A stretch of 64,000 nucleotides of DNA, taken from Arboricoccus pini. Lineage in GTDB: Bacteria > Pseudomonadota > Alphaproteobacteria > Geminicoccales > Geminicoccaceae. Shown piece by piece: positions 1 to 64,000 of the stretch. Below the pieces are notes generated by a model. That model was not told the origin of the DNA, ran no database searches, and saw only the letters and a list, made by a program, of their open reading frames with translations. The stretch is from contig NZ_FYEH01000001.1 in NCBI RefSeq assembly GCF_900187945.1, positions 1 through 64,000 of the forward strand. Direction: 5' to 3'. The first letter of the stretch is position 1. Every line of letters starts with the position of its first letter. The translations under genes and the position numbers were made by a program.

Positions 1-478
1 TCGACTTCCATGACGGGGACGCGATTGACGAGCGCCATCTCCTGGGCGGTACGTCCAGCCGCCATGGCCTGGGCCGTGCGCCTGCGGTCGCGCCTGGCCC
101 AGAAGGGGTAGCGGCGCCGTGGCGGCTTGGGGGCGAGACGATCGGTCCAGTCCATGGGGCCCACTGTACAAGGAATATAGTCCTTATACAACAGATCTCA
201 TGCGCTGCCCGCTATCCGACCACCCCATCGCCCCCCAGGTCCAGGAGGCGGTGCCTCCTGGTCGCCGAAGGCTTCTTTTTCGCGCTCTTGTCGTACGCCG
301 TCGCATGCTTCGCGATATTTTTGCCGCCGGCGGTGTACGGCCGGGCTGCGGCACAATGTTCGCAGATGACAAAAAATCGAGGGAGGCGGTATGGTGACGT
401 GTCTGGTGGCGCATTTTTTGTTGCTTACCGGACGACAAGCAAAAAGCGGCAGGGAGCCGCTAGGGGAGTCGAGCTAAC
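1..478. other. Upstream region of chvE without a confident gene
   Basis: No convincing gene lies here. A minus-strand frame is open from the left edge to ATG candidates at 65 and 38 and could be the first residues of a gene running leftwards, but only about 20 codons are visible and I do not recognise them. Short open frames between 119 and 482 have no family resemblance and overlap one another on both strands. The stretch contains a strong inverted repeat at 165-190. It probably holds the control region of the sugar operon and perhaps of a divergent regulator gene beyond the edge. Confidence 0.5.
165..190. promoter_or_regulatory. 26-bp inverted repeat, candidate operator
   Basis: Arms TGTACAAGGA (165-174) and TCCTTATACA (181-190) pair at 9 of 10 positions around the 6-nt centre ATATAG. 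The size and symmetry suit a dimeric regulator. It lies 288 bp before the chvE start and about 100 bp before a possible leftward gene, so it may serve either. No known regulator motif was matched; the role is inferred. Confidence 0.45.
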
Positions 479-1543
479 GTGAAACGGCGTGCATTGATGC
501 TTGCCGGGGCGGCGCTGGTTGCCGTTCTGGCGATGGGGCGGGTGGAAGCGGCGGATAAGGGTTTGGTGGGCGTGGCGATGCCGACCAAGTCGTCGGCGCG
601 CTGGATCGCCGATGGCGACAACATGGCCAGGCAGTTGCGGGATCGCGGCTACGAGGTCGATCTGCAGTATGCGGACGACGACATTCCAAACCAGCTCTCG
701 CAGATCGAGAACATGGTGACGAAGGGGGCCAAGGTTCTGGTGATCGCCTCGATCGACGGCACGACGCTCTCGGACGTGCTGCAGCAGGCGCATGATGCCG
801 GGATCAAGGTCATTGCCTATGACCGGTTGATCCGGAACTCGCCGAATGTCGATTACTATGCCACGTTCGACAATTTCCAGGTGGGCGTGTTGCAGGCGCA
901 GTATATCGAGAAGACGCTAGGCCTGAAGGAGGGCAAGGGGCCGTTCAACATCGAGTTGTTCGGAGGTTCGCCCGACGATAACAACGCCTATTTCTTCTAC
1001 AATGGCGCGATGTCGGTGCTGCAGCCTTATATCGACAGCAAGAAGCTCGTCGTTCAGAGCGGCCAGACGGGCATGGACAAGGTTTCGACCTTGCGCTGGG
1101 ACCCGGCCACCGCCCAGTCGCGCATGGATAACCTTCTTAGCGCCTACTACACGGATAAGCATGTAGATGCGGTTCTCTCGCCCTATGACGGGCTGAGCAT
1201 CGGCATCCTATCCTCGCTCAAGGGTGTGGGCTATGGCGGCAAGGATCTGAAGATGCCGGTCGTGACCGGCCAGGACTCGGAGGTGCAATCGATCAAATCG
1301 ATCCTGGCACACGAGCAGACCTCCACCATCTTCAAGGACACCCGCGATCTGGCCAAGGTGACGGTCGACATGGTGGACGCCATGGGATCGAACAAGCCAG
1401 TCGAGGTGAACGACACCAAGACCTACGACAACGGCGTCAAGGTGGTGCCGGCTTATCTCCTCAAGCCGGTCGTGGTCGACATCTCAAACTGGAAGCCCGT
1501 CCTGATCGACAGCGGCTATTACCAAGAGAGTCAGATCCATTGA
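479..1543 (+). CDS. chvE: ChvE-type multiple-sugar-binding periplasmic protein
   Basis: Periplasmic solute-binding protein that delivers monosaccharides to the GguAB permease encoded just downstream; in Agrobacterium ChvE also passes sugar signals to VirA. The 354-residue length equals that of the classical protein. Residues 1-24 form a signal peptide (basic MKRR, hydrophobic core, cleavage near VEA-ADK). The mature part is a periplasmic-binding type 1 fold with typical family segments such as [16 protein letters not shown] and VTGQDSE. The start is GTG, with a GGGGAG ribosome site about 11 nt upstream. A 25-bp gap separates it from gguA, so the three genes look like one operon. No virA-like partner is visible, so a signalling role is not supported here. 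Confidence 0.9.
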
Positions 1544-1568
1544 GCTAGCGTCGAGGGGTTGCCAGGCG

Positions 1569-3103
<1,535 letters not shown>

Positions 3104-3107
<4 letters not shown>

Positions 3108-4303
3108 GCAGCAGCCTGCCGCTTACCGACCCCGGGCTCCAGCCCAGCCGGTCCTGGAAGAACTATCTCAAGAACAATATGCGCGACTACGGCATGCTTT
3201 TGTCGCTGTTCGCGATCATGATCTTCTTTCAGATCGTCACCGACGGCACGCTCCTAAAGCCGCTCAATTTGACCAATCTGGTGCTCCAGAACAGCTACAT
3301 CGTCATCATGGCGCTGGGCATGCTCCTGGTCATCGTGGCCGGGCATATCGACCTTTCGGTGGGCTCGGTCGCGGGCTTCATCGGTGGGCTTGCGGCCGTC
3401 ATGATCGTCGAGTGGAGCGTGCCGCCGGCCTTGGCCGTCCTCCTCTGCCTGGTGGCGGGCGGGCTGATCGGCGCTGCCCAAGGCAGCTTCGTCGCCTATT
3501 TCAAGATTCCCTCCTTCATCGTCACGCTGGCGGGCATGCTGGTCTTCAAGGGGCTGGCCCTGGCCCTCCTGCACGGTCAGTCGGTGGGGCCGTTCCCGCC
3601 TACCTTTCAGGCCCTCTCCTCAGGCTTCATCCCGGATATCCTCCAGGTAGGCACCCTCAAGGTGACGTCACTGGCGATCGGCATCCTGGCCGCCCTGGCC
3701 ATGGTCTATGTGAGCTTCACCAGCCGGTTGCGACAACAGCAGCACCATGTGGAGACGGATCCGGCGGGCTTCTTCATCCTGAAGAACGCGCTGCTTTTCG
3801 CGGTCATCGTCTATTTCACCTATCTCCTGGCCTCCTATCGGGGCATGCCCAACGTCTTCATCATCATGTTCGTCCTGATCGCTATCTACGCCTTCGTGAC
3901 GAGTCGGATGACGGTCGGACGGCGCATCTATGCCCTTGGCGGTAACGAGAAGGCAGCTAGGCTCTCGGGCATCCGCACTGAGCGGCTGACCTTCTTGACC
4001 TTCGTCAACATGGGGGTGCTGGCAGCTTTGGCGGGTCTGGTCTTTGCCGCCCGCCTCAACACCGCCACGCCCAAGGCCGGCCTCGGCTTCGAGCTCGACG
4101 TCATCGCCGCCTGCTTCATCGGCGGCGCCTCGGCCTATGGCGGCGTCGGCACGGTGATGGGGGCCGTCATCGGCGCCTTCATCATGGGAGTGATGAATAA
4201 CGGCATGTCGATCCTTGGCATCGGCATCGACTACCAGCAGGTGATCAAGGGCCTGGTCCTCCTGGCAGCCGTCTTCGTCGACGTCTACAACAAGCGGAAA
4301 TGA
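3104..4303 (+). CDS. gguB: Multiple-sugar ABC transporter permease (GguB/MmsB)
   Basis: Inner-membrane permease of the ChvE-GguAB system, 399 residues, longer than RbsC-type permeases (about 320) as expected for the GguB/XylH branch. About ten hydrophobic segments are visible. The family's conserved loop [12 protein letters not shown] occurs near residue 85, and the cytoplasmic coupling segment [19 protein letters not shown] follows near residue 270. The C-terminal part [19 protein letters not shown] is also typical. It overlaps gguA by 4 bp and is the last gene of the operon; a GC-rich hairpin follows within 10 bp of the stop. Confidence 0.92.
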
Positions 4304-4308
4304 GCCTC

Positions 4309-4327
4309 GCCGCCGGGCCCCGGCGGC
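4309..4327 (+). terminator. GC-rich hairpin after gguB
   Basis: Perfect inverted repeat, arms GCCGCCGGG and CCCGGCGGC around a single C (functionally a 7-bp stem with a 5-nt loop), starting 6 nt after the gguB stop. No T-run follows, so this is a hairpin-only terminator candidate. It lies between convergent genes and could act on both. Confidence 0.5.
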
Positions 4328-4405
4328 ACATCACGACTGGGGACCCCGCTGCTTCCGCAAGACGGGTGCCCGCCATGCGGGACGAGCAATTCCGGTGTCG
4401 AGAGC

Positions 4406-5341
4406 TTATTCCAGCAGGGTGCCGAAGCGGTCGGCGACGGTGATCGAGGCCGTCATGCCGGCATTGAATTCGAGGCGGTCCGTCTCGATGCCGTCGCTGA
4501 AGATCACGCCATAGTCCGGCATCTGCGAGGTCAATTCGAGCGGTTTCTCCGGGGTGATCTGGCCAAAGGTCAAGCTGGCCTGGGTCGTGCGGCTGGGGAA
4601 GGGTTCGCGCACGGTAAAATAGAGAAACGCCGATTCCCAGGCAAAGCCCTGCTCGCGCAGCTTTGCGTGCGCCGCCGACATGTGGGCATCTGCGATGCCT
4701 GCGGCACCGGCCAGCACGCTCTTGAACCAGCCCGTCGACCCGAGTCCGGTCGAGACGATGAGGCCGCTCGACGAATGCTGCTCGACCCTCTCACCGATGC
4801 GAATGCTGTAGCGCGCCGAGACGTGGGAGCGGGGGCCGATAAATAGATCGTTGACGGCGTGGATCACTTGGCCGTCGGCCAGTCTTGCCGCTGCCATCGT
4901 GATCCGCCGTGTGGGCCGCTTGCCCGCCTGCGCCAGCGGAACGATCTTGTTCAGGTCGCCGACCTTGAAGGGCAGAAGCGCACCATCCCAGCGCTCCGGA
5001 TCAGGATTGACGCCGATCACCGGCTGGGCACCCACATATTTCAGCGTGTTGGCGACAAGCCCATCCTGGCCCAGCACGACGACAAGCGCTTCGGGCGGGA
5101 AGATGAAATTGGCCAGATAGCGGCGCTCGAGCTTTTGGACCCGCGCATAGCGGCGCAAGGTTTCCTCCACACTCCGGGTCGCCTCGAGGTAGCGCCGATG
5201 CTCGGCCTCGTAGTCGGAGAAATCGGCACCCAAATGCTCGATATAGAATCGCGCCTGCCCGGCCGTGTTGAAGCGCCTTATCAGTTCCTCGAGCCTGGTC
5301 TCGCGAACGACGAGCACGATCTGGCGCTGCAACGGTTCCAA
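4406..5341 (-). CDS. Divergent NAD-kinase-like protein
   Basis: 311-residue soluble protein with the three landmarks of the NAD kinase fold. The GGDGT motif appears as GQDGL (residues 91-95), the Asn-Asp motif as NDLFIG (164-169), and the nucleotide-binding loop as STGLGSTGW (197-205). True NAD kinases carry GGDGT, so residue 2 of the motif is changed while the catalytic Asp is kept. The first 80 residues, rich in charged helix, are an extra N-terminal region. Databases often label such proteins 'sugar kinase' without evidence. It starts 10 bp after the SPFH gene ends and is surely co-transcribed with it. Fold assignment is solid; substrate (NAD, another dinucleotide or something else) is unknown. 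Confidence 0.7.
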   Translation of the reverse strand: MEPLQRQIVLVVRETRLEELIRRFNTAGQARFYIEHLGADFSDYEAEHRRYLEATRSVEETLRRYARVQKLERRYLANFIFPPEALVVVLGQDGLVANTLKYVGAQPVIGVNPDPERWDGALLPFKVGDLNKIVPLAQAGKRPTRRITMAAARLADGQVIHAVNDLFIGPRSHVSARYSIRIGERVEQHSSSGLIVSTGLGSTGWFKSVLAGAAGIADAHMSAAHAKLREQGFAWESAFLYFTVREPFPSRTTQASLTFGQITPEKPLELTSQMPDYGVIFSDGIETDRLEFNAGMTASITVADRFGTLLE

Positions 5342-5351
5342 TGCCTACTCC

Positions 5352-6434
5352 CTAGTCTTCCTGGTCCTCGAGCAGCGATCGCAGCAAGGCGGGGGAAATA
5401 TTGAGCTCGCCGATCCGGTCGGCCCCCTCGGCCAGCCCGTTAAAGGCTTGGGCGATCAACGTGCTCGACTTGGCCTGCCCGATCGTCAGCGCCTGGAGCA
5501 CCTTCGGATCGACATCCTTGAAGACCGCCATCGTCGTCGAGATCGCATAGGCCTTGGCGTCCGCCTCCTTGCGCGCATTCTCCAGGCGCAGGACGGTAAG
5601 CTCGCGGTTCCGCTCCTCAAGGTTGATCTTGCCGGTCAGGGCCTGGTCCTCGATCTCCTGGCGCCGCTCCAGCTCGGCACGCTCCGCCTCGAGCTGCGTG
5701 TCGCGTATCTGCCGCTTCTTGGTCTCGATCGCGATCTCGGTATTGAGCTCATTCTCCTTGACGGCGCGCTCCTGTTCGATCGCCGCATTGCGGCGCACAT
5801 AGACCGCATCATCCGCCTGCTTGAGGATCTGCTCGCGCGCATTGGCCTCGAGGGCGCGGCCTGTATCGGGGTTGGGCTTCACCGCGAGGATGGAAAGGTC
5901 GACCAGCGAGATGCCCAGTGTCTTGAACGTCGCCGCCTGCCCGACGGCATCGCGCACACTGATTTCAAGCTCGCTCGAGCGGCGCAGGAGATCTTGCAGC
6001 GGCATGGTCTGCAACGCATTGCGCACCTGCACCTGCACGACCGTCACGACGCGTGCCGAAAGCTTTTGTGGATCTTCGGAAAGATAGGCCTTGCGGTCCG
6101 GACCGAGGGTGAAATTCATCATTCCGGCCAGAACGACGGGCTCGCTGATCCGATAAGTGACCTGCCCTTGGACCGTCACCTCCTGGAAGTCCTGGCTTAC
6201 TTCCTGGAACATAAAGGGAATGTCGATCGTCTCGAGCGGAATCGATACGAGTGACGCATTGGGGGCGAAATAGAAAAACGACAGACCCGCTCCCTGGCGC
6301 ACGGGCTTGCCGTTGCGAAAATGAATAATGTAGACGCTCGGGTTTGCTTTTACGTGCCCAAATAATCTTCTAAATATCATCAAGAAAATTATAAGAGCGA
6401 AGGCGATTATTATAAATGAAAAAGCATCAAACAT
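5352..6434 (-). CDS. SPFH/Band 7 membrane-anchored protein
   Basis: 360-residue protein with an N-terminal membrane anchor (about residues 6-25), an SPFH/prohibitin domain (about 30-205, including the segment FMFQEVSQDFQEVTVQGQVTYRI, cited here by its first residues FMFQEVSQ), then a charged coiled-coil of about 100 residues rich in Glu, Arg and Gln, and a short C-terminal tail. Such proteins oligomerise at membranes and scaffold microdomains or proteases. The first 31 codons are strikingly AT-rich for this genome (27 of 93 bases G or C), with two AGA and several ATA and TTA codons, then usage returns to normal. It precedes the NAD-kinase-like gene by 10 bp. No NfeD-like partner is present. 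Confidence 0.82.
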   Translation of the reverse strand: MFDAFSFIIIAFALIIFLMIFRRLFGHVKANPSVYIIHFRNGKPVRQGAGLSFFYFAPNASLVSIPLETIDIPFMFQEVSQDFQEVTVQGQVTYRISEPVVLAGMMNFTLGPDRKAYLSEDPQKLSARVVTVVQVQVRNALQTMPLQDLLRRSSELEISVRDAVGQAATFKTLGISLVDLSILAVKPNPDTGRALEANAREQILKQADDAVYVRRNAAIEQERAVKENELNTEIAIETKKRQIRDTQLEAERAELERRQEIEDQALTGKINLEERNRELTVLRLENARKEADAKAYAISTTMAVFKDVDPKVLQALTIGQAKSSTLIAQAFNGLAEGADRIGELNISPALLRSLLEDQED

Positions 6435-6685
6435 TATTGCCAGCGTCCTGACTGGTTATTTTCTCACGTGTCAGGCAAGACGCTTCGTCGAGTCTCCCTT
6501 CCAGCAAAATCGCCGAGAGACATCATGAGCTCGCTTCGTGCGTCGCACGAATGCGCGCGACCGGAACCGGGACCACCCAGCCACCTGCCTGCGCCATGCC
6601 GCCTGTTCAAGGACCACAACCTAAAGGTTCGGCGCGCTTTCGGCCAGCCATGCCGGAACGAACGAATCCCTAGTGTTGCTCGGGC

Positions 6686-7099
6686 CTAGACGCCACGGGG
6701 CGGCGGGCCGGCAGTCAGCCATGCCGGATCGAACCAGCGATCCGCCGGGCCGTCATAGGGCAGGCGGTTGATGTCCCAAAGGCGGATATAGGGAGCATAG
6801 GCGGCCCAGACCCTGGGCCCGCCGCCGACGAAGACGACGCGCCCGGCAAAGCGCGCCAGCACTTCGCCGGGCTGCTCGTGCGAGCGGATGGTGACCAGGG
6901 TTCGGTCCTTCCTGGCGAAGGCGGGTACCGAGGCGATCGTGGTCGGGCCGGCGATCAACACATGGCCCTGCGTCAGCTCGAAGAAGCGCGCCACGTCGGC
7001 TTCGTAGATCCTCCCCTCGGTCCCGCTCCAGGGCATGCCGCCATCGAGCCCGATCTGGCCACGCTGCCCAATGGCACACATCGCCCGCACATCCGCCAT
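6686..7099 (-). CDS. Short dihydrofolate-reductase-like protein
   Basis: A 137-residue protein resembling DHFR. It keeps the N-terminal strand and the Gly-rich loop (IGQRGQIGLDGGMPW) and an acidic residue in ADVARFFELT matching the DHFR active-site Asp. It also keeps GGGPRVW, which corresponds to the NADPH-binding Gly-Gly turn. It lacks the usual MGR(K/R)T motif (here IAGPTT) and is about 20 residues shorter than standard FolA. ATG at 7099 is preferred over 7108 because AGGA lies about 10 nt before it and abuts the other. It follows zwf closely, so it is probably co-transcribed. No thyA is nearby; catalytic activity on dihydrofolate is uncertain. Confidence 0.6.
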   Translation of the reverse strand: MADVRAMCAIGQRGQIGLDGGMPWSGTEGRIYEADVARFFELTQGHVLIAGPTTIASVPAFARKDRTLVTIRSHEQPGEVLARFAGRVVFVGGGPRVWAAYAPYIRLWDINRLPYDGPADRWFDPAWLTAGPPPRGV

Positions 7100-7117
7100 G
7101 CCGCCCATTTCCTGATC

Positions 7118-8650
7118 TCAGCTCCTCTTTTGCAGTGGCGCCCAGGCATGCTCGCTGCCGGTCAGCCGATCCGCGCCGGCCGGGCCTTGGCTCCCGGCGG
7201 CATAGCTCTCAAGCGGGATCTCGTCCTTGGCAAAGCCTTCCAGAGCCGGTGCCACGACGGTCCAGGCCCGCTCGATCGCATCGGCGCGCTGGAAGAGCGT
7301 GGCATCGCCCATCATGCAGTCATAAAGGAGTGTCTCGTAGCCGACATTGGCCCGGTGCGGGAAGAAGTCGGCATAGTTCATGCGGGTCGTGACCCGGCCT
7401 AGTCGCATGGCCGGGCCTGGCTCCTTGGCATCGAAGCTGGTCTCGATCGCATGCTCGGGGTCGATCTTGAGCGTCAGGACATTGCGCGCCAGCCGCTCGC
7501 TCGCGGCATCCCTGAAGAGCTGGTGCGGGGCGGCCTGGAAATGGATCGAGATCTCGGTGCGCCGCTCCGCCAGTCGCTTGCCGGTGCGCAGGAAGAAGGG
7601 CACCCCGCCCCAGCGCCAATTATCAACGGCGAGGCGTAGCGCCACATAGGTCTCGGTGTCGCTCTCGGGCGAGACGCCAGGCTCCTGCCGGTAGCCCGGC
7701 ACACCCTGCCCATCAATGCTGCCGGCCGTATACTGGCCACGCACCACGTCCTCCCTGCTGAGGGGGCGCAGCGCCGCCATCAGCTTCGACTTCTCGTCGC
7801 GCACCGCCTGGGCCGAGAGGGAGGAGGGCGGTTCCATCGCCACCATGCAGAGCAACTGGAAGAGGTGGTTGGGGACCATGTCGCGAAGGGCGCCCGCATG
7901 CTCGTAAAACTCGCCGCGCCGCTCGACGCCCACCTTCTCCGCCGCCGTGATCTGGATGCAGTCGACGAACTCGCGCCGCCAGATGGGCTCGAACATGCCA
8001 TTGGCAAAGCGCACCGCCATGATGCTCTGCACTGTCTCCTTGCCGAGGAAATGATCGATCCGATAGATCTGGTCCTCGCTCGCCACCTTGAGCAGCCGCT
8101 GGTTCAGGTCGCGCGCCGTCGCCAGATCGTGGCCGAAGGGCTTTTCGACCACCACGCGCCTGAAACGCGCCTCCCCCTCTGTCAGCAGGCCGGCCTTGCC
8201 TAATTGTTCGGCCAGGGGCGCGAAAAAGCGATCGCCGACGGCGAAATAGAAGATGGCGTTGCCCTGGCCGATCCGCTCCTTCAAGTGGGCGAAAAGCCCC
8301 TCGTCGGCAAAGTCGCCCTTGATGTAGGAAAGCCGCTGCATCAGCCATTGCCAGCGCGCTTCGTCGGGCTGGCCGACATGCCCCCCGGCGGTACCGTCGC
8401 TGGCCGCCGCCTGCGTGAACGCCGTCAGATTCTGGCGCCAGCCCGCATCGTCCTGGTCGATGCGATCGACGCCGATGACCGCGAAATCGTCGCTAATGAG
8501 CCCGTCATGGGCAAGGTTATAGATCGAGGGGACCAGAAGCCGCTTGGTAAGGTCGCCGCCGGCACCGAAGACCACCAGGGTACAGGGCGGCAGGCTGGAG
8601 GCCCCGGCCTTGGCCTGGCGGAGGTCGCCGCCCGGTTCGCTGTCGCTCAT
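7118..8650 (-). CDS. zwf: Glucose-6-phosphate 1-dehydrogenase (copy 1)
   Basis: Oxidises glucose 6-phosphate to 6-phosphogluconolactone, the entry to the Entner-Doudoroff and pentose phosphate routes. The N-terminal Rossmann motif is GAGGDLTKRLL, the active-site motif RIDHFLGKE lies near residue 195 and EKPFG upstream of it. About 510 residues, normal for the family. ATG at 8650 is chosen because GGAG sits 6 nt upstream; an in-frame ATG at 8665 has no ribosome site. A second, clearly different zwf lies at 39642-41123. A DHFR-like gene follows and egtB lies 100 bp upstream on the same strand. Confidence 0.93.
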   Translation of the reverse strand: MSDSEPGGDLRQAKAGASSLPPCTLVVFGAGGDLTKRLLVPSIYNLAHDGLISDDFAVIGVDRIDQDDAGWRQNLTAFTQAAASDGTAGGHVGQPDEARWQWLMQRLSYIKGDFADEGLFAHLKERIGQGNAIFYFAVGDRFFAPLAEQLGKAGLLTEGEARFRRVVVEKPFGHDLATARDLNQRLLKVASEDQIYRIDHFLGKETVQSIMAVRFANGMFEPIWRREFVDCIQITAAEKVGVERRGEFYEHAGALRDMVPNHLFQLLCMVAMEPPSSLSAQAVRDEKSKLMAALRPLSREDVVRGQYTAGSIDGQGVPGYRQEPGVSPESDTETYVALRLAVDNWRWGGVPFFLRTGKRLAERRTEISIHFQAAPHQLFRDAASERLARNVLTLKIDPEHAIETSFDAKEPGPAMRLGRVTTRMNYADFFPHRANVGYETLLYDCMMGDATLFQRADAIERAWTVVAPALEGFAKDEIPLESYAAGSQGPAGADRLTGSEHAWAPLQKRS

Positions 8651-8750
8651 CAGATCTCCATCCAAAATGTCAACGCCAAGGAAGCCACCATCTGGGCACG
8701 CGGTTCCGGGCCGGTCGATGAAGCTTTCGCCAACGGCCGATATCCGATGT

Positions 8751-10043
8751 CTAGAGATCGTCCTCGGCCAAGCGCAGGCCCATGAACTGCCAGCGCTGAT
8801 GCGGGTAGAAGAAGGTGCGGTATGTCGGCCGGATCTGGGCTTCCGGCGTCACGCACGAGCCGCCTTTCAACACGAACTGGTTGCACATGAACTTCCCATT
8901 ATACTCGCCGACCGCGCCCTTTGCCGGCTTGAAACCCGGATAGGCCATGTAGGGGCTGGCGGTCCATTCCCAGACATCACCCCACATCTGCGCCAGACGC
9001 GGCCCGTCCGGATGGGTCGAGCGCGGCCTGAGAAGGCCGCTCTCGAGGAAATTGGCGCCCTTTGGCGGGCAGCGGGCGGAGGCCACCTCCCATTCGGCCT
9101 CGGTCGGCAGTCGCTTGCCAGCATAGCGGGCGAAGGCATCGGCCTCGTAGAAGCTCACATGCGTCACCGGCGCATCAAGCTCGACCGGCTGCGGGCCGCG
9201 CAGCGTCATCGACCACCAGCGCGTGTCCTCTTTCCACCAGTAGCCAGGCGCGGTCCAGCCCAGGCGCTTGGCCGTGGCCCAGCCATCGGAGAGCCAGAGC
9301 GTCGGCGTCCGGTAGCCGCCATCCTCGATGAAGGCCAGCCATTCGCGGGCCGTCACCGGCCGCCCCGCCAGACGGTAAGGCTGAAGCAGCACTTCGTGGC
9401 GCGGCCCCTCGTTGTCGAAGGCGAATCCGCCATTCTTGGGGTGACCGATCTCGACGATGCCGCCCTCGAAATGCAGCCAGCCATTCGTGTCGTAGAAAGG
9501 CAGGACCGGCAAAGACTCGTGTGCCCGGTAGGCCGGTCGCAGCGGATTGAAGCTGAAGGCGTGCAAGAGGTCGGTCAGCAGCAATTCTTGATGCTGCATC
9601 TCGTGGTGGCAGCCAAGCTCGAGCTGGTCGATCGCCTCTGGCGACAAGCCGCCATAGTCGAGCCGCGTGCGGATGGCCTCGTCGACCGCCTCGCGGTAGG
9701 CCATCACCTCGGCAACGGTCGGCCGCGATATCAGCCCACGCTGCGCGCGCTCGAAACGCGGGCCCGCCTGCACGTAATAGGAGTTGAAGAGGAAGGCAAA
9801 GCGCGGGTCGGGTGATTCGTAACGCGTGAAGAAGGGGGTGAGGACGAACGTCTCGAAGAACCAGGTCGTATGCGCCAGATGCCACTTGGCAGGGCTCGCA
9901 TCCTCCATCGACTGGACCACCAGATCCTCGGGCGGCAGCCCGGTGACGAGGTCCACGGTCCGCCGCCGCGTGCGACGCCAAAGTTCGCCCACCGTCTGGG
10001 CGCGCAAGGCCTGGTCCTCCTCTGACGTCCGGCTCGATATCAT
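8751..10043 (-). CDS. egtB: Ergothioneine biosynthesis sulfoxide synthase EgtB
   Basis: Non-heme iron enzyme that joins hercynine to a thiol donor with oxygen in ergothioneine synthesis. The N-terminal DinB-like domain carries the iron-binding HxxxHxE motif as HEMQHQE near residue 147, and WHLAHTTWFFETF upstream. The C-terminal half is a formylglycine-enzyme-type domain (GKRLPTEAEWEVA, MWGDVWEWTASPY, VLKGGSC, RPTYRTFF). The 430-residue length is typical. ATG at 10043 has GGAG 8 nt upstream; an upstream ATG at 10076 is possible. The methyltransferase EgtD, which usually sits beside egtB, is absent from this window. Confidence 0.92.
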   Translation of the reverse strand: MISSRTSEEDQALRAQTVGELWRRTRRRTVDLVTGLPPEDLVVQSMEDASPAKWHLAHTTWFFETFVLTPFFTRYESPDPRFAFLFNSYYVQAGPRFERAQRGLISRPTVAEVMAYREAVDEAIRTRLDYGGLSPEAIDQLELGCHHEMQHQELLLTDLLHAFSFNPLRPAYRAHESLPVLPFYDTNGWLHFEGGIVEIGHPKNGGFAFDNEGPRHEVLLQPYRLAGRPVTAREWLAFIEDGGYRTPTLWLSDGWATAKRLGWTAPGYWWKEDTRWWSMTLRGPQPVELDAPVTHVSFYEADAFARYAGKRLPTEAEWEVASARCPPKGANFLESGLLRPRSTHPDGPRLAQMWGDVWEWTASPYMAYPGFKPAKGAVGEYNGKFMCNQFVLKGGSCVTPEAQIRPTYRTFFYPHQRWQFMGLRLAEDDL

Positions 10044-10126
10044 CTGCGATTCTCCGCTCCCTGATCCAGTTTCCACCTGCGTGCGCGGCGGCTTGCCGCG
10101 TTTAGGAAAGCCGGTAGCCGGTCCGG

Positions 10127-11032
10127 CTACATGCTTCCCATCGCCCGCAGCAGCTCCACCATCTGGCGCTCGACCTGCCTCCTGACGAGGGCCGGGTCGC
10201 CTTTTCGTCCGGGCATGACCAAGGGCTGGCCGAATGCCAGGCGTACCGGCCGGTCATGCAGGCCGGGCCAGGCCACCTGCAGGAGTGCCGCCAGCCAGCG
10301 CCGATCCGCCGGATGTCGCCTTAGCCGTGCCAGGGGATGCGCCAGGGCCTGGCGACCGAGAACGCCGCTCACCAGGGCCGGCACGACCAGGCCGCCCGCC
10401 ACACTGCGCGCCAGGAGCTCCAGGCTCGTGGACCAGCGGGCAAGAGCCAAAGGCTCGCTCTCTAGCGCCGGGTCGGGCTCGATGCCGCCGCCCGGAAAGG
10501 TGAGGACGGCGCCCCCGTCGCGAAGATGGTGGCAGGCCCGCTTGAGCGCATTCAGCCTGCTCTCCCGCCCGTCGCCGATCGTGACGAGGTGGCGGCTGAC
10601 CGCCGGCAGCTCGACCAGCAAGGGACGTTCGGCCGCCAGGATCAACAGATCGTCGCGCGATATCGCCGTCATCAGTGCCAGCGCGTCGGTGAGGCCCGGA
10701 TGATTGGCTACGACCAGAAGCGGTCCCGTGCCTGGAAGGGCGTTGGCGTTGATCAAATCCAGGCCGGCGGCGAAGCGCGGCAAGGCGTGCGCCGCCGCGA
10801 ATGCCAGGCCTCGGTCGCGGGCATCGTCATCCAGCCTGGCGACGACACGCGCAAAGCGGCCGGCAGCGGGCCAAGCCAGCAAGGCCACGAGGTGGCGCAA
10901 GAACGGGAGGCCCGCCAGCCCCAGGGCGGTCACCAGGTCGGCCTGCGCCAGGGCCACGAGGCGACGATGGCGTCGTCGATCCAGCCCCTGCCGGGCGAAG
11001 GCCGAGGATCTGTGGAAAAGAGCGAAGCTCAT
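10127..11032 (-). CDS. PlsC-type lysophospholipid acyltransferase family protein
   Basis: 301-residue protein with the glycerolipid acyltransferase signature: NHPGLTDAL near residue 108 supplies the HX4D catalytic pair, and FPGGGIEPD about 60 residues later corresponds to the usual FPEGTRS block with altered residues. A hydrophobic N-terminal region (about 30-60) suggests membrane association. It may acylate lysophosphatidate or another lipid; the altered second motif makes the substrate uncertain. It lies 83 bp upstream of the egtB start on the same strand. The sequence is unusually rich in Arg, Ala and Leu. Confidence 0.7.
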   Translation of the reverse strand: MSFALFHRSSAFARQGLDRRRHRRLVALAQADLVTALGLAGLPFLRHLVALLAWPAAGRFARVVARLDDDARDRGLAFAAAHALPRFAAGLDLINANALPGTGPLLVVANHPGLTDALALMTAISRDDLLILAAERPLLVELPAVSRHLVTIGDGRESRLNALKRACHHLRDGGAVLTFPGGGIEPDPALESEPLALARWSTSLELLARSVAGGLVVPALVSGVLGRQALAHPLARLRRHPADRRWLAALLQVAWPGLHDRPVRLAFGQPLVMPGRKGDPALVRRQVERQMVELLRAMGSM

Positions 11033-11248
11033 GCTGGTTCAGCGCCATCCTTGGAGTCGGCGCAGGCGGGCTGGCCGCTTGCGATCAGCCGTCCTGGCCT
11101 CGCGAACGAGGATGGGATGGAGTCTGATGGAAAGGAACATTATATGCTGGCCTTAGTGTCGAGAGCGTTATTATGCTGAAGTGATTTCAGGATGCTGGCA
11201 TGATGTTTGCTTTCCGACATCCATCTAGCGGGCATACCGCGGAGACGC

Positions 11249-12250
11249 ATGGCCGCATCGCAATCCTCGACCTTCGGTTTCCTGCTCTTGCCGGGCTTCA
11301 CCGCGCTTGCTTTCGCGGCGGCGGTCGAGCCCTTGCGCCTTGCCAATTACGTGGCGGAGCGGGAACTCTATCACTGGGTCCTGCTCTCGAAGGATGGAGC
11401 GCCCGTGCGCTCCAGCGCCGGCTTTGCCGTCTCGGTCGATCACGGGCTGGAGGCTGCCCCCGATCTTCGCCTTGTCACGGTCTGTGGCGGCCTCGAGGGC
11501 CATCGCTTCGACGACCGGCAGATCGTCGCCTGGCTGCGTCGTGCCGCCAGCCGGGGTGCCGTGATCGGCTCGCTCTGCCTGGGCAGCCATCTTCTGGCCC
11601 GGGCCGGCCTCCTGGACGGTCATGCCTGCACGACCCACTGGGAGAACATGAGCGCGATGGCCGAGACCTATCCCGCGGTCATGGTCAAGGACCAGCTCTT
11701 CACTGTCGATCGCAATCGTTTCACCTGCGCTGGCGGCACGGCCGCGACCGACATGATGCTCTATCGCATCGCCGCCGATCACGGCGACAAGCTGGCCATG
11801 CAGGTCGCCGAGGAAATGTTGCACGATCAGGTGCGCAAGGGGACGACTCCCCAGCAGCGCACGCGGGCCGCCAACACGATCGAGCGGCGCGAGCTCTCGA
11901 TCGCCATCCGCATCATGCAGGAACATATCGAGGAGCCGCTCGATCTCTCGGCCCTCTCGGCCCAGGCAGGCCAGTCCCGCCGCAACATCGAGCGACTCTT
12001 CAAGAAGTATCTGGCGGTCTCGCCGGCGCGTTATTATCTGGACCTCCGGCTCCGCCGCGCTCGCCAGCTTCTCTGGCAGACCCAGATGTCGGTCACCGAG
12101 GTCGCCATCTCTTCGGGCTTCGTCTCGGCGACGCATTTTTCCAAATGCTATCGCGATCGCTACGGTGTCTCGCCGCGCGTCGACCAGAGCAGCCGCCACC
12201 AGCCTTTCGTCCTGCCCAAGGACGAAAGCCAGGCGACCCTGCCCCGCTAG
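11249..12250 (+). CDS. GlxA-family transcriptional regulator, first of a tandem pair
   Basis: 333-residue regulator with an N-terminal DJ-1/PfpI-like (GATase1-like) domain, about residues 8-185, and a C-terminal AraC-type double helix-turn-helix, about 210-310. The pseudo-active-site elbow reads GSLCLGSHLLARAGLLDGH near residue 108, then THWENM and the family hallmark FTCAGGTAATDMML. The AraC part contains LDLSALSAQAGQSRRNIERLF and the second helix pair ISSGFVSATHFSK. ATG at 11249 has GGAG four bases upstream; a TTG at 11207 is also open. Relatives regulate use of choline, carnitine and arginine derivatives. It is followed after 3 bp by a paralogue. No target gene is obvious beside it. Confidence 0.85.
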   Translation: MAASQSSTFGFLLLPGFTALAFAAAVEPLRLANYVAERELYHWVLLSKDGAPVRSSAGFAVSVDHGLEAAPDLRLVTVCGGLEGHRFDDRQIVAWLRRAASRGAVIGSLCLGSHLLARAGLLDGHACTTHWENMSAMAETYPAVMVKDQLFTVDRNRFTCAGGTAATDMMLYRIAADHGDKLAMQVAEEMLHDQVRKGTTPQQRTRAANTIERRELSIAIRIMQEHIEEPLDLSALSAQAGQSRRNIERLFKKYLAVSPARYYLDLRLRRARQLLWQTQMSVTEVAISSGFVSATHFSKCYRDRYGVSPRVDQSSRHQPFVLPKDESQATLPR

Positions 12251-12253
12251 GCC

Positions 12254-13255
12254 ATGAGCAAGCCCACCTTGACCGTCGGCTTCGTCCTGGCCGACCGTTT
12301 CACGCTCTCGGCCTTTTCCACCTTCGTCGACGCGCTCCGCCTTGCCGCCGACGAAGGTGACGGCTCACGGCAGGATCGCTGCCGCTGGCACGTGATGAGC
12401 GCCAGCGGCCGGCCGATCGTCTCGAGTGCCGGCGTCGAGGTCATGCCGACCAGCGGCCTGCTGCCGCCCGAATCCCTGGATTACGTGGCCGTGGTGGGCG
12501 GCCTGCTGCCGCGCAGCGGCGGTCCCGCCCGCCCGATCGATTCGATGACCGAGGCCTATCTCGTGCGCGCCGCCGAACGGGGCCGCCCGCTGGTCGGCGT
12601 GTGTACCGGCAGCTTCGTCCTGGCCCGTCTGGGCCTCCTCGACGGGTGCTCGATCTGCGTTTCCTGGTATCATTATCGCGATTTCGTCGAGCTCTTTCCC
12701 GAGCTTTCGGCCAGCGCCGACCGGCTGTTCGTCAAGGATGGCGACCGGATCACCTGTTCGGGCGGCACGGGCGCCGCCGATCTTGCAGCCTCCCTGGTCG
12801 ACCAGCATCTGGGACAGGCCCTGGCGCGCAAGAGCATGCGCATCCTCCTCCAGGATCGCGCGCGGCCGGGCGTTGGCCCGCAGCCGCAGCCGCCTTCCAC
12901 GGCGCAAGCGCAGGACCCCCGCGTCAAGCGCGCGCTTCTCCTGATGGAGCAGCATGTGGGCGATCCCTTGAGCGTCGAGGCGATCGCCCTGGAGCTTTCG
13001 ATCGGGGCCCGCCAGTTGGAGCGGCTCTTTCGCGACGCCCTGGGCATCGGCCCGAATGCCGCCTATGCGCGCCTCAGGCTGGAGCGCGCCGACTGGTTGT
13101 TGCGCATGACCGAGCACTCGGTCACCGAGGTGGCCCTCGAATGCGGCTTTGCCGACTGCGCGCATCTGAGCCGCAGCTATAAAGCGAGCTTCGGCCGTCC
13201 CCCCTCGGCCGTGCGCCCCCGCCGCCGCCAGGCGGCCGATCTCGCCAAGATCTGA
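12254..13255 (+). CDS. GlxA-family transcriptional regulator, second of a tandem pair
   Basis: 333-residue paralogue of the preceding gene with the same architecture: DJ-1/PfpI-like sensor domain (elbow GVCTGSFVLARLGLLDG near residue 115, then ITCSGGTGAADLAASL) and C-terminal AraC-type DNA-binding domain (LSVEAIALELSIGARQLERLF, LECGFADCAHLSRSY). A region rich in Pro and Gln (about 210-225) links the domains. Only 3 bp separate it from the upstream gene, so both are expressed together. The two proteins are clearly diverged rather than a recent duplicate, suggesting different ligands or a hetero-oligomer. The ligand is not known. Confidence 0.85.
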   Translation: MSKPTLTVGFVLADRFTLSAFSTFVDALRLAADEGDGSRQDRCRWHVMSASGRPIVSSAGVEVMPTSGLLPPESLDYVAVVGGLLPRSGGPARPIDSMTEAYLVRAAERGRPLVGVCTGSFVLARLGLLDGCSICVSWYHYRDFVELFPELSASADRLFVKDGDRITCSGGTGAADLAASLVDQHLGQALARKSMRILLQDRARPGVGPQPQPPSTAQAQDPRVKRALLLMEQHVGDPLSVEAIALELSIGARQLERLFRDALGIGPNAAYARLRLERADWLLRMTEHSVTEVALECGFADCAHLSRSYKASFGRPPSAVRPRRRQAADLAKI

Positions 13256-13447
13256 TCCTTTCGGCGGCACTGGCAGAAGGGCTGCTTGCTTGCGGCACCC
13301 GGCCGGCTGGCCCATAAGCGTCCAGATGCTCCCGACGTCCGTCGCCTCCGTGCAAAAGAGGCGCGATCTTGGGAACGCTTGGCGCCGGTTCCGGCCATGC
13401 GGCGGCCCGGCCCTCGTTCATGCGACCGCAGGAAGGAAACGAAACAA

Positions 13448-14530
13448 ATGGCAAGCGTCGATATTCGTAACGCGCAAAAGACCTATGGCGGCTCCGTCAA
13501 GGTCCTCCATGGCGTCAACGTCGACATCCAGGACGGCGAGTTCGTGGTGCTGGTCGGCCCCTCGGGCTGCGGCAAGTCCACGCTTTTGCGCATGATCGCC
13601 GGACTGGAGGAGATCAGCGACGGCGAGATCGCGATCGGCGGCCGCGTCGTCAACGACGTCGCCCCCAAGGACCGGGACATCGCCATGGTGTTCCAGAACT
13701 ACGCCCTCTATCCGCATATGACCGTCAAGCAGAACATGGCCTTCTCCTTGAAGCTGGCGCGCGCACCCAAGGAGACGATCGAGCAGCGTGTCGGCGAGGC
13801 GGCCCGCATCCTGGGCCTTGCCACCCTCCTCGATCGCTATCCAAGGCAGCTCTCGGGCGGTCAGCGTCAGCGCGTCGCCATGGGCCGCGCCATCGTCCGC
13901 AACCCGCAGGTCTTTCTCTTCGACGAGCCGCTCTCGAACCTGGATGCCAAGCTGCGCGTGCAGATGCGCACCGAGATCAAGGAACTGCATCAGCGCCTCA
14001 AGACCACCTCGGTCTACGTCACCCACGACCAGATCGAGGCCATGACCATGGCGGATCGGATCGTCGTCATGCAGGGCGGCCATGTGGAGCAGATCGGCGC
14101 GCCGCTCGATCTCTACGACCGGCCGGCCAATCTCTTCGTCGCGGGCTTCATCGGCTCGCCGTCGATGAATTTCATCGATGCCCGCCTGCAGCGCCAGGGC
14201 AACCAGCTCCAGGCCGTGGCGAAGGATGGCACCCTTCTGCCGTTGCCGGCCGATGCCCTCGGGCGCGACGGCCAGGAGGTCGTCTATGGCATCCGGCCCG
14301 AGCATCTGACCCTGGCCGACGCCAATGGCGGCGGCATCCCGGCCGAGGTGGTCGTCGTCGAGCCGACCGGCTCGGAGATCATGGTCGTTTCCAGCATCGC
14401 CGGTCAGCACACCCAGGCGGTCTTCCGCGAGCGCCACGAGTTCCGCCCGGGCGCGCGCATCGACCTGTTGCCGAAGCTCGACGCCGTGCATCTCTTCGAC
14501 AAGCAGAGCGGTCAGCGCATCGCCGCTTGA
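13448..14530 (+). CDS. ugpC: MalK/UgpC-family sugar ABC transporter ATPase (orphan)
   Basis: 360-residue ATPase of the carbohydrate-uptake-1 family. Walker A GPSGCGKST is near residue 36, the signature LSGGQRQRVAMGRAIVR near 135, Walker B VFLFDEPLSNLDA near 155, and a C-terminal TOBE/MalK regulatory domain follows from about 240 (VYGIRPEHL). ATG at 13448 has an AGGAAGGAAAC ribosome site; the open frame extends further upstream without a better start. No permease or binding protein is adjacent, so it probably energises one or more transporters encoded elsewhere, as MsiK-type ATPases do. The symbol reflects the family, not proven glycerol-3-phosphate transport. A hairpin follows. Confidence 0.85.
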   Translation: MASVDIRNAQKTYGGSVKVLHGVNVDIQDGEFVVLVGPSGCGKSTLLRMIAGLEEISDGEIAIGGRVVNDVAPKDRDIAMVFQNYALYPHMTVKQNMAFSLKLARAPKETIEQRVGEAARILGLATLLDRYPRQLSGGQRQRVAMGRAIVRNPQVFLFDEPLSNLDAKLRVQMRTEIKELHQRLKTTSVYVTHDQIEAMTMADRIVVMQGGHVEQIGAPLDLYDRPANLFVAGFIGSPSMNFIDARLQRQGNQLQAVAKDGTLLPLPADALGRDGQEVVYGIRPEHLTLADANGGGIPAEVVVVEPTGSEIMVVSSIAGQHTQAVFRERHEFRPGARIDLLPKLDAVHLFDKQSGQRIAA

Positions 14531-14543
14531 GCCATCGCGGCCA

Positions 14544-14563
14544 GGGTGGGCGTGGGCCCACCC
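14544..14563. terminator. Hairpin between convergent ugpC and GNAT genes
   Basis: Perfect 8-bp stem, GGGTGGGC and GCCCACCC, with the 4-nt loop GTGG, placed 13 bp after the ugpC stop and 24 bp before the GNAT stop. No T-run; likely a shared bidirectional terminator. Confidence 0.55.
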
Positions 14564-14587
14564 CTCAGGCCCGACCTCTTAGCCGGC

Positions 14588-15130
14588 CTAGCGAGCGGGC
14601 ATTCCGTCCCGTTCGAGCGTCCAGACGAAAGCCGGTCCGGCTAGCGGCACGCCTAGTTCCTTGAGGTCGAAATCGCGTTCGGGCGCGCGCCGCATGCCGA
14701 GCTTGCGCGCCACGTGCTGCGAGCGGTGATTGTCGAAGGCGGTATAGGCCAGGATCCGTTGCAGCCCGAGCCGTCCGAAACCGTCCGCGACGACGGCCCT
14801 CGCGGCCTCCGTGGCGAAGCCCTGGCCCCAGGCGGCAGGTACCAGCCGCCAGCCGATATCGTGCTCGCCCGCCAAGGGGTGGGGGGCCTGTTGCGGCATG
14901 AGGCCGGCATAGCCGACGAAGCTGCCGGAGAGCGTCTCCATGGCCAGTCGCGCCGTGCCCGCCTCGCTGGCTGCCTTGATATAGCGCTCGAGCCTCGCAT
15001 CGCTGGCCTGGCGGTCCAAGGGGCCGCCCAGGTCCGCCATGACCAGGGGATCCGCCATCAGGGCGGCCAGGCTCGCACTGTCGGCGGCGCTGAAGGGCCT
15101 GAGGCGCAGGCGTGCCGTCTCGATCAGCAT
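14588..15130 (-). CDS. GNAT N-acetyltransferase, RimJ/RimL type
   Basis: 180-residue acetyltransferase of the group related to ribosomal-protein Nα-acetyltransferases. The N-terminus ETARLRLRPFSAADSASL is typical, as is IGWRLVPAAWGQGFATEAARAV, which contains the acetyl-CoA loop (WGQGFATEA), followed by LQRILAYTAFDNHRSQHVARKLGM. The acceptor cannot be told from sequence; many such proteins modify small molecules. It lies 19 bp after mprF on the same strand, so it is the last gene of the acvB-mprF unit. Confidence 0.85.
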   Translation of the reverse strand: MLIETARLRLRPFSAADSASLAALMADPLVMADLGGPLDRQASDARLERYIKAASEAGTARLAMETLSGSFVGYAGLMPQQAPHPLAGEHDIGWRLVPAAWGQGFATEAARAVVADGFGRLGLQRILAYTAFDNHRSQHVARKLGMRRAPERDFDLKELGVPLAGPAFVWTLERDGMPAR

Positions 15131-15149
15131 GATGGCAAGGTGCTCCGGC

Positions 15150-17813
15150 TCATTTCCGCACGATCCCGCTCCAGCCGCCGGCGATGAGGGCCGCCGTGTC
15201 GGCCAGGACCAGCGGCAGCGAACCGTCCGGGAAGATCAAGTAGGCCGGCTCCCAGACCGGGTCGAACTTGGCCTTGAACGAGCGCAAGCCGTTGAAATTG
15301 TAAAAATGCGCCCCGTGCCGGACCATCAGGCGGCCGAGCCTGGTCCAGAGCGGGGCCAGCTTGTGATCGGGCAGGCCCGAGAGCGGCGCCATGCCGAGAT
15401 CGAACCAGCGATAGCCGCGCGCCTTGGCCCAAAGGAGGCACTCGGTCATAAGATAGTCCATGATGCCGGGGCCGGCGTCGCGTTCGAAGCGCATGAGATC
15501 GATGCTGCACTCCTCGCCTTGGGCTCCCAGCCAGAGATTGCAGAAAGCGACGATGCCGTTGCCCTCCCGCCGCACGATGGCAACGGGTCCCGAGCGTAGA
15601 TAGTCCTTGGAGAAATAGCCGAGCGAAAAACGCTTCTCGCGCGCATTGTGAGCCGCAAGCCAGGCATCCGAGATGGCCTCGATTTCGGGCAGGATCGCTT
15701 CAAGTGCCTCTCCCTCGACGACCTCGAAGGAAAGGCCGCTCTTTTGCGCCCGATTGATGGCGGTCCGCAGATCCTGGCGTCGCTTGCCCTTCAGCTCGAA
15801 GGGCTCCAACGGCACGCGCGCCCGCTCCCCCAGCTTGACGATGCGGTGGCCGAGCTCAAGGAAGAAGGGCAGGTTATCGGGGCCGATCTCGTAGAAGACC
15901 GAGCGGCCGCCATGCCGGTCGGCCTCCTCGTGAAAGGCCCAGAGCAACTCCTGCCAGGCCTTTTTCGGCCCGACCGGCTCGCCCATGGCCACCCAGCTTC
16001 GCCCCGAGAGGCCATACATGATGAAGGCCGTGCCGTCGCTCGAGAACATGAAACGCTTGTCGCCGCTAAAGGCCAGCCTCGCCTCGGCAGCCGGGCTGGC
16101 ATCGACGATCTGCCGAATGATGCCCATGTCGACGTCGACCGGTGCCAGCCTTTGCGGCCTTGACGGCCGGACAAGCTGATAGACCCCGGCTGCCAGCGCC
16201 ATGACGACGGTGACGAGGACCGCACGGATCGATCGGGGCGCGTTGCGGTCGATGTCGAAGGTGAAGAGCAGGCTGGTCGGGTCGCCCAGGTGGCGATAGG
16301 CGAAGATCAAGAGCCAGATCGAGGCGCCGACGATCAGCGCCAGGGCGATCCACCAGCCGGGCGAGAGCCGCTCGTCCAGGAGTCGCGAGCGGCGATAGAA
16401 TTCCGGACGGCAGGCCAGGAGGATGAGGAGGACGACGAGGCAGAGTGTTGCCTCTTCGAAGTCGAAGCCCTTGATCAGCGAGGCGGCCATGCCGGCCGCG
16501 AGCAGGCCCACGGCCAGGGTCCAGGCGCCAGCCAGGCGACGATAGAGCGGTCGGGCCAGAAGGAGCAGGCAGACGCCGATCACCGAGCCCGCGACATGCG
16601 CAAGCTCGATGACGGGCAGGGGCATGATATCGCTAAGGGCGGTAAAGCGCGCCTCGATCGGCGGCGTCACGCCGGAGAAGAGGAGGATGGCGCCCGCTAG
16701 CACCGCCAGGCCCGCCGCCGCCACCGGGATGAGCGGGGCGATACGGGTGACTGTCCGCGTCGTTGCCGCGTCGAGAAAGCCGCGCCAGCGACCGAATTCC
16801 AGCCCGGCCAGCGAAAGCGAGCCCGCGATGAAGGGAGCCAGATAGTAGGTCATGCGAAAGAGCAGGAGTGAGGCGACGACGGGCGCCATCAGTTCCTGCG
16901 AGGGGGCCAGCAACAACAGCATCGTCCCCTCGAGCACACCCAGGGCACCCGGCACGTGGCTGACGATGCCGAGCAGAACGGCTGCCAGATACATGCCTAG
17001 GAGATCGGGATAGGAGACGTCCAGTCCCGCCGGCATCAGTACCCACATCGCGCCGGCGGCCGCCATGATGTCGATGAAGGCAAGGCCGATCTGGAGGAGG
17101 GTGACGGAGGGCCGCGGCGGCTCGATCTCCTCGCCAAAGACGCGGATCGGCCGATGCATCCGCCAACTCCAGAGGAAGTAGGCGATAACGAGCGCCACCA
17201 TGGCGGCGCCGATGCCGCGCCAGACGCCAAGCGGCATCGGTACTAGGCGGCCGGCGAAGCCGGGCTCGATCAGGAGGACGATGCCGCCCAGGGTGACGAG
17301 TCCCAGTCCCAGGGTGAAGACAAAGAAGGCCTGGACCTTGGCGACATCGACCAGCGTCAGGCCACGCTCGGCATAGATGCGATAGCGCAGCGAGGTGGCG
17401 ACGAAGGCGGCAAAGCCCGTGGTGTGCGAAATCGACTGGGCGATGAAGGCGCCAAGCCCGGTCCGGCCGACCGAGAGCCGCTTGCCCGCAAAACGCATGG
17501 CAAAATATTCATAGCCCACGAGGGCTGCGAAGCTCACCGCCGTCAGGCCGAGCGATGCCAGTATGGGCGGCCAGCCGATAGCCGCCACCGAAGCGCGCAG
17601 GTCTGCATAGTGAAAATGGCGCAAGATGTCGTGCAGCACCCAGAGCGACAGGGCCAGGAGCGCGCAGCCGACGACCGGCGTGCCCCAGCCCTTCAACCGC
17701 TCGATAAGGATGGCGCGCCTGAAGGAGGCCGCCTCGTCCTTGGCCACGACAACCCCGGCCGGCGGCTCGGTGGCCGGCCGGCGCGTCTCATCCTCGTCCA
17801 GCGACGTCGCCAT
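15150..17813 (-). CDS. mprF: Bifunctional lysylphosphatidylglycerol synthase/flippase MprF (LpiA)
   Basis: 887-residue inner-membrane protein that transfers an amino acid, usually lysine from Lys-tRNA, to phosphatidylglycerol and flips the product, lowering surface charge and giving acid and cationic-peptide resistance. The N-terminal two-thirds has about 12-14 hydrophobic helices (flippase part, about 35-540). The cytosolic synthase domain (about 560-880) shows FMFSSDGTAFIMYGL, GRSWVAMGEPVG, YFLELGH-like PFFLELGHRIVKLGE and the C-terminal NFNGLRSFKAKFDPVWEPAYL. Its ATG overlaps the stop of acvB as TAATG, so it is translationally coupled to it. In described rhizobia the order is lpiA then acvB; here it is reversed. 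Confidence 0.93.
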   Translation of the reverse strand: MATSLDEDETRRPATEPPAGVVVAKDEAASFRRAILIERLKGWGTPVVGCALLALSLWVLHDILRHFHYADLRASVAAIGWPPILASLGLTAVSFAALVGYEYFAMRFAGKRLSVGRTGLGAFIAQSISHTTGFAAFVATSLRYRIYAERGLTLVDVAKVQAFFVFTLGLGLVTLGGIVLLIEPGFAGRLVPMPLGVWRGIGAAMVALVIAYFLWSWRMHRPIRVFGEEIEPPRPSVTLLQIGLAFIDIMAAAGAMWVLMPAGLDVSYPDLLGMYLAAVLLGIVSHVPGALGVLEGTMLLLLAPSQELMAPVVASLLLFRMTYYLAPFIAGSLSLAGLEFGRWRGFLDAATTRTVTRIAPLIPVAAAGLAVLAGAILLFSGVTPPIEARFTALSDIMPLPVIELAHVAGSVIGVCLLLLARPLYRRLAGAWTLAVGLLAAGMAASLIKGFDFEEATLCLVVLLILLACRPEFYRRSRLLDERLSPGWWIALALIVGASIWLLIFAYRHLGDPTSLLFTFDIDRNAPRSIRAVLVTVVMALAAGVYQLVRPSRPQRLAPVDVDMGIIRQIVDASPAAEARLAFSGDKRFMFSSDGTAFIMYGLSGRSWVAMGEPVGPKKAWQELLWAFHEEADRHGGRSVFYEIGPDNLPFFLELGHRIVKLGERARVPLEPFELKGKRRQDLRTAINRAQKSGLSFEVVEGEALEAILPEIEAISDAWLAAHNAREKRFSLGYFSKDYLRSGPVAIVRREGNGIVAFCNLWLGAQGEECSIDLMRFERDAGPGIMDYLMTECLLWAKARGYRWFDLGMAPLSGLPDHKLAPLWTRLGRLMVRHGAHFYNFNGLRSFKAKFDPVWEPAYLIFPDGSLPLVLADTAALIAGGWSGIVRK

Positions 17814-19351
17814 TAGTCGCTCCGTGTCGTCGCCGCGCGCGTGTCCGTCGCGGCCGTACTGGCCGCAGCGCCAAGACGACGCAGCGCACCCTCGCGAATT
17901 AACTGCGCAAGACGGTCATAGTTACCATCGAAATGGTGACCACCCGTTGTCTTGATGATTTCGGCACCCGCCATCACCGGGTCCGTGCAAAGCGTATCTT
18001 CTTCTTCCTCGCCGTAGAAGCACTGCACGCGCGTCTTGTCCAAGCGGCTGGCCGGCCCCTTTACGTCCTGGGCCTCGGCCGAGGTCGAGCCCAGCCAGCC
18101 CGTGACGTGAAACTCGAAGTCGGCGGTCGGGCCGATGCCTAGGACCGAGACTTGCGTCACCCGATTGCGCACGCTCTCCGGTAGCGCATCCACCGTCGCA
18201 GGCAACACGCCGGCACCAAAGGAATAACCCACGAGAATGACATGCTGGCGATGCCAGGCGTCACCGTAGCGCTTGACGATCCGGCTGACGTCGCGCGCGA
18301 TCTGCTCGGGCGATTTCGTCGTCCAGAAATAGCGCAGCGAATCGACACCGATGACGGGCACGCCGTGTCCCGCCAGCCATTCGCCGATCGACTTGTCGAG
18401 ATCCCGCCAGCCGCCGTCACCCGAGAGGACGATGGCAAAGAGGTCGCCGTCCTGCTGGCTCGGCAGCTCGACCAGCGGCAGATCGGCCAGCCGCTGTCCG
18501 TCGCCCGAATGTACTTCGTTCACGGTCTCGATGACGATATGGGCCACAGCACGACCCAGCGTCGCATTCTCGTCCAGCGAGACGATCTCGGCCTCCTCGA
18601 ATCGATCGATCCAAGGAAAATAATTGTTCTGATCGGCATGCACCGCCGCTCGCCACCAGCCGGGCAGGCTCGGCGCCTTGCCATAGGCGAAACCGCCCGC
18701 CACGCTTTTTTGGAAGGGTGCCGGCCCGCAGAAGGGCTGGCGCGTCTCGAGCGAGGGTGCGGCATCGATCGTGACGATGCCCTCCGTCGTCGCATCCGGC
18801 GATTGCGTGAGGGCTACGTAGGCAAGCGTCCCGCCATGCCCGACCCCTACCAGGATCGGCGTCATATAGTCGGCGATGCCCGCGTTCTTCTCGATCTCCT
18901 GGGCACGCTCCTCGAGATCGGAGACGAGATAAAAGCAGTCCTGGTCGGGGGTCGCCGAGTTCGCCAGCACATGGCCAAGCTCGATCCCGGCGGTCAGGAT
19001 ACCCTCTTCGGCCAGCACGCGGCCGACCCCGTCCAGGGCCGGGGTCCAGCCCGCGGTATCGGAGAAGAGGTAGACCAGCGCCTTGATGTCGCCATTGGGC
19101 CGATAGACTCGGATCTTGCCCAACACGTCGCCGCCATCGACCTCGACCGGCGCGCCGTCGGCCCGGGCGACGATGGTCTGGCCACCTTCGGCATCAGCGG
19201 TGACGGGCGCGTCCTGCGCTTGCGCGGGAAAGAGTCCGGCAAAGACCAGCATACCGAGCATGGAGGCCAGTCCGAGGGCAGTAACGCGACGCCCCAGATG
19301 GGCGGAAAACATCATGATCAGGACCGAAACGCCGTCTTGTTGCAGGCCCAT
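17813..19351 (-). CDS. acvB: AcvB/VirJ-family periplasmic serine hydrolase
   Basis: 512-residue exported protein. Residues about 14-45 form a signal peptide ending at PAQAQ. Two related halves follow; the C-terminal VirJ domain holds GDGGWRDLDK (near 312), the nucleophile elbow GYSFGAG (near 376) and a late His in GGHHFDG (near 473), consistent with an alpha/beta-hydrolase triad. Agrobacterium AcvB is a periplasmic hydrolase of lysyl-phosphatidylglycerol, which fits its coupling to mprF here. ATG at 19351 is used, though the tandem ATGs at 19315 and 19312 would give a more standard signal peptide; none has a clear ribosome site. Confidence 0.9.
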   Translation of the reverse strand: MGLQQDGVSVLIMMFSAHLGRRVTALGLASMLGMLVFAGLFPAQAQDAPVTADAEGGQTIVARADGAPVEVDGGDVLGKIRVYRPNGDIKALVYLFSDTAGWTPALDGVGRVLAEEGILTAGIELGHVLANSATPDQDCFYLVSDLEERAQEIEKNAGIADYMTPILVGVGHGGTLAYVALTQSPDATTEGIVTIDAAPSLETRQPFCGPAPFQKSVAGGFAYGKAPSLPGWWRAAVHADQNNYFPWIDRFEEAEIVSLDENATLGRAVAHIVIETVNEVHSGDGQRLADLPLVELPSQQDGDLFAIVLSGDGGWRDLDKSIGEWLAGHGVPVIGVDSLRYFWTTKSPEQIARDVSRIVKRYGDAWHRQHVILVGYSFGAGVLPATVDALPESVRNRVTQVSVLGIGPTADFEFHVTGWLGSTSAEAQDVKGPASRLDKTRVQCFYGEEEEDTLCTDPVMAGAEIIKTTGGHHFDGNYDRLAQLIREGALRRLGAAASTAATDTRAATTRSD

Positions 19352-19502
19352 GCAAACGGTCAGGCCTGGTTAAGTGAAGCTGGCATCGCCATCGCGCGGC
19401 CCCTCAAGGACCAGCCGACCAGCGGATGCCACGATCGCGCGGCGCCTTAGCACAAAGCCCGGCCGTGTGCATCGCGCGTCACGCTTCTTTAGATGGAATG
19501 GA

Positions 19503-21329
19503 TTACTCGACGGTTACCGATTTCGCGAGATTACGTGGCTGGTCGACGTCCGTCCCCTTGGCGACGGCGGTGTGGTAGGCCAGGAGTTGCACGGGCAGGC
19601 TCATGAGAATGGGCGCCACGAACGGATCGACGGCAGGCAGCGTCACGCTGGCCACGGGCAGGTCGCCCATGGCGGCGATCCCGGCCGCGTCCGAAAAGAG
19701 AATGACCTTGCCGCCGCGCGCGGCCACCTCCTGCAGGTTGGAGGCAGTCTTCTCGAAGAGATGATCGGAGGGCGCAACCGCGATCACCGGCACCTCCTCG
19801 TCGACCAACGCGATCGGGCCGTGCTTGAGTTCGCCCGCCGCATAGCCCTCAGCCTTGATATAGCTCACTTCCTTGAGCTTCAGCGCCCCTTCGAGGGCGA
19901 TCGGATACATGGCACCGCGACCGAGATAGAGCACGTAGCCGGCACCGGCCAGCATGGAGGCGATGTCACGAAAGACCTGGTCCTGATCCAGTACCTGCAG
20001 GAGGCGGGCCGGGATCTCGTCCATGGCCTGCATCAGCTGGGCTTCCCGACTGGCTGCGAGGCAACCCCGCTCCCTGGCGGCACCGATCGCCAGGCAGGCA
20101 AGCGTGCTTAGCTGCGTCGTGAAGGCCTTGGTGGAGGCAACGCCGATCTCCGGGCCCGCCAGCGTACGAAGCATGCCATCCGCCTCGCGGGCAGCTGTGC
20201 TCTCGGCGACGTTGACGATGGCAAGCGTCGGCCGCCCTTGCGCCTTGACGTGCCGAAGCGCCGCCAGGGTATCGGCAGTCTCGCCCGACTGGCTGACGAA
20301 GATGCCCAGTTCCCTGGAGGTCATGGGAGTATCGCGATAGCGATATTCCGAGGCGATATCCGTCGAGGTCGGGATGCCGGCCAACTGCTCGAACCAGTAG
20401 CGGGCGGTCATGCAGGCATAGGCGGCGGTGCCGCAGGCCACGAGTTGCAGCCTGGTCTCGGGGTGGGCGAAGTCGAAGGGCAGATCCGGAAGGGCCAGGC
20501 GGTGGCTCGAGGGGTCGGTGAAGGAGCGCAGCGTATCGCCGATCACGGCCGGCTGCTCATGGATCTCCTTTTCCATGTAATGCCGGTGATTGCCCTTGCC
20601 GATCAGCGCGCCGGAGAGCGCCGTCTTTTGGATCTCGCGCGTGACGGGCCGGTCATCGACGTCGACGATGCTGCATCCATGCGGGCTCAAGATGGCGATG
20701 TCGCCCTCCTCGAGGTACTGGATCCGGTCGGTGAGCGGTGCCAGCGCCAGGGCGTCTGAGCCGATGAACATCTCCCCTTCGCCATAGCCGATCGCCAGCG
20801 GCGCGCCGCGCCTTGCCGCCACCAGGAGGTCGCTCCGGCCCTCGAAGAGCATGGCCAGGGCGAAGGCTCCCTTGAGCCGGCGGACCGCCTCGAGTGCCGC
20901 TTCCTTGGGCGGCACTCCGCGGCGAAGGGCTGCACTCAAAAGATGCGGGACGACCTCGGTGTCGGTCTGGGTGGCAAAGCAATGGCCGGCGGCGATCAGC
21001 TCCCGGCGCAACTCGGCGAAATTCTCGATGATACCGTTATGGACGACGGCCACGCCGTCCGCCATGTGCGGATGGGCATTGGCCTCGGTGGGCGCGCCGT
21101 GCGTCGCCCAGCGCGTGTGACCGATGCCGGTTGTGCCGGCCAGCGGCGCCAGCTCCAGCTGCTCTGCCAGCCGATCGAGCTTGCCCTGGGCGCGGCGTCG
21201 CTCGATCGCACCCTCGACCAGCGTCGCGATGCCGGCACTGTCATAACCGCGATATTCCAGGCGCCGGAGGGTTGCGAGGAGCAGGGGAGCCGCCTCGCTT
21301 TGACCGATGACGCCGACGATGCCGCACAT
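19503..21329 (-). CDS. glmS: Glutamine-fructose-6-phosphate aminotransferase (isomerizing)
   Basis: Makes glucosamine 6-phosphate from fructose 6-phosphate and glutamine, the first step to UDP-GlcNAc. 608 residues. The start MCGIVGVIG places Cys at position 2 as the N-terminal nucleophile of the glutaminase domain, which fixes the start at 21329. Class II amidotransferase features GHTRWATHG and HNGIIENF follow. Two SIS domains (about 285-600) include CGTAAYA, SQSGETADTL and ELKHGPIAL; the C-terminus LAKSVTVE is the invariant family ending. It stands alone without glmU, with 150 bp to acvB and 100 bp from terC. Confidence 0.96.
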   Translation of the reverse strand: MCGIVGVIGQSEAAPLLLATLRRLEYRGYDSAGIATLVEGAIERRRAQGKLDRLAEQLELAPLAGTTGIGHTRWATHGAPTEANAHPHMADGVAVVHNGIIENFAELRRELIAAGHCFATQTDTEVVPHLLSAALRRGVPPKEAALEAVRRLKGAFALAMLFEGRSDLLVAARRGAPLAIGYGEGEMFIGSDALALAPLTDRIQYLEEGDIAILSPHGCSIVDVDDRPVTREIQKTALSGALIGKGNHRHYMEKEIHEQPAVIGDTLRSFTDPSSHRLALPDLPFDFAHPETRLQLVACGTAAYACMTARYWFEQLAGIPTSTDIASEYRYRDTPMTSRELGIFVSQSGETADTLAALRHVKAQGRPTLAIVNVAESTAAREADGMLRTLAGPEIGVASTKAFTTQLSTLACLAIGAARERGCLAASREAQLMQAMDEIPARLLQVLDQDQVFRDIASMLAGAGYVLYLGRGAMYPIALEGALKLKEVSYIKAEGYAAGELKHGPIALVDEEVPVIAVAPSDHLFEKTASNLQEVAARGGKVILFSDAAGIAAMGDLPVASVTLPAVDPFVAPILMSLPVQLLAYHTAVAKGTDVDQPRNLAKSVTVE

Positions 21330-21431
21330 GGCGAAGATTCCCGCACGCAGATGACTTGAACCATTGATAGAAGGTCTTTGGGCCACACCGCGAGGACCGA
21401 CGCGCGGGCAAGGGTATCGTGGCCGCGTTTC

Positions 21432-22994
21432 TCAGCCGGCCATCGGCTTGCCTTCCTCGGCACGGGCTGCCGGATCGAGCGCACGGATCAGAACCTTGCC
21501 GATGCGCCGCCGCTCCATGGTCTCGATGCTGAAGCGGATGCCGTCGCGTTCGAGGACCTCGGCCGCCTTCGGCATGCGTCCCAATTCCCAAAGAAGATAG
21601 CCGCCGATCGTGGCGTAGCGCCCGCTCTGACCGAGCCGAGGCCGGTTCAGCGCCTGGGCGACATCGGCGATCGGCGTCTGGCCCTCGACCAGGATGGTGC
21701 CGTCACCCATATGGCTGATGCCGCCCGCCACCTGCTCGTCCTCGGCAAGGTCGCCGGCGATGGCCGCGAAGATATCGGTCGAGGTGACGATGCCCTCGAT
21801 GGCGCCATGCTCGTCGACCACGACGGCGAACCGGCTGCCGGTTTCGCGAAAAAGGTCGATCAGGCGGATGACGGTCAGGCGGTCATGGACGATGAGCGGC
21901 GGCTCCACCAAGGTCTCGATGCGCGCGTGGGGTTCGTTCAGCAGGCGGCTCAGGACTTCCTTGGTCTCCACCATGCCCAACAGCCGATCCAGGCTTCCAC
22001 GGCCCACAAGGCAGCGCGTCCGGCCAGTCGATGCCGCCCGTCTGCCCTCCTCGGCCAGGGGCCGGTCGGCATCGATCCAGAAGATCTCGTGGCAGGGTGT
22101 CATGATGGCCACCACCGATTTCTCGGCCAGACCGAACACGCCCTCGATCATCGCCCGCTCGGCATCGCCGAACTCCGCTGGGCCGTCGCCGCCGACATTG
22201 CTGATCGTATCGTCGTTGCTGATCGAGCCCGCAGAGCCGCCCAGGAGCCGGCGGACGGCATCGGTGGTGCGCAGGCGCATGGGCAGGCGGGCCAGCGTCC
22301 GTCGCCGCTTGGCGCCCACCATCTGGTTGAAGAATTCGATCAGGATCGAGAAGCCGATGGCGGCGTAGAGATAGCCCTTGGGCACGTGATAGCCAAAGCC
22401 CTCGGCCAGGAGGCTGAAGCCGATCAGTAGGAGGAAGCCCAGGCACAGCATGACGACAGTCGGATGGCGGCCGACGAAGCTGGTGAGCGGCCTGCTCGCC
22501 GCGATCATGATGGTCATGGCGACGATGACGGCGGTCATCATCACCCAGAGCTGGTCGATCATGCCGACAGCGGTGATGATGGAATCGAGTGAGAACACCG
22601 CATCCAGGGCCAGGATCTGGACGATGACTATCCAGAAGATGGCACGTGAGCCGCCGCCCTCCGCTCCATGATGGCCCTCCAGCCGCTCGTGGATCTCCAA
22701 GGTCGCCTTGATAAGGAGAAAGAAGCCGCCGCCGACCAGGATGAGATCGCGCCACGAGAAGGCATAGGGACCCAGTTCCAGGACCGGCTGGGTGAGGCCG
22801 ATAATCCAGGAGAGGCCGGCCAGGAGGATCAGCGCCAGCCCGAGGCCAAGCAGGCGTGCCTTGTCGCGCTGGTGTGCGGGCAGCTTGTCCGCGAGGACGG
22901 CGATGAAGAGGAGATTGTCGATGCCGAGGACGACCTCGAGCACGATCAAGGTGGTCAATCCGGCAAGGATGCCCGGATCGAGGATGGCTTCCAT
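21432..22994 (-). CDS. TerC-family membrane protein with CBS and CorC/HlyC domains
   Basis: 520-residue inner-membrane protein similar in layout to E. coli YoaE/YegH. Residues 1-235 form a TerC domain with about seven helices and family acidic motifs LEVVLGIDNLLFI and VFSLDSIITAVGM, thought to line a metal pathway. A CBS pair (about 300-420, IMTPCHEIFWIDAD, VVDEHGAIEGIVTSTDIFAAI) and a CorC/HlyC domain (about 430-505) follow. Likely a metal-ion exporter or envelope metal-homeostasis protein; the substrate is unknown. A small XRE regulator lies 42 bp upstream on the same strand. Confidence 0.9.
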   Translation of the reverse strand: MEAILDPGILAGLTTLIVLEVVLGIDNLLFIAVLADKLPAHQRDKARLLGLGLALILLAGLSWIIGLTQPVLELGPYAFSWRDLILVGGGFFLLIKATLEIHERLEGHHGAEGGGSRAIFWIVIVQILALDAVFSLDSIITAVGMIDQLWVMMTAVIVAMTIMIAASRPLTSFVGRHPTVVMLCLGFLLLIGFSLLAEGFGYHVPKGYLYAAIGFSILIEFFNQMVGAKRRRTLARLPMRLRTTDAVRRLLGGSAGSISNDDTISNVGGDGPAEFGDAERAMIEGVFGLAEKSVVAIMTPCHEIFWIDADRPLAEEGRRAASTGRTRCLVGRGSLDRLLGMVETKEVLSRLLNEPHARIETLVEPPLIVHDRLTVIRLIDLFRETGSRFAVVVDEHGAIEGIVTSTDIFAAIAGDLAEDEQVAGGISHMGDGTILVEGQTPIADVAQALNRPRLGQSGRYATIGGYLLWELGRMPKAAEVLERDGIRFSIETMERRRIGKVLIRALDPAARAEEGKPMAG

Positions 22995-23036
22995 AGGGTC
23001 CGTCAGGCTGCGGCGGCTAGAGGCAAGGTTGTCAGG

Positions 23037-23342
23037 TCAGGCGCAATCATGGCCGGTCAAGCGCAGATAGACGCCGATGCCGAGGTGGGCATCGGCCAGG
23101 AAGCCCACGCCGGCACCTACGAGGGCGGCGACGATGAGGGCCTGCGTGCTGCCATGCAGGCGATGCCGCGCATTCTCGAAATCGCGGATGGTCGCCCGCG
23201 CGACCCGCGCCTCGTTGGCCAGATGCTGCTGCGTCCAGTTGAGAAGTGCCCGCGCGGCACGGCATTGCTCGGGACGCAACACCAAGGCCGCACCATTAAA
23301 TTTCTGCCCCGAATCATTGATATCACCCAACATGGGCGACAT
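23037..23342 (-). CDS. Small XRE-type helix-turn-helix regulator
   Basis: About 100 residues. The core resembles the widespread alphaproteobacterial small HTH_3 regulators: RAARALLNWTQQHLANEARVARATIRDFEN, cited here as RAARALLNWTQQHLA followed by RATIRDFEN, then the ALVGAGVGFL tail. The start is uncertain: ATG at 23342 or 23333 avoids reading into the divergent DedA gene, whereas the frame stays open to 23468. It lies 42 bp upstream of the TerC gene and may regulate it. Nothing suggests phage origin. Confidence 0.65.
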   Translation of the reverse strand: MSPMLGDINDSGQKFNGAALVLRPEQCRAARALLNWTQQHLANEARVARATIRDFENARHRLHGSTQALIVAALVGAGVGFLADAHLGIGVYLRLTGHDCA

Positions 23343-23436
23343 TTGGGCAGACCACCCAAGCCCGGCAAGATGCCGTCCGCGGAAATTGCCCAGTCGTTTC
23401 CGGCAGCGGGTCGATCCAACCTTCATTGAGCCATGC

Positions 23437-23967
23437 ATGAGCTTTGCCGACGTCAGCGACATGATCACCGCCTTCGTCCGCCTCCATCAGGGCTGGACGG
23501 CACCCATCGTCTTTCTCCTGGCTTTTGGCGAATCGATCGCCTTTCTCTCGATCCTCATTCCAGCGACGGTCATTCTCCTGGCCGTGGGTGCCTTGATCGG
23601 GCAGGCGAATCTGCCTTTCCTGCCCATCTGGTTGGCGGCGGTTCTGGGCGCCACACTCGGCGACTGGCTGTCCTACTGGGTGGGCGATCGCTACAAGGAA
23701 GGCGTGGCCAGGATGTGGCCGCTCAGCAGGACACCCGAGCTTTTGCCGCGCGGCTATGCCTTTTTTCAACGCTATGGCTGGCTTGGCGTCTTCGGTGGCC
23801 GCTTTCTCGGGCCGCTGCGGGCAAGCGTGCCGCTCGTGGCCGGGATCTGCGCCATGCCGTTCTGGCCCTTCCAGACGGCGAACCTGTTCTCCGCCGTCCT
23901 TTGGGCCTTCCTGATGCTGGCACCTGGCGCCTACGGCATCGGCTGGCTCGAGGGCTGGCTTGGCTAG
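23437..23967 (+). CDS. DedA-family membrane protein
   Basis: 176-residue member of the DedA/SNARE-associated (PF09335) family, recently implicated in undecaprenyl-phosphate and phospholipid scrambling. Family features are the N-terminal FGESIAFLSILIPATVIL, the reentrant-loop segment ATLGDWLSYWVGDRYKEG, and FFQRYGWLGVFGGRFLGPLRASVPLVAG, which carries the conserved FxRFxPxxR-like motif as GGRFLGPLRA. ATG at 23437 is chosen because the family similarity begins there; the frame continues upstream without resemblance. It points away from the XRE gene. Confidence 0.85.
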   Translation: MSFADVSDMITAFVRLHQGWTAPIVFLLAFGESIAFLSILIPATVILLAVGALIGQANLPFLPIWLAAVLGATLGDWLSYWVGDRYKEGVARMWPLSRTPELLPRGYAFFQRYGWLGVFGGRFLGPLRASVPLVAGICAMPFWPFQTANLFSAVLWAFLMLAPGAYGIGWLEGWLG

Positions 23968-24007
23968 CCTCGGCTCATGCAGCGCGACGCGCAGTAGCCC
24001 AATAACT

Positions 24008-24793
24008 TCAAGAGCGGCGGGTCGTGGCCAGGAGGTGGACGGCCTGGGCGCGGTTGCGCACCGAGAGCTTGTCGAAGAGGTTGCGCAGATGGAACTTCAC
24101 GGTATTGGGCGAAAGGTTGAAGGCGCGCGCCAGTTCGGCGTTGGTGCGGCCGCTGGAGAGTGCTTCCAGCATCTGCTGCTCGCGCGGGCTGAGTGTCGAG
24201 AGCGGATTGTCGAGCGTACGCCTGGCACCGATCGGAAAGACCATCTGGCCTCCGGCGACCGCCGCCACGGCTTCGAGAAGCTTTTCCGGCGGCTCCGTCT
24301 TGCTGACGAAGGCGGCACCGCCCAGGCGCATGACGATGGCCGGTACGTCCGGGTCCGGACTGCCAGTATAGACGATGATCGGCGGCGCGCCCGGTCGCTC
24401 GCGGAGTGCTTCCAGAACGCCCCTGCCATCCATGAACGGCATCGACCAGCCGGTCACCAGCACGTCGCAGCGCAGGCGCTCCAGCGCGTTCATCAACCGC
24501 TCACCATCGGTGGCGACGAAGGCGATGGCAAAGCGCGCATCCTTGGCGATGACGCTCTTCAGGCCGGTCTGGACGATGGGGCTCTTGTCGACGATCGCCA
24601 CCGCGATCGGCGTCTCGCCGGGACGAGGCGTCTCGTCAGCGTGCCGGGCATCGGGCTTGCCCGTAGCGCGAGAGGAGGCGTGCTGCAGGCTGGCCTCCTC
24701 CCGCGCGAGCGGCAGGCCTGCAAATTCCGCAGAGCCGAGCGAACCTGGATCGCTCAACGTCGTCCACCCTCCTGATCGCCCGGCACCGGTCAT
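24008..24793 (-). CDS. LuxR-type response regulator with degenerate receiver
   Basis: 261 residues: an unstructured N-terminal 60, a receiver-like domain (about 63-180) and a LuxR helix-turn-helix (about 197-255; LSPREQQMLEALSSGRTNAELA, NLSPNTVKFHLRNLF, cited in parts). The receiver has lost key phosphorylation chemistry. The acidic pair is Asp69-Lys70 instead of two acids, and the position of the phospho-acceptor Asp is Gly115 (DVLVTGWSMP). Thr143 and Lys165 are kept. The HTH is intact, so it probably binds DNA without aspartyl phosphorylation. No histidine kinase is adjacent. It is divergent from the acyl-CoA dehydrogenase operon, a plausible target. Confidence 0.82.
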   Translation of the reverse strand: MTGAGRSGGWTTLSDPGSLGSAEFAGLPLAREEASLQHASSRATGKPDARHADETPRPGETPIAVAIVDKSPIVQTGLKSVIAKDARFAIAFVATDGERLMNALERLRCDVLVTGWSMPFMDGRGVLEALRERPGAPPIIVYTGSPDPDVPAIVMRLGGAAFVSKTEPPEKLLEAVAAVAGGQMVFPIGARRTLDNPLSTLSPREQQMLEALSSGRTNAELARAFNLSPNTVKFHLRNLFDKLSVRNRAQAVHLLATTRRS

Positions 24794-24928
24794 GGGCCGC
24801 GGCCTCGTTTTCTGTCTGGTCGCCTGTCATGGCGGCTCTTTTCTGATTATTCCTATAGCACCACTTGCTGGCGCCGTGGGCGGATTTGCCTGCGGCTTAT
24901 GTACACTGCCCCGTTGGAAGGGGTGGAT

Positions 24929-24953
24929 GGAACGCCTCGGCCCGGATGCCGTT
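24929..24953 (+). promoter_or_regulatory. EcfG (general stress) type promoter
   Basis: GGAAC at 24929-24933, a 16-nt spacer and CGTT at 24950-24953 exactly match the alphaproteobacterial general-stress sigma consensus GGAAC-N16/17-CGTT. It lies just before the acyl-CoA dehydrogenase gene; transcription would begin near 24960, favouring the in-frame ATG at 24980 as translation start. Its use is inferred; no phyR, nepR or ecfG is in the window. Confidence 0.5.
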
Positions 24954-24967
24954 CATGAAGGGCATCA

Positions 24968-26122
24968 ATGAGGCCCTCCATGCAGCATCCAGTTTCTTCT
25001 CTGCGCGCGAGCCCGGCCGTCGACGAGTGGCAAGCCGCAGCGCGGCATGTGGCTGAGGCGGCGATGGCGGGTGCCGCCGAGCTCGATCAAGGAGGTGCTT
25101 TCCCGGCGGCCGAGGTCGCGGCGCTGGCGCGAGAGGGTCTGCTGCTGGCGCCCTTTCCAGTCGCCGCAGGCGGGGCAGGGCTCTGGGGCGGCGCCGCGCA
25201 GTCCACGGTTTGCGCGATCCTGCGCATCATCGGCCGCGGCAGCCTGCCGCTCGGTCGCCTTTATGAGGGCCACGTCAACGCCGCGGGCCTGATCGCCCGC
25301 TATGGCAACCAGGACCAGATCCGTCGCTTCGCCGCCGCCGCTCGCGATGGCGCACTCTTTGGCGTCTGGAACACCGAGCCCGCGAATGACGGGCTCGTGC
25401 TCTACCGCGACGGCGAGGGCTGGCGCCTCGAAGGCAGGAAGATCCTGGCCTCCGGGGCCGGCTGGGTCGAGCGGCCCCTGGTGACGGCGCGGCTGGCCGG
25501 GGAGGGTGTCGTCATGGTCATCCCCAAGGTCCAGCCCGGCACGCGCGCCGATCTCTCCGCCTGGCAGGTGCAGGGCATGCGCGCCTCCGCCACGGGCAGC
25601 CTCGACTTTACCGGCATGGCGGTCGACTCCTACGAAATCCTGGGCCGGCCTGGCGACTATGTCCGGCAGCCGGCTTTCTCCGGGGGCGCCTGGCGCTTTG
25701 CCGCGGTCCAGACCGGTGGCATCGAGGCCGTCGTCGATGCGATGCGCGCCCATCTCGTGGATGCCGGCCGGCTGGGCGATCCGCACCAGCAGGCAAGATT
25801 GAGCGAGGCCGCCATGGCCGCCATGGCCGCCAGGCTCTGGGTGGAGCGGGCAGCCGCCTTCGCCGAGGCGGAGGGCAACGAGACCGCAAGCGTGGTGGCC
25901 CTGGTCAACCTGGCGAGGCTGGCCGTGGAGCAAGCGGGGTTGGAGGTCATCCATCTGGCTCAGCGCTCCGTCGGCCTTGCAAGTTTCCTCGAAGGGCGGC
26001 CCCTGGAGCGCCTGATGCGCGACCTTGCCGTTTATCTTCGCCAGCCCAAGCCCGACGAGGCGAAAGTCACCGCCTCCATTCACGTGGGCGCCGCGCCCGG
26101 CAGCATCGGCGATCTCTGGTGA
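24968..26122 (+). CDS. Acyl-CoA dehydrogenase-like flavoprotein
   Basis: 384-residue protein with the acyl-CoA dehydrogenase fold: an N-terminal helical domain, a middle beta domain around FGVWNTEPANDG and LEGRKILASGAGWV, and a C-terminal helical domain. It is more like the DszC/monooxygenase-type branch than fatty-acid enzymes, and I cannot point to the usual catalytic Glu. ATG at 24968 has AAGGG 5 nt upstream; ATG at 24980 suits the EcfG-type promoter better. The stop overlaps the methyltransferase start as GTGA. In many bacteria such a pair is accompanied by a PIG-L deacetylase and a glycosyltransferase; neither directly follows here. The substrate is unknown. Confidence 0.72.
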   Translation: MRPSMQHPVSSLRASPAVDEWQAAARHVAEAAMAGAAELDQGGAFPAAEVAALAREGLLLAPFPVAAGGAGLWGGAAQSTVCAILRIIGRGSLPLGRLYEGHVNAAGLIARYGNQDQIRRFAAAARDGALFGVWNTEPANDGLVLYRDGEGWRLEGRKILASGAGWVERPLVTARLAGEGVVMVIPKVQPGTRADLSAWQVQGMRASATGSLDFTGMAVDSYEILGRPGDYVRQPAFSGGAWRFAAVQTGGIEAVVDAMRAHLVDAGRLGDPHQQARLSEAAMAAMAARLWVERAAAFAEAEGNETASVVALVNLARLAVEQAGLEVIHLAQRSVGLASFLEGRPLERLMRDLAVYLRQPKPDEAKVTASIHVGAAPGSIGDLW

Positions 26123-26706
26123 GTTGCCCCGCCCAGTCCCTCCCGGCCGGCTATTTCGAGCGGCTTTATGCCGACCAGGAAGATCCCTGGTCCTTCGCCA
26201 CCAGCCCCTATGAGCAGGCCAAGTACGCGGCGACCCTGGCGGCCCTACCGCAGCGGCATTATGCGAGCGGGCTCGAGATCGGCTGCTCGATCGGGGTGCT
26301 CACTCGTCAGCTGGCCGAGCATTGTCAAAGTCTTTTGGCCATTGATGCCGCTGAGGCGGCCTTGGCGAGGGCAAGGCGGCGCAACGCCGATCGGCAAAAC
26401 GTCACCTTCGCGCGGCTGACGGTGCCGGACGAGCGCCCGGAGGGCAGCTTTGATCTGATCGTGCTCTCCGAGGTCGTCTATTATTGGAACCTCGTCGACA
26501 TCCAGCGCGTGGCGGCGCTCGTCGAGGCCTCCCTCCTGCCGGGCGGCAGCGTCATCCTGGTGCACTGGATCAAGCCCACCGACTATCCCTTGAGCGGCGA
26601 TCAGGCCGTGGAGGCATTCCTGCAGGCGACCGCGGGCTTCCTCAGTCCGGTCCGCCAGGCACGGGAGGAGAACTACCGGCTGGATCTTCTGATCCGCAGG
26701 GGCTAG
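26119..26706 (+). CDS. NodS-like SAM-dependent methyltransferase
   Basis: 195-residue class I methyltransferase. The N-terminal YFERLYADQEDPWSFATSPYE is characteristic of the NodS-related family, followed by the SAM-binding motif GLEIGCSIGVLT (about 52-63) and FDLIVLSEVVYYW (about 113-125). NodS N-methylates the deacetylated glucosamine of Nod factors, but the wider family is common in non-nodulating bacteria, so the name is structural only. It starts with GTG overlapping the stop of the acyl-CoA dehydrogenase-like gene and must be coupled to it. Confidence 0.82.
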   Translation: MSCPAQSLPAGYFERLYADQEDPWSFATSPYEQAKYAATLAALPQRHYASGLEIGCSIGVLTRQLAEHCQSLLAIDAAEAALARARRRNADRQNVTFARLTVPDERPEGSFDLIVLSEVVYYWNLVDIQRVAALVEASLLPGGSVILVHWIKPTDYPLSGDQAVEAFLQATAGFLSPVRQAREENYRLDLLIRRG

Positions 26707-26740
26707 GAGCCGCTGCTGAGATATCGGCTTGAAACGACAA

Positions 26741-26764
26741 GGCCAGCCGGATCGAGAGCTGGCC
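26741..26764 (+). terminator. Hairpin after the methyltransferase gene
   Basis: Perfect 7-bp stem GGCCAGC/GCTGGCC with a 10-nt loop, between the methyltransferase stop and the MFS start. No T-run; may instead attenuate read-through into the carrier gene. Confidence 0.35.
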
Positions 26765-26774
26765 AAATGGCGAG

Positions 26775-28178
26775 GTGGCGTTGAGCGAGGCGGGAGTGCG
26801 GGGGCGATGGTCGGATTTGCTGCGGCCACCCTATGTCCTGCCGGCACTGACCTTATGCCTTGGCGAGGGCATCTACGCGCTCAACACTTTTCTCGTCTCG
26901 ACGGCCCTGCCATCGGCCGTGGTCGAGTTGCGCGGGGTCGAGCTCATAAGCTGGGCCTTCACCCTTTACCTGACGGCCGCCATCGTCGGCGGTGCCTCGG
27001 CCGGTTTTCTCAAGCAGATGCTGGGTGCCAGGGTTTCGCTGCTGGCGGCGGGCCTGCTCTTCGCACTCGGCACGCTGCTGGCGGCGTCCGCCACCTCGAT
27101 GCCGCAGGTCCTGGCGGGACGGCTGTTCCAAGGTGCCGGTGAGGGCGTGATCGCCGCTACCTGCTACGCGCTTGCAGCCGAGCTCTTCCCGCGCACGCTG
27201 CTCCCCAAGATGTTCGGCGCGCTTGCCGTCATGTGGGCCTCCTCCGCTTTCGGCGGTCCCTTGATCGCGGGCCTGCTCACCGAATGGCTGTCCTGGCGCG
27301 CGGCCTTCCTCGTAAATATTCCCCTGATCCTCATCTTTTTGGGCCTCGTCGCCGGCACGCTGCCGGCTTCCGGAAGGACCGACCGGCCGGCCCCGCCGCC
27401 CTTCGTCAGGCTGGGTCTTATCGGCCTCGGCATCATGGCGATCGCCCTCGCCAGCCGGACTCAGCATGTGGCACTGACCCTGTTGCTGATGGCGGCAGCG
27501 GCGCTGCTGCTGGCGGCTGTGCTGCTGCTCGATCGGCGGCAGGCCAACCGTCTCTTTCCGCAGGGCGCCTTCGGTACCCGCTCCACCCTGGGCGCTGCGT
27601 TCTGGGTCGTGCTCCTGATGCCCGTTGCCCAGGCCGCCACGACCGTCTACCTGCCCTTGTTTTTGCAGGCGGGCTGGGGCTGGCGGCCGACCTATGCGGG
27701 CGCGCTCTCGGCCCTGATGGCGCTCTCCTGGAGCATCTTCGCGATCCTGGTGGCGAACCTGACGAGCGGGCGGTGGCCGGTTCGCTTCATCCGACTTGGC
27801 CCCATCCTCGTGGCCGTCGCCCTGCTGGCCCAAGCCTTTGCCTTGCCGGCGGGCCTTCCCTGGCTCGTGGCCCTGGCCCAGATCGTCATCGGTGCCGGCT
27901 TCGGAGTCAATTGGGGCTTTATCAGCCAGGCGGTCATGGAGGCCGCCGATCCGGCCGAGACGGACATGGCCTCGGGCCTCCTGCCGACCGTGCAGTCGGC
28001 CGGTTATGCGATCGGCGCGGCACTGGCCGGCGTTATTGCCGGTATGGCGGGCCTGGGCGAGCAGCTTGATATCGCCACCATGGAGCGCTCCGCATTCTGG
28101 ATCTTCGGCCTGCACGGCCTCATGGCCGTGCCCGCCATCCTGCTGGCCCGTCGTGTCGTCATTCGCAAGTTGGCCTAA
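26775..28178 (+). CDS. Major facilitator superfamily transporter
   Basis: 467-residue inner-membrane carrier with about 14 hydrophobic helices, resembling the drug:H+ antiporter-2 group. Near the N-terminus LCLGEGIYALNTFLVSTALPSAVVEL and the helix 4 region VLAGRLFQGAGEGVIAATCYAL (cited by LAGRLFQGAGEG) are typical. Export of a drug or metabolite is likely; the substrate cannot be read from the sequence. Start is GTG at 26775, but TTG at 26781 has GAGG 5 nt upstream and may be the real one. Its last 20 bp overlap the 3' end of the convergent glycosyltransferase-like gene. Confidence 0.82.
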   Translation: MALSEAGVRGRWSDLLRPPYVLPALTLCLGEGIYALNTFLVSTALPSAVVELRGVELISWAFTLYLTAAIVGGASAGFLKQMLGARVSLLAAGLLFALGTLLAASATSMPQVLAGRLFQGAGEGVIAATCYALAAELFPRTLLPKMFGALAVMWASSAFGGPLIAGLLTEWLSWRAAFLVNIPLILIFLGLVAGTLPASGRTDRPAPPPFVRLGLIGLGIMAIALASRTQHVALTLLLMAAAALLLAAVLLLDRRQANRLFPQGAFGTRSTLGAAFWVVLLMPVAQAATTVYLPLFLQAGWGWRPTYAGALSALMALSWSIFAILVANLTSGRWPVRFIRLGPILVAVALLAQAFALPAGLPWLVALAQIVIGAGFGVNWGFISQAVMEAADPAETDMASGLLPTVQSAGYAIGAALAGVIAGMAGLGEQLDIATMERSAFWIFGLHGLMAVPAILLARRVVIRKLA

Positions 28179-29529
28179 GGGTGCTCAGGCCCGGTGCCTT
28201 AGCCCGGCCCTCCTTGCCCAGATACCGATTCGCCAGGGCCGCATAGCCGTCCAGGATAGCGGTTTCGTTCATCGTCTGGCTCTGCTGCCAAAAGCTCAGA
28301 TGAACGGCGGTGAAACCCGGATAGATGGCGTTGGTCTTTTTCGAGCGCCAGAGCGCCTCGTAGGACATATAGGGCTCGTCATCCAGCAGGATGTCACCGA
28401 CATGGGCGAAGTCCGCGCCCATGATGGCGACGAAATTGATGCTGATGCGCTCGTTCCAGATGAGCTCGATATCGCCCGCCTGACAGAACCGGCCGGGATC
28501 GGCCAGGAAATGAGCATGCAGTCCGGCCGCCTTCGCGCCGCTTTCCCAAAGCGAGCCCTTGAAGCCCTTGGGCGGCAGCTCGAACTCGCCGAGCTCCGGC
28601 GGGAGGACGCCCAGAGACTGCTGGACATGCGCGCAGACGCCATTGTTGACCACATTGGCGCTGGTCATGAAATGCTCGTGATGGGCACGCCGATGGGCCA
28701 CGAAGTCGGCGAGCCTATCGAGGTCAACGAACACGATGTCGTCATCGCATTTGAGGATGACGTCGTTGCCATGCTCCTGCACGTGGCGGGCATAGTGTTT
28801 GTAATAGGATTGGTACCAGGGGAAACTCATTTCGGCCTTGGCGACGCCCGGCCAATAGCGGTGGACGCCATCGTCCGGGCCGCCCGGCGGCAGCTTCCAG
28901 GCCGCACGCTCGTCCGGGCCACTGCGCAGAAAAAGCGCAAATCGGCCCGCTCCCAGGTGGATATCGAGCTCGACCGCCAGCTTCTCACCCAGCCAGGCCT
29001 GGATGCTGTTGGCGCGCAGGACGAGGCGTCCGGGCAGATAGCGATAAGGGGTAAGGATGCCCGGCGTGACGTTCAGCGCCTGGGGTATGGGCATTGTCGT
29101 CGCATCATCGACGGCGAACAGGGCGGCAGCACTCGGATGCACGAGGATGGCGCAGCCATTATTGCCCCAGCCGCCCAGCGTGATGTCGATGCAGGGGCCG
29201 ATACCGTCCAGATGCTTCAAGCCAAGATGGACCTCGTCCGCTGAGGAAACGGCAAAGTCGAAAATCGTCTCGGCGGCTCTCAGGTCCAAGATCCGGCCGG
29301 TCGGCGCGAAGACGTTTGAGGTCGGCGTCATGCGCAGGTCGGGAAATCGCGCCTCCAGCCAGGCCCGGTCCTCGGCGTTCCGCGCGAAGTCCCAGACGTG
29401 CCACTCGTCGATCAGGCCCCTGTCCAAGGCGGCACGCGCATAGCGCTCGAGGAGCGCCATGCGGTCACGACGCCCGGCGAAGGTCGTAAGGATGGTCCGG
29501 CCTGGGGAAGGGGGGATGATCGAAGACAC
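28159..29529 (-). CDS. Glycosyltransferase-like protein
   Basis: 456-residue soluble protein. The N-terminal ILTTFAGRRDRMALLERYARAAL and DEWHVWDFARNAEDRAWL, and the central KCDDDIVFVDLDRLADFV with a DxD-type metal-sugar-nucleotide motif (about 255), suggest a GT-A glycosyltransferase. Residues about 95-200 form an inserted beta-rich segment that interrupts the fold and may bind carbohydrate. I recognise no named family. It faces the MFS gene with a 20-bp overlap of 3' ends, and glgX lies downstream on the same strand... in genomic order to the right, 121 bp away, reading towards it. Confidence 0.6.
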   Translation of the reverse strand: MSSIIPPSPGRTILTTFAGRRDRMALLERYARAALDRGLIDEWHVWDFARNAEDRAWLEARFPDLRMTPTSNVFAPTGRILDLRAAETIFDFAVSSADEVHLGLKHLDGIGPCIDITLGGWGNNGCAILVHPSAAALFAVDDATTMPIPQALNVTPGILTPYRYLPGRLVLRANSIQAWLGEKLAVELDIHLGAGRFALFLRSGPDERAAWKLPPGGPDDGVHRYWPGVAKAEMSFPWYQSYYKHYARHVQEHGNDVILKCDDDIVFVDLDRLADFVAHRRAHHEHFMTSANVVNNGVCAHVQQSLGVLPPELGEFELPPKGFKGSLWESGAKAAGLHAHFLADPGRFCQAGDIELIWNERISINFVAIMGADFAHVGDILLDDEPYMSYEALWRSKKTNAIYPGFTAVHLSFWQQSQTMNETAILDGYAALANRYLGKEGRAKAPGLSTLRPTCE

Positions 29530-29650
29530 CTTGCGCCTCCGCTGTTGCGATGCCCGCGCTCGAGCATCGGCCGCGCGCCAGGCGGGCTGTCGTTCCTCTA
29601 CACCCCCAGGGTTAACATCTCCTTAAGTGGCCCCGGCCGGTCCCCTTCAT

Positions 29651-31804
29651 TCAATCTTCATTAGTATAGTCGAGGCTGAAGAGAAGGAGGGAGCGCCCGG
29701 TCACCGCGTAGGGGCTGTTGAAGCGAAAGCCGTTGCCCTCCTCGAGGTCCGGCTGGTTCGTGTCGATGAGCAGATCCCAGCTCTTGCCGTCGACCCCGCT
29801 CGGCAGCTTGAACTCGACCACGTCGTGATAGGCATTGAGGACGAGCAGGACCGTGACGTCCTGGCCCGGTCGCTTGATGCCGGTTTCCTGCGCCCGGCCG
29901 TCCATCAGGACCCCCAGACACCTGGCGTTGCTGTCGTCCCAGTCGCCGGGCGTCATTTCCTGGCCCGATGGATTGTACCAGGTAACATCGCGAACCCCCG
30001 CCTCCTCGTCGAGCTCGCCCGTGAAAAAGCGCGACCGGCGCAGGATCGGGTAGCGCTTGCGCAGCGCGATCAGCCGCGTGACGAAGGCCGTGAGGTGCTT
30101 GTTGCCCTCGTCGATGGCCGCCCAGTCGAGCCAGCTGATCTCGCTGTCCTGGCAGTAGGCGTTGTTGTTGCCGAACTGCGTCTTGCCGTGCTCGTCGCCG
30201 GCCAGAAGCATGGGCGTGCCCTGCGAGAGCAGCAGCGTTGCCAGCATGTTGCGCATCTGGCGCAGCCGGAGCGCGTTGATCTCGGCATCCTCGGTCGGTC
30301 CCTCGACGCCGCAGTTCCAGCTGTGATTGTCCGAGTGGCCGTCTTTGTTGTCCTCGCCGTTCGCCTCGTTGTGCTTCTCGTTATAGGAGACGAGGTCGCG
30401 CAGATTGAAGCCGTCATGCGCGGTGATGAAATTGACCGAGGCCCAGGGCTTGCGGCCACGCTTGTTGAAACAGTCGGCCGAGGCGGTGATCCGTTGCGCC
30501 ATGTCCGCGAGCTTGCCATCCTCCCCCTGCCAGAAGGCGCGGACCGTGTCGCGAAACTTGTCGTTCCACTCGGCCCAGCCGGGCGAGAAGCCGCCCACCT
30601 GGTAGCCGCCGGGGCCGAGGTCCCAGGGTTCGGCCACGAGCTTGACCCGGCTGAGCACGGGGTCCTGGCGCACGCTGTCCAAGAAGCTGCCGCTCTCGTC
30701 GAAGCCGTGCTCCTCGCGCGCCAGGATGGGAGCCAGATCGAAGCGAAATCCGTCGACGCGCATGTCCTGCGCCCAGTAGCGCAGCGAATCGGTCACCAGT
30801 TGAATGACACGGCCATGCGTCGTGTCCAGCGTGTTCCCGGTCCCGGTATCGTTGATGTAGTAGCGCGGGTTGTCCTTCGGCTTCTTGTAGTAGCTGTCAT
30901 TATCGATGCCCTTGTAGCAGAGCGTCGGCCCGTTCTCGTTGCCCTCGGCCGTGTGGTTATAGACGACGTCCAAGATCACCTCGATCCCGGCCTCATGCAG
31001 CCGGGCCACGGTGCGCTTGAACTCGCCCAGCGTGTTGGTCGCCGAGTAGCGAAGGTCGGGCGAGAAGAAATTGATGCTGTTATAGCCCCAATAATTCTTC
31101 AGCCCCTTGTCGACCAGATAGCTGTCGTCGATGAAATGGTGGATCGGCAAGAGCTCGACCGAAGTGACGCCAAGTTTCGTCAAGTAGTCGACGGCGGCGG
31201 GGTGCGCCAGGCCGGCATAGGTGCCGCGGATCTTCTCGGGAATATCGGGGTGTAGACGCGTGAATCCCTTCACATGCATCTCGTAGAAGACCGTCCGATC
31301 CCACGGAATGTCGGGCTTACGGTCGAGCCCCCAGGTATAGGCCGGATCGATGACCCGCGATTTCGGCATGAAGGGCGCGCTGTCGCGCTCGTCGAAGGAG
31401 AGGTCCTCGTCAGGATGGCCGATCGTGTAGCCGAAGAGCGCATGGTCCCATTTGAGTTCGCCGACGATGCCCTTGGCGTAGGGGTCGAGGAGCAGCTTGT
31501 TGGGGTTGAAGCGATGGCCGGCATCCGGCTCGTAGGGCCCGTGCACGCGGTAGCCATAGACCGTGCCTGCCTCGGCATCCGGCAGATAGCCATGCCAGAC
31601 CTCGTCCGTGTGCTCGGGCAGGAAGATGCGCTCGAGCTCGGTCTCGCCGGTCGAATCGAAGATGCAAAGCTCGACTGCCTTGGCCGAGGCGGAGAACAGG
31701 GCGAAATTGACGCCACGCCCGTCCCAGGTCGCTCCCAAGGGAAAAGGCCGTCCCTCACGTAGCCGGGATTGAAGGCGAAGAGGGGGGCATTCGCTGGTGG
31801 ACAA
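29651..31804 (-). CDS. glgX: Glycogen debranching enzyme GlgX
   Basis: Isoamylase-type GH13 enzyme that removes branches from glycogen limit dextrin. About 717 residues. An N-terminal CBM48 domain (GATWDGRGVNFALFSASA) precedes the catalytic barrel, with conserved regions DVVYNHTAEG, FRFDLAPIL (nucleophile Asp), VKLVAEPWDLG (acid Glu) and ITAHDGFNL. TTG at 31804 is preferred because GGAG lies 8 nt upstream; GTG at 31813 is directly abutted by that site. An EcfG-type promoter sits about 40 bp upstream. No other glycogen genes (glgA, B, C, P) are present in the window. Confidence 0.94.
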   Translation of the reverse strand: MSTSECPPLRLQSRLREGRPFPLGATWDGRGVNFALFSASAKAVELCIFDSTGETELERIFLPEHTDEVWHGYLPDAEAGTVYGYRVHGPYEPDAGHRFNPNKLLLDPYAKGIVGELKWDHALFGYTIGHPDEDLSFDERDSAPFMPKSRVIDPAYTWGLDRKPDIPWDRTVFYEMHVKGFTRLHPDIPEKIRGTYAGLAHPAAVDYLTKLGVTSVELLPIHHFIDDSYLVDKGLKNYWGYNSINFFSPDLRYSATNTLGEFKRTVARLHEAGIEVILDVVYNHTAEGNENGPTLCYKGIDNDSYYKKPKDNPRYYINDTGTGNTLDTTHGRVIQLVTDSLRYWAQDMRVDGFRFDLAPILAREEHGFDESGSFLDSVRQDPVLSRVKLVAEPWDLGPGGYQVGGFSPGWAEWNDKFRDTVRAFWQGEDGKLADMAQRITASADCFNKRGRKPWASVNFITAHDGFNLRDLVSYNEKHNEANGEDNKDGHSDNHSWNCGVEGPTEDAEINALRLRQMRNMLATLLLSQGTPMLLAGDEHGKTQFGNNNAYCQDSEISWLDWAAIDEGNKHLTAFVTRLIALRKRYPILRRSRFFTGELDEEAGVRDVTWYNPSGQEMTPGDWDDSNARCLGVLMDGRAQETGIKRPGQDVTVLLVLNAYHDVVEFKLPSGVDGKSWDLLIDTNQPDLEEGNGFRFNSPYAVTGRSLLLFSLDYTNED

Positions 31805-31841
31805 GGAATTCACTCCGGAGCAAGAGGGGCGTCGCGCTTAG

Positions 31842-31866
31842 AACGATAGGCCGCCCTCCCGGTTCC
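31842..31866 (-). promoter_or_regulatory. EcfG (general stress) type promoter of glgX
   Basis: Read on the minus strand, GGAAC (31866-31862), a 16-nt spacer and CGTT (31845-31842) exactly match the alphaproteobacterial EcfG consensus. The CGTT ends 37 bp before the preferred glgX start, the right place for a promoter. Functional use is inferred. Confidence 0.55.
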
Positions 31867-32027
31867 TGGAGCGACCCCGCGCCGACAGCAAATCATCTTT
31901 GAGAAATCCCATGCGGGATATCGCGACGGAAACTGCCGATCGCGACGTTCCAAAAAAGTAGGAAGGCGCTGCGTTTAAAACTCCGTTCCCGGGTCAGGAT
32001 CGCTTCGGCGCAGGATGAGCAAGTTCC

Positions 32028-32723
32028 ATGTCTATCTCGCAGCTCACGGTTGGCAAGCCCGATCTGCCATGGTTACGTGCTGTGGCTGATACGCTCTCGC
32101 TCGGCATCGCCAATGACAATCAGACCGACAAGCTGACCTATCACGGAAACCCGTCCAAGCCGTCCGATCCCGATCTTAAGCTCATCGAGCGGGCGGGACG
32201 CGGGGACCAGCTGGCCTGCGGCATGCTCGTCGATCGGCATCTGCGCCAGGTGGTGAGCTTCTCTCAGCGCCTCCTGGGCAATCGCGGCGACGCCGAGGAC
32301 GTGGCGCAGGAGACGTTCCTGCGGCTCTGGCGCCATGCCGGCCAATGGACGGACAGAGGCGCCAAGGTGACGACCTGGCTGCATCAGGTGGCCCTCAATC
32401 TCTGCCGCGACCGGCTGCGTCGCCGCGTGCCCGAGCCGCTCGAGGCGGCGGCCGAGGTCGTCAGCCCCGAGCCCGGTGCCTTGGCGATCCTGCAGCGCCG
32501 CCGGGTGGAGGCGCTGGTAAGGACGGCCGTCGAAGCCCTCCCCGAGCGCCAGCGCGAAGCCATTCTGCTTTGCCATTTTCAGGAACTCGGCAATATCGAG
32601 GCAGCGGCGACGTTGGGGATCAGCGTCGAGGCGCTGGAATCGCTGCTCTCCCGGGCCAGACGGAGCCTCCGTCAGCGGCTCGTCGCCAGCCGGTCGGATC
32701 TCGTGGGGGATGTCGGGGAATGA
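32028..32723 (+). CDS. ECF-family RNA polymerase sigma factor
   Basis: 231 residues with a 45-residue N-terminal extension. Sigma region 2 shows DRHLRQVVSFSQRLLGN and DAEDVAQETFLRLWRH (about 85-105); region 4 shows ALPERQREAILLCHFQEL and the HTH IEAAATLGISVEALESLLSRARRSL. The stop overlaps the next gene's start (ATGA), which encodes a one-pass membrane protein, and a periplasmic sensor-like gene follows. That layout resembles the metal-responsive CnrH/CnrY/CnrX type, so the factor is probably held at the membrane until a periplasmic signal arrives. The sequence does not resemble EcfG closely. Confidence 0.9.
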   Translation: MSISQLTVGKPDLPWLRAVADTLSLGIANDNQTDKLTYHGNPSKPSDPDLKLIERAGRGDQLACGMLVDRHLRQVVSFSQRLLGNRGDAEDVAQETFLRLWRHAGQWTDRGAKVTTWLHQVALNLCRDRLRRRVPEPLEAAAEVVSPEPGALAILQRRRVEALVRTAVEALPERQREAILLCHFQELGNIEAAATLGISVEALESLLSRARRSLRQRLVASRSDLVGDVGE

Positions 32724-33133
32724 AGGGAACGATCACGCTCGAGCGCCTCTCAGCGATCCTCGACGCCTATGGCTCGCGCGCTTATCGCTGGCCGGAGGCC
32801 GAACGGGATGCCGCCTTGGACCTTCTGGCGCACTCGCCCACCGCCCGCGCCAGACGCAACGCCGCGGCCGAGCTTGATGCCGTGCTGGACATCCTCGACA
32901 TCGACGACGCCGCAGCCTCCCCGGCCTTGCGCAAGGCAGTGCTGTCGGCGGCACCTCGCCCGCGCAGTCGATTCCTGCCGCGCTTCAGCGCCGCCCGCAT
33001 GGCGCTCGCCGCCTCGCTGGTTCTGGGCATCGTCGCTGGCAGCTGGGCCGGACGCGAATATACGACCACCAGCGATTCCAGCATCGACATCGTCCAGGCA
33101 ACACGCCTGGTCTCGAGCTTCGAAGGCTTTTAA
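32720..33133 (+). CDS. Putative membrane-anchored anti-sigma factor
   Basis: 137 residues: a charged N-terminal cytoplasmic region (about 1-90), a single hydrophobic helix (MALAASLVLGIVAGSWAG, about 94-111) and a short periplasmic tail of about 25. No conserved zinc-binding anti-sigma motif is visible. Its assignment rests on position: its ATG overlaps the sigma stop and it is followed after 3 bp by a periplasmic sensor-like gene. The longer frame open from 32345 in this phase is only an overlap with the sigma gene. Confidence 0.7.
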   Translation: MKGTITLERLSAILDAYGSRAYRWPEAERDAALDLLAHSPTARARRNAAAELDAVLDILDIDDAAASPALRKAVLSAAPRPRSRFLPRFSAARMALAASLVLGIVAGSWAGREYTTTSDSSIDIVQATRLVSSFEGF

Positions 33134-33136
33134 CCG

Positions 33137-33583
33137 ATGCGCCGCTTCGATCGCAGGATCGTCATCACCTTGTCGCTGGCCCTCAACCTCTTCCTCCTGG
33201 GTGCCCTCTCGGCCGGCATCGTCACGCGTTATGGCTGGCCGCCGCCGCCTCCGGGGCAAGGACCTGCCATCCTGCCCAATCCGCGCGAGCTCAAGGAAGC
33301 GCTCAGCCCCGGCGATCGCGACCTGCTCGATGAGACCTTCAAGGCGCATCGTGCCGAATTCCGTCCGCTCATCGAGGCGATGCGGGCATCCCGCGAGCAG
33401 GCGGTCGCCGCTCTGACAGCCAAGCCCTTCGATCCCAAGGCACTGCAGGCGGCCTTCGCCGATCTGCTCGCGAGCGACGAGAAGGTGACCGCCCAGGCGC
33501 AGAACGTGCTGGTGGAGTTGGCCGGGAAGCTCGGCGATGACGGGCGGGAAGCCATTGCCGGCTTGATGCGACGCCGACCCTGA
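33137..33583 (+). CDS. Periplasmic heavy-metal-sensor-like protein (CnrX/CpxP type)
   Basis: 148 residues: an N-terminal signal-anchor helix (about 9-28), a Pro-rich stretch, then a helical hairpin domain rich in charged residues and Ala like the CnrX/ZraP/CpxP-related metal-resistance family (LSPGDRDLLDETFKAHRAEF, PLIEAMRASREQAVAAL). No His/Met/Cys-rich metal site is apparent, so the signal may not be a metal. Third gene of the sigma operon, starting 3 bp after the anti-sigma gene; probably controls release of the sigma factor. Confidence 0.72.
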   Translation: MRRFDRRIVITLSLALNLFLLGALSAGIVTRYGWPPPPPGQGPAILPNPRELKEALSPGDRDLLDETFKAHRAEFRPLIEAMRASREQAVAALTAKPFDPKALQAAFADLLASDEKVTAQAQNVLVELAGKLGDDGREAIAGLMRRRP

Positions 33584-33620
33584 GGCGCCGACTCGCCGTC
33601 GGCGGGGACGCGGTGATTAT

Positions 33621-33637
33621 TAATTCACCGTGAATTA
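33621..33637. promoter_or_regulatory. Perfect 17-bp palindrome before the ROK gene
   Basis: TAATTCAC-C-GTGAATTA is a perfect inverted repeat around one base, in an AT-rich pocket 73 bp upstream of the ROK regulator start. ROK repressors such as NagC, Mlc and XylR bind AT-rich palindromes upstream of their own operons, so this is the likely operator of the sugar cluster that follows. Autoregulation is inferred. Confidence 0.55.
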
Positions 33638-33709
33638 CTTATTTACATCGCCGCCGATATTAGGCAGGCTAAAGGCAATGATAAGGGCGCAGCGGGCAGG
33701 GAGGCCACG

Positions 33710-35011
33710 ATGCGCATCAATAGTGCAAGCCTACCGCAGGATGGCGCGCAAGATCTGCTGGACGGCCAGTCCCATGCCTGGGCCGGTACGTATGACGATG
33801 CGGCATCCGGACAGGGGGCTAACTCGGCGTCGCTGCGGCAATTCAACGAGCGGGTTATCATCAAGGCGCTGCGGCGCATGGGCCAGGGCTCGAAGGCCGA
33901 CCTCGCACGTGCCGCCCACCTCTCCAGCAACACGGCCGGCCAGATCGTCCGCCAACTCGTCGGCCAGCGTCTGATCCGCGAGCGCGGCAAGCGTAACGAT
34001 GGCGGTCGCGGCCAGCCGGCCACCCTGCTGGGCCTGGATCCCGCCGGCGCTTATGCGATCGGCCTTTACGTCAGCCGGAGCGGCTTCGCCGCGGCACTGC
34101 TCGATTTCGCGGGAACCGTCATCGGCTATCGCCGGGTGGAGCGCGATCTGCCTCTGCCCGACGAGGCCTTGCGTTTTGCGGTCCAGGCCGCGCGCGAGCT
34201 TTCCAGCGAACTCACGCCGGACGCGGCCCAGCGCTTGGTGGGCATGGGTGCCGCCATTGGCTACGACATGGGCAGCTGGCGTCGCGAGCTCGGCATCGGC
34301 GATGCCGCCTTTGCCGCCTGGAACGGCTTCGATATTCGCAGCCACCTGCAGCGCATGACCGGCATGACCATCATCACCGAGAATGACGGCACGGCCGCGG
34401 CCGTGGCGGAGCTGTTCGGGGGTCACGGCCGCGAGCTCGACGATTTTCTTTATATCTTCATCGATTATGCGACGGGCGGTGGGGTTGTCTGCGGCGGCGA
34501 TTATCGTCACGGCGTCAATGGCAATGCCGGCGATGTCGGCCTGATGCCGACCTTGCCCTCGAAGCTCGCAAGCGCCCCTCGCGGCGGCGGCGATCTCGAG
34601 ATCGTCCTGACTCGTGCCTCGATCGCCTCGCTCATCCGTCATCTCGATTTCTGCGGCCACAAGGTCGAGGACCGCGAGGAACTGCAGCGCTGCTTCAACG
34701 TCCGTCCGCCCGCCCTTGAGGAATGGCTCGAGGACTGCGCCCAGGCGCTGGTGGCGCCGATCCTGGCGGCCGTGCGCGTGCTGGACGTCCCGCATGTGAT
34801 CCTGGACGGCGATCTGCCGCGTGACATTTTGATGGGGCTGATCAGACGCATGACGGTTCTTCTAGATGAGGCCTCGCCCGAGTCCCGCAAGCCGCCAACG
34901 CTGCTGGCGGGCCGGGTCGGCCGCGAGGCGCCGATGCTGGGCGCCGCGATCTTGCCGTTTCATGTGAATTTCGGCCCCTCGCGCGGGCTCCTGATCGGAG
35001 GACAAGGCTGA
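33710..35011 (+). CDS. ROK-family transcriptional regulator
   Basis: 433 residues: an N-terminal winged helix (about 45-95; [36 protein letters not shown]) and a ROK sugar-kinase-like domain ([17 protein letters not shown] near 222; [19 protein letters not shown]). The usual ROK zinc motif (CxCGxxGCxE) is missing; the matching stretch after GDVGLMP has no cysteines. ROK regulators without it are often sugar sensors rather than kinases. The stop overlaps the transporter ATPase start (TGATG), so it is the first gene of the sugar operon and its probable local regulator. Confidence 0.87.
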
Positions 35012-36552
35012 TGGCAGACGAGCTGCAAGCCGAACTGGGCGTACCGACCCTGGAGATGCGCGGCATTTCCAAGACCTTTCCCGGCGTCAAGGCGCTAAAC
35101 GGGGTCGAGCTCAAGGCATGGCGCGGCCAGGTCCTCTCGCTGATGGGCGAGAACGGCGCCGGCAAGTCGACGCTGATGAAGATCCTCTCCGGCGCCTACC
35201 AGGCGGATGCTGGCGGCGAGATCCTAATCGACGGCCAACGCATCCACATTGACGGGCCGATCAGTGCCAAGGCGCACGGCATCGCCATTATCTATCAGGA
35301 GCTCTCGCTAGCCCCCAATCTCACGGTGGCCGAGAACATCTTCATGGGCCGCGAGCTTTCCAAGAGCCTGTTCGTCGACCGTGCCGGCATGATCGAGGCC
35401 TGCCGTGACGTGCTCAAGCGCCTGGGTACCACCTTCGGCCCTGAGACGCCCGTCTCGGTCCTTTCGATCGCCGAGCGTCAGCTCGTCGAGATCGCCAGGG
35501 CGGTGCAGTCCGGGGCCAAGATCATCGTCATGGACGAACCGACCACGGCCCTATCCTCGCGTGAGACCGAGGGCCTCTTCGCGATCATCCGCCAACTGCG
35601 CCAGGACGGCATCGCCATCATCTATATCAGCCATCGCATGGATGAGATCTACGAGCTCAGCGACCGGGTCTCGGTCCTGCGTGACGGCAGCTATGTGGGC
35701 ACCCTCGAGAAGGGCGAGATCGACGCGCCGACTCTGGTGCGCATGATGGTCGGCCGGGAGCTCTCGAGCTTCTATACCAAGGATCATGACCCGGACGGCA
35801 CGCGTGGCCCGGTGGTCCTCGAGGTCGAGGGCATCACCGACGGCGGCCGGCGCGTGCACCCCTCCAGCTTCAAGCTGCATGCGGGCGAGGTGCTGGGCCT
35901 GGCAGGCCTCGTCGGCTCCGGTCGCACCGAGCTGGCAAGGCTCATCTATGGCGTGGATCAAAGGGCCGGTGGCAAGATCGTCCTTGATGGCAAGCCAGCC
36001 CCCATGAGCGATCCCAAGGCATCGCTTGATGCCGGGCTCGCCTATCTGACCGAGGACCGCAAGGGCCAGGGCCTGTTCCTCGACATGTCAGTGCGCGACA
36101 ATGTCAATCTGGGCGTCATCGACCGCGACGCGCATGGCCCAGGTTTCTTGAATCTGACATCGGCGCGCAAGCGGGCGATCCAGGCGATCTTGGGCCTTCG
36201 CATCCGCGTCGCCAGTGCCGCCGTCAATGTGGGAGCGCTCTCAGGCGGCAACCAGCAAAAGGTCCTCCTTTCGCGCTGGCTCGAGACCAACCCCAAGGTC
36301 CTGATCCTGGACGAGCCCACGCGCGGAGTCGACATCGGCGCCAAGTCTGAAATCTACAAGATCATCGACGACCTCGCCAAGCGGGGCCTGGGCGTGCTCG
36401 TCATTTCGAGCGAGCTGCCCGAGATCATCGGTATCTGCGATCGCGTCCTCGTCATGCGGGAGGGCCGCATCGAAGGCGAGGTCGGCGGCGCCACCGGGCG
36501 GGCCATCACCCAAGAAAACATCATGGCCTTCGCCACGGGAATCGCCGCCTGA
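35011..36552 (+). CDS. Ribose-type sugar ABC transporter ATPase
   Basis: 513-residue ATPase with duplicated nucleotide-binding domains (carbohydrate-uptake-2 class, like RbsA/FrcA). Walker [10 protein letters not shown] near residue 47, first Walker [16 protein letters not shown], second signature [15 protein letters not shown] near 411, and [18 protein letters not shown]. The second Walker A is degenerate (GLVGSGRTE). Coupled to the ROK gene by TGATG overlap, with permease and binding protein following. Clearly distinct from GguA at 1569, so it serves another sugar. Confidence 0.92.
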
Positions 36553-36583
36553 GCGGGTCGAAACAAAAGCAGGGAGCACAACA

Positions 36584-37603
36584 TTGAGCGAGCAAGAAAC
36601 GGCCGCCAAGACGGCCGATCGGGAGCGGCTGCAGCTGCAAGGTGGCACCAGCAGCCGCTCGGCCCAGCTCCGCAGCCTGATCCAGGCCCTGGGCATGCTG
36701 CCCGTCCTCATTCTCATCTGCATCGGCTTTGAATACATGACGGGGCGCTTCATCAGCTCCCGCAATATTCCGATCGTCCTGCAGCAGGCCTCGATCAACA
36801 TCGTCCTGGCGACGGGCATGACTTTCGTCATCCTGACGGGCGGCATCGACCTTGCCGTGGGCGCCGTCCTCGCGGTCTCGGCCGTGACCGCCGTCGCCAT
36901 GTCGCTTTCCTCCTTGAGCATCCTGGCTATTCCGCTGGCCCTCCTGGTGGGCCTGCTCTTCGGCTGCATCAATGGCGCGCTCGTGGCCTTCCTGCGCCTG
37001 CCGCCCTTCATCGTCACCCTGGGTGCCATGACCGCCGTGCGTGGCGTCGCCCGCCTGGTCGGCCAAGACACCACCGTCTTCAACCCCAGCCTGCCCTTCG
37101 CCTGGATCGGCAATGCCAAGCTCTTGGGCGTGCCGTGGCTCATCATCATCGCCCTCATCGTCGTCCTGATCTCCTGGGTCATTCTGCGCCGCACGGTTTT
37201 GGGCGTGCGCATCTATGCCGTGGGAGGCAATCCCGACGCCGCCAGGCTGTCGGGCATCAAGATCTGGGCGGTTCTGCTCTTTGTCTACGCAACCTCGGGT
37301 CTGCTGGCCGGCCTTGGCGGCGTTATGTCGGCCGCACGAACCTATTCCGCCAATGGCGCGCAGCTCGGCCTCGCCTACGAATTGGACGCCATCGCCGCCG
37401 TCATTCTGGGCGGCACCTCCTTCGTCGGCGGCATCGGCACGATCATGGGCACGCTGATCGGCGCCCTGATCATCGCGGTCCTCAGCAACGGCCTGATCCT
37501 CATGCAGGTAAGCGAGATCTGGCAATTCATCATCAAGGGGCTGGTCATCATCATCGCGGTGACGCTCGATCGCTACCGCAACAAGGGTGCCGCTCGCACC
37601 TGA
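36584..37603 (+). CDS. Ribose-type sugar ABC transporter permease
   Basis: 339-residue RbsC-family permease with about eight to ten hydrophobic helices and the conserved segments GGIDLAVGAVLAVSAV (near 85), RLPPFIVTLGAM, and the coupling loop GVRIYAVGGNPDAARLSGI (near 205), then ILGGTSFVGGIGTIMGTLIGAL. It starts with TTG, supported by AGGGAG 7 nt upstream. Third gene of the ROK sugar operon, 31 bp after the ATPase. Confidence 0.92.
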   Translation: MSEQETAAKTADRERLQLQGGTSSRSAQLRSLIQALGMLPVLILICIGFEYMTGRFISSRNIPIVLQQASINIVLATGMTFVILTGGIDLAVGAVLAVSAVTAVAMSLSSLSILAIPLALLVGLLFGCINGALVAFLRLPPFIVTLGAMTAVRGVARLVGQDTTVFNPSLPFAWIGNAKLLGVPWLIIIALIVVLISWVILRRTVLGVRIYAVGGNPDAARLSGIKIWAVLLFVYATSGLLAGLGGVMSAARTYSANGAQLGLAYELDAIAAVILGGTSFVGGIGTIMGTLIGALIIAVLSNGLILMQVSEIWQFIIKGLVIIIAVTLDRYRNKGAART

Positions 37604-37652
37604 GAAAAATTTCCAATTTCACCAACTAAAATCATGCTGGGAGACAACGTTC

Positions 37653-38600
37653 ATGTTCACGCGCAAGCTTCTCGGGGGTGCTGCCCTCGCCGCTCTTCTG
37701 CTGGCCGGTTCGGCAGCCAGTGGCCAGGCCAAGGAGTTGACCTCGATCGGAGCCACGCTCGGCAGTCTGGGCAACCCCTTCTTTTTGCAGATCGTCAAGG
37801 GCGCTGAGAAAAAAGCCAAGGAAATCAATGGCGACAAGGTCAAGGTGACCGCCGTCTCGGCGGATTACGACCTCAATAAACAATTCACCCAGATCGATAA
37901 TTTCATCGCATCGGGCGTCGACATCATCCTCCTAAACGCCGTTGATCCGACCGCGATCGCCCCGGCCGTCAAGCGGGCGCAGGACGCGGGTATCGTCGTC
38001 ATGGCGGTTGATGTCGCCGCGGCCGGCGCCGATGGCACGGTCATGACGGACAATGTGATGGCCGGCGCGGAGTCCTGTCAGTACATCGTCGAGAAGCTGG
38101 AGGGCGAGGGCAACGTCATCATCGTCAACGGTCCTCCGGTCTCCGCGATCGTCGATCGTGTGAAGGGCTGTCATGACGTGCTCGACAAGAACACCGGCAT
38201 CAAGGTCCTCTCCGACAACCAGAACGGCAAGGGCTCGCGCGAAGGCGGCCTCGAGGTTACGAGCGGTCTGCTGACGGCATTCGACCAGGTCGATGCCATC
38301 TTCGGGATCAACGATCCGACCTCGATCGGTGCCGATCTCGCCGCCAAGCAGCAGGGTCGCACGGACCTCTTCATCACCTCGGTCGACGGGGCGCCCGACA
38401 TCGCCAATCAGCTGAAGGATGGCAGCTCGCTTATCCTGGCGTCCGCCTCGCAAGACCCCTTTACCATGGCGGAGCGCGCGATCGAGATCGGTTACGGTAT
38501 CATGAACGGCAAGAAGCCCGACAATCCGATCGTCCTTCTGCCGCCCGAACTGGTTACGCGCGACAATGTCGGCGCCTACAAGGGCTGGACGAAAGAATAA
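37653..38600 (+). CDS. Ribose-type sugar ABC transporter binding protein
   Basis: 315-residue periplasmic binding protein. Signal peptide about residues 1-27 (MFTRKLLGG, hydrophobic core, cleavage near SGQA-KEL). RbsB-like features include SLGNPFFLQIVKGAEKKAKEI, IDNFIASGVDIILLNAVD, and FGINDPTSIGADLAA. ATG at 37653 follows a GGGAG site; the frame stays open upstream into the end of the permease gene. Ligand not determinable; the adjacent PfkB kinase suggests a hexose, pentose or related sugar phosphorylated after entry. Confidence 0.92.
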   Translation: MFTRKLLGGAALAALLLAGSAASGQAKELTSIGATLGSLGNPFFLQIVKGAEKKAKEINGDKVKVTAVSADYDLNKQFTQIDNFIASGVDIILLNAVDPTAIAPAVKRAQDAGIVVMAVDVAAAGADGTVMTDNVMAGAESCQYIVEKLEGEGNVIIVNGPPVSAIVDRVKGCHDVLDKNTGIKVLSDNQNGKGSREGGLEVTSGLLTAFDQVDAIFGINDPTSIGADLAAKQQGRTDLFITSVDGAPDIANQLKDGSSLILASASQDPFTMAERAIEIGYGIMNGKKPDNPIVLLPPELVTRDNVGAYKGWTKE

Positions 38601-38665
38601 GCATTTCCAACCTGGCGGCGTCGTTCACCACCAGGCACCGCTCATCTCCTTACAGGACCGCGTGG

Positions 38666-39625
38666 ATGGCCGACATTATCTGCTTTGGCGACCTCTTGAT
38701 CGATTTCGTCCCCACCCAGACGGGAACGGGCCTGATCGATGCGCCAGCCTTCAAGAAGGCACCGGGCGGTGCCGCCGCCAATGTCGCCGTCGGCCTCGCC
38801 AGGCTGGGCGTCGCCAGCGCCTTCATGGGCAAGGTCGGCAATGATCCCTTCGGCCATTTCCTGGCCCAGACCCTTGAGGCCGAGGGCGTGGATATCCGTC
38901 CCTTGCGCTTCGATCCGACGGCCCGCACGTCGCTGGCCTTCGTCTCGCTGCGCGAGGATGGCGAGCGCGAATTCCTCTTCTATCGCGAGAACAGTGCCGA
39001 TCAGAATTTCCGCGTGAGCGAGATCGATAAGGCCGCCATCGAGGCAGCGAGGATCTTTCACTTCGATTCGATAAGCTTGGCGGCCGAGCGTGCACGCGGC
39101 ACGACGCTGGCCGCAGCCGACATCGCGGCCGATGCCGGGCTCACGATCTCCTATGACGTCAATCTGCGGCCAGCCCTCTGGGCCGATCTCGACGCGGCGC
39201 GGCCGACGATCCTGGCTGGCCTCAGGCGGGCCTCGATCGTCAAGCTCAGCGAGGAGGAACTAGCCTTTCTTGCCGCCAACGGCGATCTGGAGCGCGCATG
39301 CCAGCAACTTTGGCACCCTGCCATGAAGCTACTGATCGTCACGCGGGGCGCGGAAGGTTGTACGGTCGTCACCGAGCGCTGTGTCTCGGAGATTACATCG
39401 ATCGCCGTGACACCGGTGGACACGACGGGAGCCGGCGACGGTTTCGTGGCCGGCCTCCTTCAGGGATTGGTCGGAGGTGATGCCTACTTGGAGGACGATG
39501 GGGCTTTGCGCGAGCTTTGCCGTTTCGCCAACGCGGTGGGCGCACTGACCACGACGGAGCGCGGTGCCATTCCGGCACTCCCCCGTCGCGACGCCGTACT
39601 GGCGGCGCTGGCGCGCGCCGAATGA
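38666..39625 (+). CDS. PfkB-family carbohydrate kinase (fructokinase-like)
   Basis: 319-residue ribokinase-fold kinase. The N-terminal signature APGGAAANVAVGLARLG (about 32-48) and the C-terminal DTTGAGDGFVAGLL (about 253-266), with Asp as catalytic base, are intact. The closest look is to bacterial fructokinases (GDLLIDFVPT start). Placed between a sugar ABC transporter and zwf, it probably phosphorylates the imported sugar, feeding glucose 6-phosphate formation. The exact sugar is unproven. It ends 16 bp before the zwf start. Confidence 0.88.
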   Translation: MADIICFGDLLIDFVPTQTGTGLIDAPAFKKAPGGAAANVAVGLARLGVASAFMGKVGNDPFGHFLAQTLEAEGVDIRPLRFDPTARTSLAFVSLREDGEREFLFYRENSADQNFRVSEIDKAAIEAARIFHFDSISLAAERARGTTLAAADIAADAGLTISYDVNLRPALWADLDAARPTILAGLRRASIVKLSEEELAFLAANGDLERACQQLWHPAMKLLIVTRGAEGCTVVTERCVSEITSIAVTPVDTTGAGDGFVAGLLQGLVGGDAYLEDDGALRELCRFANAVGALTTTERGAIPALPRRDAVLAALARAE

Positions 39626-39641
39626 AGTTTTGGAGACTTTG

Positions 39642-41123
39642 ATGGCCCCATCGTTTAAGCCCGTCGAGCCATTCGACATCGTGGTATTCGGCGGTACAGG
39701 CGATCTCGCCCTGCGCAAGCTGCTACCGGGTCTCTATCATCGGGACCTCGACGGTCAGCTCGAGCCTCAGGTCCGCATTTTCGGCGCCGCGCGGGGTACT
39801 CTCACCCGCGAGGGCTATCAAAAGATGGTCCGCGAGGCCCTCAAGCAGTTTGTCAAGGAAGCCGATCTCGAGCGCGCCAAGGTCGACGCCTTCATCGAAC
39901 GACTCCAGTTCGTGCGCGTCGATGCCTCGGGCGACGCTGGCTGGGACGATCTTCGCGCCGCCCTTGAGGAGGGCACGCCCAACGACATTCGCGTCTTCTA
40001 CCTGGCGGTCGGCCCGGGCCTCTTCGGTACGATTTGCAAGAAGCTTGCTGAGCACGACCTGCGTACGCCCGGAACCCGCATCGTCATCGAAAAGCCGCTC
40101 GGCACGGACTTCGCCTCCGCCCAGGCCATCAACGATGCCGTGGGCGAGCATTTCGAGGAGCACCAGATTTTCCGCATCGACCATTATCTGGGCAAGGAAT
40201 CGGTCCAGAACCTGGTCGTACTGCGCTTTGCCAACCGGCTGTTCGAGCCCATCTGGAACGCCACCGCCATCGACCATGTGCAGATCACCGTGGCCGAGGA
40301 CCTGGGGGCGGGCGAGCGGGCCGGCTATTATGACCAGTCGGGTGCCACGCGCGACATGGTGCAAAACCATATCCTGCAGATGCTCTGTCTGGTCGCCATG
40401 GAACCGCCGGCCTCGCTGGATGCCGATGCCTTGCGGGACGAGAAGCTCAAGGTGCTCCGCTCGCTCCGGCCGATCGTCGGCGACGATGTCCGTTCCAAGA
40501 CGGTGCGCGGCCAGTACCGGGGCGGCGCCATCGATGGCAAGCCCGTGCCGGGCTATCTCGAAGAGTTGAACGGCCATGTCTCGACGACGGAGACCTTCGT
40601 CGTCGTCAAGGCCGAGATCGAGAACTGGCGCTGGAACGGCGTGCCCTTCTACCTGCGTACCGGCAAGCGACTTCCCTCGCGGCATTCCGAGATCGTCATC
40701 CAGTTCAAGTCCGTGCCGCATTCCATTTTCGGCGAGGCGACAGGCGGTCTCACGGCCAATCGGCTGGTCCTGCGTCTGCAGCCGAATGAGAGCGTCAAGC
40801 TCTTCATGACGATCAAGGATCCGGGCCCGGGCGGCCTGCGCCTGCGCGACGTGCCCTTGAACCTCTCCTTCGCCGAGACCTTCCACATCCGCTATCCGGA
40901 CGCCTATGAGCGCCTTCTCATGGACGTCGTGCGCGGCAACGCATCCTTGTTCATGCGTAAGGACGAAGTGGCCGCCGCCTGGCGCTGGATCGATCCGATC
41001 CGCCAGGGCTGGGAGGATTTCAACATGACCCCCAAGCTTTACGCGGCCGGCAGCTGGGGTCCGACTGACGCCACGGCACTGATCGCCCGCGACGGACGCA
41101 ACTGGTACGAGGACGCGATCTGA
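39642..41123 (+). CDS. zwf: Glucose-6-phosphate 1-dehydrogenase (copy 2)
   Basis: 493-residue enzyme with Rossmann motif FGGTGDLALRKLLPGLY near residue 15, EKPLGTD, and the active-site motif RIDHYLGKE near 180. ATG at 39642 has TGGAGAC about 8 nt upstream and is where family similarity begins; the longer frame overlaps the kinase gene. It belongs to the sugar uptake operon and is followed by edd, giving an Entner-Doudoroff module without pgl or eda. It differs markedly from copy 1 (7118-8650), so the two are not a recent duplicate. Confidence 0.94.
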   Translation: MAPSFKPVEPFDIVVFGGTGDLALRKLLPGLYHRDLDGQLEPQVRIFGAARGTLTREGYQKMVREALKQFVKEADLERAKVDAFIERLQFVRVDASGDAGWDDLRAALEEGTPNDIRVFYLAVGPGLFGTICKKLAEHDLRTPGTRIVIEKPLGTDFASAQAINDAVGEHFEEHQIFRIDHYLGKESVQNLVVLRFANRLFEPIWNATAIDHVQITVAEDLGAGERAGYYDQSGATRDMVQNHILQMLCLVAMEPPASLDADALRDEKLKVLRSLRPIVGDDVRSKTVRGQYRGGAIDGKPVPGYLEELNGHVSTTETFVVVKAEIENWRWNGVPFYLRTGKRLPSRHSEIVIQFKSVPHSIFGEATGGLTANRLVLRLQPNESVKLFMTIKDPGPGGLRLRDVPLNLSFAETFHIRYPDAYERLLMDVVRGNASLFMRKDEVAAAWRWIDPIRQGWEDFNMTPKLYAAGSWGPTDATALIARDGRNWYEDAI

Positions 41124-41277
41124 GTAGTTTCGGCCCTGGCTCGAATCGCTATAGAGTTGTTTTCAGGAGAAGGCCGCCTCGTGCGGCCTGACGGGCGCGG
41201 CCTTCCAATGAAGGGGTCATCCGGTCGGGCGATCGCCCGGCCGGTGCGTCTAGGCACTCTATGGGAGGATTTGGGTG

Positions 41278-43090
<1,813 letters not shown>

Positions 43091-43098
<8 letters not shown>

Positions 43099-43465
43099 CC
43101 TTCGCCGCCTTGCGGCTGCGGTCGTCGTGCTGGCTCTGGCCTCTCCCGTTGCCCGGGCGGGCTCTTCCTGCGACGAGCGCATGCGTGCCCTGGTGGACCA
43201 GCTGGATGCCGGCCGGATGAACGGCGTTACCAGCCAGGTGCCGGGCCTGGCTGAGGCAATCGCCTCGATCAAGTCCGATTGCAGCCCCGAGGTCACCACC
43301 TCCGCGCAGGATCTTTTAGCCAAGCAGCAGGCACTGGCGGATAAGCAACAGGCATTCCAGGCTGCCAGGGCTTCCGGCAATTCGATGCAGGAGGCAAGGG
43401 CGCAACAAGATCTCATTCAGGCCCAGACCGACCTCGCGGAGGCGACCTCGCGCCTGAAACGCTAG
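43091..43465 (+). CDS. Small secreted coiled-coil protein of unknown function
   Basis: 124 residues if started at TTG 43091, which overlaps the last 8 bp of edd and has AAGGGG about 11 nt upstream. A clear signal peptide ([20 protein letters not shown]) precedes a mature part with two cysteines (SSCDERM and SDCSPEV, possibly a disulfide) and a C-terminal helix rich in Gln, Ala and Glu (about 70-122) likely to form a coiled coil. I recognise no family. Position suggests it is carried along with edd rather than part of sugar metabolism. Confidence 0.6.
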
Positions 43466-43551
43466 GGGGCTGCCAGATATTCGCGATCCCTTGCTGACGA
43501 CGCAGGAGCAAACCCGTTAGGTTCGATTTTGCGCTAACTGCAGGAGGTCGC

Positions 43552-44964
43552 ATGGCCGATACCGATCTTTGCTTCATGCCCGCGACGGTCGCCGCCGCCA
43601 AGATCGCGCAAAAGGAGCTCTCACCCGTCGAGCTCATGGATGCGGTGCTGACGCGAGCCGAAGCTTTAAATCCCAAGCTGAATGCGCTTTGCGTCGAGGA
43701 TTTCGACGCGGCGCGGGACGCCGCCCGCCAGGCCGAGGCATCCGTGGCGGCGGGCGAAGGTCTGGGATCGCTGCATGGTATCCCGGTGACGATCAAGGAC
43801 CTGACGACGATGCAGGGCCTGCCCTTCGTCGCCGGTTCGAACATCTTCAAGGATCGGGTCGGAGAGGCCGATGCACCGCTGGTCGAGCGGCTGAAATCGG
43901 CCGGCGCTATCGTGATCGGCAAGACGACGACGCCCGAGGCCGGATGGAAGGGATGCGGCGACAGCCCGGCCCACGGCGCCACGCATAATCCCTGGCGCCA
44001 CGGGTTCAATCCCGGCGGCTCCAGTGCCGGTGCCGCAGCCTGCGCCGCTGCTGGCATCGGCCCCTTGCACCAAGGTTCCGACGGCGCGGGCTCGATTCGC
44101 ATGCCAGCCGCCTTCTGTGGTGTCTTCGGCATCAAGCCGACCTTCGGCCGCGTGCCGAACTGGCCGATCTCCAATCTGCACCAGATGGCGCATAACGGCC
44201 CGATCACCCGCACCGTCGCCGACGGGGCCTTGATGCTGCAGGTGATGGCCGGTGCCCATCCGCGCGACATGATGACCTTGGACAGCCCGGCCGAGGACTA
44301 CGTGGCCGCCCTCGATGAAGGCATCAAGGGCCTCAAGATCGGCTATTCGCGCAATCTCGGCTATCTGCGGGTCGATCCGGAGGTCGCCGACGCGGTCGAG
44401 GCGGCGGTTCCCGCGCTGGTGGAGGCCGGTGCCGTCGTCGAGGAGGTGGATCGGCTCTGGCCGGAAGACCCCTTTGATCCCATGGAGCGCGTGTTCTGGT
44501 GCAGTGCCATTGGCGGCCGGGTCGGGCGCTATCTCGACAGCTACGCCGATCGCATGGATGCGGGGCTGGTCGCCTGCGCCGTCGAGGGCCTGCGCTTCTC
44601 CACGCGCGAGATCATGGATGCATGGGATCGCCGCATCGCGCTCTTCGATGCCCAGCGCGCCTTTTTCGAGCGCTTCGATCTCCTGGTCACGCCAAGCCTC
44701 TCGGTCGCGGCCTTCCCGGTCAATCGCCTGATGCCCGAGCATTGGGAGCAGCATGAGTGGGACTGGATCCGCTGGGCGGGATTCTCCTATCCCTTCAATC
44801 TGACCTGGAATCCGGCCGCCAGTGTGCCTTGCGGTTTCACGCCGGACAAGCTGCCGGTCGGCTTGCAGATCGTCGGTCCCCGCTTTGCCGACGGCCTGGT
44901 CTTGCGCGCCGCCCGAGCCTTCGAGACCGTCCGGCCCTGGGCAGGCGAGCGCCCGCCTCTCTAG
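43552..44964 (+). CDS. Amidase-signature-family hydrolase
   Basis: 470-residue member of the amidase signature family. The Ser-cisSer-Lys triad is visible: Lys in PVTIKDLTT (near 83), the cis-Ser in HQGSDGAGSIRMPAAF (near 180) and the nucleophile Ser in NPGGSSAGAAA (near 156). The substrate cannot be read; GatA is excluded as no gatB or gatC accompanies it. It is followed after 29 bp by a cysteine hydrolase, so the two probably act in one amide or carbamoyl breakdown route, possibly linked to the ureide cluster 6 kb away. Confidence 0.87.
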   Translation: MADTDLCFMPATVAAAKIAQKELSPVELMDAVLTRAEALNPKLNALCVEDFDAARDAARQAEASVAAGEGLGSLHGIPVTIKDLTTMQGLPFVAGSNIFKDRVGEADAPLVERLKSAGAIVIGKTTTPEAGWKGCGDSPAHGATHNPWRHGFNPGGSSAGAAACAAAGIGPLHQGSDGAGSIRMPAAFCGVFGIKPTFGRVPNWPISNLHQMAHNGPITRTVADGALMLQVMAGAHPRDMMTLDSPAEDYVAALDEGIKGLKIGYSRNLGYLRVDPEVADAVEAAVPALVEAGAVVEEVDRLWPEDPFDPMERVFWCSAIGGRVGRYLDSYADRMDAGLVACAVEGLRFSTREIMDAWDRRIALFDAQRAFFERFDLLVTPSLSVAAFPVNRLMPEHWEQHEWDWIRWAGFSYPFNLTWNPAASVPCGFTPDKLPVGLQIVGPRFADGLVLRAARAFETVRPWAGERPPL

Positions 44965-44993
44965 CCGTTCATCATTAGTCAAGGAGTTACGCC

Positions 44994-45632
44994 ATGGATC
45001 CGAAGACGACGGCGGTCGTGCTCATAGAGTACCAGAATGATTTCGTCAGCGAGGGGGGCGCCTTGCATGCCGCCGTCGCCGGCGTGATGGAAAAGACCAA
45101 CATGCTGGCCAATACGCTCGCGACGGTCGAGGCGGCCCGCGAGGCCGGGGCGACGATCGTCCTCGTGCCGATCACTTTCGCGCCTGATTATCACGAGATC
45201 AGCGCCTCGCCCTATGGGATCCTCAAGGGCGTCGTTGACAGCAACGCGTTCAAGAAGGGCAGTTGGGGTGCCGAGATCGTTGACGCGCTCAAGCCCAAGG
45301 ATGAGGACATCCTGATCGAGGGAAAGCGCGGCCTTTGCGGCTTTGCCAGCACCAACCTCGATTTCGTCCTGCGCGCCCGAGGAATCCGGACGATCGCTCT
45401 CGGCGGCTTCCTTACCAATTGCTGCGTCGAATCGACGATGCGTACCGCCTACGAGAAAGGCTACGAGGTCGTCACGCTGACCGACTGCACGGCTGCCCTC
45501 TCCGAGGAGGAGCAGAGGCTCTCGGTCGAAAAGAACTATCCCATGTTCTCAAGGCCGTTGACGCACGATGCCTTCCTGACGGAACTGAACGGCGGTGCCT
45601 CGGGCGGCCAGACGCGCGGCTACGCCGCCTGA
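44994..45632 (+). CDS. Isochorismatase-family cysteine hydrolase
   Basis: 212-residue cysteine hydrolase. The catalytic Cys lies in LGGFLTNCCVESTMRTAYEKGY (TNCCVEST, near 140) and Lys in EGKRGLCGF (near 107). The position usually held by Asp (IDMQNDF) reads IEYQNDF, a Glu. That replacement recurs, as far as I recall, in a subgroup of the family, so it need not mean loss of activity. Related enzymes cleave nicotinamide, ureidoacrylate, N-carbamoylsarcosine or oxamate. It forms a pair with the amidase upstream. Confidence 0.85.
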   Translation: MDPKTTAVVLIEYQNDFVSEGGALHAAVAGVMEKTNMLANTLATVEAAREAGATIVLVPITFAPDYHEISASPYGILKGVVDSNAFKKGSWGAEIVDALKPKDEDILIEGKRGLCGFASTNLDFVLRARGIRTIALGGFLTNCCVESTMRTAYEKGYEVVTLTDCTAALSEEEQRLSVEKNYPMFSRPLTHDAFLTELNGGASGGQTRGYAA

Positions 45633-45680
45633 TCCTGCCGGCCAGTGCCGCCTTCGCCAGGCCGGGATCGAGTAGGCATC

Positions 45681-46142
45681 CTAGAAGGTCAGCCTGAGAG
45701 TGGCCTTGAAGGCGTTCTGGCGCGCGTCGGCGGCGATCTGGCCGTTATAGAGGATCCCCAGCGTGGCCGACCCCGAGAGTGCCACATCGATGCCGGTTTC
45801 GATGAGGGTGCTGTCCTTGGCGATTGCCACGCCTTCAACATCGAAGGCCTGGCCGGCCGAGAAGGACTGGGCAGCCTTTGACGTGGTGTCGCCAAAGGCA
45901 TGCCGCCAGCCGAGCGAGCCTCTCAAGGTGGTCGCCAGACCGCCCAGATCGAGCGTGCTGGCGGCACGAAGGCCGAGCGTGGTCAGGGTGGTTCCCATCG
46001 TCCGCCCCTTCTCATGCAGCGCGGCCTCGCCGCCATCTTCCGTGAAGCCGTTGGTATGCAGGCTCACATAGGCAAGATTGGTGAATGGCTCGATCGAGAC
46101 GGCCGGCAGGTCGACGCGATAGCCAAGATCGCCGAAGGCTTG
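45681..46142 (-). pseudogene. C-terminal end of the autotransporter beta-barrel, cut off by an amber codon
   Basis: 153 codons in the same frame as the autotransporter upstream, separated from it only by TAG (46143-46145). It starts QAFGDLGYRVDLPAV and EPFTNLAYVSLHT, and ends in ATLRLTF with the terminal Phe that outer-membrane barrels use for assembly. It contains the last strands of the barrel. Translation alone could begin at ATG 46067, but that would not give a working barrel. Most likely the gene was inactivated by a single C-to-T change (CAG to TAG), or the base is a sequencing error. Confidence 0.8.
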
Positions 46143-49100
46143 CTAGGTGCCGGCGCGATAATCGCCATCCAGGTGTTCCCGCAGCCCGGGCAGCGAGACC
46201 CGCCGCCCGCTGTCGATATCGTGCAGGCTGTAGGCAAGGCCGGTGCGCAAGCCCAGCGCTCCCAGCTGCGTGCCGCCATAGAGCCCAAGATGGTAATTCT
46301 CGCTCTTGGCCGACGCGGACGGGTCCGGCGCATTGAGGTTGGTGTGGCTGTAGCCGCCGAGCACGCCCAGGCGCCAGTGCTCAAAGACGGTGGTATCGGC
46401 ACCCAGCAGGAAGCCGCTCGTCGCCTGATTGAGCCGTCCCGCATTGCCGTCATTGCTGAATGAGCCCCAGCCGCCAAAGACGTGACCCCATGTGGCGAGG
46501 TCAGGTGAATCGGCAGGTGCTGCCGCGGCGCCGTTCGTATCAGGGGCCATGACCGGTATGGCCGTAGCGGCGACGCCGCCGAAGGCGCCGCGCACGCGAT
46601 TGATCGCCGCCTCGCGTACGAAGCGGCTATCCTCGATCAGCGCTGCCTTTGTCGACGCATGGATCTCGCCCGTGACCTGGTTGAAGCTCCGGCTGATCAC
46701 ATTATCGTCGTTCGGCAGCCGGACGATGGCATCGTAGACCATATGGCCGGCGCCCATGCCGATGCTGTCGATCGCGGCCGCAGCGGCCCGCTGGTTCGGC
46801 GTCTGACCGCGCGAGGTAAAATCGACCTCGTTGCGTGACAGTTGCAATCCGACAGTGCCCTCTGCGTAATCGTAGAGCAGATTGGGCGTGAGGAAGGCGT
46901 AGTTCGACGAGACGCCGGCGAACGTGCCGGTCAGTTGGCCGTCGGCCGCCAGGATGGTGGTAACGGCGTACAACTGCGCGTTGCTTATCGTCCCGAGTTG
47001 AAAGACCATGCCCCCTTTCAGGGTGGCGTCGCCTGTGACATGGACGAAATCGACAGCGTTCGGGGAGAAGCCGACCTCGTAGCGTGCGCCGGGCTCAACG
47101 ACGAGATCGCCATCCACGGTAAGCGTGCCCTCCGAGGTGCCGCTCATTGGCGCGCCGCCCGGCGCCAGCGTGCCGCCGGAAGCCACTGTAAGTGTCGAGC
47201 CGGCACCCGACCCGACCGTCCCGAGACCGCCCAGCGTCGCGTCGTCGAGGACCGTTATCGAGCCTCCCAGTCGTGTGCTGGCATTCGCCAGGCTCGAGCC
47301 CACGACGAGGCTGCCGGCCTCGATCCTGCTCATGCCGTTGAATGTCGGGCTGTTGCCATCATAGGCCAGCGTGCCCGGCCCCGCCTTGACGAGTTCACCC
47401 TGGCCGGAGATCGTGCCCGAATAGGCAGCATCCTGGGTCTGGTCGAGCACGAAGATGCCGGCCGGGCCGATCGCGGCATTGCCCGCAAAGCGCTCGGCCG
47501 AGCTCGTCAGCGTGCCCGCCTGGACGTCCCAGTCGAGCGCTGAGGTGCCGGTCAGCGTCAGGTTGCCCGTGCCCTGCTTGACCATGGTGCCGGCCGTGCC
47601 GTCGAGCGGGTCGACACTGCCGGCGAAATCGGCATCGGCGCTCTGGTCGAAGATGACCGTCCCGGCATTGGCGATATTGCCGGAGATCGACGCACTATTG
47701 CCGACCAGCGTGCCCGCCTGAACCAGCGTGTCGCCATAGGCGTCGGCTCCGGTCAGCACCAGCGTGCCGGGTCCCAGCTTCGTCAGGTCCCCAGACCCCG
47801 TGATGGGGCCAGCCAGCGTCGCGCTGCCGCCCGCGTCGGTGATGTCGAAGGCGCCTCCGCCAGCATCGAGGACAACGGGCCGCGTCGTCGATCCATAGTC
47901 GCTGCCCGTGATCTGCAAGGTACCGCCAGCCAGGCTCAATCCGGCTCCCGGTTGGCCGAGGCTGACATCCTGCGAGACGGACAAGACACCGCCATCGATC
48001 GCCGTCCCGCCCGTATAGCTCTTGGGGCCCTCCAGAACGAGTGTGCCCGTGCCCACCTTCACCAGCCTGTCACCGAAGCCGTCGGCGATGTCGCTGGCAA
48101 TCGTAGCGCTGACATTGGCATCGACGTTGACAATGCCGCCATTGGCCGTGCCGATCGCAAGGGTGCCATCCTGGAGGCGATAGCCGGAAGTCGAGAATTG
48201 AAGCGTGTCGAAATAAGGGTCGTCCCGCACGCTTACCGTCCCCGCCTGGCCGCTGAAGACGGCCACGGAGTTCGCCCAGCCGGCATTGCCGCTGCCATCC
48301 GCGCTCGTCCAGTTCGTGCCGAACCCCTGCCAGACCCCGTCACCTCCGTCGACCGTGCCGTTCGCGGTTGCGGTCGAGCCGTCCCAGAACTGCACCCTTT
48401 GACCTGTCCCGAGGACCAAGAGGTTGACCTGACCCGGGATGTTGTACCGCACGGCGTAGTTGACCGGCGTGAAGCCCGCATCGGTCGAGACGATGGATTC
48501 ACTGGCAAAGCCGCTCCCTGGTGCCAGCGTGCCATAGTCAAACAACCGGTAATAGCCGGCCGCCGCGACTCGAGCTTCCAGCGCGCCGGCGACGGTAAGC
48601 TTTCCGCCCACCTCGACGAGGTCGTTACCGGCGACCCCGGTTCCACCGACGACGCCCGGGCTGTTGAATTCGAAAAGGGAGGTGGAGCCGGGCGAGAGCG
48701 TCAGGTCATGGGTAAAGGTCAGCGTTCCTGGGCTGTTGCCGGCTGAAAGCCGTCCATCGATCGTGACCTCTCCCGTCAACGTGCCCGAGCCACCGAGTGT
48801 GCCGCCCCGCTGGACGCTGACATCGCCGCCCAGCGTGCCGGCGCCGCTCGAATCGCCCACCAGCAAGGTGCCATTCGAAACAATGGTGCCGCCAGTGTGC
48901 GATGCCGTCCCCGAGAAAGTGAGGGTTCCGCCGGCCAGCACGAGGGTGAGACGGCCCGTTCCGCCATCGTTGATCGTTCCCGAAAACGTGTCCGCGCCGA
49001 TCGTCGTCGAATCGACGGTCAAGATGGCATCGTCCGTATCACCGTTGGTGATCAGGCCGCTGCCTCTGCTTTCGCTCGTGATGCCGCCGACGGTCGTCAT

Positions 49101-50675
49101 GTGGCCGCCCAGACTGAGCGTGCCGCCAACGCCACCCAGCTGATTGTCGAAGTGAAGATGGGCAGCTCCGGTCAACGCATTGTCGGCAAAGACGTTAACC
49201 TTGCTGTTTTCGAGGAGATATTGGTTTCCGCCCGCAACCGAGGCCGCGACCTGGGCATTGAGGCTGCTATTCCCGTGAAAAGACTGCGTCCCGGCGATAA
49301 TCGCGTTGGCCGCCGCAGCGTTGAACGCACTCGAGTAATCGAAACTTTGCATCCCGCCGTTGACGGCAGTGGCGGCATTGGCATTGAGCGCGCTCGAACC
49401 GATGAAGCTTTGTGTGCCCCCAGCGATGGCGTTGGATGCCTGGGCATTGAGCGCGCTGGTGCCCTCGAAACTCTGCGTGCCGCCTGCGACCGCAGCAGCG
49501 GCATTGGCGTTGAGCGCGCTCGAACCGATGAAGCTTTGTGTGCCCCCGGTGATGGCGTTGGATGCCTGGGCATTGAGCGCGCTGGTGCCGTCGAATTTCT
49601 GCGTGCCGCCTGCGACCGCAGCAGCGGCATTGGCGTTGAGCGCGCTCGAACCGATGAAGCTTTGTGTGCCCCCGGTGATGGCGTTGGATGCCTGGGCATT
49701 GAGCGCGCTGGTGCCGTCGAATTTCTGCGTGCCGCCTGCGACCGCAGCAGCGGCATTGGCGTTGAGCGCGCTCGAACCGACGAAGCTTTGTGTGCCCCCA
49801 GCGATGGCGTTGGATGCCTGGGCATTGAGCGCGCTGATGCCCTCGAAACTCTGCGTGCCGCCTACGACCGCAGCAGCGGCATTGGCGTTGAGCGCGCTCG
49901 GACCGGCTTTGGTGTTGCGCGTGCTGACGACGCCGAATTTCTGCGTGCCGCCTGCGACCGCAGCAGCGGCATTGGCGTTGAGTACGCTGTTGCCACTAAA
50001 GATTTGATTGCCAGCGGCGATCGCGCCTCCTGATGCAACGAGTTGGCTGTTATCGTAGAACAGTTGGTAGCCCCCATGTAACGCAGCCGAACCGGTGGCG
50101 TTCAATTTAGAGGAACCCTGGAAAAACTGCGCGCCGCCACTGATGGCGTTTGCGGAGGCGTTCAGCGCGCTACCGCCATCGAAGGTCTGGTTGCCACCGC
50201 TGATGGCGTTGTCCGCTGTAGCGTTCAGCTGCGCGTTGCCATAGTAGAATGAATTTCCGGCATTCAGGGCGTTGGCAGTCAGCGCGTTGAGTGTGCTGTC
50301 GCCATAGAATTGCTGCTGGGTCGTGGCTGTGGTGGCGAAGCCCGACCGAATATTGAAGACGCTGTAATCGTAAAAGCGAAGCTGGGTGCCGTCGGCTAGG
50401 CTGGTACTGTCGATGGCGCCGACGACGGTCGCGTTTAGTGTGCTATAATTATAAAAATATATGTGGGCTTTGCCGCTCACCGTATTGGCGCTGTTGGCGT
50501 TGAGTGTGCTTCTTTCTTTAAACTCATATTTACCAGAAGAGAACGGTCCGGTCGACGTCGTTGTACCGGTAAAAGTGTTCTGAGCGAGCGCCTGCGATGC
50601 CACGATTGCCGGCATCGCCGGGAGGATCAACAGAGCTTTGAAGCCGCGCCGCCTGCCTGCCCATATCGCGATCAT
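46143..50675 (-). CDS. Autotransporter adhesin-like protein, barrel truncated by in-frame stop
   Basis: 1510 residues before the amber codon; 1664 would be read through. Residues 1-31 are a signal peptide (hydrophobic core, ending ASQALAQ). Residues about 50-500 are degenerate 20-21-residue units of the type SALNANAAAAVAGGTQ, including four near-identical 42-residue copies. From about 600 to 1150 come passenger-associated beta-strand repeats (GTLVLTGADAYGDTLVQAGTL, GTLVLEGPKSYTGG). The autotransporter barrel begins around 1240 (ATWGHVFGGWGSF, GFLLGADTTVFEHWRLGVLGGYSH), but its last strands lie beyond the stop. A secreted beta-helix adhesin is likely in the intact form; as written it should not insert properly. 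Confidence 0.85.
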   Translation of the reverse strand: MIAIWAGRRRGFKALLILPAMPAIVASQALAQNTFTGTTTSTGPFSSGKYEFKERSTLNANSANTVSGKAHIYFYNYSTLNATVVGAIDSTSLADGTQLRFYDYSVFNIRSGFATTATTQQQFYGDSTLNALTANALNAGNSFYYGNAQLNATADNAISGGNQTFDGGSALNASANAISGGAQFFQGSSKLNATGSAALHGGYQLFYDNSQLVASGGAIAAGNQIFSGNSVLNANAAAAVAGGTQKFGVVSTRNTKAGPSALNANAAAAVVGGTQSFEGISALNAQASNAIAGGTQSFVGSSALNANAAAAVAGGTQKFDGTSALNAQASNAITGGTQSFIGSSALNANAAAAVAGGTQKFDGTSALNAQASNAITGGTQSFIGSSALNANAAAAVAGGTQSFEGTSALNAQASNAIAGGTQSFIGSSALNANAATAVNGGMQSFDYSSAFNAAAANAIIAGTQSFHGNSSLNAQVAASVAGGNQYLLENSKVNVFADNALTGAAHLHFDNQLGGVGGTLSLGGHMTTVGGITSESRGSGLITNGDTDDAILTVDSTTIGADTFSGTINDGGTGRLTLVLAGGTLTFSGTASHTGGTIVSNGTLLVGDSSGAGTLGGDVSVQRGGTLGGSGTLTGEVTIDGRLSAGNSPGTLTFTHDLTLSPGSTSLFEFNSPGVVGGTGVAGNDLVEVGGKLTVAGALEARVAAAGYYRLFDYGTLAPGSGFASESIVSTDAGFTPVNYAVRYNIPGQVNLLVLGTGQRVQFWDGSTATANGTVDGGDGVWQGFGTNWTSADGSGNAGWANSVAVFSGQAGTVSVRDDPYFDTLQFSTSGYRLQDGTLAIGTANGGIVNVDANVSATIASDIADGFGDRLVKVGTGTLVLEGPKSYTGGTAIDGGVLSVSQDVSLGQPGAGLSLAGGTLQITGSDYGSTTRPVVLDAGGGAFDITDAGGSATLAGPITGSGDLTKLGPGTLVLTGADAYGDTLVQAGTLVGNSASISGNIANAGTVIFDQSADADFAGSVDPLDGTAGTMVKQGTGNLTLTGTSALDWDVQAGTLTSSAERFAGNAAIGPAGIFVLDQTQDAAYSGTISGQGELVKAGPGTLAYDGNSPTFNGMSRIEAGSLVVGSSLANASTRLGGSITVLDDATLGGLGTVGSGAGSTLTVASGGTLAPGGAPMSGTSEGTLTVDGDLVVEPGARYEVGFSPNAVDFVHVTGDATLKGGMVFQLGTISNAQLYAVTTILAADGQLTGTFAGVSSNYAFLTPNLLYDYAEGTVGLQLSRNEVDFTSRGQTPNQRAAAAAIDSIGMGAGHMVYDAIVRLPNDDNVISRSFNQVTGEIHASTKAALIEDSRFVREAAINRVRGAFGGVAATAIPVMAPDTNGAAAAPADSPDLATWGHVFGGWGSFSNDGNAGRLNQATSGFLLGADTTVFEHWRLGVLGGYSHTNLNAPDPSASAKSENYHLGLYGGTQLGALGLRTGLAYSLHDIDSGRRVSLPGLREHLDGDYRAGT
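49389..49892 (-). repeat. Four tandem 126-bp repeats in the autotransporter passenger
   Basis: Units begin at about 49389, 49515, 49641 and 49767, nearly identical at DNA level, each coding 42 residues made of two related 21-residue halves (one with SALNAQASNAI, one with SALNANAAAAV). Flanking copies at both ends are degenerate. The length is a multiple of three, so gain or loss of a unit keeps the frame. Confidence 0.85.
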
Positions 50676-50860
50676 TTCGTCGCTTTCCCTGCATCCTTTC
50701 GCCCGATCATAAAAATCTAGCTGAAACTTGCAGTTGATGCGGGATAAACGATTTGGTTGGATTTAAAATCTTTTTGGGTGATGCCGCGGCGCAATAGCGG
50801 CTATGCGGTCAAGCGCGGCCGGCCCCGCTGCTCCAGCCGCCGTCGTGATCCGGTCCGGCC

Positions 50861-50919
50861 GCGTCGGCGCCAGCCGACTTTCCAGGCTCGCGCGTCGGCG
50901 CCAGCCGACTTTCTAGGCT
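50861..50919. repeat. Two direct 28-bp repeats (period 31), each a hairpin
   Basis: Copies at 50861-50888 and 50892-50919 differ at one base. Each contains the perfect stem GTCGGC/GCCGAC with loop GCCA. The second overlaps the stop codon of the M20 hydrolase, and the single mismatch (50914) is the base that makes this TAG. The paired hairpins may terminate transcription. Confidence 0.7.
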
Positions 50920-52154
50920 TTGAGGAGGTCGGCCAGGCTGAGCGCCATGACGAGCGTCGCCTTTCTCAGATCGTCGAGCGGCAGGCGCTCGTCCGCCCTA
51001 TGGGCGTTGGCCTCTTCTATGGTGCGGGGGCCGGCGCCATAGAGGACGATGGGCACGCCCGCCTCGGCATAGTGGCGGGCATCGGTATAAAGGGGCACGC
51101 CCTTGGCGCGAATTTCCTCGCCCATCACCGCCGTGGCGCGCTTCTCGATCGCTTTGGCCAGTCGGTCGCTGCCTTTGATCGGTGTCAGCGGCCGCGCCAG
51201 GAGAATGCGCCTGACCGCGACCGTGGCAAGGGGATGGCTGGCTGCTGCCCGCTCGATGAGCTGGCGCAATCCCGCCTCGACCTCCTCGGGAGTTTCCTCC
51301 GGGATCATGCGCCGGTCGAGCCGCATCGTAACCCGATCCGGTACGACGTTGGTATTGATGCCACCCTCGATCAGGCCGATCGTCAGTTGCGGCGAGCCGA
51401 TGCCGGCAAGAGCCGATTCCTTCAGCGCGAGGCCGCCGCGATAGTCGTAGAGCGCCTGCATGATGGGAACGGCAGCCTCCAGGGCGTCGATCCCTGTCAT
51501 GGGCAGGGCCGCATGGGCCGACTTGCCGCGCACCTCGATCTCCAGATGCAGGCAGCCGTTATGCGCGGTGACCACGGCATAGCTGAAGCCAGCGGCGATC
51601 GCATAGTCGGGCTTGCTCAAGCCCTCCCGCAGGAGGAGGAGCGGGCCGATCTCGCCGCCCGTTTCCTCGTCATAGGTCAGATGCAGCTCGATGCTTCCCT
51701 TGAAGACCGCGCCCGCCTCGGCTGCGACCGTCAGGGCTTTGAGCGCATAGGCATAGGAGGCGATATCCGACTTGGAGACCGCGGCACCCCGGCCATACAT
51801 CCAGCCGTCCTCGACCACGGCGCCATAAGGATCCTTGGTCCAGCCCTCGCCCGGACCCACCACGTCGCCGTGTGCGTTGAGAGCGATCACCGGCCCTTCG
51901 CCGAACCTGTGGCGGACGATAAGATTGGTGGCGGAGATCATGCCATGTGCCTGGCACAGCGCCGGCGCCACGGGATGCCGCTCGACTTCAAAGCCCATCG
52001 CTTCCAGCAGGCGGGCGGTCCGCTCCGCATGCGGGGCGCAGTCGCCGGGCGGATTGTCCGAGGGTGTTTTGACCAGCTCGGCAAGGAATTCGACCTCGGC
52101 ATGCTCGACGCTGGCCAGATAGTCGCTGATGGCGATTTCAGCCGTTTCTGTCAT
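50913..52154 (-). CDS. M20-family metallohydrolase (ArgE/DapE-like)
   Basis: 413 residues. Zinc-site features are visible: ALNAHGDVVGPG (near 82), GRGAAVSKSDIASY, and the catalytic Glu pair in TYDEETGGEIGP (near 145), plus the dimerisation domain start GKSAHAALP. The family deacylates or deformylates amino-acid derivatives. ATG at 52154 lies inside the end of allC (17-bp overlap), and similarity begins there. Coupling to puuE-uraD-allC suggests a role after allantoate, for example on a ureido or N-acyl intermediate, but no specific substrate is evident. Confidence 0.83.
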   Translation of the reverse strand: MTETAEIAISDYLASVEHAEVEFLAELVKTPSDNPPGDCAPHAERTARLLEAMGFEVERHPVAPALCQAHGMISATNLIVRHRFGEGPVIALNAHGDVVGPGEGWTKDPYGAVVEDGWMYGRGAAVSKSDIASYAYALKALTVAAEAGAVFKGSIELHLTYDEETGGEIGPLLLLREGLSKPDYAIAAGFSYAVVTAHNGCLHLEIEVRGKSAHAALPMTGIDALEAAVPIMQALYDYRGGLALKESALAGIGSPQLTIGLIEGGINTNVVPDRVTMRLDRRMIPEETPEEVEAGLRQLIERAAASHPLATVAVRRILLARPLTPIKGSDRLAKAIEKRATAVMGEEIRAKGVPLYTDARHYAEAGVPIVLYGAGPRTIEEANAHRADERLPLDDLRKATLVMALSLADLLKA

Positions 52155-53376
52155 GATGATCCTTGAAGCGGATGATGACGTCTTGAAGGGCCAGGGTCGC
52201 AAGCTCGGCATCCGCGACCGTCATGCTCTCGGCAGGATGATGGCTGATGCCATTCTTGCAGCGGACGAAGAGCATGGCGATAGGGGCGATGGCCGAAATC
52301 GCCATGCCGTCATGCCCGGCCCCGCTCGGTAGCCGGAAGGGCCGCACGCCCAACTGCTCGACAGTGGCGGCAAGCATGTCCTGCAGCCAGGGCGCGCAGG
52401 GCGCCGCAGGTGCCTCGTGCGTCACCTGCACGCCCAGCCGGACCCCTCTGGCATCGGCGATGGCGCGACATGCCTCCTCGATCCGCAATCTTGCCTCATT
52501 CCTGATGGCATCCCTGGCGCTGCGGACGTCCAGCGAAAAGCGGACCAGCCCCGGCACCGTGTTGACCGCGCCCGGCAGCACCTGGGCCTGGCCGACCGTC
52601 GCCACCAGATCCGGCGTTTCCCTGGCGATCGCCTCGATTTCGAGGATCATGGCGGCCGAAGCCGTCAGCGCGTCCCTGCGCATCGCCATGGGCACGGTGC
52701 CGGCGTGCGCCGCGTCGCCGTTTACCGTGAAGACCAGCCTCGAAGCGCCGGCGATGGCGGTGACGATGCCGACCGGCAGACCTTCGGCCTGAAGTATCGG
52801 ACCCTGCTCGATATGCGCCTCGATATAAGCCAGGATCTCGCCCGGCTGCCGGGCCGCGTCTCGAAACCGTTCAGGTGCGCCGCCAAAGCGGGCAAGGGCT
52901 TCTGCAATGGGCACCCCCTGGCTGTCGACGAGATCCAGGACCGCCGCGTCAAGGGTGCCGGCAAAGGCGCGGCTGCCTGTCAGCGTGGCAGGAAAACGCA
53001 CGCCCTCCTCGTCGCCGAACGCAACGACTTCCAGGGCGATGGGCCCCGCCATGATGGTTTCCCGGCAGGCAGCGGCCGCCTCGATGGCGGCAACGACGCC
53101 GAAATTGCCATCATACTTGCCGGCATTGCGCACCGTATCGATGTGGGAGCCCAGGACCAGGGCCGGCAAGCCCGGCCTGAAGCCCTCGATGCGGCCCACG
53201 ACATTGCCGACCGGGTCGATATGGGCGGCGAGGCCTGCCTCCTCCATCCAGGAGAGGACAAGCTTTGCCGCCGCCCGATGGGCGGGGCTCAAATAGAGCC
53301 TTGTCAGGGCTCCAGGCTCGTCGCTGCAGCCGGCCAGGGTCTCCAGCCGGTCCATGACATGGACGCCGGGGGTCAA
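52138..53376 (-). CDS. allC: Allantoate amidohydrolase
   Basis: 412-residue M20-type Zn/Mn enzyme of the AllC/carbamoylase group, cleaving allantoate to ureidoglycine, CO2 and ammonia. The motif VLGSHIDTVRNAGKYDGNFGVV, cited by GSHIDTVRNAGKYDG (near 88), is characteristic of AllC; FGDEEGVRFPATLTGSRAF and GASRLVFTVNGDAAHAG follow. TTG at 53376 overlaps the uraD stop as TTGA with AAGGA 9 nt upstream; ATG at 53355 lacks a ribosome site. The frame extends far upstream only as a shadow of uraD. Third step in the minus-strand ureide unit. Confidence 0.9.
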   Translation of the reverse strand: MTPGVHVMDRLETLAGCSDEPGALTRLYLSPAHRAAAKLVLSWMEEAGLAAHIDPVGNVVGRIEGFRPGLPALVLGSHIDTVRNAGKYDGNFGVVAAIEAAAACRETIMAGPIALEVVAFGDEEGVRFPATLTGSRAFAGTLDAAVLDLVDSQGVPIAEALARFGGAPERFRDAARQPGEILAYIEAHIEQGPILQAEGLPVGIVTAIAGASRLVFTVNGDAAHAGTVPMAMRRDALTASAAMILEIEAIARETPDLVATVGQAQVLPGAVNTVPGLVRFSLDVRSARDAIRNEARLRIEEACRAIADARGVRLGVQVTHEAPAAPCAPWLQDMLAATVEQLGVRPFRLPSGAGHDGMAISAIAPIAMLFVRCKNGISHHPAESMTVADAELATLALQDVIIRFKDHHDRNG

Positions 53377-53882
53377 GGGAGGATGTCCTTGAGCCGCAGA
53401 AGGGCGATCCGTTCGACCTCGTCGCAGGCGATCTCGAATTCGTCCTCCGGCGTATTGGCGGCCCGATCCTCGAAAATGCTCAAGATCTGGTTCCGAGTCT
53501 TGCCCCTGACGGCGATGATGAAGGGAAAGCCGAAGCGGCGAGTGTAATAGTCGTTGAGTTGAGCAAAGCGCGTCAACTCCTTGGGCGTACAGGCATCGAG
53601 GCCGGCGTCGGCCTGCTCGGCCGCCGAATGCGCCGTGAGCCCGCCCAGGAGGGCAAGCCGGCCAGCCAGGTCCGGGTGCGACCTTAGAACCTGCATGCGG
53701 CGCTCGGGCGAGACGCTGCGAAAGGCGCCGCAAAGTGCCCGATGCACGCCAAGGGCCGTGTGCGCATCCGTCACCAGGCCACGATCCCAGGCCGCTTCGG
53801 CCACCCAGGGGCTGTGTTCGAAAACGTGGCCGACCTTTGCCAGGAACTCCTCCTTCGTGAGCTGGGATGCCTGGGAGGTCAT
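53373..53882 (-). CDS. uraD: OHCU decarboxylase
   Basis: 169-residue 2-oxo-4-hydroxy-4-carboxy-5-ureidoimidazoline decarboxylase, giving (S)-allantoin in uric acid breakdown. Family motifs: FEHSPWVAEAAW, LRSHPDLAGRLA (catalytic His in SHPD), SAAEQADAGLD and YYTRRFGFPFIIAVRGK. ATG at 53882 overlaps the puuE stop as ATGA, fixing the start. Co-translated with puuE and allC; the preceding step, hydroxyisourate hydrolysis, is encoded on the opposite strand at 54953. Confidence 0.95.
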   Translation of the reverse strand: MTSQASQLTKEEFLAKVGHVFEHSPWVAEAAWDRGLVTDAHTALGVHRALCGAFRSVSPERRMQVLRSHPDLAGRLALLGGLTAHSAAEQADAGLDACTPKELTRFAQLNDYYTRRFGFPFIIAVRGKTRNQILSIFEDRAANTPEDEFEIACDEVERIALLRLKDILP

Positions 53883-54808
53883 GCCCCTGTTCCTTGTTCG
53901 CGATAGGGATGCCGTTCGCGCCAATGGCGCGCGATATCCACGCGGCGGCAGAACCAGACCCCTTCGTGGCGACGCGCATAGTCGATGAATCGCCGAAGAC
54001 CCGGCAGGCGGCCCGGCTTGCCGATGATCCGGCAATGCAGCCCGATCGACATCATGCGCGGCATCTCGGCACTCTCGGCATAGAGCGTGTCGAACGTATC
54101 CTTAAGGTACGTTTCGAACTGGCGTGCCGTGGAAAATCCCTGGAGCGCCATGAAGCGCATATCGTTCACGTCCAGCGTATAGGGCACGATGAGTTCCGGC
54201 CGGCCATCGACCAGTTCCCAGTGCGGCAGGTCGTCGTCATAGGAATCGGCATCATAGAGAAAGCCGCCATATTCGGCGACGAGGCGGCGCGTATTCGGGC
54301 TGGTCCGGCCGGTATACCAGCCAAGCGGCCGCTGGCCGGCCAGTTCCGTGAGGATGCCCATCGCCTTTGCGATATGTTGGCGCTCGATGTCGATCGGGAC
54401 ATCCTGGTAGTTGATCCAGCGATAACCGTGGCTGGCGATCTCGTGACCGGCCCGCACCATGGCTCGGATCACCTCGGGATGGCGCTCGGCCGCCATGGCG
54501 ACCGCATAGATCGTAAGTGGGATGCCCATTTTGTCGAACAGTTCGAGGATGCGCCAGACCCCGACCCTGGCGCCGTAATCGTAGAGGCTCTCCATCGAGA
54601 TATGCCGGGCGCCATGGACCGGCTGAGCGCCGATCATCTCGGAGAGGAAGGTCTCGGAGGCAGGGTCGCCGTGCAGGACGCTGTTCTCGCCTCCCTCCTC
54701 GTAATTGAGGACGAACTGCACGGCCAGCCTCGCACCTCCAGGCCAGCCGGCCTGCGGCGGCTTTGGGCCATAGCCGATCAGATCGCGGGGATAGGTCTGC
54801 AACGCCAT
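53879..54808 (-). CDS. puuE: Allantoinase of the polysaccharide-deacetylase family (PuuE)
   Basis: 309-residue cofactor-poor allantoinase of the NodB-like fold, hydrolysing allantoin to allantoate. Typical segments are PRDLIGYGPKPPQ at the N-terminus, FVLNYEEGGENSVLHGD, ISMESLYDYGARVGVWR, HEIASHGYRWINYQ and GWYTGRTSPNTRRLV. The length matches the family. First gene of the minus-strand ureide unit; 144 bp of shared upstream DNA separates it from the divergent uraH, so one regulator may control both arms. Confidence 0.95.
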   Translation of the reverse strand: MALQTYPRDLIGYGPKPPQAGWPGGARLAVQFVLNYEEGGENSVLHGDPASETFLSEMIGAQPVHGARHISMESLYDYGARVGVWRILELFDKMGIPLTIYAVAMAAERHPEVIRAMVRAGHEIASHGYRWINYQDVPIDIERQHIAKAMGILTELAGQRPLGWYTGRTSPNTRRLVAEYGGFLYDADSYDDDLPHWELVDGRPELIVPYTLDVNDMRFMALQGFSTARQFETYLKDTFDTLYAESAEMPRMMSIGLHCRIIGKPGRLPGLRRFIDYARRHEGVWFCRRVDIARHWRERHPYREQGTGA

Positions 54809-54952
54809 TTTCTTCCAGGCTGCCGCACCAAGCGGCGCAATTTCAGGTTCAATCGGTCAACTGAGAAATCGCTCCCGTCACCGCGTCGTTTGGCGCCGCG
54901 TGACTTCGCGCTAAAAGAGTTCCAGCGATGATCATGCCAAGGTGACGAGACC

Positions 54953-55318
54953 ATGCCGCACGGCGTCGGACGGTTGACCACTCATGTCCTGGACACGACG
55001 CACGGGCGGCCCGCCGCCGGGGTTGATATTAGACTTTTCCGCATCGAGGGCGAGCAAGCATCGTTGCTCTTGAACGTCCAGACCAACGCCGATGGGCGTT
55101 GCGAGCGGCCGCTCCTCGAAGGCGTCGCGCTGGCAGCCGGCATCTACGAACTGCGCTTTGCCGTGGGCGCCTATTTCGCGCGCACAGGAAGCGTGCTCAG
55201 TGCGCACCCGTTCCTCGACGAGGTGCCGGTGCGTTTTTGCATCGCCGATGCCGACGAACATTATCACGTGCCGCTTTTGATCAGCCCCTACGCCTATTCG
55301 ACCTATCGCGGCAGCTAG
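54953..55318 (+). CDS. uraH: 5-Hydroxyisourate hydrolase
   Basis: 121-residue transthyretin-like enzyme converting 5-hydroxyisourate to OHCU. The N-terminal [19 protein letters not shown] and the C-terminal YRGS signature with catalytic residues are present, as is [19 protein letters not shown] (family HYHVPLL block). No signal peptide, so cytoplasmic. ATG at 54953 follows AAGG about 10 nt upstream. It is followed after 63 bp by puuD, whose product makes its substrate. Confidence 0.95.
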
Positions 55319-55381
55319 CGGGCAAGCGCACGATTCTTGCCGTGTCTACCGGCGCGCATACGCCGCCGGCCAGGAGGTGCC

Positions 55382-56560
55382 ATGGATCTCGTCCTCTGGG
55401 AATGGGTCAATCTTTGCGTGCGATGGCTGCACGTCATCACGGCCATCGCGTGGATCGGCTCGTCCTTTTATTTCGTCCACCTGGATCTGAGCCTCAGGCA
55501 CCGTCCGCATCTGCCGCCCGAGGCAGGCGGCGAGGCCTGGCAGATCCATGGCGGCGGCTTCTACAACATGGTGAAGTATTTAACGGCGCCAGCCACGCTG
55601 CCCGAGGAACTCACCTGGTTCAAATGGGAAGCCTATACGACCTGGATTTCGGGCTTTCTGCTGCTCTGCGCGCTCTATTATCGCAGCCCCGATCTCTATC
55701 TGATCGATCCAGGCATCCTGGCCCTGACCCCCTGGCAGGCAGTGCTGGCGAGCCTTCTCACCCTCAGCATGGGCTGGATCGGCTACGATCTCATGTGCCG
55801 CTCGGCGCTGGGGCGAAGCGATCTCAGGCTGGCGCTCGCCGGGTTTGTCTATCTCCTGGTCCTGGCCTTCCTCTTCGCGCATGTCTTCAGCGGCCGGGGG
55901 GCACTCCTGCAGACGGGTGCCCTCATCGGCACGATGATGGTGGCCAACGTCTTCATCGTCATCATCCCCAACCAGACCAAGGTGGTGAAGGCCCTCCTCA
56001 AGGGCGAGAAGCCCGATCCCGCCCTCGGCAAGGCCGCCAAGCAGCGCTCGCTGCACAATAACTACCTGACGCTGCCAGTCCTTTTCCTCATGCTGTCCAA
56101 TCACTATCCGCTGGTGATCGGCGCCCGCTATGCCTGGGCGATGGTGGGCGTCGTGCTGATCATGGGTGCCGCGATCCGGCATTTCTTCAACAGCCGCCAT
56201 GCGCACAAGCCCTCGCCCTGGTGGACCTGGATCGTGGCGGCGCTGGGCTTGCTGGCGCTGGTTCTCCTGGGCCTGGCCGGTCCGGCCGATGCCGAGGATG
56301 CGGCGGCGCTTCGAGGCGCCGCTGGCGACATCGTCATCTCCCGCTGCAGCATGTGCCACACGGCGGAGCCGGGTTGGCCGGGCCTGGCCGCGGCACCGCG
56401 CGGCATCCGTCTGGACGACGAGGCGATGATCGATCGCAATGCCGAGCTCATCCGTCTCTGGGCGGTCCAAAGCCACGTCATGCCACCCGGCAACGTCACC
56501 GAGATGACACCGGAAGAGCGGCTCGTTCTGGATCATTGGACAGCGATGGCGGCCCCTTGA
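55382..56560 (+). CDS. puuD: Membrane urate oxidase PuuD with C-terminal cytochrome c domain
   Basis: 392-residue inner-membrane protein oxidising urate to 5-hydroxyisourate. Eight or so helices carry the family segments RWLHVITAIAWIGSSFYF, GGGFYNMVKY and FKWEAYTTWISGF. The C-terminal periplasmic domain has a single heme c site, CSMCH near residue 322, and a distal Met candidate in HVMPPGN, so electrons pass to the respiratory chain and no H2O2 is made. ATG at 55382 has AGGAGG-like AGGAGG upstream (CAGGAGGTGCC). Completes the plus arm of the ureide cluster. Confidence 0.94.
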   Translation: MDLVLWEWVNLCVRWLHVITAIAWIGSSFYFVHLDLSLRHRPHLPPEAGGEAWQIHGGGFYNMVKYLTAPATLPEELTWFKWEAYTTWISGFLLLCALYYRSPDLYLIDPGILALTPWQAVLASLLTLSMGWIGYDLMCRSALGRSDLRLALAGFVYLLVLAFLFAHVFSGRGALLQTGALIGTMMVANVFIVIIPNQTKVVKALLKGEKPDPALGKAAKQRSLHNNYLTLPVLFLMLSNHYPLVIGARYAWAMVGVVLIMGAAIRHFFNSRHAHKPSPWWTWIVAALGLLALVLLGLAGPADAEDAAALRGAAGDIVISRCSMCHTAEPGWPGLAAAPRGIRLDDEAMIDRNAELIRLWAVQSHVMPPGNVTEMTPEERLVLDHWTAMAAP

Positions 56561-56574
56561 CAGGGCGTCACGTC

Positions 56575-57530
56575 CAGCCGGCCTCTGGCAGGCGGCGTGC
56601 AGCCGGTCGGCCGAGGTGACGACAAGAGGGCCGATATCGTGCCGATCCTCGGCCATCAGGCCCGAAGCCTCGACCGCGGCCGGCGCCACCTCGCCGGTAG
56701 AGACAACGATGTTCTCGCAATCGGCACCGGGCTCGCGCAGCCGTTAGCCGCCCAGCCTGCTCTCATCGGTAGGCGCCAAGCGCCACGGCCCTGGAAGCAG
56801 AACGCCGCACAGAGCAGGTGGGGGCAGGCGTCGATCCATTGGCGAAGTCGCTCGCGGCCGGGCTCAGCGAAGGCCGCCTTCTGGAGATGACCGTGTTTGA
56901 GCGTGACGACGCGCCAGCCGAACTTGCGAAACAGATCCTCGAGCCGCTCGCGCAGTTCGTCATGCACCACGGCATCCAGGTGCTGGCGATTATAGTCGAT
57001 GATCCACCAGCAGCTCTGGACCTTGTGCTTCCAGCCCTCGATCAGGGCCTCGAAGAGTCGTCGAACTCGGCATCGTCCGCCAAGGCCACCATCCGGTCGT
57101 TCAAGCCTTCGCGGAGCCAGCCGCGCGCGCCCACATAGGTCTGAACAAGCGGGTCAAAGAGGGTCTGCGCCACGCCGAGGCCCACCGAGCCGACCGAGAA
57201 ATCGACATCGTCGATGTCCTTGGTGCGCGAGGGATAGCACTGCGCGCCCTCGAAGGCGCGAGTCCGCTCCAGCTGCTCACGCGCCTGGCTGCCCGAGAGG
57301 TACCGGATCGGGTGGACGACGGAACTCGCATGCGTCTTGACCGCCACCCTGTCCTCGAGACCGAGGGTCGCGGAGCAACGGGCCGTCATGATGGTGGCCA
57401 GCGAAGTCGAGGGGGCCTGGTGGCCGCCGACCTACAGCCCGTCCTCGCTCTGCCGGAGATGGTTCGCATGATGGGTCATCCAAGCGGCAAGCGAGAGCGC
57501 CTTGCGCTCCAGCGCCCGCGGCACCGGCAT
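56575..57530 (-). pseudogene. Fossil of a transketolase-family pyruvate dehydrogenase E1
   Basis: Three frames on the minus strand add up to parts of one thiamine-diphosphate E1/transketolase-like protein. From 57530: ALERKALSLAAWMTHHANHL, a TAG at 57434-57432 where family members read Lys (DGL-stop-VGGHQAPS), then GAQCYPSRTKDIDDVDFSVG and GLGVAQTLFDPLVQTYVG. After ADDAEFDD the frame shifts near 57062, apparently by an 8-bp loss, and continues as LFEALIEGWKH, WWIIDYNRQHLDAVV and FGWRVVTLKHG. After FCFQGRGAW a large central part is missing, and only the C-terminal LREPGADCENIVVSTGEVAP and GPLVVTSADRLHA remain. Roughly 320 of the expected 750-800 codons survive. Confidence 0.82.
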
Positions 57531-57623
57531 GCGCCGATCTTGCGCCGGGCCTGCATCTTGCATCAAAAATGTTTCCACTGTCGGCACGCCCGCCCTCGAA
57601 CATTCAAAGTTGAAGAACCGAAG

Positions 57624-58913
57624 ATGGCCGCCAAGCCTTTACCCAAGAGCCTCTATGCCGAGACGGCCAGGGCCGCCTTGCCGACGCCGCCGCTGCCAGG
57701 CGATCGCAGCACCGACGTCGCCATTGTCGGCGGCGGCTTCACCGGCCTTTCGACGGCGCTGCATCTGGCGCAGCAGGGTGTCGACGTCACGCTCATCGAG
57801 GCCAGCGAGCCTGGCTGGGGCGCCTCGGGGCGCAATGGCGGGCAGGTCAATCCGGGCCTGAAGCACGATCCCTCTGCGGTCATCAAGGATCACGGCGAGG
57901 CGTTGGGGCGGCGCATGATCGAGCTTTCCGGCGGGGCGCCGGCACGCGTCTTCGACATCGTGCGGCGTCATCAGATCCAGTGCGAGGTGGCGGAGACCGG
58001 CACGCTGCGGGCCGCCTTCAATCGCCCCGGCGCCGCCATGATCGAGAGCACGGCCAGGGACTATGCCCTGCACGGCGCGCCGGTCAGCTACCTGGATCGG
58101 CAGGAGATCAAGGTCTGGACCGGCTCCGATCGCTATGCCTGCGGTCTCATCGACCGGCGCGGCGGCAAGCTCAATCCGCTGGGTTATGCGAGGGGCCTGG
58201 CCGAGGCCGCCCACAATGCCGGAGCCAAGATCCATGGCGGGACCTCGGCAGTCTCCCTCGCGCGCGAGGCGGATGGTTGGAAGCTGGCGACGAATTCGGG
58301 GACCCTTCGCGCCCGGCGCGTGGTTCTGGCTACCAATGGCTATAGCGACGCGCTCTGGCCAGGCCTTGCCCGCTCGATCATCCCGGTCTTCTCCGCGATC
58401 GCCGCCACCGAGCCTTTGAGCGAGGCGCAGGCACAGGGCATCCTACCGGAAGGCAGTGTACTCTTCGAGATCGCCGACCTTACGGTCTATTACCGCCTGG
58501 ACGCGCATCGTCGCCTTCTGATGGGCGGCCGGAGCGTCTCGAGGGACACGGGCGATCCGATCGATTATCGCCGTCTTACCGACTATGCGATCCGGCTCTG
58601 GCCCACCTTGAAAGACGTGCGCTGGACGCATTTCTGGAACGGCCAGCTCGCCATAACGCAGGATCATTATCCGCATTTGCACGAGCCGGCCCCGGGCCTC
58701 ATCGCCGCGCTCGGCTATAATGGCCGCGGCGTGGCGATGGCGACCGCCACGGGTGCTGAGGTCGCCCGGCGCCTGACGGGTACGGGGCTGGATGAGCTTT
58801 GCCTGCCGGTGAGCCCCATCACCACCTATCCGTTCCATCGCTTCTGGCCGCTGGGAGTGACGATCCGACTTTGGTGGGGCGCGATGCGCGACCGGCTGGC
58901 GCCCGCGGCCTAG
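57624..58913 (+). CDS. FAD-dependent amino-acid/amine oxidoreductase (DAO family, PuuB/OrdL-like)
   Basis: 429-residue flavoprotein. The FAD-binding start is DVAIVGGGFTGLSTALHLAQ (about 32-51) with GWGASGRNGGQVNPGL next, typical of gamma-glutamylputrescine oxidase-like enzymes. Near the end, WNGQLAITQDHYPHLHEPAPG and ALGYNGRGVAMATATG form the second FAD contact. ATG at 57624 is the first Met before similarity; upstream sequence in this frame is a shadow of the fossil E1. It oxidises a primary or secondary amine; the exact substrate is unknown. A second FAD protein follows at 58997. Confidence 0.87.
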   Translation: MAAKPLPKSLYAETARAALPTPPLPGDRSTDVAIVGGGFTGLSTALHLAQQGVDVTLIEASEPGWGASGRNGGQVNPGLKHDPSAVIKDHGEALGRRMIELSGGAPARVFDIVRRHQIQCEVAETGTLRAAFNRPGAAMIESTARDYALHGAPVSYLDRQEIKVWTGSDRYACGLIDRRGGKLNPLGYARGLAEAAHNAGAKIHGGTSAVSLAREADGWKLATNSGTLRARRVVLATNGYSDALWPGLARSIIPVFSAIAATEPLSEAQAQGILPEGSVLFEIADLTVYYRLDAHRRLLMGGRSVSRDTGDPIDYRRLTDYAIRLWPTLKDVRWTHFWNGQLAITQDHYPHLHEPAPGLIAALGYNGRGVAMATATGAEVARRLTGTGLDELCLPVSPITTYPFHRFWPLGVTIRLWWGAMRDRLAPAA

Positions 58914-58996
58914 CAGGGCCGTGAAAGTCCAGTAAGCGCGACATGCGCCATGTTGACGCCGTCGACATGAAGCAGCGGAACGGCTAAGGCCTCCCG

Positions 58997-60151
58997 ATGC
59001 GGCTGTTTCAATCTCTCGACGAGCTCCATAGTCAATACGACGTCGCTATCGTCGGCGCCGGACCTGCTGGCATGGCTGCAGCCATCACGACGTCCGAGAC
59101 GGGACTGCGGGTGGTCGTCATTGAGGCGTCGCCCGTCATGGGCGGGCGCGGCGATCATGCGTGGCGGGATGTCCGGGCCGAGATCGATGCCTACCGTTCG
59201 ACCAATCCCGACCACCTGGCGGGTGCCCGGCTGACGGCGCTGGAGAATCTGCCGGCCGAGGAAGGCCAGGCGGAGACCGCGGCGGCCATGGCCCTGACCG
59301 TCTGCGTCGGCAGCCAATCCCGGCGTATCCGGGCGCGGCGCGTTATCGTCGCCACTGGCGCGATCGAGCGGCCGATGGAGATATCGGGCTGGACCCTGCC
59401 GGGCGTCTCGATGCTGACCACCGCCGATCGCCTGCTCGAGCAGGCCATCGGCAAGGAGGTCGTTCTGGCCGGATGCGGTCCGTTGCTCTGGCATCTGGCA
59501 GGGCGGATGATCGATGCCAAGCGTCCGCCGGCTCTCGTCCTCGATACCAGTCCCGGTCGCCTCTGGCGGCTGGTCGCCCGTTCGCCCTTCGGCCTTCTGA
59601 CGCAGCCCGACATCCAGGCGGAGCTCAAGATGCAGCTTCGTGTCCGTCGCAAGGTGAAGGTCGTACAACCTGCCGGGGCGCTTTCCATCGAGAGCAAGGC
59701 GGATCGCAAGCAGGTCGTCTGGCAGCGCAAGGGCGGCGGCAGGATGGTGGCGCCAGCCGACCTCGTGCTCCTGCATCAGGGGTTGGTCCCCGATCTCGCG
59801 GTCTGCCGCCTAGCCGGCTGTCGGCTGGGCTGGAACGCCGCCCGCGCCTGCTGGCAGCCCGATGCCGATGTCTGGGGCAGGACCAGCGTGGCGGCCGTGC
59901 TGGTGGCTGGCGACGCGGCCGGCATTGCCGGGTTCGAATCCGCCGTGGCGCGCGGGCACCTGGCCGGCTATGCCGCTGCCCAGGACCTGGGTGCTATCGA
60001 CATCAGGAAGCGGGTACGGGGCTCCCTCGTCCATCTGCGCATCCTGCGTCGCTACGCCCGCGGCCGCGCCCTACTCGACACGCTGGCAAGACCGGCACCG
60101 GCCTTTTGCGAGACCGACCAGGTCCGCTCGCCGGCGACGTTAAGCGACTGA
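58997..60151 (+). CDS. FAD/NAD(P)-dependent oxidoreductase, HcnB/OoxA-like, truncated
   Basis: 384 residues related to the alpha subunit of opine/proline/hydrogen-cyanide type dehydrogenases. It has two Rossmann sites: VAIVGAGPAGMAAAITTSETG near residue 17 and EVVLAGCGPLLWHLAG near 155, with RRVIVATGAIERPMEISGW between and VLVAGDAAGIAGFESAVARG near 300. Relatives of 450-480 residues end with a Cys-rich [2Fe-2S] (BFD-like) domain after RPAP; here the protein stops just where it should begin. The region after the first Rossmann site is also shorter than usual. Either a shortened paralogue or a decaying gene. No partner subunit is present. Confidence 0.62.
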   Translation: MRLFQSLDELHSQYDVAIVGAGPAGMAAAITTSETGLRVVVIEASPVMGGRGDHAWRDVRAEIDAYRSTNPDHLAGARLTALENLPAEEGQAETAAAMALTVCVGSQSRRIRARRVIVATGAIERPMEISGWTLPGVSMLTTADRLLEQAIGKEVVLAGCGPLLWHLAGRMIDAKRPPALVLDTSPGRLWRLVARSPFGLLTQPDIQAELKMQLRVRRKVKVVQPAGALSIESKADRKQVVWQRKGGGRMVAPADLVLLHQGLVPDLAVCRLAGCRLGWNAARACWQPDADVWGRTSVAAVLVAGDAAGIAGFESAVARGHLAGYAAAQDLGAIDIRKRVRGSLVHLRILRRYARGRALLDTLARPAPAFCETDQVRSPATLSD

Positions 60152-60239
60152 GCGTCTCTCGTTCGCGCGGCGCCCTGGTGTGGCAGAGGCCAGGAACCCC
60201 AGGCTCAGCCAGCGCAAGGTGCGGTCGCCCGCGCGACTT

Positions 60240-60860
60240 CTAGGATACGATCAGGACGTCGAGCTTGCGGGGCCCGTGCACGCCGGCCACGCGGTTGAGC
60301 TCGATGTCGGAGGTGGCCGAGGGTCCGGCGAAGATGGTAACCGGCGCATGATGGCCCGGATGCGGCAGCAGCCGCTGCATTGCGTCCGCTACCGTGGTGA
60401 CGATCTGCTCCTCCCGCACGATGCAGAGATGGTGGTCGACCAAAAGCGTGAGCGCGCGGCGACCTTGGTCGGCGGCGGCGTTGAGCATGATGGCGCCATT
60501 CGCGGCGGCCGCCACGGTGCAGCCGGTAATGGCGGCATGCAAGCCGTCCAGCATGGCAGCCGACAGGCCGTCATCGACGATGGCTCCGGCCGGCCGCCAG
60601 GCTTCGGGCAGGCCCGGCGGGACCGCCACGCGGCTGGAGCCCCTTGCCTCGAGCCGGCTCTGGATGAGCGCTGGCAGGTCCGCTTCGCCGCAGCGGGCAA
60701 CCTCGACGCCATATTCCTTGAGCCTGGCCGTCAACAGATCGGCCGGCACGCCTTCGTCCTGGGGGCCGGGCGGGGGAGGGGGCGTCATCGGATGAGCGTC
60801 ATGCAGCTCCCCGACGGCGGCCTTGATTCGCGCCAGGATCGCGTCCCTTGCCTCGCTCAC
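60240..60860 (-). CDS. lutC: Lactate utilisation protein C
   Basis: 206-residue LUD-domain protein (DUF162), the third subunit of the LutABC L-lactate oxidising complex. The C-terminal half holds VAAAANGAIMLNAA, TLLVDHHLCIVREEQIV and the ending GPSATSDIELNRVAGVHGPRKLDVLIV (cited by GPSATSDIE and GVHGPR), typical for LutC. Starts with GTG overlapping the lutB stop as GTGA, so the three genes are translationally linked. A Pro-run (about 33-42) in the linker is unusual but harmless. Confidence 0.92.
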   Translation of the reverse strand: MSEARDAILARIKAAVGELHDAHPMTPPPPPGPQDEGVPADLLTARLKEYGVEVARCGEADLPALIQSRLEARGSSRVAVPPGLPEAWRPAGAIVDDGLSAAMLDGLHAAITGCTVAAAANGAIMLNAAADQGRRALTLLVDHHLCIVREEQIVTTVADAMQRLLPHPGHHAPVTIFAGPSATSDIELNRVAGVHGPRKLDVLIVS

Positions 60861-62299
60861 GGCCGGCGCTCCCGCTGCCACCATTCCCGAAAGCTCTCCT
60901 TGGGCATGGCGCGCATGTCGCGCATCGCCGTCCAGGCCGAAAACGGGCCGGGCAGGCTCGTCATGAAGCCCTCGCTGGCGAAGGGCTTTTGGCCCAGCCT
61001 CGCCGCCCTTTGCAGCCAGGCAAAGCGCCGGGGATTGTCGAAGATGGCCAGTGCCATCCGCATGGCCAGCCGCTCCGGCGCCAGCCTGGCGCGCCAGCCA
61101 CCCTCGGCCGCCTTGGCCGCCATGACCTTGCCGCGGAGATGGACCAGGACGTCGGGGATGTTGATCTTGACCGGGCAGACTTCGTAGCAGGCGCCGCAAA
61201 GCGTCGAGGCAAAGGGCAGCGAGCCCGCCTTCTCGGTCCCGTAGATCTGCGGCGTGACGATGGCGCCGATGGGGCCTGGATAGATCGAGCCATAGGCATG
61301 GCCGCCCGTGTGGGCGTAGACCGGGCAGATATTGAGGCAGGCGCTGCAGCGGATGCATTGCAGCGTCTGGCGCGTCACCTCCTCCTTCAGCATGTCGCTG
61401 CGGCCATTGTCCAAAAGGACGAGGTGGAATTCCTCGGGCCCGTCGCCCGGCGTCGTGCCCGACCAGATCGAGGTGTAGGGGTTCATCCGCTCGCCGGTCG
61501 AGGACCGGGGCAGGAGCTGGAGAAAGACCTCCATGTCGCTCCAGCGCGGCACCACCTTCTCGATGCCCATGATCGAGACCAGGGTGCGCGGCATGGTCGT
61601 GCACATGCGCCCGTTGCCCTCGCTTTCAAAGAGGCAGATCGAGCCCGTCTCGGCGATGGCGAAATTGGCACCGGAAAAGCCGACCTGCACGGTCAGGAAC
61701 TTCTCCCGCAGATAGGCGCGCGCCGCCGCCGCCAGGTCTTCCGGCCGGTCGGACAGCTCCGGGCGGCCGAATTTCCTGATGAACAGCTCGCGGATCTCGG
61801 CGCGGTTGCGATGAATGGCCGGCACCAGGATGTGCGAGGGCCGGTCGCGGCCGAGCTGGACGATCAGATCAGCCAGATCGGTCTCGATCGGCGTGATGCC
61901 GGACTTGATGAGATGCTCGTTCAGTCCGGTCTCGTCCGAGGTCATCGACTTGGCCTTGATGACGTCGGTGTGACCGGTGGCCTTGACGATTCCCTCGACG
62001 ATGCGGTTCAGCTCCGAGCCGTCCCTTGCCCAATGCACATGGCCGCCTGCCGCCGTCACGTTGGCTTCGAGCTCGACCAGATAGGTGTCGAGATTGGCCA
62101 AGGTGTGCGCCTTGATGGCGCGGCCGCGCTCGCGCAGGTCCTCCCAGTCGTCGACCTCGCCGACCCGGAGCCGACGCTTGGCGCGAATGGTCTGCGTCGC
62201 CTTGCGGATATTGCGCCTGAGCTGACTATTGGCGACCGCCCGGTGGGCGGCCTCGGGAAACGCCTCGCCGGTGATCGAGGGACCGTCTGTTCTAGCCAT
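60857..62299 (-). CDS. lutB: Lactate utilisation iron-sulfur protein LutB
   Basis: 480-residue cytoplasmic protein with an N-terminal LUD domain and two C-terminal 4Fe-4S motifs: CIRCSACLNICPVY (near 310) and CGACYEVCPVK (near 360). Part of the LutABC complex oxidising L-lactate to pyruvate. Other family marks are MTSDETGLNEHL, VGFSGANFAIAETGSICLFE and CTTMPRTLVSIMGIEKVV. ATG at 62299 overlaps the lutA end by 8 bp; the longer frame is lutA's shadow. Confidence 0.94.
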   Translation of the reverse strand: MARTDGPSITGEAFPEAAHRAVANSQLRRNIRKATQTIRAKRRLRVGEVDDWEDLRERGRAIKAHTLANLDTYLVELEANVTAAGGHVHWARDGSELNRIVEGIVKATGHTDVIKAKSMTSDETGLNEHLIKSGITPIETDLADLIVQLGRDRPSHILVPAIHRNRAEIRELFIRKFGRPELSDRPEDLAAAARAYLREKFLTVQVGFSGANFAIAETGSICLFESEGNGRMCTTMPRTLVSIMGIEKVVPRWSDMEVFLQLLPRSSTGERMNPYTSIWSGTTPGDGPEEFHLVLLDNGRSDMLKEEVTRQTLQCIRCSACLNICPVYAHTGGHAYGSIYPGPIGAIVTPQIYGTEKAGSLPFASTLCGACYEVCPVKINIPDVLVHLRGKVMAAKAAEGGWRARLAPERLAMRMALAIFDNPRRFAWLQRAARLGQKPFASEGFMTSLPGPFSAWTAMRDMRAMPKESFREWWQRERRP

Positions 62300-63077
62300 G
62301 GGAAACACCTGCCGGATGCATGGGCTCCGCCTTTGCCTGGGGCGGCTGATCCTCGGTGGATGCCAGGATTTCCGCCAGATGGATGGCACGCACGCCCGTC
62401 CGCAGACGGTGCAGGCCACCTTCCATGTGCATCAGGCAGGAATTGTCGAGGGCCGTTACGGCCTCGCTCTCGGTACGCTGGATGCAGGCGATCTTGTCGG
62501 CCAGCATGGCCGAGGAGACGTCGCTGTTCTTGACCGCGAAAGTGCCGCCAAAGCCGCAGCACTCGGTGGCTTCCGGCAATTCGACGAGGTCCAGGCCGCG
62601 CACGGCCTTGAGAAGAGCCATCGCATCCTCGGTGACTTTTAAAGCCCGCAACGACGAACATGTCGGATGATACGTGACGCGATGAGGATAATAGGCGCCG
62701 CAATCGGTGACGCCCAGCCTCCGAACGAGGAACTCGGCAAACTCGAAGACCCGGGGAACGAGTGCCTCAATGGCTGCGGCCAGTGAGGCGTCGCCGCTTT
62801 CCCGGGCAAGCTTTGGATAGTGCGCGCGGATCATGTTGACGCATGAGGAGGACGGGCAGACGACGGCCTCGGCGCTGTCGAAGCCGTTTACGAAGCGTCG
62901 CAGCAGGGGAGCCAGGCCCTCCTGGTAGCCCGAGTTGAAATGCATCTGGCCGCAACAGGTCTGCTCCATGGGGAAGTCGACCTCATGGCCCAGCCGCTCC
63001 AGGACGTTAACGACGGCTTTGCCCGTGGATGGAAAGAGCGTGTCGTTGAAACAGGCGATGAAAAGCGAGACGCGCAT
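62292..63077 (-). CDS. lutA: Lactate utilisation protein A (CCG-domain oxidoreductase)
   Basis: 261-residue protein with two cysteine-rich CCG domains that bind unusual iron-sulfur clusters: EQTCCGQMHFNSGY (near 40) and EATECCGFGGTF (near 170). Subunit of LutABC. The N-terminal RVSLFIACFNDTLFPSTG is characteristic. ATG at 63077 agrees with the family start; ATG at 63107 is in frame ten codons upstream and neither has a strong ribosome site. First gene of the lut operon; no lutR/lldR regulator or lactate permease is adjacent. Confidence 0.92.
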   Translation of the reverse strand: MRVSLFIACFNDTLFPSTGKAVVNVLERLGHEVDFPMEQTCCGQMHFNSGYQEGLAPLLRRFVNGFDSAEAVVCPSSSCVNMIRAHYPKLARESGDASLAAAIEALVPRVFEFAEFLVRRLGVTDCGAYYPHRVTYHPTCSSLRALKVTEDAMALLKAVRGLDLVELPEATECCGFGGTFAVKNSDVSSAMLADKIACIQRTESEAVTALDNSCLMHMEGGLHRLRTGVRAIHLAEILASTEDQPPQAKAEPMHPAGVSHG

Positions 63078-63286
63078 CTTGTTCGTCTTTATTATGTCTG
63101 GTGGCATTTAGAGCCATTCTCGTCCATTTCCAAAGCCTCAGGGCGCCGATAAATCCCTTGCCGGCCCAGTACCGATCCTGCTGCCGTCCTTGCGTGCCCT
63201 GCTACCCGCGCCAAGGTGCGGCCCGATCGGGCCTGCTACGGGTATCATGTGGCGGCCAGCTAAGGGCCGCCGGCGGGCCGGGGCCG

Positions 63287-63315
63287 TTGACAGCATGACG
63301 GCGGCTAAGTATGAA
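63287..63315 (+). promoter_or_regulatory. Sigma-70-type promoter of tRNA-Asp
   Basis: TTGACA at 63287-63292, a 17-nt spacer and TATGAA at 63310-63315, followed by the tRNA 17 bp later. The -35 box is perfect and the spacing optimal. Confidence 0.8.
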
Positions 63316-63332
63316 CCGCCCGCACCGAGTAC

Positions 63333-63409
63333 GGGGATGTAGCTCAGTCGGTTAGAGTGCCGGCCTGTCACGCCGGAGGTCGCGGGTTCAAGTCCCGTCA
63401 TCCTCGCCA
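63333..63409 (+). tRNA. tRNA-Asp (anticodon GTC)
   Basis: 77-nt cloverleaf with encoded CCA. Acceptor stem GGGGATG pairs with CATCCTC (one G-U), D-arm AGCTCAGTCGGTTAGAGT, anticodon stem CCGGC/GCCGG around loop CTGTCAC (anticodon GTC at 63367-63369), T-arm CGGGTTCAAGTCCCG, discriminator G and CCA at 63407-63409. No integrase or att-like duplication follows. Confidence 0.97.
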
Positions 63410-63819
63410 CCGCTTCACGGAGCTTTGACGAACGAGCCTCCATGCTTCGCGCATGCGGGCCCTTTGTCGATTCCACCGGGCGGACCTCGTGAGCGCCATC
63501 AATCGAATCTGCGTGATCGTGATGTAGGATCCGGCGCCTGGACTATGCTCAGCATTCGGCCAGTTCTGGATTTCGAAAAGCTCGCGTCAAGCGTCGAAGT
63601 CGCTGATCTTGCAAGCGTGCCTGCCGTCTATGGCAGAGCGGGGGTGCTTGGCTTTTGCAATGCAGCGACCTATGGTCCGCCGCGTTCGAGGATCCTTGGG
63701 CGCCGAGCCCGCCAGCCTACTCATCGGCAGGCGACATGGCAGGTGCCCTTGGGGTCGACGGGCTCGGGAGCTACGTCAAACGCGGCCAATCTCGACCGCG
63801 ACGAGGTTCGGGCGGATAC
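63410..63819. other. Non-coding stretch between tRNA-Asp and nuoA
   Basis: 410 bp with no recognisable gene. Overlapping short frames on both strands have no family resemblance. A small hairpin, CATGC/GCATG with a 5-nt loop at 63441-63455, follows the tRNA and could help end its transcript. The rest probably holds the promoter and leader of the nuo operon. Confidence 0.5.
63648..63676 (+). promoter_or_regulatory. Candidate sigma-70 promoter of the nuo operon
   Basis: TTGGCT (63648-63653), 17-nt spacer, TATGGT (63671-63676): four of six matches in each box. It would give a leader of about 140 nt before nuoA. The match is modest and could be chance. Confidence 0.3.
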
Positions 63820-64000
63820 ATGCAAGGCTATCTCTTCGACTACTTGCCGATCCTGATCTTTTTGGGCATCGCCATCGGGCTTGCCTTCGTGATCATCACC
63901 GCATCGATGGTCGTGGCACGGCAGCGTCCCGACGCCGAGAAGCTATCGGCCTACGAATGTGGCTTCGAGCCCTTCGATGATACGCGCGGCAAGTTCGACG
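63820..64000 (+). CDS. nuoA: NADH-quinone oxidoreductase subunit A (5' part)
   Basis: First 60 codons of the complex I membrane subunit A, cut by the window edge. The start [20 protein letters not shown] forms the first membrane helix; the following [24 protein letters not shown] carries the conserved loop (YECGFEP) whose Cys is known for conformational exposure in complex I. ATG at 63820 is the start. As the first gene of nuo operons, nuoB and the rest are expected to follow beyond the edge. Confidence 0.95.

Follow-up and report, generated by a model that had tools for sequence, protein, structure and literature searches.

Why should an otherwise intact autotransporter gene of Arboricoccus pini carry a single in-frame amber codon in the middle of its β-barrel? 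The gene lies in a window of 64,000 nucleotides, the start of contig NZ_FYEH01000001.1 (assembly GCF_900187945.1), and its stop codon might reflect a lost gene, an unusual mode of decoding or a wrong base. We consider it probable that this type Va autotransporter gene was inactivated not long ago, when a point mutation created a nonsense codon in the translocator barrel.

One reading frame interrupted by one codon

Translated from 50675 to 45681 on the minus strand, the frame contains only one internal stop, TAG at 46143–46145, after 1510 codons. The open part (46146–50675, minus strand; 1510 aa) encodes a putative signal peptide (MIAIWAGRRRGFKALLILPAMPAIVASQALA-Q at the N-terminus, read by eye from the translation), a passenger rich in repeats and bearing PATR β-strand repeats, and barrel strands 1–5 together with part of strand 6, as assigned from the translation and from matches to PF12951, TIGR01414 and TIGR02601. 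Past the TAG, the same frame continues for 153 codons (45684–46142, minus strand), which begin with CAA, complete strand 6 and add strands 7–12 as seen in the AlphaFold model, and end in ...KATLRLTF just before the regular TAG stop at 45681–45683. Taken alone, these 153 codons match PF03797 positions 119–255 with an E-value of 1.6e-30; read across the stop, the barrel matches PF03797 (Autotransporter) positions 2–255 with 212.9 bits and a single TAG inside. For comparison, in 14 neighbouring genes supported by Pfam the next in-frame stop is found 10–109 codons beyond the gene's own stop. Since the continuation matches PF03797 and neighbouring genes run on for only 10–109 codons, the continuity of the frame across the TAG is not a matter of chance. 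These results bear out the preliminary description, which had reported an autotransporter with one amber codon inside its barrel and an in-frame continuation of 153 codons up to the barrel ending ATLRLTF.

By its sequence, the gene is a classical type Va autotransporter, because it combines a PATR passenger (PF12951 and TIGR02601) with a C-terminal TIGR01414/PF03797 barrel. The PF12951 match scores 51.3 bits, above the cut-off, and covers three stretches of the passenger, which TIGR02601 matches as well; a passenger of this kind would fold as a β-helix. The TIGR01414 match scores 122 bits. A C-terminal 12-stranded barrel of the type Va kind is present in the DNA, whereas translation would break off within that barrel's strand 6. 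The passenger also includes an in-frame tandem array (49339–49905, minus strand) of a 126-bp (42-codon) unit in 4.5 copies with 94% matches; its copy number may vary from one strain to another, or the assembly may have collapsed it. On one side the gene is flanked by two M20 peptidases, a polysaccharide deacetylase and a protein with a urate-oxidase N-domain, and on the other by an isochorismatase-like protein, an amidase, a dihydroxy-acid/phosphogluconate dehydratase, G6PD, a PfkB kinase and a sugar-type ABC transporter. No mobile element was found among these metabolic neighbours.

What the stop removes

The barrel was modelled with AlphaFold2 from the window sequence and 21 homologs, with the TAG read as a residue. 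The model has twelve main strands and a mean pLDDT of 87.3, and it places the stop at residue 116 of the 269 barrel residues, inside strand 6 (residues 103–124). It follows that the translated product would be deprived of half of the barrel and of the C-terminal strand. Outer-membrane proteins are assembled by the BAM machinery, and a barrel missing half of its strands, including the C-terminal one, should not insert into the outer membrane. In the inactivation that we propose, ribosomes would halt at the UAG after 1510 residues and release a product that keeps the signal peptide, the passenger and about five and a half of the twelve barrel strands. With only a partial barrel and without the C-terminal signal for outer-membrane insertion, this product should therefore fail to reach the surface and would probably be degraded in the periplasm.

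Might the two halves instead be made separately and assemble as a split barrel? A 128-aa open reading frame does open with GTG at 46067, downstream of the stop. However, a product started there would be missing the remainder of strand 6 and, having no signal peptide, could not enter the periplasm; moreover, a split at this site is seen in none of 102 homologous loci. We find this explanation scarcely credible.

Homologs at the position of the stop

The column of the stop is covered by 102 homologous loci, many of which are closely related Mesorhizobium copies, so that not all of them are independent. None of the 102 has a stop in this column. The residues found are Phe (43), Ala (35), Val (8), Thr (4), Tyr (3), Asp (3), Trp (3), Leu (2) and Ile (1). 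No homolog ends its barrel here, although a family of that kind was looked for, and a barrel that naturally terminates at the TAG could accordingly be rejected. The premature in-frame stop removes a part of the protein that the homologs retain, as is characteristic of nonsense pseudogenes.

Intact relatives include a Hyphomicrobiales MAG (AWTP1-3) and Ancylobacter moscoviensis, whose barrels are 58% and 57% identical, respectively, and have Phe in the stop column, and Nitratireductor aquimarinus (51%), which has Val. The match to the latter extends through the passenger (residues 547–1664, 48%). The N-terminal repeats of the passenger (residues 49–605) align at 48.5% with another Hyphomicrobiales MAG locus (L053, about 5451–7187), and few other homologs share them. 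Within the family Geminicoccaceae, no close counterpart of the gene was found in 30 other genomes, the best E-value being 4e-8. A 44%-identical autotransporter also occurs in MW462191.1, a record filed under 'Bacteriophage sp.', next to genes for EvgS and a sigma-fimbriae usher and chaperone. Given these neighbours, the record is probably a mis-filed bacterial contig, and we rejected a phage link through it.

The same alignment bears on how the stop arose. A single C-to-T change of a CAG codon had been proposed, but this origin is left without comparative support because glutamine occupies the column in none of the 102 homologs, most of which have Phe or Ala. The invariant glutamine of the family corresponds to the next codon, the CAA directly after the TAG.

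Age of the lesion

If the gene had been inactive for long, the part beyond the stop might be expected to show it. In a leave-one-out profile comparison, the barrel fits its family with 2.03 bits per column before the stop and 2.04 after it, a difference that ranks 34 of 49 among the homologs and is unremarkable. Departures from near-invariant columns number eight before the stop and three after. The GC content by codon position is also much the same, 0.67/0.52/0.81 upstream and 0.62/0.52/0.80 downstream, and no second lesion was found anywhere in the frame of the gene. Of the 14,967 single substitutions that the gene could undergo, 321 create a stop, so that about 107 would be expected per unit of neutral divergence; the occurrence of zero further stops places neutral divergence since the lesion below about 3% (95% Poisson bound).

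Because the profile fit is no worse beyond the stop than before it and a second lesion is absent, the stop is either recent or a base-call error, and the present data fit both. To this extent the earlier view that the rest of the gene is intact, and the lesion hence very recent or an error, holds up. The suggestion of a phase variant did not: no simple repeat or homopolymer is present at the TAG. That the sequence beyond the stop shows no decay speaks against a pseudogene inasmuch as an error or a rescued gene would leave the same picture.

The natural gene may be intact, with the TAG either a sequencing or assembly error at one base or a mutation that the isolate acquired in culture. Unrelaxed constraint after the stop and the absence of a second lesion are what this explanation predicts, and the sequence is still a draft, made up of 28 contigs. 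On the other hand, the assembly consists of large contigs and is estimated to be 99.3% complete and 0.2% contaminated. The gene has a single array of near-identical repeats, and as the stop lies some 3.2 kb away from it, repeat collapse is not the cause. On general grounds, too, substitution errors that happen to create a stop should be rare in comparison with real pseudogenes of the autotransporter family. We therefore regard an error or a culture-derived change as rather unlikely, and recent inactivation of the gene by a nonsense mutation as the better account.

Decoding of the UAG

Another way to keep the gene alive would be weak or regulated readthrough of the UAG, with little full-length autotransporter as the result. 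Such a role would be in keeping with the intact and constrained half downstream of the stop and with the codon that follows it: this is CAA, so that position +4 is not a U, which is the base linked to low read-through. In E. coli, tRNA-Gln has been reported to misread UAG at a background level, as cited in PMC5289835.

Against this stands the absence of a stop from this column in all 102 homologous loci, which shows that the stop is not conserved, and the lack of any dedicated apparatus. None of the 46 tRNA genes detected in the genome has a CUA anticodon, the amber suppressor that the preliminary description had proposed to search for; tRNA-Ile(GAU) is missing from this set as well, so genes at contig breaks may be missed. 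For pyrrolysyl-tRNA synthetase there is only a weak match, 28 bits against a cut-off of 178. With no CUA anticodon among these 46 tRNAs and the synthetase below cut-off, both a suppressor tRNA and pyrrolysine decoding were rejected. So was a changed code for TAG, since release factor 1 is present in the genome and 3 of the 14 neighbouring Pfam-supported genes have TAG as their normal stop. Downstream of the stop, the RNA is folded no more stably than shuffled controls (z 0.53), giving no sign of a stimulatory structure, and a literature search found no papers on readthrough in autotransporters. The proposal that the site is read through thus finds no backing in suppressor tRNA, pyrrolysine machinery, downstream structure or conservation of the stop, and we think it very unlikely. 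Background misreading could give traces of full-length protein, but nothing sets this site apart. That low-level, condition-dependent misreading supplies a small amount of full-length protein to the surface, making this an autotransporter throttled by its stop codon, seems to us more improbable still. Readthrough would be notable if it were ever shown, but nothing that we found points to it.

Decay of autotransporter genes in this genome and elsewhere

A gene inactivated by a nonsense codon is in familiar company. Truncated or stop-bearing copies of the autotransporter are present in several genomes. In Mesorhizobium xinjiangense, a barrel of the same kind also contains an in-frame amber; there, however, it lies at barrel residue 3 (bases 239–250) and not at 116, and the gene is cut off by the end of its contig. 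In the A. pini genome itself, we observed two 5′-truncated barrels, one matching only from barrel residue 77 onwards (L003, G000:C14:173353-173877) and the other only from residue 122 (L004, G000:C14:23090-23476); the signal, the passenger and the first strands are missing from both. The former directly abuts an ORF that, from its sequence, we take to be MntP-like. The fourth barrel locus of the genome, on contig C24, is an open frame of 1018 aa with a full-length barrel match. A codon-usage scan of the window for further interrupted genes gave no usable signal, because antisense frames, too, looked coding in this GC-rich DNA.

A close published parallel is provided by Brucella bmaA, bmaB and bmaC, autotransporter pseudogenes produced by premature stops (PMC8111173). 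Like the gene described here, they encode type Va proteins of Alphaproteobacteria with PATR repeats, and in some strains or species, though not in all, the stops cut off the C-terminal translocator. The bma loci differ in that they often carry several lesions, many of them fixed within species, whereas in the one A. pini strain analysed the gene has a single lesion, which lies within the barrel. In Campylobacter, capC and capD likewise exist as intact and inactive copies, the latter with premature stops and frameshifts that were read as lineage-specific gene decay (PMC7168839). Inactivation by premature stops is shared with the present case, although the Campylobacter genes belong to another autotransporter family and to a distant bacterial group.

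Seen against these examples, the A. pini locus is probably an ordinary case of the well-documented autotransporter pseudogenes that arise through nonsense codons. In annotation, it should be recorded as a single interrupted gene rather than as a protein of 1510 aa. Alongside this barrel with its fresh stop, the genome contains two 5′-truncated remnants of the same kind, and the locus illustrates once again how autotransporter repertoires turn over.
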